Shown here: in pieces, positions 1 to 25,500 of the stretch
How the letters are laid out: every line of letters starts with the position of its first letter
How positions within the stretch are numbered: the stretch's first letter is position 1
Source of the DNA: a virus
Virus record (IMG/VR): IMGVR_UViG_3300025127_000243
Coordinates: 1 to 25,500 of that record
DNA length: 25,500 nucleotides
Reading direction: 5' to 3' (one strand)
Notes under the pieces: model-generated
Told to the model about the DNA's origin: nothing
The model's input: only the letters and a program-made list of their open reading frames with translations
Databases searched by the model: none
Translations under genes and position numbers: made by a program

Positions 1-890
1 AACGCTTTTGTAAAAGATGGAGCCCCTTTGTCTGTGTTTGGATAGGCTATGTCGAGCGCATCGAAGGCAGAGGCAATAGATTTTGCGGCCCAGATCTCAA
101 CGTCTTTGCCACACAGCCGCTTAATCTTTTTGTTGGTTTCAGCCTCACGTTTTAACAGAAGATCACGGGTTCTTTCCAGGTTATCCTGATCTATCCGCAC
201 TCCTCGCCACGTCATATCTATCAAGCACGGCAGTAGTTCCAATTCCAAGTTTGCTATCTGCCACAATTCTTCTTTAGTCAGTAACGCTGAGAAGTGTTGC
301 CATAATTCAAGCGCCAACACGGCATCGCCCTCTGCATAAGGTCCGACATGCATAGCGGGCATCAGATACATTTCTGATTTGGGGTCGAGACCAAAGGAAC
401 GTGCGGCTTCGATCAACCCCTTCTCGCTTTTGATTTTGTTTAAGTAGTCGTAAGACAAAGAATTAAGCGAGTAACTAAAACGGTTTTCATCCAACAGAGC
501 GGCTAACACCATGGTGTCAATCAGCCGCCCATTTAATTTAAAGCCCATACGCCTAATCCACCCGGCATCATATTGCGCGTTGTGCATTACTTTATCAGCG
601 GGGCACTCGAAAACCTTCTTTAGCCATTTGTTCACTATTCGTTCATCAAGATTACCGCCGCCATTGTGACGGATGGGGATGTAGCCCTTCCAATTCTCTA
701 CCGCTATAGCGTAGCCAATAACTTCACCATCACCAGTAGCCCAACCTGGCCCATTGTTTTTTAGGTTCGGGTCCTTCGTTTCAACGTCGATAGCAATCGT
801 TTTGGCATCAAAGATGTTGGGAAGCTCAGTCGGCGGTATCCACTCCGAGTCAGGCGTAAACATGGATAGCTGTAGATTTTTATTCTTCAT
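1..890 (-). CDS. polA: Family A DNA polymerase, N-terminal part (3'-5' exonuclease domain), cut by window edge
   Basis: Reading leftwards from ATG at 888-890, about 296 codons are visible and the frame stays open to the window edge. The visible part is a DEDD-type 3'-5' proofreading exonuclease as in Pol I and T7 gp5. Exo I is AIDVET (D35, E37), Exo II is HNAQYD (N104, D108), and Exo III is YAEGD (Y185, D189). After it comes the start of the polymerase thumb (LPCLIDMTWRGVRID, about 213-227), typical of family A. The palm and finger motifs lie outside the window, so polymerase activity is inferred from the family. All four exonuclease acidic residues are present, so proofreading is probably active. 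The start overlaps the stop of the 62-residue gene by 11 bases, so this is the distal gene of the leftward replication operon. It is incomplete only because the window ends. Confidence 0.9.
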   Translation of the reverse strand, partial: MKNKNLQLSMFTPDSEWIPPTELPNIFDAKTIAIDVETKDPNLKNNGPGWATGDGEVIGYAIAVENWKGYIPIRHNGGGNLDERIVNKWLKKVFECPADKVMHNAQYDAGWIRRMGFKLNGRLIDTMVLAALLDENRFSYSLNSLSYDYLNKIKSEKGLIEAARSFGLDPKSEMYLMPAMHVGPYAEGDAVLALELWQHFSALLTKEELWQIANLELELLPCLIDMTWRGVRIDQDNLERTRDLLLKREAETNKKIKRLCGKDVEIWAAKSIASAFDALDIAYPNTDKGAPSFTKA

Positions 891-1068
891 ATTTTAGTTC
901 TAGTTGCGAGGTTTTCTCCCTTGTGCAGAGGGACTCAAGAGCGTGTTTTAAAAACTCTGACGACAAACGAAGCATTTCTATCGGCGTAAGCTCTTTCGTA
1001 TAGTGCTCACCGTCGATGACGACATTAACAGTTTTTTGTGTGGGGTATACAAGTATTTGTTTTTCCAT
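880..1068 (-). CDS. Small conserved-type phage protein, function unknown
   Basis: This 62-residue protein lies between the helicase and polymerase genes. ATG at 1066-1068 is preceded on the minus strand by AAGGA at good spacing, which supports the start. The gene begins 9 bases after the helicase stop and overlaps the polymerase start by 11 bases, so it is translated as part of the replication operon. The N-terminal half is predicted by eye to be beta strand (QILVYPTQKTVNVVIDG), and the C-terminal half is a charged helix (TPIEMLRLSSEFLKHALESL). There is no signal peptide, membrane segment or catalytic motif. I do not recognise the family. Position suggests an accessory replication protein, but nothing in the sequence demonstrates that. 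Confidence 0.75.
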   Translation of the reverse strand: MEKQILVYPTQKTVNVVIDGEHYTKELTPIEMLRLSSEFLKHALESLCTREKTSQLELKYEE

Positions 1069-1077
1069 GACTTTTCC

Positions 1078-2589
1078 TTATATTATGTAGCTTTGCATTG
1101 GGTGAATAGGTTCGATGACATATAAGTTTTTGCGGGTTCGTGTGACCCCAACATAGAAAACACGATGTGTGTCGTCCGGGTTGTCTAAAAAATCTCTGTG
1201 TGCCGCGCCGCTTAAGTCGGTAAAGATAGCGACATTGTCCGCTTCTCCTCCCTTTGACCCGTGGATCGTGGATACTGCTATACGAGGCTTGGCGTTAAAC
1301 TTCTCGCCCCGTCGTAAAAGCGCGGTGATGTAAGCCCTGTCTCTTTCTGGCAACTTATCCATCGCGTCGTGCCAGATCATGTCTGTAGTGGCTTGAAGCC
1401 CCAGGTGCCGCGTCAGGTGCTCCATGTCGTACAAATCGTCATCATCAACGCCCGGAGCTTTTTTAAACCCTCGCTGTACGCGGTCTCCAACCGACATAAA
1501 ACTGTAAATAGCTTTGACGGCTTCACCTGTAATATGCTTGCCGTTTCGCAACTGCTCCCAGCCGTTAATCGCTAAACTGATTTTATCGCTAATAGATCGT
1601 CGGCCTTGGTAGGTAAAAAGATGACCGTCGTCTCGAAGCATACTGACCACGGGCGCAAGCATATATGCGCTCTGTGCTAATATAAGCCATGAGCCCTCAG
1701 TGACATCGAGATCCCAAATCGTTGCAAGATGTTCTACATGCCCACGCTCTTCGCGAGGCTTGTAGACTTTTGGAACACGGCGATCTATGCGATTGACGAC
1801 ACGTTCTGCCATAACGTGTACCTCGCCAGGGACACGATAGGATTGCTCTAGCACCTCGTAGCCGCCGTCTAGGTTGATAAACTGTTCCACATCAGCCCCT
1901 GCCCATCGGTAAATCGCTTGGTCATCATCGCCTGCACAAATCGTTCTCTCGCTGTTTTCTGCTATGATGTTTGCGACATCCCATTGTAAGGGAGATAAAT
2001 CTTGCGCCTCGTCAATAAACGAAATTAAAAGACGCGGGCACACATTCTCTTGCACAAAAACAGATAGCATGTCGGTGAAATCGTACACGTCCATTTGCTT
2101 TCGGTAGTTATCAAAGCCTCTCGCAACATACTCTAATGTTAGCCAGTCAATGTTTGTATGCGTGTCATCATACTGTTTTCGCAAAGAAACTTTACGCAAA
2201 CGCGCAAGGTTGATGAGGTTGATAAAAGGATTATTGTTTTTGCTCAGATCCTCCACGTCCTCAGGGTCAGAAGCTTTGCTATTACTTAATTCAATGCCAA
2301 GCTCGTTACTCAACTCTTCGTAATGCTCTTTTTGCATAATTTGTTCCTGGCGTATGCCAGATAATCGAAGCGCGAAAGAGTGTAGCGTTCTAAACCACGG
2401 TAAATCGTCCTCCGTTAAATTAAATCGTTTACAAGCACGTTCGATGGCCTCTCGACTCGCCTGTTTCGTAAAAGCAAAGTAGCCGATTAGTTTGGGGTCA
2501 ATACCCTCCTCCAAAGCGCGGTCAACGCGATCTAACAACGCCGTTGTCTTGCCTGTTCCGGGTGGCCCTAGTATTCTAAAAATACTCAA
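1078..2589 (-). CDS. UvrD/Rep-like superfamily 1 DNA helicase
   Basis: This 503-residue SF1A helicase has a full motif set. Walker A is GPPGTGKT (8-15), motif Ia is TLHSFA (68-73), Walker B is DEAQD (193-197), and motif III is AGDDDQAIYRWAGAD (219-233). Motif V lies around HGSKGGEADNV (443-453) and motif VI at VGVTRTR (480-486). The family unwinds DNA 3'-5' using ATP. At about 500 residues it is shorter than bacterial UvrD (about 720), so the 2B region is probably reduced. Its start overlaps the primase stop in an ATGA arrangement (2586-2589), so the two are translationally coupled and may act together at the fork. No DnaB- or gp4-like helicase is visible, so this could be the replicative helicase, although a repair or recombination role is equally typical of the family. 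Confidence 0.93.
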   Translation of the reverse strand: MSIFRILGPPGTGKTTALLDRVDRALEEGIDPKLIGYFAFTKQASREAIERACKRFNLTEDDLPWFRTLHSFALRLSGIRQEQIMQKEHYEELSNELGIELSNSKASDPEDVEDLSKNNNPFINLINLARLRKVSLRKQYDDTHTNIDWLTLEYVARGFDNYRKQMDVYDFTDMLSVFVQENVCPRLLISFIDEAQDLSPLQWDVANIIAENSERTICAGDDDQAIYRWAGADVEQFINLDGGYEVLEQSYRVPGEVHVMAERVVNRIDRRVPKVYKPREERGHVEHLATIWDLDVTEGSWLILAQSAYMLAPVVSMLRDDGHLFTYQGRRSISDKISLAINGWEQLRNGKHITGEAVKAIYSFMSVGDRVQRGFKKAPGVDDDDLYDMEHLTRHLGLQATTDMIWHDAMDKLPERDRAYITALLRRGEKFNAKPRIAVSTIHGSKGGEADNVAIFTDLSGAAHRDFLDNPDDTHRVFYVGVTRTRKNLYVIEPIHPMQSYII

Positions 2590-4121
2590 AACGGCACCTC
2601 ATGTTCTGACTTGAAATCAGGGGCGTCGATTTTTACTTCGTTGATGTCAAAAGCTGGTATTTCGTAAACCCGCACGGTTCTCTTTTTAATCTTGATAGCC
2701 GTACTTTGACCTCCGATATCGCGTAGACGTTGAGCTACCTGGTGTGTTTTGTAATCAAAAAATTTGTTTCGTTTTAAGAACTCCATCAGGTCTTTCAGCC
2801 TGAAATACGTCTTGCCGTCCTCTGTCCAAGGCTTTCGTAAAAGTATCTCTTCGCGGTCCCGTGCTTGCTGTTTATGAGAGGTAAACTCTTCTAAATAGTC
2901 ATAAAAGATCCCGTCAGTTGATGCGTCTTTGGCGACCTCGATAATGCTACTTTCGGTCTCTCTCATTTCTTTCATTAACGTGCTGATGCGCGTCTCCCAG
3001 ACAGGCTTTGTCAGCGTCAGCGGCATAAAGTTCAACTGTTCCATGCTCGCTTTTTGAAACGCGGGTTGGCTCAACAAACCATCGGTATCTAGCTCTAGCG
3101 GCTCACCATTTACGTCCAAAAACCAAACAGGCGGTGTCGAATTATACTTTCGCAAATTAGCCATGACGCTGTTATTAGCCCCGCCACCAATGCCGAACTT
3201 TCGCAGCATACAAAGTTGTTTATTACAGAAGGCGTTGATGGGGGCATCTGAGCATTTGTACATGTAGTCTTTTGTATTTAATTGTTTGACTACGGCGTTC
3301 ACCTCTGAAAGAGGCAGAGGCGAGGTAAAATAGAGCATGTTTGCTTGAAGTAATTTATCTTGCCAATCGTCAGGAAATGCTTTCTTGTAGAAAACGCCGT
3401 AAGAAAAAAGCGCGTTGTTGCGTGAGCCTTCGTCCACTTTGTTTTTAGATAAGGTATTCAAACAGGGTGGCCCGTCAGGCAGGGGGTCATCCACCCCAGA
3501 GATGGTCTGTTCTTGTTGTAAAGCTTTTATTTGTTCCGTGGTTCGCGAATGTTGGTCATAAAGCTCAAAAAACTCTTCCAGGGTTGCGCTTGTGCCGTCA
3601 TCTTTGATGGCGTATCGCAAGCCCTCTTCCGCATCAAAATACGGCAGGTTTAAGAAGTTACCTACGTCATCGCGTTCTAAATGCAGTTTGATTTGTTTTG
3701 GAAAAATCTCTGATCCGGTCAGCCCCAAGGTGGCGGCGATTTGTTGAAGCGCACGTTGCATGTCCTCTGCGCTTACCCATGTTTGGGCGAAGAGAAAACA
3801 ATGTGCCCCGCCGCTCTTAGAGCGACACACGACAAGCGGCAGTTTGAGTTTACGAATTTGTTCGACTAAAGCTTTGTGATCGAGTGGGTATTGATCGATG
3901 TCAATACACCCCCAAACCGACTGATTGTCTTCGTTAATAGGAATAATTCCTAAAGAGCGCGTACCGTCTAGGTGTTGTTTCCAGGTTTTCTCTGTGCGCG
4001 GCTCTCGAACGATAGCGGCTTTGCCTGTCGCTTTGCCATTGGCGGCTTTACCGTTTACGCGGTAGGTACCGTGCGCCAGCTTCAGTCCTGCGAAAATTCT
4101 CGCAAATTTCTTGATATCCAT
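2586..4121 (-). CDS. Archaeo-eukaryotic-type (AEP) primase, TOTE/PrimPol-like
   Basis: This 511-residue protein has an N-terminal AEP fold signature. The metal-binding DxD is in GCIDIDQY (D74, D76), the nucleotide-binding region is SKSGGAH (101-107, H107), and EIFPKQ (138-143) plus GNFLNLPYF (154-162) resemble AEP primases of the TOTE type and phage prim-pols. A later cysteine set, C220, C290, C299 and C304 (the last three in YKCSDAPINAFCNKQLC), looks like the metal-binding or PriCT-like region of phage primases. The C-terminal part (about 350-511) is charged and ends in a possible DNA-binding helical region. It would make primers, and some relatives also polymerise DNA. The gene follows the SSB gene after a terminator hairpin, and the bases before its ATG (TTTTTTAATC) contain no Shine-Dalgarno. 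The stop overlaps the helicase start by 4 bases. Confidence 0.85.
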   Translation of the reverse strand: MDIKKFARIFAGLKLAHGTYRVNGKAANGKATGKAAIVREPRTEKTWKQHLDGTRSLGIIPINEDNQSVWGCIDIDQYPLDHKALVEQIRKLKLPLVVCRSKSGGAHCFLFAQTWVSAEDMQRALQQIAATLGLTGSEIFPKQIKLHLERDDVGNFLNLPYFDAEEGLRYAIKDDGTSATLEEFFELYDQHSRTTEQIKALQQEQTISGVDDPLPDGPPCLNTLSKNKVDEGSRNNALFSYGVFYKKAFPDDWQDKLLQANMLYFTSPLPLSEVNAVVKQLNTKDYMYKCSDAPINAFCNKQLCMLRKFGIGGGANNSVMANLRKYNSTPPVWFLDVNGEPLELDTDGLLSQPAFQKASMEQLNFMPLTLTKPVWETRISTLMKEMRETESSIIEVAKDASTDGIFYDYLEEFTSHKQQARDREEILLRKPWTEDGKTYFRLKDLMEFLKRNKFFDYKTHQVAQRLRDIGGQSTAIKIKKRTVRVYEIPAFDINEVKIDAPDFKSEHEVPF

Positions 4122-4125
4122 GATT

Positions 4126-4153
4126 AAAAAAGGGGACGGCTTTCACCGTCCCC
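4126..4153 (-). terminator. Rho-independent terminator between SSB-like gene and primase gene
   Basis: On the minus strand an 8-bp perfect GC-rich stem, GGGGACGG / CCGTCCCC (4153-4146 and 4139-4132, six-base loop), is followed by six T residues (4131-4126). This is a canonical intrinsic terminator. It starts 8 bases after the SSB-like gene ends, and its T tract ends 4 bases before the primase ATG. It should reduce transcription of primase, helicase and polymerase relative to the two promoter-proximal genes, unless the phage uses antitermination or a further promoter not seen here. Confidence 0.88.
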
Positions 4154-4161
4154 GATCCAAA

Positions 4162-4959
4162 TCAGAAAGGAATGTCGTCGGAATCAATCGAAGGGGCGTC
4201 AACCTCCGAGGTATGTTTGACGTTAACATCGCCTTCTGAAACGGACTCGTTAAACTGCTTTGCCGCGGCGTAAAGAGCGGCATCACCCTCTTCCTCGCCA
4301 AGCAAACGCACCTTGGACATCTCCCAGCCGTGCCAAGAACCTTTACTATTCTCTTCGCCTAAAGTCTTTAGTCGATAAACATGACTAAAGCGCGGCGGTG
4401 TAAAAGGCCCGTTCGATCCTTGTAAGGTTGTCGAACTAATCATCGAGTTCCACTTGCGTGATTTCTTTAACTGTGTGGACTTCATCGCAACTAGCGCCCG
4501 TTCAAAGCCGCCATCCTCGTTCAAAACAAGAACAAAATGTTGGTGAGTTTCTTCCAGATAATGACCACTACCATCGAGTAAATAATCTTTGTTATCCTCC
4601 GAACTTCTTTCTACTTTCGGCATATCATCACCGGGCGCGTAAATTTGCACCGGAGCACCTGTGCCCTCACCTAATGGTGCCCACTGGATAAATCGACGCT
4701 GATAAGCCGCACTAATAACCTCAATTCCTTCTTTTCCCTTGTAAACCCGGTTACTTACGGTGTTGTAAATGTCGCCTTTTCTAGCTTCCTCAAGATTATC
4801 AAGCTCTCGCGACATACCTCCTAGTATTTTTAGAAACGGAAGCGCAAGGTCATCTTGAGACATGTTTTCCATGCCCTGACCAGCGTCCTGCTCAAACATC
4901 GATGGATTAAACGCAATTACGTTTGATTGCTCTTTTTTTGCTACTTTTTTACCAGCCAT
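4162..4959 (-). CDS. Single-stranded DNA-binding-like protein
   Basis: This 265-residue protein begins at ATG 4957-4959, preceded by GAGGGAG at 8-base spacing and one base after the upstream stop. A GTG start ten codons earlier (4989) keeps the frame but would overlap the upstream gene by 29 bases and lacks this ribosome site, so I reject it. The N-terminus is lysine-rich (MAGKKVAKKEQ). The middle is beta-rich with many aromatic residues (QRRFIQWAPLG, HQHFVLVLNEDGGF, WHGWEMSKVRLLG), as expected for an OB-fold DNA binder. The extreme C-terminus is acidic and ends DSDDIPF, the hallmark tip by which bacterial SSBs and T7 gp2.5-like proteins recruit partners. It probably coats single-stranded DNA at the fork and contacts polymerase or helicase. 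The assignment rests mainly on the C-terminal tip and operon position. A recombination mediator with a similar tail is the alternative. Confidence 0.72.
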   Translation of the reverse strand: MAGKKVAKKEQSNVIAFNPSMFEQDAGQGMENMSQDDLALPFLKILGGMSRELDNLEEARKGDIYNTVSNRVYKGKEGIEVISAAYQRRFIQWAPLGEGTGAPVQIYAPGDDMPKVERSSEDNKDYLLDGSGHYLEETHQHFVLVLNEDGGFERALVAMKSTQLKKSRKWNSMISSTTLQGSNGPFTPPRFSHVYRLKTLGEENSKGSWHGWEMSKVRLLGEEEGDAALYAAAKQFNESVSEGDVNVKHTSEVDAPSIDSDDIPF

Positions 4960-4960
4960 T

Positions 4961-5542
4961 TTATTTACTCCCTCTGTCAATTTTTGCACGTTGTCCTATG
5001 AATGCGCCAAACAATTCGGTGGGGAAATCGTCCCCGCTTTCAACGCGCTCTTTGATCCACGCTCTTAGGGTGACGTGGTGAACGCCTTGCTTTTCAGTTG
5101 TTTCAACGCCAATTTCTGCCGCAGCTTTTATAAAACTTGCCGCAGCTTCGTCTTCGCCCGCGCCAAACGCGGCTTTAACTTCATTTTTTATTATATCACC
5201 AAAGCCGTTTTCGCGTAACCAACCTAACGCAGTTTCGTGATTTGCCGCGGTGATGTTGCCCGAATAAATAGGTTTAACGCTTATTTTTGAGCCATCAGAT
5301 AATTCTACTTTTGACAAACCTATCTCCTGCATAAGAGCGGGTAGCTCTTGATCGGTTAAAGCAAGCAAGTCTTTCTTCGCTTGTTTGGCTTCCTCGTTTA
5401 ACCGTTCAAGCTCTTGTTCTTTAGCCTGAATTTTTCTTGAAATTGCGGCAACACTTTTTAAGTCACCGCTTCTAAGTTTATCGACGCCGTCTTGGATCTT
5501 ATCCTCATAGGCGTCCTCCATTTGTTTAAACAATTCGTTCAT
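4961..5542 (-). CDS. Coiled-coil phage early protein, function unknown
   Basis: This 193-residue protein is the first gene of the leftward replication operon. ATG at 5540-5542 is preceded by AGAGGAAA, a good ribosome site. Residues about 30-65 form a charged amphipathic helix (AISRKIQAKEQELERLNEEAK), a likely coiled coil. The remainder is a compact alpha/beta region with GWLRENGFGDIIKNEV and a C-terminal WIKERVESGDDFPTELFG. There is no catalytic motif, zinc site, membrane segment or signal. Its stop lies 1 base before the SSB-like gene start, and that gene's Shine-Dalgarno lies inside this gene's 3' end, so the two are coupled. Together they form the only transcript segment ahead of the operon terminator, so they should be made in the same high amount. 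A role as an SSB partner is possible but is inference from position only. Confidence 0.8.
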   Translation of the reverse strand: MNELFKQMEDAYEDKIQDGVDKLRSGDLKSVAAISRKIQAKEQELERLNEEAKQAKKDLLALTDQELPALMQEIGLSKVELSDGSKISVKPIYSGNITAANHETALGWLRENGFGDIIKNEVKAAFGAGEDEAAASFIKAAAEIGVETTEKQGVHHVTLRAWIKERVESGDDFPTELFGAFIGQRAKIDRGSK

Positions 5543-5563
5543 CGCGTTTCCTCTTTCGTGTTT

Positions 5564-5581
5564 AGCTGACGTTCGCCAGCT
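5564..5581 (-). promoter_or_regulatory. Hairpin in the leader of the leftward operon
   Basis: The minus-strand RNA would contain AGCTGGC-GAAC-GTCAGCT, a 7-bp stem with one G-U pair and a four-base loop. It sits between the predicted leftward transcription start (about 5589) and the ribosome site of the first gene. There is no T tract after it, so it is not an intrinsic terminator. It could stabilise the mRNA or be part of an operator. Function is inferred. Confidence 0.35.
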
Positions 5582-5584
5582 TAA

Positions 5585-5613
5585 TTGACACTACACATAT
5601 ATTCGCATATATA
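5585..5613 (+). promoter_or_regulatory. Sigma70-like promoter for the SNF2-family helicase gene
   Basis: A perfect -35 box TTGACA (5585-5590) is followed after 17 bases by TATATA (5608-5613). Transcription should start near 5620, giving a leader of about 20 bases before the AGGA ribosome site (5626-5629) and ATG at 5639. The spacing and hexamers fit the host housekeeping polymerase and suggest early expression. The first T of the -35 is also the first base of an in-frame TTG, which extends the open frame upstream but is unlikely to be used. Confidence 0.6.
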
Positions 5614-5624
5614 TAGCGTGTCAA
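5596..5624 (-). promoter_or_regulatory. Sigma70-like promoter for the leftward replication operon
   Basis: On the minus strand a perfect TTGACA lies at 5624-5619, followed after 17 bases by TATATG (5601-5596). Transcription should start near 5589 and yield a leader of about 47 bases before the first gene (ATG 5542). It is interleaved with the rightward promoter: each -10 lies within the other promoter's spacer region. The -10 is weaker than consensus at its last base. Confidence 0.55.
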
Positions 5625-5638
5625 CAGGAAAATATAAT

Positions 5639-7081
5639 ATGTTCGATTTTAAAACAAAGCCGTATCAACACCAACTGACAGCCTTGGAAGAGTCGTGGTC
5701 CGCGAACTTCTTTGCGCTTTTTATGGAAATGGGCACCGGAAAGTCAAAGGTAGCGCTCGATACTATCGCCACCCTTTATAAAGAACAGAGATTAAACGCG
5801 GCACTAATCGTTGCACCGAAAGGCGTCTACTCAAATTGGGTTGAGGGTGAGATCCCAACGCATTTGCCTGACGACATACCTATTTTAATGTCTCAGTGGC
5901 GACCCGTTCAATCAAAGTCTTTTGCAGAAGAGATGAAGATCTTGGTTTCTGATCCATTTGACGGCCTTAAAATATTTGTTGTCAACGTCGAGGCGTTTTC
6001 AACACCCAGAGGCACAAAAGCTGCCGCTGCATTCTTATCTAAGAACCCTGAGAACATAATGATCGTTGACGAGAGCACAACCATTAAGAACAGAAAAGCC
6101 TTACGGACTAAAAACATCATGAAATGCGGTGACTTAACTAAATATCGCCGTATCTTGACAGGATCGCCCATTACGAAAAGCCCAATGGACTTGTTCTCGC
6201 AAGCTCAGTTCCTATCCCCGCAGGCGTTAAATTTTAAAAGTTACTATAGCTTTCAAAATAGATACGCGAACATCGTGCGGCGCACCATGGGGGCCCGACA
6301 ATTCCAAGAGATTGTTAGTTACAAGAGACTGGACGAGCTAAATGAAAAGCTCGAACGCTTTAGCTACCGCGTTCTAAAAGACGAGTGCTTGGATTTACCG
6401 GGCAAGATTTATTTAAAACGCAACGTGGAGCTTACGGATGAGCAGGCGCGAGTTTACAAACAAATGAAGAAACTCGCTTTAGCGCAACTGGATACCGGGG
6501 AGCTTGCAACGACGCAGAGTGTTTTAACCCAGATTATGCGACTGCAACAAATATGTTGTGGGTTTTTTCAACCCGACGACAGTGAAATAGAAGAGTTACC
6601 CTCTAAGCGCATGGATGCGCTGCTAGATGTCATCGAAGAAGCGCAAGGCAAAGTTATCATTTGGGCGTCGTGGACACATGACATTCGTAAAATTACAAAG
6701 GCTTTGGAAGATCGTTTCGGGTCTGACGCGGTTGCCGCATATTTCGGTGAGACAAAACAAGACGAGCGACAAGATATTGTTAATCGTTTCCAAGACAAAG
6801 ATGACCCGTTACGATTTTTTGTCGGACAACCGCGCACCGGGGGTTTTGGTCTGACGCTTACAGCCGCTAATACTGTAATTTATTACAGCAATCAATACGA
6901 CTTAGAAATACGTTTGCAAAGCGAGGACCGTGCACACAGAATCGGGCAACGCAATGCGGTAACCTATGTCGATTTGATTGCGCCCAAGACCGTGGATGAG
7001 CAAGTCATCAAAGCTCTAAAACAAAAGATGGTCCTGAGCGGGGCCGTCCTAAACGAAGAAGTGCGTAAGTGGCTTACCTAG
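5639..7081 (+). CDS. SNF2-family (superfamily 2) DNA helicase/translocase
   Basis: The start is ATG 5639, with AGGA nine bases upstream. An in-frame TTG at 5585 is part of the promoter -35 box and is rejected. In the resulting 480-residue protein, a Q-like motif (YQHQLTALEESW, 9-20) leads into Walker A MEMGTGKS (29-36). The DExx box reads DEST (144-147), motif III is TGSP (174-177), and helicase domain C ends with the SNF2-type motif VI QSEDRAHRIGQ (427-437). The family translocates on double-stranded DNA using ATP to remodel protein-DNA complexes. Phage members are common in early regions, where roles in replication or recombination or displacement of host DNA-binding proteins are suspected. 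It is the only plus-strand gene in the window, has its own promoter, and ends 3 bases from the converging virion operon with no clear terminator between. Confidence 0.92.
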   Translation: MFDFKTKPYQHQLTALEESWSANFFALFMEMGTGKSKVALDTIATLYKEQRLNAALIVAPKGVYSNWVEGEIPTHLPDDIPILMSQWRPVQSKSFAEEMKILVSDPFDGLKIFVVNVEAFSTPRGTKAAAAFLSKNPENIMIVDESTTIKNRKALRTKNIMKCGDLTKYRRILTGSPITKSPMDLFSQAQFLSPQALNFKSYYSFQNRYANIVRRTMGARQFQEIVSYKRLDELNEKLERFSYRVLKDECLDLPGKIYLKRNVELTDEQARVYKQMKKLALAQLDTGELATTQSVLTQIMRLQQICCGFFQPDDSEIEELPSKRMDALLDVIEEAQGKVIIWASWTHDIRKITKALEDRFGSDAVAAYFGETKQDERQDIVNRFQDKDDPLRFFVGQPRTGGFGLTLTAANTVIYYSNQYDLEIRLQSEDRAHRIGQRNAVTYVDLIAPKTVDEQVIKALKQKMVLSGAVLNEEVRKWLT

Positions 7082-7084
7082 AAG

Positions 7085-10000
7085 TCACCCGCGTTGTTTA
7101 AAAAAGGTCCCAATCCCACCACCGTTGACCGCGCCGCCTTTAGCCCCAAGTGCAGGACGAGCCAGCATATCTTGCGGGCCAAAAGCAAACGCGGCACGAG
7201 CCGGATCGATGGGACCGCCACCCAGGGGTGGTCTAGGTGGCGGGGCGACCGCGGCTACCTGTCTTGGCGAAACAGGTAGCGGGGTGGTAGCAGATGTAGT
7301 GGGAGGCTTATCCGCTACCACCTCCGGGACAGGGGTAGCATCTAATAATGCTACCTCGTCATTTTCGTTTTCGTCCTCTTCTACGCCAGAGGGTAAAATA
7401 TCTATTTCCTCTGTACCTGTTTTAATCGCCGCAGGTAGACCTCTTCGTGCAACTGCAATTCTTGATTCCAGTAGTATATTTCTGGCAATTTCTTTGGCAT
7501 TTTCCGTTAAAGGTTTCGAGTCAGGTCCTTCTGTTTGTCTAATGACCCTCATTATGTAACCTAATTTTGCGGGGTTAGAAAATAACTCTAAAAAGCCGTC
7601 TGCTCTTTTGCCGACGTCGCCATTAATAAAAACATCGTCTCCAATAGCGGCACCTGCTGTTCCTATCTGTAATTTAGCCGTGGTGCCTGACGTTAAACCA
7701 GGTAGCAAATTTGTTATTTTATCAACAAAATTAGTGAAGATCACGTTTCCCGCAATACGAGCAGACATACGCTTTATTACCCCGGGCCTCTCTCCGAGAA
7801 TAGAGGCCTGCTCGCCCCCAAAATTGTCCCTTAAATTTTTAATACTTTGCTTGATATTATCTAATTCTTGTTTACTAGCTAATCCATTATCAATTAAAAA
7901 ATCAGCAATGGGAACTTGCCGTATTTCTCTTTTGATATTTCTATTTGGATCTGTCTGAAACAATATTTCAGAAAAAACTTCAAAATTTATTCCTTGTTTA
8001 CTGTTTTCCCCCGCTAGATCCTTAGCGTAGTCTAAGACCAAACTTTTTAAACCTTGTTTTGCCTCATTAACAATTTGTGTATTAAGGTCGTCTACCTGAG
8101 ATTGACTTAAGCCATCAATATTTAAGTTTTCTACAATACCCGTAGGAGCAAGCTCATTATCTTGAATAGCTTTTAAAAAACCACGAGGATCCTGTTTAAT
8201 CCTATCTTCCATTGCTCTAATCGGGTTCATTAATGTATCAAAAGCTCTTTTACCCCCAGTGACTCTTCTTCCGCTTAATCCGCTGTTAAGGAGAGATAAA
8301 AAGTCTTGATTGTTTTTAGATTTTGGGTCGTTTGCAAAAACTGTCCAAAGCTGTTGCTGCTTAAACTTTTTATATTCATCTTTAAGGTCTAAAACTATTT
8401 TTTCTGCGTCACCCGCACGATCTGCAATTTCTCGAAATTTTCTACCTATCTCTGGAACTAAATCAAATAATTTACCTTCGTTCCCATCTGGACTCGAATT
8501 ATCTTCAACAAGTTGTTTTAACCTAGAGGGAGAAATGTTTAAAACGCCATCCGCAGAAAAAGCTTGTTTTGTTGGTGTTTCAAAAGTAAGAGCCGTTTGA
8601 GGATCTGTGCTTGAACTAACAGGCGTTTTTGTTGCCGCCTCCAAAACACTGATGATCTGAGATCGGACACTTTGCGGTGCCGTATCCGGAACAACCACGT
8701 CCTTAAGTATGCCTACGTAAGAGGGATCTCCCTCTCCTAAAGTTATAGACTGACCCCCGCGAATAGGAATAACTGTGCCCATAGGGTCCCGCCCAAACTT
8801 CTCCACTCTTTGCAGATCAAGTATTTTTGTAGAGGTAACGTCTCCGTTTAATATTGAAAGTTCTTTTAAGATTAAATCAACAGGTGTTGCGGAACTGTCT
8901 TGGTCCATACGATAAAATCTACCAACAAGCCCTTTTTTTACCACCTCTTTGTACGCTCTATAATAAGCGTTAGCCGCACCTAAACGATTAAGAACCGTTT
9001 CGTTAATAGGATCTCCTGTTTTAGTTACCCTGTTTATACCTTCAGGCGCCATTAACACTTTATCCGTGAGAAGTCCCTCTAATTGCGAGGCCCTTGCCTT
9101 TACCACATCATTGACATTAACATCCCTAGATACGGCCCTTAAATCTTTTACAATATCGTTTATGTCATTATACTCAACTTCAAAGTCAGCTTCACGCCCG
9201 GTGTCTACTGCTTTTTGTTGTTTTGAGTAAGCTAAAAGATCTTTAAGGGCTCTGTCATAAACAGGTTGCCCGGTTTTCCTCATAGAAAAACCCCTAATGT
9301 TAGAGCGCAAAAAATCTTCATCAAGAATAAATCTGTTTTGGTCATCAAAAACTAATATATGATCTGGAACATCCTTATAAAGGCGGTTTGCATTATCCTT
9401 AAACTTTGTATTTAAATCTCTCAAACGAGTAATAAGAAGTTCTGCGTACCGTCTATCTGTGCCGCGCTCCGGATTTATTCTTTTAAAAGCTTGAGTTAAC
9501 TTAGCAACTCCCTCCGCAAGTTGTTTTTTCATACTCACTTCTTCTAGATATTGATTAAAATCTACAGCAAGTTTGTATCCAAGTTCTTTATCTTGAAGCG
9601 CTACTCTATTTATACCACTTACAATTTTATTAACTTCTAAATCAACGACTTTTTGTTGAGCTTCATCAAAGTCGCCGCCAAATTTTTTAACTTGATCTTT
9701 TATTTGAGATAAGATGGGATTTTTAAACAAAGGTCTTAATTGTTCCGCAGTGGGTTCCGTCCCCTCTTTAAAAGAGTCGGCCCCTAATTCTTTTTCAATT
9801 ATACTTATTTCTTCCTCTGAATAATTTCCCGCTCGTAACTTATCAATTACGGTTGCCGCCGCACCTCTTTGGGCTGATCGGGCCCTAACATTTGCTGCCG
9901 CTGTGAGGTAATCAACTTGTTTAAATTTTTTCGCACCTTCTCCGGCCCCCCTCATACGCGAAACTTCTTCTGGTATGCCTTTTATCGCTTTGGTAAAAAA

Positions 10001-11074
10001 GTCACCAAACAACCTAGTGGGGGAAAGCCTCACTACGGCAGTTCCAATCGCAGGTGCTGCCATCTCAGTGGTGGCTACAAGACCTGTCCTCTCCGGAAAA
10101 TTGCGTTCCGCGGCACCTGTAGCAAGTGTCGTAAGGGCCGTTGCTCCTACCTCTCCCACAGCCGTCGCCACAGGTCTTTCTCGTGCAACTCTTCCAATCA
10201 TCCCAGTAACATCTTCAAGGCCTCTTAGTAGGGTTGCCGAAGTGCCGCCTCTCATAGGAACAAGACCGGATATCTCTTGCTCCCCAAGTTTTACTTTTCC
10301 TATAAGTGAACTAACGCCAAGGTTAACACCTCGGCTTCCAATACTATAAGGAGTAACACCGCCATAAACACCCGCAGCAAGCGTCTTAGTCATAGCCGCT
10401 TGCACACGATCTGTAGGATTTATTGGGGGCAACTCCCCGGTAATTAATTGCTTTATTACTCTTGCGGTGTCCTCCCCCGCTATCGCTGATATAACAGGGA
10501 CTGCGACCACACTTACCGCAGCTAAGGGCGCATATCCTGGGACGGCTTTTTTACCCAAACTCTTGGGGCTAGGGTCTAATAATTCACGCAATACGGGCGC
10601 CACCGCTTTAGCTCCGTAAATAAACCCGGCTGTAGCACTAGCGGCCTCTGGACTTACCTCTAAAAAATAATTAAGAACATCAAAATCACGAGCGTCTGTA
10701 AATTTAGAGTAAAATTGCCTTAAAGAGAGCGCCCTGTCCTCCTCAGACTTACCCTGAAATTCAGGGAGTAAGTCGTAAATAGGAGCCGTGCCGTCTTGAA
10801 TGGAGCTTAAAGATAAATTTCCTGCACCATATTTTTCTTGAAGTTTTAATATGGTTTCTTCTGCTAGTTGCACAGGCCCCCCGACCGCACCAAACTTTGA
10901 TACAGCCCGGTCTACATCGCTTTGAGTAAGTTTAACGGGTTTAAAGTCAATAAAATCCGGAACAGGCTTTTCAGTCTCATCTGCAAGACCAAAGTCCTCC
11001 TCTGTAAGAGCGAGATCAGGTGGATTTCTAACCTCAACAGGAGTGGCTTCAGGTATAGGACTTAAAGTGTTCAT
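7085..11074 (-). CDS. Large internal virion protein candidate (1329 residues)
   Basis: This is the last gene of the leftward virion operon and its longest product. The start at 11074 has AGGA ten bases upstream. Residues 1-50 are acidic and proline-rich, 140-200 contain alanine-rich hydrophobic stretches (YAPLAAVSVVAVPVISAIAG, 181-200), and the long middle is mostly charged helix. About 1250-1305 is proline-rich (APPPRPPLGGGPIDP), and the end is GGAVNGGGIGTFFKQRG. Size, helical content, hydrophobic patches and position next to other large helical proteins fit the internal core proteins that short-tailed phages eject to form a channel for DNA (as T7 gp15/gp16). I see no lysozyme or transglycosylase catalytic motif, so no enzymatic role is claimed. 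By eye the central part is more AT-rich than both ends. A polyvalent protein or tape-measure-like protein is the alternative. Confidence 0.6.
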   Translation of the reverse strand: MNTLSPIPEATPVEVRNPPDLALTEEDFGLADETEKPVPDFIDFKPVKLTQSDVDRAVSKFGAVGGPVQLAEETILKLQEKYGAGNLSLSSIQDGTAPIYDLLPEFQGKSEEDRALSLRQFYSKFTDARDFDVLNYFLEVSPEAASATAGFIYGAKAVAPVLRELLDPSPKSLGKKAVPGYAPLAAVSVVAVPVISAIAGEDTARVIKQLITGELPPINPTDRVQAAMTKTLAAGVYGGVTPYSIGSRGVNLGVSSLIGKVKLGEQEISGLVPMRGGTSATLLRGLEDVTGMIGRVARERPVATAVGEVGATALTTLATGAAERNFPERTGLVATTEMAAPAIGTAVVRLSPTRLFGDFFTKAIKGIPEEVSRMRGAGEGAKKFKQVDYLTAAANVRARSAQRGAAATVIDKLRAGNYSEEEISIIEKELGADSFKEGTEPTAEQLRPLFKNPILSQIKDQVKKFGGDFDEAQQKVVDLEVNKIVSGINRVALQDKELGYKLAVDFNQYLEEVSMKKQLAEGVAKLTQAFKRINPERGTDRRYAELLITRLRDLNTKFKDNANRLYKDVPDHILVFDDQNRFILDEDFLRSNIRGFSMRKTGQPVYDRALKDLLAYSKQQKAVDTGREADFEVEYNDINDIVKDLRAVSRDVNVNDVVKARASQLEGLLTDKVLMAPEGINRVTKTGDPINETVLNRLGAANAYYRAYKEVVKKGLVGRFYRMDQDSSATPVDLILKELSILNGDVTSTKILDLQRVEKFGRDPMGTVIPIRGGQSITLGEGDPSYVGILKDVVVPDTAPQSVRSQIISVLEAATKTPVSSSTDPQTALTFETPTKQAFSADGVLNISPSRLKQLVEDNSSPDGNEGKLFDLVPEIGRKFREIADRAGDAEKIVLDLKDEYKKFKQQQLWTVFANDPKSKNNQDFLSLLNSGLSGRRVTGGKRAFDTLMNPIRAMEDRIKQDPRGFLKAIQDNELAPTGIVENLNIDGLSQSQVDDLNTQIVNEAKQGLKSLVLDYAKDLAGENSKQGINFEVFSEILFQTDPNRNIKREIRQVPIADFLIDNGLASKQELDNIKQSIKNLRDNFGGEQASILGERPGVIKRMSARIAGNVIFTNFVDKITNLLPGLTSGTTAKLQIGTAGAAIGDDVFINGDVGKRADGFLELFSNPAKLGYIMRVIRQTEGPDSKPLTENAKEIARNILLESRIAVARRGLPAAIKTGTEEIDILPSGVEEDENENDEVALLDATPVPEVVADKPPTTSATTPLPVSPRQVAAVAPPPRPPLGGGPIDPARAAFAFGPQDMLARPALGAKGGAVNGGGIGTFFKQRG
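7254..7355. repeat. Cluster of GGTAGC/GCTACC inverted repeats inside the 3' end of the 1329-residue gene
   Basis: Six copies of one hexamer occur in 102 bases: GCTACC at 7254, 7314 and 7350, and GGTAGC at 7275, 7286 and 7334. Two pairs extend to perfect stems: GCTACCTGT/ACAGGTAGC (7254-7262 and 7272-7280, 9 bp) and GGTAGCAT/ATGCTACC (7334-7341 and 7348-7355, 8 bp). Just before them lies another perfect 8-bp pair, CCGCCACC/GGTGGCGG (7215-7222 and 7236-7243). None has a T tract. They lie 130-275 bases past the stop of the converging SNF2-family gene. Confidence 0.7.
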
Positions 11075-11100
11075 CTTATCTCATCCTGATGTTTAATTGA

Positions 11101-13053
11101 CTACGGAGCCGCTTGTCGTAAAGCCCCGAGTATATTCATATAATCCTTCTTTAAGCTTCTTAAACTTCTTAAAGCAAGGATTCTTGATGTGAATTCTTTC
11201 TTATCCAATTCTTGAAGATCTATAGCCTCTAAGACAGACTCTTCTTCTACCTCTAATTTTGAAATTAAAGTTCCAATTTTGTTTGTAACAGAATTCATAC
11301 CTTTGATAGGATTCGCTGCACTTGGGGCAAAATCTAAGAATATTTGTTGAATCTGAGCGTTGTCTCTTCCAGGGGTAGATTGCAAAAGAGCCGCTAAAAG
11401 TTCTTTTTGCAACATGTCAAAAATATTTGTTCCAAGATTAGAGCTAGATCCGGGCTTAACGCCAAACAATGTACCAAGCATTGAGGCCTCCATGACAGCG
11501 TTTGCAGCGTTTGCCAGCAAACCCTCAGTTCCTACTGAGGTAACAATTCCGTCATAAATCTCGCCATCTTTTTTATTTAAAGATTTTTTAACTTGCTCTA
11601 AATAACTAGGGGCTTCTTTTTTTAACAACCTTTCTCTAATTTGTTCTCTGGAGGCAGGGCCGGTGCCAAACACCTTAGCCTCTAAGGCATTTATCATACT
11701 GGGTCTTAGATTTCCAAACTTTCTATGATGATCTATAAGCTGCTGAGACACTTCGTTAGAAAACTCCGGTATCACCAAAGTTGATTTTTGACCATCAAAA
11801 ACCCTTTTTCCCGACAAAGCAGCGGAAGCTAAAGTTGCTATACGTCGAGTTTCAGAGTCGTTAAGTTTGCCTTCAGCAAATAATTTACCTGTCGTTGTCG
11901 TCGTTCCATCTTTAAGTTTTCTTGTTTCATCCATAAGAACAGGCAAAGAAGCTGACGCATTTTTTACTAAGTCAATCTGTTCACCAAGTTTTGCTCTTTG
12001 TTCCGCAATATCTTGTTTACGCTTCTCTATCTCAAGTTTTTTCTCTTGTAATTCTATTCTTTTCTTTTCGTTAGCGTCTCTCATTGCTGCGGTAACACTT
12101 CTTAACTCACGATCCGCCGCGTTTTCTAATCGTGTGAAATCTTGACGGCGCCGTTCTTTTATAAGGTCTCGATTAAATTTCTTTTCTGCCTCGATTGCCC
12201 TTAACTGAAACTTAGTATCTTGCAGTTGGAACTGTATCGTGCCTTTAGCAGCAATTTGCTGCATAGTCAGATCCCCTCGCAAGGTTATATTCTTAGCCTC
12301 AAGGTCTCTTTTAAGCTCTTCTAAACTCGCCGCTTGTTGATTTAACTTATCGTCTCTTTCTAAAGTAAAGACATTTTGTTTTTCTTTTTCTAAAATTCTA
12401 AGTTCTGAGTTGAGACGGGCTACTTGTTTAGTGTTGTCAAGTTTTTGAGCGTTAGAAATTTTTTCTCTTAAAGCTTTAAGGTCGCTATCTAACTTTAAAT
12501 TTTCCGCTTTATATTTAGCTCTAGATTTTTCAAGAGCTTCATTATTTATACGTTCTCCCTTTAATTTAAAATTCATTTGAGACAGATCAATAGCTGCCTG
12601 AAGTTGCTTGGCTTTTAATTCTTGCGTTGCCTTTGTTTCAGCCGTAATTTTTTGTTCAGCGGAAGAAAGGGCCGAGAGCCGCGCTGCTTGAATCGCTTTT
12701 CTCTCCTCATCTTTAGCTTTTTGTTCTTGTGCGCCTAATGCAGCAATGGTCGGAAATAATTTAGTTTGTTCAATAGATTGTGCTAAACGCTCCGCAGGCG
12801 AGAACCGTTGTCCCGCCGCGATTTCGGCTTGTGTTGGAGACGCAAATGCAAGCCCTGTCTGTGCTAAAGCAAACAACGCTTGAGCTTGAGCCTGACGGCG
12901 GCGCTCTTCAGGATCACTCGCTGTTCCCCTGACAACTTCTTCATAAATCGGTGAAACTTCTCTAAAAACCTGCTGTACACGATCACCATACGTAATTGGT
13001 TTATCTTTTGAAGGGTCAAAAAGACTAGCTATACCACTTCTATTTATCGCCAT
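11101..13053 (-). CDS. Long coiled-coil virion protein candidate (650 residues)
   Basis: ATG at 13051-13053 follows AAAGGA at 7-base spacing. The N-terminal 95 residues contain SGIASLFDP and an alanine/glutamine-rich helix (RRRQAQAQALFALAQTGLAF). Residues about 95-365 are an almost unbroken, highly charged helix rich in K, E, R, Q and A (for example ERRRQDFTRLENAADREL), a long predicted coiled coil. About 375-650 is globular and helical, with conserved-looking LASAALSGKRVFDGQKSTLV and a C-terminal acidic stretch (SKLEVEEESVLEAIDLQELDKKEF). There is no signal peptide or enzymatic motif. In short-tailed phages a protein of this type beside other large helical proteins is usually an internal core or ejection protein. 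The long rod could span the periplasm after ejection. The assignment is from composition and position only. Confidence 0.6.
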   Translation of the reverse strand: MAINRSGIASLFDPSKDKPITYGDRVQQVFREVSPIYEEVVRGTASDPEERRRQAQAQALFALAQTGLAFASPTQAEIAAGQRFSPAERLAQSIEQTKLFPTIAALGAQEQKAKDEERKAIQAARLSALSSAEQKITAETKATQELKAKQLQAAIDLSQMNFKLKGERINNEALEKSRAKYKAENLKLDSDLKALREKISNAQKLDNTKQVARLNSELRILEKEKQNVFTLERDDKLNQQAASLEELKRDLEAKNITLRGDLTMQQIAAKGTIQFQLQDTKFQLRAIEAEKKFNRDLIKERRRQDFTRLENAADRELRSVTAAMRDANEKKRIELQEKKLEIEKRKQDIAEQRAKLGEQIDLVKNASASLPVLMDETRKLKDGTTTTTGKLFAEGKLNDSETRRIATLASAALSGKRVFDGQKSTLVIPEFSNEVSQQLIDHHRKFGNLRPSMINALEAKVFGTGPASREQIRERLLKKEAPSYLEQVKKSLNKKDGEIYDGIVTSVGTEGLLANAANAVMEASMLGTLFGVKPGSSSNLGTNIFDMLQKELLAALLQSTPGRDNAQIQQIFLDFAPSAANPIKGMNSVTNKIGTLISKLEVEEESVLEAIDLQELDKKEFTSRILALRSLRSLKKDYMNILGALRQAAP

Positions 13054-13064
13054 CCCGTTATCCT

Positions 13065-14147
13065 TTAAACAGGTATGTTTTCTTCAACCATCATGCCGCC
13101 GGGTGCCGCCGCCATGTCCATAATACCGCCCATAGGTGGAGCTTCGCCCATCTCTTCGCGGGCCAAGGAACCTATACCCTGATCCAAAGCAGTCAACCCT
13201 ATAATGGGCTGCACCATCGCTAACACGGAGTCAGGCGTTTGACTAGCGTCCTCTGGTCCGACCAGTTCAGCCAACTCCTCGCGTCGTTCACTTGTCGTGG
13301 CAGGAAAACCGCGGACCATGTTCATCATTTCTTCAAAGGTCTCTGCGTCCTCCACGTCTTTTCCGCCCGTGTTCATGGCAAACTGGTTCAACGCATTCTC
13401 CACCATAGGCAAACCTGCCTGGATCTCTTCCGCAGCCGCCTGTTGTATCTCTGGAGGCGCATCCATAACTTGTTGTTCTGCCATCATCATCTGAGCGGGC
13501 GAACCTCCAGCCATCATAGCCGGGTCCATCATCGGTGGCTCAATCACGCCGCCTTCTTGCTTACCAATGGGAAGATTGCCCATCCTCTCCATCGCTCGAC
13601 GGTTTTGTTCTTCAACCATTTCAGAAAACGCTGGGTCCACATTCACGATAGGAGCCCCTGGGCCTCCAAACATAGCCTCTCTGTTTAAAGCTTCGGCTTC
13701 TGGTTCATTTATTATCCTGTCATCAGGAGTTTGTCGTATTAAGTCCTGCGGGCTCATTACCCTTGGGTCCATCATTGCGGGGCTCGCCATCGGAGCACTC
13801 ATGGGTAAAGGCACCATTCCTCCTGCGGCCACTTCTTCCGGGGACATCCCAGTAACATTTTCTATTAGGCCTCTTACGAAACGGTTCTGAAGCAACCCTG
13901 CGGCTTCCATGTCAGCAATATTGTTACGTATAAAAGTTTGAACTTGCTCTGTAGTGCCGCCACTAGCTAAGTCTAAAAGTCTTTGACGCAAAGAGTCGGC
14001 TGCTACATCACCACCCTCCTGCATAAACTGTACGCCTCGGCCCATAAGAATATCCTTTCGGGTAATCTCACCGTCGCCACTTAGATCGGGGAAAGCCGCT
14101 CCGCCGTCCTTAAACATTTGTCGTTCCATAACCGATCTGTTCATCAT
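13065..14147 (-). CDS. Methionine/proline-rich virion-operon protein with an EF-hand-like loop
   Basis: This 360-residue protein's start overlaps the upstream stop in an ATGA arrangement (14144-14147). After MFKDGGAAFP comes a 12-residue loop DLSGDGEITRKD (21-32). It has acidic or hydroxyl residues at positions 1, 3, 5, 7 and 9, G at 6 and I at 8, the pattern of an EF-hand or dockerin calcium site, with D rather than E at position 12. Further FMQEGG and KQEGGVIEPP motifs recur. The middle is low complexity and rich in methionine, proline and alanine (about 115-150 and 205-230) and probably disordered, with acidic stretches after it. There is no membrane segment. It lies among candidate internal virion proteins, and a role in their assembly or as a minor virion component is plausible but unproven. 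I recognise the N-terminal motif as common in marine phage contigs but know no assigned function. Confidence 0.62.
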   Translation of the reverse strand: MMNRSVMERQMFKDGGAAFPDLSGDGEITRKDILMGRGVQFMQEGGDVAADSLRQRLLDLASGGTTEQVQTFIRNNIADMEAAGLLQNRFVRGLIENVTGMSPEEVAAGGMVPLPMSAPMASPAMMDPRVMSPQDLIRQTPDDRIINEPEAEALNREAMFGGPGAPIVNVDPAFSEMVEEQNRRAMERMGNLPIGKQEGGVIEPPMMDPAMMAGGSPAQMMMAEQQVMDAPPEIQQAAAEEIQAGLPMVENALNQFAMNTGGKDVEDAETFEEMMNMVRGFPATTSERREELAELVGPEDASQTPDSVLAMVQPIIGLTALDQGIGSLAREEMGEAPPMGGIMDMAAAPGGMMVEENIPV

Positions 14148-15154
14148 CCGAATAACCCCGTTTTTGCTGCGCCGCCTGCCGCGGCTAATCCTGCTATACC
14201 CAAACCTAATATTCTTTCACCGGGCGACGTTTGTGGTGACGCACGGTTTGCAAAAGACATCTGTGAGGACGGTGCCCCTTTATAGATGTCTGACAAGAAT
14301 GCAACCCTTTGATAAGGCTCAAATAAAGTTTGTAAAGTGCTTTGGCGACCAGCCTCTAACTGTGCTTGAGCTAAGGCACGACGTTCTGCACCTAACTGCC
14401 TAAGAGCATCTATATCTCGTAAAGCTAACTGCTGTCTTTGGTCGGCTAACGCGGCTTGTTGACCTAATAAACCTGATTGTTGACCTAATAAACCTGCTTG
14501 TTGTTGTATGCCTTGCAAACCCAGTTGACCTATCGCAGACCCTGCTTGCAACTGCCGGGCTTTAGCAGCTTCAAATGCCTGTTGTGCGCGTTGAGCCGCA
14601 GACTCAAATCCTGCTAACCGCATTTGTGCCGCGGTCCGCCCTTGTTGTTCTAGAATGTTACGACCAAGTTCTGATTCTAATATAGCTTGACGAGAACCGC
14701 CGAAGGCCCCCGCCTGAGCCGTTCGACCACCTAGTTGTGTGGCTTGAACATCTCCGGCTCTTCTAATATCAGCAAGGGCCTGTTGCACCGCCGCAGCTTC
14801 AAACGGGTTCATAAATTCTTTTGTGGTGGCAGGATCAAACTGACCAATGCCCCCTCTTAACACGTCTTGACCAGCACTCACCTGTTCTCCAACACCGGGG
14901 ATAAGCGAAGCTATACCTTCTCCTACCGTACCTAACCCTGCTTCTACTGTACCCAATAGAGGCTGATAACCCCCGATACCTGCCTGATTTTGTGCCTGTC
15001 CTATGGCGGCAGTTGTTAAAGGATCCTCTCCCGCTACCGCAAAACCCGGTAGTGCTAAGGGCTGATCCGCTATTATTTTTGCGCTATCAAGAAGCCCAAT
15101 TCGGCGCTTTTCAATTTCTGGTGCTTCACGGACGATTTGTGTTTCAGTAGCCAT
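14144..15154 (-). CDS. Alanine/glutamine-rich helical virion protein candidate (336 residues)
   Basis: The start overlaps the upstream stop as TAATG (15154). Residues 60-105 are glycine-rich and hydrophobic (GTVEAGLGTVGEGIASLIPG). Residues 120-280 form a long A/Q/R-rich helix with ARTAQAGAF-like segments (GGRTAQAGAFGGSRQAILES) and a short repeat LLGQQxG. The end is glycine/alanine-rich and hydrophobic (ILGLGIAGLAAAGGAA, about 314-329), which could insert in a membrane. The composition resembles the small ejected internal proteins of short-tailed phages (gp14-like), which form the outer-membrane part of the ejection channel. This is an analogy from composition and neighbours, not a detected homology. 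There is no catalytic motif. Confidence 0.58.
   Translation of the reverse strand: MATETQIVREAPEIEKRRIGLLDSAKIIADQPLALPGFAVAGEDPLTTAAIGQAQNQAGIGGYQPLLGTVEAGLGTVGEGIASLIPGVGEQVSAGQDVLRGGIGQFDPATTKEFMNPFEAAAVQQALADIRRAGDVQATQLGGRTAQAGAFGGSRQAILESELGRNILEQQGRTAAQMRLAGFESAAQRAQQAFEAAKARQLQAGSAIGQLGLQGIQQQAGLLGQQSGLLGQQAALADQRQQLALRDIDALRQLGAERRALAQAQLEAGRQSTLQTLFEPYQRVAFLSDIYKGAPSSQMSFANRASPQTSPGERILGLGIAGLAAAGGAAKTGLFG
14456..14503 (-). repeat. Two 21-bp direct repeats encoding LLGQQ(S/A)G units
   Basis: TTGTTGACCTAATAAACCTG plus one variable base occurs at 14456-14476 and 14477-14497, then TTGTTG begins again at 14498. The repeats encode adjacent LLGQQ units in the helical region of the 336-residue protein. 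Near-identity at the DNA level points to recent slippage or duplication. Confidence 0.75.
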
Positions 15155-16851
15155 TAGGCAGCAGCCCTCCCGCGCATTTCAAGGTTGCTCATCATATCAT
15201 ACATAGTGCTAATACCATTATTAAGATTACCTTGACCCGTGGGATCCGCACCGCGGACCGCGTCTGTTGTCATGACAAACTCTCCCGGCATGAGCATGGC
15301 GCGAACACTGTCTTCATTAGGGGTGCCTTCGTTAGGACCGATACCCCCGGTGCGTCTTGGGAAAACGTCGCCACCATCTTCAAAGGTTCTTACGGGAGCC
15401 ATTGCTCCCAAACCAGCAACCAAATATTTCTTACCCTCCTCAGTTCTGGTTCCATCGGGATTGTAGAAGTAAGTAGAATAATCTTCTGGGTAACCCGCAG
15501 CTATGAGATATCTTTTATACTCCGCGGCTGTTTGTTCTGGAGAGGGTGGATCTGGTGTGTCAAAGAATCCTCCGGCTGCTGCCGCTCCAGTTGCTGCTGC
15601 CGCCGCAGGACCAAAAGTTCTAATTAAGCCCGGCCCTAAACTACTTTTAGTAACTCCCGCTGCCGCCTTTTCTGCTATCTTGTCCAAGATGCTTTGAGAA
15701 GCATTAGGGTTTGCTATTTTAAAAGCCTCTACCGCTTTCCGTGCCGCATCTCCCTGTGCCACGGCTACCTGAGCAGCAGTAGGTTGGTCCGGGAAGAAAA
15801 CCTGCCCAAAATCGAGGTCTTTAATAGATTGAGTAAGAGGCACGTTTCGGAACGGAACAGTGGGATCCGGAGGCGGCGGCGCTTGAAGCAATTGATCCGT
15901 AAATTGATTAAAAGGTTGATTTGCATCTAACGCTCCGGCTGAAAGGTTGATGTCTCCGGGTTGCGGACCTACAGCTATCGGAGCCTGTGCCTTTAACAGG
16001 GCTTGTGCTTGTGCTGGGGCTTGTGCCTGTACTGGGTCGGTAACAGTAACAGCTTTTTGATCTCGCAAAAACTTAGGTAAGAACTCTCTTGCTGAAAAAG
16101 CCTCTTGTCCCGTTAATACTCCGCCTAATCTGCTAAACCCAGAGCTAAGTAAATTAGGATTAAGCGCACTTTTCACATTACTGATAGCGCCGGACACACC
16201 ACCGGACAGGCTGCCGCTTATACCTGCGCCGATTCCGCCTACTACACCACCGAGAGCCGCGGTTCTAAGAGCATCTTTTAAATTACCCCCGTTTAAAAGA
16301 CTGCCAATACCACCACTAATCGCACCCGCGTAAACAGGTCCAACGAAAGGAGTGAGACCTATCGTAAGCAAAACAGGCGCGGCTTTCTTAATAACCTTAC
16401 CGATCTTTTTAACAGTCTTTTTTACGGCTCTAGCAACAGAAGATACCGCTTTTTTAGCGGCTCTAAATATTTTCTTGAAAAAGAACTCTGGTAGACCTGT
16501 CTCAGGGTTTATAGAGTTTTCCCCTGATCCAACGATATATCTCTCTGGATCTTCAACGCCAAGCTCTCTAAGATGGTCAAAAATAGACTCTTTAAGCTTA
16601 TCATTACCTTGAATAAGGGCCTTCGGTATAACAAGCTCGCCTGTTTCAACGTGGGCTACCGTGTCGTCGCCATATCGCCCATATGACGCCATACGTCGTG
16701 CAATATTATTAAAATTAGCAATACCTTGATCGCCAAAAGCCTCAATAGTCTCTTGTTTTTCAAGAGCCTCTATTTCAGCGTCATCCATTATGAAATCGGC
16801 GATACCGCCTGCGGGAAGTATTTCTTCTTGTAAAGCAGCGTTTTGTGTCAT
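15154..16851 (-). CDS. Virion protein candidate with cationic amphipathic helix and glycine-rich hydrophobic segment
   Basis: This 565-residue protein starts at ATG 16849-16851 with only a weak upstream GGTG. Residues 60-82 contain DDTVAHVETGELVIPKALIQ, resembling motifs at the ends of phage tape-measure-like proteins. Residues 113-121 are SINPETGLPEF. Residues 124-157 are strikingly cationic and amphipathic (FFKKIFRAAKKAVSSVARAV onward, then KKTVKKIGKVIKKAA), followed by hydrophobic glycine-rich sequence (158-225, with GGVVGGIGAGISGSLSGG). The middle is alanine/proline/glutamine-rich. The end has FEDGGDVFPRR, then a second motif with AMLMPGEFVMTTDAVRGA (518-535) and a helical MYDMMSNLEMRG. 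The chain of cationic helix, membrane-compatible glycine-rich segment and tape-measure-like motifs suggests an ejected membrane-active protein. No lysozyme motif is seen. Function is inferred. Confidence 0.62.
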   Translation of the reverse strand: MTQNAALQEEILPAGGIADFIMDDAEIEALEKQETIEAFGDQGIANFNNIARRMASYGRYGDDTVAHVETGELVIPKALIQGNDKLKESIFDHLRELGVEDPERYIVGSGENSINPETGLPEFFFKKIFRAAKKAVSSVARAVKKTVKKIGKVIKKAAPVLLTIGLTPFVGPVYAGAISGGIGSLLNGGNLKDALRTAALGGVVGGIGAGISGSLSGGVSGAISNVKSALNPNLLSSGFSRLGGVLTGQEAFSAREFLPKFLRDQKAVTVTDPVQAQAPAQAQALLKAQAPIAVGPQPGDINLSAGALDANQPFNQFTDQLLQAPPPPDPTVPFRNVPLTQSIKDLDFGQVFFPDQPTAAQVAVAQGDAARKAVEAFKIANPNASQSILDKIAEKAAAGVTKSSLGPGLIRTFGPAAAAATGAAAAGGFFDTPDPPSPEQTAAEYKRYLIAAGYPEDYSTYFYNPDGTRTEEGKKYLVAGLGAMAPVRTFEDGGDVFPRRTGGIGPNEGTPNEDSVRAMLMPGEFVMTTDAVRGADPTGQGNLNNGISTMYDMMSNLEMRGRAAA

Positions 16852-16908
16852 GTTTTACACCATTTAAAGCTAGGCCATCTTACATAAAACACATAAGGTG
16901 GTCTACGT

Positions 16909-17208
16909 TTATCCTATCGTAACAGAAACGGTTCCCACTGCTCCCGTTCCTGTACTGCCCGCAACATGCGGATTGTTTGCCCTGGATATTTTTAAGAACC
17001 CATCTACATCCATGACCGAACCTACTTCAAGCCCCACATCGTTATTTGGCAAGTCCGTAAACACCATCGTCGTGTGCCGACCCTCACCGGGCTGTTGTGT
17101 CTGCAATAAAAAGAGCGACAAGGCTCGAACTAAATCGTCAAAATAAACAGGAGAGTAAGTGCGGGGTGGCACCGAAAAAGTAGGAGGAACTAAAGACCTA
17201 CCACTCAT
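16909..17208 (-). CDS. Small conserved-type virion-operon protein with ATG-V-G-x-V tail motif
   Basis: This 99-residue protein's start overlaps the nozzle-like gene stop in an ATGA arrangement. The N-terminus is proline-rich (LVPPTFSVPPRTYSPVYFDD), then a helix (LVRALSLFLLQTQQPGEG) and a beta region (TTMVFTDLPNNDVGLEVGS). The C-terminus reads STGTGAVGTVSVTIG, matching the repeated unit of the 195-residue protein at 21460-22047 and the tail of the protein at 23424-23723. I recognise this type from marine phage contigs but know of no assigned function. A 57-base gap follows before the next gene, without a clear promoter or terminator. Confidence 0.7.
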   Translation of the reverse strand: MSGRSLVPPTFSVPPRTYSPVYFDDLVRALSLFLLQTQQPGEGRHTTMVFTDLPNNDVGLEVGSVMDVDGFLKISRANNPHVAGSTGTGAVGTVSVTIG

Positions 17209-19019
17209 CGTCGCCCATCCTGTTTAACATCAAGTCTAGTTGAGCCCAGTCGCCAGGTTACTCCCAACTCCGTTGTCTCTACTCTAACACCTACAGCCCT
17301 GCCGCGTAACCGCACATGATTTAATGTCGCCGTGTTTGTAACATCGGTGGCAAAAGACTGTGTATATCCCGTTCCGGGAAAGTTCTCTGCTTTTAGCGTA
17401 AAAACGGCTGTTCGATTGGCTGTCGCAGGTGAATCCAAAAAGCTTATATCAGGAATTAATCTGCGAACAAAAGCAAAGTTCTCTCCATCTCCTATATCTA
17501 CAGGACTGCTTTCTATGAACGCAGAGAGTGCTGATCCATCGTCATCCGCACCGTTTTCGTGGTTGAACAAGTAAGCCCCGCTTGCCGCTATTGGAAACTC
17601 GTTAATGCCTCTATCTAACCAAGCGGTCCGTGCTAAAGAGCCAAAGTACCAAACCTGTTCATCGTAATTGAAGATGACATACTTGTCATTAGAAGAGGCA
17701 CTGGCTGAAGGATAGAACCAAAACACTTCGCCAAACTCAGTGTTCAAGCCTGCATATACCTGCTCTGCTTGAGTAAAATTAAAATCGTCAAAGACAGTAT
17801 CACGAACCGTGCAAGGTAATGGCTTGACCGTGCCATCATACACATAGAAACGTCCATTACCCATCCAGAACACGGCGTCTCCTGCGGCAACCGCGGCATT
17901 CGGTCCAAGGACCGTGACCCCCGTAGATATTTGCGTAAGCCCAAAGGTAAAGGGAGGACCTATAAATTGTAGAGAATGAGCAGAGTTATCAGTAAGAATA
18001 AACACCTCTCGCCGTGTCTCGGTTACTGACACTATCTGTGATCCCGAACCAACCACTAAATCCCCTGCGGTATTCGTTGCGGAGGGAAGCCAGTCGGTGG
18101 CGTTCTCTTGTGAAGAGAAACGGATAAGTAATTTATCTTGCGTGGAGGATCCTATGGGATTGCAACCAAAGACAAGAACATGTCTGTCGCGGTCGGATAC
18201 AAGAACCTTTCTAGCCACTGTGGGGGCGTTACTATCTAAAGTTGATAATTCAACCGCTCGTGTTGTTAATCCGTTTGTTCTGTCCCAGTAGTAAATAGAC
18301 CCGTCACGAATGTTAAAAAGTAAGTCTTCACCAAAGTTGTCTTGACTGAAGATACGTATGCTACCGCCACCCGCAACGGTGGTTGCGGCTGAACCCCACG
18401 TGCCACGGCCCCAGGTGCCTGCACCCCAACCTGTGCCTGGAACAACCGTATCTATACCAATATTAATTTGGTACTTCGCAACAACGCTTCCCCCACCATT
18501 ACCTGAATCGGAGGAGTTAGCGGCAACAGATGTTGTTATCGTATAGGTGTTCGCTGTCGGAACAGTGACTATCTCATATTCTATGTTTAAGATAGCAGCG
18601 GTTATGTTACCACCTAACGTAGCGGCACCGCTAAAAGTTACAAAGTCACCTACGATAGCACCGTGACCACTATCTGTTACCGTGATAGTGGTTGACCCAT
18701 TGGTTGCGGCAAAGGTAGCGGCATTAGTTGTCGTTTTACGAATTGGGGTTATATCGTTAAAGGCACCACCCTCTGCGATATAAAACTTCTTATGTGTGCC
18801 TACACCTAAAAACTTTGAGCCATCTAACGCAATCCAAGCGTGTAGAGATCTACAAGTTCCTAAAAAAGTGTTCAAAGAATATTTAATCCATCCACCTAAT
18901 TTTTCAGGAAAGCCAAACCTAAACCTAACTTTATCACAATCATTCCAGCCGCCTTCATTAGAATAAGCTGTAATTTCTGTGTTGACTCCAGGTCTAAATT
19001 TAAAGGTGGAAAGAGGCAT
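17205..19019 (-). CDS. Tail nozzle / packaged-DNA stabilisation-like protein (P22 gp10 / T7 gp12-like role)
   Basis: This 604-residue protein's start overlaps the upstream stop as TAATG (19019). The N-terminus, FRPGVNTEITAYSNEGGW followed by DCDKVRFRFGFPEKLGGW, is the pattern I associate with phage tail-tip or DNA-stabilisation proteins. The body is beta-rich with propeller-like strands (FLGVGTHKKFYIAEGG, VLVSDRDRHVLVFGCNP, DAVFWMGNGRFYVYDG), as expected for a hexameric nozzle closing the tail tube. Residues about 92-190 look like an inserted beta domain (SGHGAIVGDFVTFSGA, later TVPTANTYTITTSV) resembling FCCH or bacterial Ig-like insertions in phage tail proteins. A glycine/tryptophan motif GTGWGAGTWGRGTWG follows. 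Nearby genes resembling gp4 and an adaptor support a neck/tail position. Confidence in 'virion tail protein' is high, and in the exact P22/T7 equivalent moderate. Confidence 0.7.
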   Translation of the reverse strand: MPLSTFKFRPGVNTEITAYSNEGGWNDCDKVRFRFGFPEKLGGWIKYSLNTFLGTCRSLHAWIALDGSKFLGVGTHKKFYIAEGGAFNDITPIRKTTTNAATFAATNGSTTITVTDSGHGAIVGDFVTFSGAATLGGNITAAILNIEYEIVTVPTANTYTITTSVAANSSDSGNGGGSVVAKYQINIGIDTVVPGTGWGAGTWGRGTWGSAATTVAGGGSIRIFSQDNFGEDLLFNIRDGSIYYWDRTNGLTTRAVELSTLDSNAPTVARKVLVSDRDRHVLVFGCNPIGSSTQDKLLIRFSSQENATDWLPSATNTAGDLVVGSGSQIVSVTETRREVFILTDNSAHSLQFIGPPFTFGLTQISTGVTVLGPNAAVAAGDAVFWMGNGRFYVYDGTVKPLPCTVRDTVFDDFNFTQAEQVYAGLNTEFGEVFWFYPSASASSNDKYVIFNYDEQVWYFGSLARTAWLDRGINEFPIAASGAYLFNHENGADDDGSALSAFIESSPVDIGDGENFAFVRRLIPDISFLDSPATANRTAVFTLKAENFPGTGYTQSFATDVTNTATLNHVRLRGRAVGVRVETTELGVTWRLGSTRLDVKQDGRR

Positions 19020-19222
19020 TAATCTTCCGCTTGTTTTACACTCTCAATAAGTTGATTAGTCATGACCGACAAAGCCGCATCAACTTGATCTAACTTAAAT
19101 TTAATCTGTGCTTTTTGTGTTTGAAGATCCTTAATCTGAGCAATAAAATATTTGCTATTGTCTTGAAGATCTTCTTCCTTGTAATCAACACCGTTGATAT
19201 TAACTACGTTTGTCTCAGCCAT
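19019..19222 (-). CDS. Small coiled-coil phage protein (DUF6447-like)
   Basis: The start is set at ATG 19220-19222, giving MAETNVVNINGVDYKEEDL and 67 residues. It overlaps the upstream stop as TAATG, with AGGAG about ten bases before it. An in-frame TTG two codons earlier is less likely. A short N-terminal beta segment (VVNINGVDYKEEDLQD) precedes a single long helix (YFIAQIKDLQTQKAQIKFKL and onward), probably a coiled coil. The NINGVxYxxEDL plus helix layout resembles a small family found in phage tail regions beside fibre genes, which I associate with DUF6447 (from memory, not searched). Its place between the fibre and nozzle genes suggests a tail-assembly helper or chaperone, which is inference. 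Confidence 0.72.
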   Translation of the reverse strand: MAETNVVNINGVDYKEEDLQDNSKYFIAQIKDLQTQKAQIKFKLDQVDAALSVMTNQLIESVKQAED

Positions 19223-19539
19223 TACCAAGGCACTCCTGATCCTTCAGTTGGGGTTGCTTTTTCTGCAATTTGATTAGCTACATTAGACTCTATTGAATCT
19301 ACTTCATCAGAACCCAGAACGTCTTTTGCCCACTCCACCGCTTTTGTTTCTGTAATATCTGAGTAAGCCGTGAAGTCAGATAAATCGTCGGTAGGAATCC
19401 TCGCGGTGCCATAGCATCTTCCTGAGTTTCCATCTGAATCTTGATCTTCACAATTCCAATGTACGTTAAAAACCACATCGGTTTTTCCACTCAAACTTTT
19501 ATGAAAATCAAGATTATTTATTGTCCATGTCGCTGCCAT
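19222..19539 (-). CDS. Small phage protein of unknown function (WTIxxLD...VHW type)
   Basis: This 105-residue protein has a strong AAGGAG ribosome site before ATG 19537-19539. A beta-rich N-terminal part (TWTINNLDFHKSL, DVVFNVHWNCEDQD) has two cysteines (C30 and C42). It is followed by FTAYSDITETKAVEWAKDVL, a helix, and a Pro/Gly end with TEGSGVPW. This layout is one I recognise as recurrent in marine phages next to fibre genes, sometimes listed as a domain of unknown function (DUF7936-like, from memory). It is acidic, has no signal or membrane segment, and is co-expressed with the fibre (16 bases after the fibre stop). It could be a minor tail protein or fibre assembly factor. Confidence 0.72.
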   Translation of the reverse strand: MAATWTINNLDFHKSLSGKTDVVFNVHWNCEDQDSDGNSGRCYGTARIPTDDLSDFTAYSDITETKAVEWAKDVLGSDEVDSIESNVANQIAEKATPTEGSGVPW

Positions 19540-19555
19540 TTTTTTTCTCCTTAAT

Positions 19556-21448
19556 TTAGCAAGCCATCAATACACATGGCACAAGGTATGAGCCATCATC
19601 ATAAGTATGTGAAACGTGTGTGCTGGTGACCTTTGCAATCGTTTTTGATCGCACGATATCATCGCCTTGTGGCTTCGCTGTGCCATCCCCCGCACTCATC
19701 AGCAAGTCACCTCGTGCTATTGTTGTGCCACTAGCGATACGAATAACCATGTCGCCCGTCATTGCGATATTCATATCGTTTACACGACTACTAGCGTAGG
19801 GGTCGTCATCAAGATCTTTATCTTCATTCCAATTAATAAATACACCAGCTACATTTACGTCACCTTCTACAGACGATACAGCCATGCAGTTTAATTGTTC
19901 GTTATTTTTAGTTTTTCCATCCTCGCTAGTCCAGACAGCCATCTTGTCAAGGTTGGTCATTACCGTACCTTTGAGCAAGCCATCAATGCGTTTTCCATCT
20001 GTAGTTTGTGACCAACGTCCTAAGTGACCACCGTTGTAAGTTACAGTGCTGCCAGACACAATGATGCTGCCTTCATTACTGTTATCTTGTCTAAAAACTA
20101 CAAGCGTTCCGTCAGTGTCCTCCCTATTGACATAAAGTCCTGCGCTTGTGCTTGTTGTACCAAGAAAACCAGCATCATTAGCATGTGTTTCAACACCGGG
20201 ACTAGCCAACCCTGCCGCTGCCTTTCTTACCAAAAATCGTCCAGAAGTATCAAAACGAGCAATTTCAGTAGTTGTATCGTTTGCTCTATCTAAATTATTG
20301 AATGTAAAAACTGCGGCACTAGGTTTATTGAATTTATAATTTGCTGACCCAATTCCTAATCCGTAAAAGTTCGTTCCATCATCATAAAGACCAAAGACTT
20401 TGTTAGCGACAAGTGCGCCAAGAGATAATCTAGCGGCAGGGGCTGTAGCTCCAATGCCAACATTACCTGCCGCAGTAATACGCATACGCTCTGTATTATT
20501 AGTTCCAAAAAGCAATGGATTGTTGGATACATTCTTTAACTGACTACCACCATTTGACGCTATAAGTTGAACGGTATCTGTGCTAACAATCTGAATTACA
20601 CCATCATTACGAACGTCCAGTGCTGTGCCACCTGATGGGGTAGTTCCAATTCCAACCGCACCACTTGAATCAATACGCATGACCTCCGCAGCAGCTTCTG
20701 ATGATGCTGTTTTAAACACCAGAGACGTAGCGTTTGAACTAGCTGAAAAGTCACCCTCTGACACAGCTTCTATACCAGCGGCTACCAGTATAGCATCTGT
20801 ACCTGCCCCTTCATCAGGAGCTTGGAAATTAATTACTCCAAGTTTGTCACCAGCAGCTATATCCGTCTCACCTGTTTGGATTGTAAGAACGAAAGGATTA
20901 TCATCACCCGTTGCAGTTGATTTGAAAAACAACCCATCGTCAGGATCGTGTGTAATGGTTACATCAGTATCTGCGCCAAAACCTAAAACTGCATTATCAC
21001 TGTTAAGGGTTACATTATCTCCAAAATTTACTGAACTAGCAAAGAGACTTGAGACTGCCGCACCGCTTCCTGCACCGTCAGCAAATATAATATCAGCATT
21101 ACCATTTGGTATCGTTACATTGGCACCTGTCCCTTGGCTAAACACAGCAGATTGACCACTAGCGTTTTTCACAAAATATAACTTATCTTGGTCGTTAGGA
21201 CTGATAGTGATAGTGTTTGTTCCAGTAGGAGATCCAGCCAAAGATAAGACTTTGAACATACCGTCTGTAAGTGAGCCATCCGTGGTCGTCAGGGTGTGTG
21301 AGGTTCCAGAGAGTGTGATACTTCCCACACCGTTCAGAGCACGATCTATGATGTCAAAGTTTGTGTTAGTGGTTTCACCCCACGTCCCCGACTGATCCCC
21401 GGTTTCAATTTTTTCAATGCCATTATTAGCTGTATATGTAGAAGTCAT
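19556..21448 (-). CDS. Tail fibre / receptor-binding protein candidate (630 residues)
   Basis: The N-terminus, STYTANNGIEKIETGDQSG followed by TWGETTNTNFDIIDRALNG, matches the attachment module shared by many phage fibre proteins. It is followed by beta-rich shaft sequence (SITLSGTSHTLTTTDGSLTD, TITISPNDQDKLYFVKNASG). Two fibre-shaft units of the MRI-x-GxVGIGTT type occur: EVMRIDSSGAVGIGTTPSGG (about 255-275) and ERMRITAAGNVGIGATAPAA (about 320-340). The C-terminal 130 residues form a distinct globular domain (DMNIAMTGDMVIRIASGTTI, ARGDLLMSAGDGTAKPQGDD, ending VPCVLMAC), probably the receptor-binding or trimer-locking end, with cysteines near the terminus. I see no clear S74 chaperone catalytic dyad. 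It should form trimers at the tail and determine host attachment. The shaft identification is strong and the receptor unknown. Confidence 0.82.
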   Translation of the reverse strand: MTSTYTANNGIEKIETGDQSGTWGETTNTNFDIIDRALNGVGSITLSGTSHTLTTTDGSLTDGMFKVLSLAGSPTGTNTITISPNDQDKLYFVKNASGQSAVFSQGTGANVTIPNGNADIIFADGAGSGAAVSSLFASSVNFGDNVTLNSDNAVLGFGADTDVTITHDPDDGLFFKSTATGDDNPFVLTIQTGETDIAAGDKLGVINFQAPDEGAGTDAILVAAGIEAVSEGDFSASSNATSLVFKTASSEAAAEVMRIDSSGAVGIGTTPSGGTALDVRNDGVIQIVSTDTVQLIASNGGSQLKNVSNNPLLFGTNNTERMRITAAGNVGIGATAPAARLSLGALVANKVFGLYDDGTNFYGLGIGSANYKFNKPSAAVFTFNNLDRANDTTTEIARFDTSGRFLVRKAAAGLASPGVETHANDAGFLGTTSTSAGLYVNREDTDGTLVVFRQDNSNEGSIIVSGSTVTYNGGHLGRWSQTTDGKRIDGLLKGTVMTNLDKMAVWTSEDGKTKNNEQLNCMAVSSVEGDVNVAGVFINWNEDKDLDDDPYASSRVNDMNIAMTGDMVIRIASGTTIARGDLLMSAGDGTAKPQGDDIVRSKTIAKVTSTHVSHTYDDGSYLVPCVLMAC

Positions 21449-21459
21449 GATCTATCTCA

Positions 21460-22047
21460 CTATGCGGCTTTACGTTTTGTTTCTTGCCAATTAGGCGTTT
21501 GACTAGGTGTTAAAGAAGTCCAATTAGGTGTCTGACTAGGTGTTATACCCGACCAATTAGGTGTCTGACTAGGCACTATCAGTCCCCATACATTTACGTT
21601 TGACGTTTCACCTGTGGCAGAAACACCAGTAAGCGAAACTGTAATACCCTGTCCCTCAACAATAGTGACAGAGCCAACAGAACCAGTTCCCGCAACTCCT
21701 GTGACATCAACATTACCATCAGCCGATACCGTAACGCTACCTAAACCTGTGGTGCCTGCCACACCTGTAGCATCGACGTTGGCATCACCAGTGGCGACAA
21801 CTGATCCTAAACCTGTGGTTCCGGCAACCCCTGTAACATCTACATTGGCATCCGCTGATACTGTGACAGAACCAACAGACCCTGTTCCTGCCACCCCTGT
21901 GACAGCAACATCAATACTAATAATTACTGTAACACTACCTAATCCAGCTGTAGCACCAGGGACAGCGACATTCTGTCCCCATCCCGCAGACCCCCAAGCC
22001 TGCGTTGAGGAGTTCCATCCCTCGAATGCTACTTTTATGTCGGTCAT
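21460..22047 (-). CDS. Repeat protein: 22-residue VTGVAGT repeats and PSQTPNW repeats
   Basis: The start overlaps the upstream stop as TAATG (22047). The 195-residue product has three parts. The N-terminus is Trp/Gly-rich (FEGWNSSTQAWGSAGWGQNV). Then come four near-identical 22-23 residue units of the form VTGVAGTxGxGSVTVSADANVD (about 48-138) and a degenerate fifth. A C-terminal run holds three PSQTPNW units about ten residues apart (159-187), ending in basic ETKRKAA. All repeats are beta-prone and low complexity, suggesting a fibrous or solenoid decoration. There is no enzyme motif. It is between the fibre and a small tail protein, so it is probably a virion surface or tail-associated component. 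Function unknown. Confidence 0.75.
   Translation of the reverse strand: MTDIKVAFEGWNSSTQAWGSAGWGQNVAVPGATAGLGSVTVIISIDVAVTGVAGTGSVGSVTVSADANVDVTGVAGTTGLGSVVATGDANVDATGVAGTTGLGSVTVSADGNVDVTGVAGTGSVGSVTIVEGQGITVSLTGVSATGETSNVNVWGLIVPSQTPNWSGITPSQTPNWTSLTPSQTPNWQETKRKAA
21487..21573 (-). repeat. Three tandem PSQTPNW-coding repeats (~30-33 bp)
   Basis: Near-identical DNA units, each containing CCAATTAGG(T/C)GT(C/T)TGACTAGG, occur three times. They encode the C-terminal PSQTPNW units of the 195-residue protein. The units differ at only a few bases, indicating recent duplication or selection to keep them alike. Confidence 0.85.
21634..21906 (-). repeat. Tandem 66-69-bp repeats encoding VTGVAGT units
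   Basis: Four consecutive units of about 66-69 bases encode VTGVAGTxGxGSVTV in the 195-residue protein. They have diverged at the third codon positions while the protein motif is kept, which suggests selection on protein structure rather than only slippage. The strong complementary-strand open frame here is a by-product of the repeat composition. Confidence 0.85.
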
Positions 22048-22478
22048 TAGGCTATTCTAATTATCGCCGTTGTTGCACCAGCTGATGGAAACTGAACAGT
22101 AAAATCCCCAGAAGAACTTGATTTATCGCCTCCAAAATCAAGAACACACACAGAAGTATCTCCAGTCGTGTCTTCATTGAATATTAAGGCACCCCTAGCC
22201 GTTATAGTTGAACTGCTAAAAGTTGTGTCGGCAAAATCAGTTAAGGCTGTAGTGCCACTGGTTGAGGGATCGACTCTCGTAAGAGTGTTTCCCTTAGCCG
22301 TGTATCCAGTGCCTGATACCTCATTACTTGTGGTATAAGCAGTGGTTGTGGCGTCTAGGGTGGCGCTACTTGTATACAAAGCTAATTTAAAAGTGCTTCC
22401 GCCTGAATTTAAAAAATTGTGCTTTGCCTCAAGTAACTCTTTTTTAAAACTTGTACACATTGCCTGGGTAATAGACAT
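22047..22478 (-). CDS. Phage tail/structural protein of unknown exact role (143 residues)
   Basis: AGGAG lies eight bases before ATG 22476-22478. The N-terminal helix contains ITQAMCTSFKKELLEAKHNF, followed by a beta-sandwich-like, Thr/Ser-rich sequence (TFKLALYTSSATLDATTTAY, NEVSGTGYTAKGNTLT, and a closing TVQFPSAGATTAIIRIA). I recognise this layout as a frequent small gene near the tail genes of marine phages, without an assigned function. The beta-rich body and position suggest a virion decoration or tail-completion protein. There are no membrane or catalytic features. The stop overlaps the next start as TAATG. Confidence 0.72.
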   Translation of the reverse strand: MSITQAMCTSFKKELLEAKHNFLNSGGSTFKLALYTSSATLDATTTAYTTSNEVSGTGYTAKGNTLTRVDPSTSGTTALTDFADTTFSSSTITARGALIFNEDTTGDTSVCVLDFGGDKSSSSGDFTVQFPSAGATTAIIRIA

Positions 22479-22479
22479 C

Positions 22480-22773
22480 TTATAATCTCCTAATCATCTC
22501 TGCTAACTCAACGTGACCTGCTTCTTTTAAAGCGTTGTATACCGTAGTTCTATCTGATTTTATGGCCTCTTTCATGTAAAAAGCCACCACAGACTCCATG
22601 CTTTGTTTAAATGCTTCTGCTTGATCTCTTATAACAGGTGGGGCGTTTTCGGAGACAGACATTAGTTTATTAACACAACGGTGAGCCACCTCTTCCGGAG
22701 TCCACCCGCGATTTAAGGTAGTCTCAACATCTACATGAAAATCGTCCGGCATATTTATGTTAACGTCAAACAT
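22480..22773 (-). CDS. Small helical protein, function unknown (97 residues)
   Basis: The start overlaps the adaptor-like gene stop as TAATG (22773), and the stop is 1 base before the next start. Residues 1-20 contain NINMPDDFHVDVETTL. The rest is mostly helix (TPEEVAHRCVNKLMSV, RDQAEAFKQSMESVVAFYMK, TVYNALKEAGHVELAEMIRRL). The size and all-helical end could suit a tail-assembly chaperone or small neck protein, but I recognise no family. It is acidic to neutral, with no signal peptide or cysteine cluster. It is real given the tight coupling on both sides. Confidence 0.7.
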   Translation of the reverse strand: MFDVNINMPDDFHVDVETTLNRGWTPEEVAHRCVNKLMSVSENAPPVIRDQAEAFKQSMESVVAFYMKEAIKSDRTTVYNALKEAGHVELAEMIRRL

Positions 22774-23420
22774 TACGTTCTAGGCCTTCTTGGTAAACCA
22801 TCACGGTAAGCGTCACTGTTCTCACGAGCCTCTGCGAGATCTTTAAGTCTCTGTAGAGATTCCGTGAACCTGTTGTTGTACAGGGTTAAGAGATCTGGCT
22901 CACCCTTCATATAAGTGTATGCCTCAACTAAAGAAGCATACAAGATGGTGTTTGGAGCATTGGTGCTTATCCAAGTAGTGCCACTATCGCCCCCGGCGGT
23001 TAAACTGGCGGGTCTATAAAAATAGTGTAACTCACTAGAGTAATTAGCATCCGGTGTGGGAGCTATAATGAAGTTATCTACATCAAACAAAGCGTAGTAA
23101 ACAGGTTGCCCCGTCGTGGAACTATTAGGGTTATATTCTTGCACAAAGTTTACATCTTTCTGTAATAGAAAAACTTTGCTACTAGAGACTTCTATAGACA
23201 GAGAAAAGGACGCTAAGTAATCATCTGGAGCGTTTAAAAACTTATCACCAGTAGTCATGACACCCGTGACGTTTTTTCTAAAATACTCTAAGTCTACAAG
23301 ACCCAAAATCCTATCTTCGGCGGCTCTTATAAAAACAGGTAAATTGGTGACAAAAGACGTTTCGGTGTTTTCCGTAAAGTCTTGTATTGCTGTTTTAAGT
23401 TCTGCAAATGTAAAACTCAT
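22773..23420 (-). CDS. Head-tail adaptor / tail tubular-like protein (215 residues)
   Basis: The N-terminal helix FTFAELKTAIQDFTENTETS followed by FVTNLPVFIRAAEDRILGLV is the pattern seen in phage adaptor proteins (T7 gp11-like and SU10-type adaptors). After it come strands (KVFLLQKDVNFVQEYN, QPVYYALFDVDNFIIAPTPD, SELHYFYRPASLT) and a long C-terminal helical region (ASLVEAYTYMKGEPDLLTLY, then SLQRLKDLAEARE), ending in a basic RRPRT. The arrangement, helix plus beta barrel plus helical bundle, fits a ring protein between portal and nozzle. It is separated by 3 bases from the 99-residue gene and lies two genes downstream of a gp4-like gene, as in phage neck modules. The role is inferred from pattern and position. 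Confidence 0.72.
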   Translation of the reverse strand: MSFTFAELKTAIQDFTENTETSFVTNLPVFIRAAEDRILGLVDLEYFRKNVTGVMTTGDKFLNAPDDYLASFSLSIEVSSSKVFLLQKDVNFVQEYNPNSSTTGQPVYYALFDVDNFIIAPTPDANYSSELHYFYRPASLTAGGDSGTTWISTNAPNTILYASLVEAYTYMKGEPDLLTLYNNRFTESLQRLKDLAEARENSDAYRDGLPRRPRT

Positions 23421-23423
23421 TGC

Positions 23424-23723
23424 TTACACCACCACTGTTACGTTACCCACCTGCCCTGTAGCCTTTATGGGAATAAGATCTTTCCCAAGAGGAGCTACAC
23501 CCACAAGAATAACAAAAGGCTCGTTTCTATCGGGTCGTGCGTCTCTCAAAGCTTGAACATCTGCTACCGTATGAAAAGGACCTAGTTGCGGTTGTTTTGC
23601 CTCAAACTCATCTTTACCAACTAAAGCACCGTTCCATTCTTTACGCATGTCTCGATACCGATATCGAAAACCAGAACGATCCGATATTGCGTATGCGTAT
23701 TTTCCAGAAGCAAATTTAGCCAT
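23424..23723 (-). CDS. Small conserved-type virion protein with ATGxVGxVxV tail (99 residues)
   Basis: The start overlaps the upstream stop as TAATG (23723). The N-terminus, KFASGKYAYAISDRSGFRYR followed by YRDMRKEWNGALV, is a pattern I recognise from marine phage tail regions, with aromatic and basic residues. The middle has KQPQLGPFHTVADVQALRDA, and the end is KATGQVGNVTVVV, the same motif as in the proteins at 16909-17208 and 21460-22047. There are no cysteines, membrane segment or catalytic motif. It is between two adaptor-like genes, so a neck or tail-ring accessory role is plausible. The function is not known to me. Confidence 0.72.
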   Translation of the reverse strand: MAKFASGKYAYAISDRSGFRYRYRDMRKEWNGALVGKDEFEAKQPQLGPFHTVADVQALRDARPDRNEPFVILVGVAPLGKDLIPIKATGQVGNVTVVV

Positions 23724-24391
23724 TAATTCGTCTTAAAATACTGATATTGTGGCACCACATTATATGACGCTCTGTCTCTATCCTCTGTAGCCGCTCTCTC
23801 AAACTCTTCTTCATAAACAGCCTTTAACAGTTGAACCCTGTCTGGCGCTCTTTTCATCGAGAGATAATACGCTAACCCCGCTGCAAGGCATGGATAAAAC
23901 CTAAACGGAACCTCAACAGTATTTGTAGGTGTATCCGCGTCTTGTATTCTTGTGAGCGCGTCATAAACAACCGTGTCAGTGCTGTTCTCAGGAACAGGCC
24001 ATATCTTTAAATTAGGCGTTATCTGCCTATCCAAAAAGAACTGATTAGGGCGTCCCTGAGTTGTCTTAGTCGGGATGTTCAAAAACTGACTCCTGCTAAG
24101 ACGCTCTAACGCAAAATCCGTGTTACTTCGTCTAACCACGGCTGACAGAATATCTATAACATCTGTTCCTATAGAATATTCGCCGTCAGCGGCGGTAAGA
24201 GCCTGTGTTCGTTGCTCAATAGTCCATTGATTAAGACCTCGATTAGCCCAGTCCGCAAACAGAATATTAAGAGAACGACGTGTAGTCTGGAGGTCGTAAC
24301 CTGTACGAACCTCCAAACCGCATCGTTCAAACGCCTCTTCTACGTAATCAGCGACGTTTAGCTCAAAATCTGTGCTTCCTGAAGTGGTCAT
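23723..24391 (-). CDS. P22 gp4-like head-completion / tail accessory protein
   Basis: This 222-residue protein's start overlaps the upstream stop as TAATG. The N-terminal helices contain VADYVEEAFERCGLEV followed by TRRSLNILFADWANRGLNQW. The R-SLN-L-DWANRGLN-W pattern is the signature I associate with the P22 tail accessory factor gp4 and its relatives, which bind below the portal and start tail assembly. A beta region (EYSIGTDVIDILSAVVRRSN) and PxLAAGLAYYLSMKRAP helix follow, then an acidic helical end. P22 gp4 itself (about 166 residues) also has peptidoglycan-cutting activity. I see no defined catalytic site here and do not claim it. Its place upstream of the adaptor and nozzle genes agrees with a neck protein. 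Confidence 0.75.
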   Translation of the reverse strand: MTTSGSTDFELNVADYVEEAFERCGLEVRTGYDLQTTRRSLNILFADWANRGLNQWTIEQRTQALTAADGEYSIGTDVIDILSAVVRRSNTDFALERLSRSQFLNIPTKTTQGRPNQFFLDRQITPNLKIWPVPENSTDTVVYDALTRIQDADTPTNTVEVPFRFYPCLAAGLAYYLSMKRAPDRVQLLKAVYEEEFERAATEDRDRASYNVVPQYQYFKTN

Positions 24392-24621
24392 TACGCCATC
24401 TTAACTAGCTTAAAACCTTTTGCTTTGGCTGCTTTGCGGATCTGCGCTACACTCATAGCCTTTCCGCCATCTTTCATCATCATGTCAGGCTTTTTAGCCA
24501 TTCCACCGCCGCGCATCATTGTGGGCTTTTTAGCCATTCCGCCGCCACGCATTTTCATTGGTTTCTTAGCCATTCCGCCGCCACGCATTTTTACAGGTTT
24601 TCTACGAGGTTTCATTGCCAT
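24391..24621 (-). CDS. Very basic repeat protein, KPxxMRGGGMAK units (76 residues)
   Basis: AGGAG precedes ATG 24619-24621 by eight bases. A second ATG two codons in is less well placed. The start overlaps the upstream gene by 20 bases. Residues 8-43 are three 12-residue units KP(V/M/T)(K/M)MRGGGMAK, then a degenerate KPDMMMKDGG, and then MSVAQIRKAAKAKGFKLVKMA, a short basic helix. It is very rich in lysine, arginine, methionine and glycine, with almost no acidic residues, so it should bind nucleic acid or an acidic surface. Similar small proteins appear in marine phage structural operons. Function unknown. It may be a packaged-DNA-associated or assembly protein. Confidence 0.72.
   Translation of the reverse strand: MAMKPRRKPVKMRGGGMAKKPMKMRGGGMAKKPTMMRGGGMAKKPDMMMKDGGKAMSVAQIRKAAKAKGFKLVKMA
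24463..24600 (-). repeat. Tandem 36-bp repeats in the basic protein gene
   Basis: Units of 36 bases, carrying the core GCCATTCC(A/G)CC(G/A)CC(G/A)CGCAT and TTTTTAGCC-type flanks, repeat three times plus a degenerate fourth. They encode the KPxxMRGGGMAK units. Divergence is mostly at synonymous positions. This is coding repeat structure, not a CRISPR: there are no spacers of constant length. Confidence 0.85.
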
Positions 24622-25174
24622 GTTCTAGTCTCCTATATAGATCACGTCGTTGTTGATATATCTCAGAGGCATTAAACTCATCAAGATAAGAGTCATAATA
24701 ACCCTTTTCTTTTATTTTGTCTGCGCTTTCCTGTATTTTTGATAAACGCTGAACGAATATCAAAGCATACGGTTCTTCTACCAGACACTCGAAAGACCCG
24801 TCATCAATAAAATCATTTGCTTCTTCAAACGGATGAAACCCCATGAGCCAAATATCTTTATCAATAAAGATGCCTTGAGATATGGCGTTATTTAACTGTT
24901 TCAAATCATCATCAAAATCATCAGGACTTTCTTGAAAAGCAAAATCAACGATTATTACAAGGTCTTTAGTGTCATCAAAACAAGATACCGCGGTATAGAT
25001 GTCTTGTTTGTGAGCGCAGTATTTAAAGACAAAATCTACTTTATCGTCTTTCCATGCGGAGCGAGCATAGGGGCAGGCAGGTAAGTTGTTAAAATATTTA
25101 TTGGGGACCTCTAAGGCATGTTCTGACCATGCCTTAATTTCATTTATAACGTCTTTTTCAATCCCCGAATACAT
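24602..25174 (-). CDS. Acidic protein with LPACPYARSAW motif, function unknown (190 residues)
   Basis: The start overlaps the upstream stop as TAATG (25174), and the end overlaps the next start by 20 bases. It contains PNKYFNNLPACPYARSAW (24-41), an alpha/beta core with hydrophobic strands (TKDLVIIVDFAF, 69-80), an acidic patch (81-92, SPDDFDDD), a GFHPF motif (112-116) and a helical end (IYQQRRDLYRRLEHG). Cysteines are at 34, 53, 65 and 130. The CPYA context and GFHPF look like conserved sites. I do not recognise the family with confidence. It is not obviously a virion protein by composition, although it sits in the virion operon, so an enzyme or host-interaction function is possible. Confidence 0.7.
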   Translation of the reverse strand: MYSGIEKDVINEIKAWSEHALEVPNKYFNNLPACPYARSAWKDDKVDFVFKYCAHKQDIYTAVSCFDDTKDLVIIVDFAFQESPDDFDDDLKQLNNAISQGIFIDKDIWLMGFHPFEEANDFIDDGSFECLVEEPYALIFVQRLSKIQESADKIKEKGYYDSYLDEFNASEIYQQRRDLYRRLEHGNETS

Positions 25175-25491
25175 TAAGCTACTGCGCCTTTAACCTTTCT
25201 TTTCTTAGCAGACATTATCACCCCACAACCTCGTGGGACGACGCCGCCGGAAGCCAAGCTTACTTTTGCTTTTTTAGTATTTGCGACAACCGTTTTACCT
25301 TTAGCGCCCGCAGACTTCTTTTTACGAGCAGTTTTAGCTCTCTCACTTTTCGACAAACTTTTAGCTTTAGACCTTGGTAAGCATCTATCAGGGTTTTTCT
25401 TATCCTTTGAAGTGCCGCAAGGACCTTTGATTTCACCATCGGTTCCAATCCTTACCCAATCTTGTTTTAACCACTCTTTTAACTGACCCAT
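25174..25491 (-). CDS. Basic DUF5872-like phage protein (105 residues)
   Basis: The first gene of the visible virion operon, starting at ATG 25489-25491. The N-terminal part, LKEWLKQDWVRIGTDGE followed by IKGPCGTSKDKKNPDRCLPR (C25 and C37), is a pattern I associate with DUF5872-type proteins of phages and environmental viruses (from memory). The middle is strongly basic (KSERAKTARKKKSAGAKGK), then ASGGVVPRGCGVIMSAKKRK at the C-terminus, a tail I have seen on other marine phage proteins. It should bind DNA or an acidic surface. Upstream bases 25492-25500 read as a TAG directly before the ATG on the minus strand, so a preceding gene may end there. No ribosome site can be judged from the few bases available. 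Confidence 0.75.
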   Translation of the reverse strand: MGQLKEWLKQDWVRIGTDGEIKGPCGTSKDKKNPDRCLPRSKAKSLSKSERAKTARKKKSAGAKGKTVVANTKKAKVSLASGGVVPRGCGVIMSAKKRKVKGAVA

Positions 25492-25500
25492 CTAACGACC

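Follow-up and report, generated by a model that had tools for sequence, protein, structure and literature searches.

Predicted overlapping divergent promoters with symmetric -35 boxes at a conserved viral gene junction

Introduction

Overlapping divergent promoters are already known. Warman, Grainger and colleagues described bidirectional promoters of E. coli and Salmonella, in which RNA polymerase binds either way, one at a time, to a short pseudo-symmetric sequence and produces divergent transcripts (PMC12825309, PMC10268837). The symmetric element of these promoters is a shared -10 box, and the two starts, which flank this box or lie within it, are typically 10, 18 or 23 bp apart (PMC12825309, PMC10268837). 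Basal bidirectional promoters in E. coli lack the strength for the two directions to compete, and competition occurs only with one strong direction (PMC12825309). The Pc and Pr promoters of plasmid pLS20 are also divergent and overlapping, and polymerase occupancy blocks the other direction; this system combines unequal promoter strengths with the regulator RcoLS20, operators and looping (PMC4207663). At the RNA level, stem-loops of the ompA/papA type, located a few bases from the 5' end, stabilise bacterial mRNAs (PMC3997798).

Here we analyse a site in the virus record IMGVR_UViG_3300025127_000243. The whole stretch of 25.5 kb (hereafter the window) is possibly a partial genome. Its source is probably a marine phage, and no DNA similarity to phage records was found for it.

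Results

The site and its promoter boxes

The site at 5585-5624 reads TTGACACTACACATATATTCGCATATATATAGCGTGTCAA, a quasi-palindrome that contains both overlapping promoters. Its 7-bp ends, TTGACAC and GTGTCAA, are exact inverted copies of each other. The helicase promoter on the + strand has a -35 box TTGACA at 5585-5590 and, after a 17-bp spacer, a -10 box TATATA at 5608-5613, with a predicted start at about G5620. The leftward promoter on the - strand has a -35 box TTGACA at 5619-5624, read from 5624 to 5619, and a -10 box TATATG at 5596-5601, again with a 17-bp spacer, and its predicted start is at about G5589. Boxes at 16-18 bp are thus present on both strands and overlap, as in overlapping divergent sigma70-type promoters. 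The original prediction had drawn attention to these inverted ends, the perfect -35 boxes and, on each strand, a TATA-type box at a 17-base spacing, all of which the sequence confirms. It had also placed the two promoters face to face; the coordinates reject this convergent geometry, since the predicted starts lead the transcripts apart, rightward from 5620 and leftward from 5589, and the promoters are therefore divergent and back-to-back. The AT-rich centre holds the two -10 boxes next to each other, 6 bp apart and without overlap, and each -35 box coincides with the predicted start of the opposite promoter.

Both -10 boxes in the window deviate from TATAAT: only 4 of the 6 bases match and the T at -7 is missing, which is why a standard consensus promoter scan omits both promoters. 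In Alphaproteobacteria, most promoters lack this T (PMC8407463), a rule that may not suit the host of the window; the hosts of cultured relatives are SAR11 (PMC12753301). There are 16 copies of TTGACA in the window, and these two are the only ones with a TATA-type box at 17 bp. The single TTGAC..GTCAA pair found within the window, against 0.41 expected, is unremarkable alone, and the significance of the site comes from its conservation in relatives rather than from window counts alone.

Gene setting

All evident genes in the window run leftward, with the SNF2-family helicase gene (5639-7081, + strand), the rightward target, as the sole exception. On the - strand, the first leftward gene is a Pam3 gp33-like gene (DUF7307; 4961-5542) and the second is a Pam3 gp34-like gene (4162-4959). 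A TOTE-type primase gene (2586-4121, - strand) lies beyond a terminator and is followed by genes for a UvrD helicase and then a DNA polymerase I-type protein, the latter assigned by its position and by comparison with DSL-LC04. The SNF2-family helicase protein is 54% identical to that of 023Pt_psg01 (psg01), 53% to that of DSL-LC04, and 47% and 45% to those of the pelagiphages HTVC027P and HTVC023P. Most genes in psg01 are co-directional too, with the helicase among the few exceptions. HTVC027P is without an RNA polymerase of its own and uses that of the host (PMC12753301). At the far side of the window's helicase gene, its end lies 4 bp from the end of a convergent structural gene (7081-7085). 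This leaves no room for a terminator between the two genes, and antisense transcription into the helicase gene is possible.

The terminator, in the gp34/primase gap (4132-4153, - strand), is of the intrinsic type, with a strong hairpin and a T run. In a crude scan, 25 of 82 relatives had a terminator-like hairpin at roughly this position, mostly of different sequence. Given a terminator after gp34, the leftward promoter probably serves mainly gp33-gp34, and the primase and the genes beyond it probably need read-through or another promoter. The terminator would limit how far transcription runs on into the genes for the primase, UvrD and the polymerase, which suggests that gp33-gp34 is a separate, attenuated unit. 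The replication operon had been proposed as the leftward target; what stands of this proposal is a leftward gp33-gp34 unit with the primase reached by read-through, and the terminator after gp34 speaks against the whole operon.

Conservation in relatives

Two helicase scans of viral contigs, four phage records, two gp33-derived loci and the window together gave 115 loci, which were reduced to 92 non-redundant loci at 95% identity. For each we searched for the best TTGACA/TGTCAA pair at most 250 bp upstream of the helicase, with dinucleotide shuffles as the control. The arms matched at at least 11 of 12 bases in 51 of the 92 loci (0.9% in shuffles) and at all 12 in 32 (0.04% in shuffles); because the loci were picked by similarity to the window's helicase, these dyad frequencies are not those of all phages. 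Arm conservation in related phages had been set beforehand as a check on the site, and it is far above that in shuffles.

With a 20-base degenerate pattern from the window's clade, we scanned the whole viral collection and obtained 87 matches, comprising 39 different sequences. A gp33 homologue adjoins every one of the 87, and the helicase is on the opposite side in most of them, where the contig continues. We also observed four loci (L131, L172, L182 and L194) with the dyad and gp33 present and with no helicase homologue in the stretch examined (at most 1.8 kb; ~0.9 kb in L131), where the rightward slot may hold another gene. Dozens of related phages conserve the site at one gene junction, and it is therefore probably a real shared promoter and neither a coincidence nor a place where a regulator protein lands.

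On the helicase tree, loci with the dyad fall into two separate parts: one has lengths of 40-41 bp, the other contains most of those of 36-38 bp, and dyad-less clades lie between them. It was not scored in 39 of the 92 loci and is therefore not indispensable to the gene junction. In several non-dyad loci, including HTVC027P (L036/L037) and DSL-LC04 (L035), gp33 and the helicase are separated by an extra gene. The 36-38 bp clade has extra sequence between these genes too, yet keeps the dyad. HTVC027P apparently has a separate promoter for each direction, and an intact dyad was found in no cultured relative among those checked. One clade without a TTGACA/TGTCAA dyad upstream of the helicase (L079, L080, L081, L084, L094, L113 and L116) seemingly has another overlapping arrangement, with TTGAC[AT] rightward and TTGCAT leftward. 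The predicted starts in 8 no-dyad loci are 21 bp apart, nearer to the shared -10 type.

Promoters or operator

The arm-to-arm length varies between clades from 36 to 41 bp, and the distance from -35 box to TATA is ~16-17 bp on both strands and in both length classes (z = 11.2, 11.6, 6.4 and 3.9 in the four strand-by-class sets). The spacing register in the AT-rich core is partly ambiguous because of TATA repeats; it reads as 16, 17 or 19 bp in some relatives, and a 19-bp spacing scores about equally in two of the four sets. Four loci (L001-L004) have TTGACA-16-TATAAT rightward. When the best promoter on each strand was sought by an independent scan, the predicted starts lay 28-37 bp apart in 53 of 53 dyad loci, and the scores (11.1 and 10.4) were well above those of shuffles (~6); like the box spacing, this favours promoters.

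Exact inverted arms could instead form the operator of a dimeric regulator, from the phage or the host, which would bind the two TTGAC arms and switch or repress both genes. The narrow range of arm length within a clade (40-41 or 36-38 bp) is consistent with such an operator, as is the extra inner symmetry of a few sequences, such as L015 and seven 38-bp sequences in which it is somewhat greater. A constant arm spacing across relatives was not found: it is 36-38 bp in one clade and 40-41 bp in another, so that the arm centres shift by up to 5 bp. In the 41-bp class, the largest, the halves apart from the arms are no more alike than halves taken from different sequences, the small classes being less clear; with no support from this cross-sequence control, we rejected an extended operator palindrome. 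The arms are also exactly the -35 consensus. The site is single-copy in the window and does not occur elsewhere in psg01, and Pfam recognised no DNA-binding regulator among the 20 proteins scanned from the window, which may be a partial genome. An operator of this kind is unlikely, and the single dimeric regulator originally proposed for the site finds no support in these observations.

It is somewhat less likely still that only one promoter works, with the other -35/-10 pair arising as a by-product of the AT-rich, near-symmetric core. TATA-type cores are inherently near-symmetric (PMC10268837), and of the two -10 boxes in the window's clade it is the rightward that comes nearer to consensus. 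A second TTGACA would not persist in a by-product, whereas TTGAC is present on both strands in 36 of 36 sequences of the 40-41 bp class and TTGACA on the - strand in 16 of 16 of the shorter class; these sequences were selected on arm matches, and the excess is shown separately by the comparison with shuffles. In addition, a gene start is faced on both strands and the leader stem-loop (below) covaries. That the site is a replication origin or a DNA-structural element and not a promoter is highly improbable: an AT-rich dyad does adjoin replication genes, and the HTVC027P and HTVC023P records are opened near this junction, maybe as mere convention, but the GC skew changes only with the coding strand at the helicase and has no origin-like turn, the interior is not palindromic, and the conserved positions are explained by the -35/-10 spacing.

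A predicted stem-loop in the leftward leader

Just left of the dyad, at the predicted 5' end of the leftward transcript, is a predicted stem-loop of 7 bp with the loop GAAC (5564-5581, - strand). In an alignment of 38 leaders from the window and its relatives (A3), 87.5% of the pair cells are standard pairs, compared with at most 64% when the stem is slid, and double changes occur in 29 cells versus 7.6 in shuffles; the window's row is off by one base in this alignment, which lowers rather than raises the pairing figures. Leaders folded individually give similar hairpins. The conserved, covarying stem a few bases from the predicted 5' end is what is expected of a 5'-terminal mRNA stem-loop. 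Its provisional assignment to the leftward RNA draws on where the genes lie, on the predicted start and on loops of the GAAA/GACA type; the asymmetry of G.U versus A.C wobbles upon folding gave no clear proof of the RNA strand.

Most relatives have AA at the base of the stem, the complement of the TT in the -35 box of the helicase promoter, so that one sequence has both uses. The stem in the window begins four bases further on than in most relatives. No second copy was found in the window with the leader model. The only match to a known RNA family, Rfam RF01694, fell below threshold (23.4 bits, cutoff 43, E 0.11) and was rejected as chance. An A-C-G-A-A stretch, at 5551-5565 (- strand) in the window and in the aligned leaders, is common to most relatives and lies after the stem-loop, just before the gp33 ribosome-binding site.

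Discussion

The boxes, their spacing and their conservation support the original prediction of two promoters overlapping within 40 bases at the SNF2-helicase/gp33 junction. Judged from sequence, the site probably comprises two fully overlapping divergent host sigma70-type promoters, a shared polymerase site that would fire either way. RNA polymerase bound in one orientation would start the SNF2-helicase mRNA rightward at ~5620, and in the other it would start the gp33-gp34 mRNA leftward at ~5589. Both promoters are expected to fire. Their complete overlap suggests on steric grounds that two polymerases could not bind at once (PMC12825309, PMC4207663), in which case the transcript ratio could be set without any regulator. 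Mutual exclusion of the two directions is therefore plausible. A regulated switch is unsupported, as nothing that we found favours one. Since competition in E. coli needs a strong direction, the importance of exclusion at this site would depend on promoter strength.

The -35 boxes may have a second use. Leftward, one would contribute to the base of the leader stem-loop, and rightward, the other would lie beside the helicase ribosome-binding site; in many relatives the leftward -35 arm runs straight into that ribosome-binding site (TGTCAAGGAG). The leader stem-loop would stabilise the leftward mRNA or tune its translation. Tentatively, a widespread phage lineage may have kept a regulator-free, direction-choosing promoter for its overlap, with each -35 box doubling in the 5' region of the opposite transcript and exclusion fixing, as soon as infection begins, the ratio of helicase to gp33-gp34.

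The site offers a base-level prediction of transcription starts at one junction. Its natural variants, 36-41 bp long and with or without the dyad, allow selection for polymerase exclusion at overlapping promoters to be tested. A conserved leader RNA and a terminator split the replication genes into the gp33-gp34 unit and a downstream unit. We found no description of the promoters of this phage group in the limited literature searched, and the main text of the HTVC027P transcriptome paper reports neither start sites nor per-gene values at the junction (PMC12753301).

The window site resembles the bidirectional promoters of E. coli and Salmonella in its short pseudo-symmetric sequence, its predicted use by one polymerase at a time in either orientation, and its divergent transcripts. 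It differs in that the symmetric element is two consensus -35 boxes and the predicted starts are 31 bp apart; the -10 boxes, at 5596-5601 and 5608-5613, are separate, which places the site outside the shared -10 definition of Warman and colleagues. Like pLS20 Pc/Pr, it has overlapping divergent promoters at which occupancy in one direction would block the other, and no counterpart to the pLS20 regulator or operators was found here. The predicted leader stem-loop is close to the 5' end as in the ompA/papA type, with a putative effect on decay, and differs in that its base overlaps the opposite promoter's -35 box in most relatives. What is new is the form, in which the symmetry resides in two consensus -35 boxes, the -10 boxes are separate and a leader stem-loop is built onto one -35 box, together with the conservation of this form at one gene junction in a lineage.
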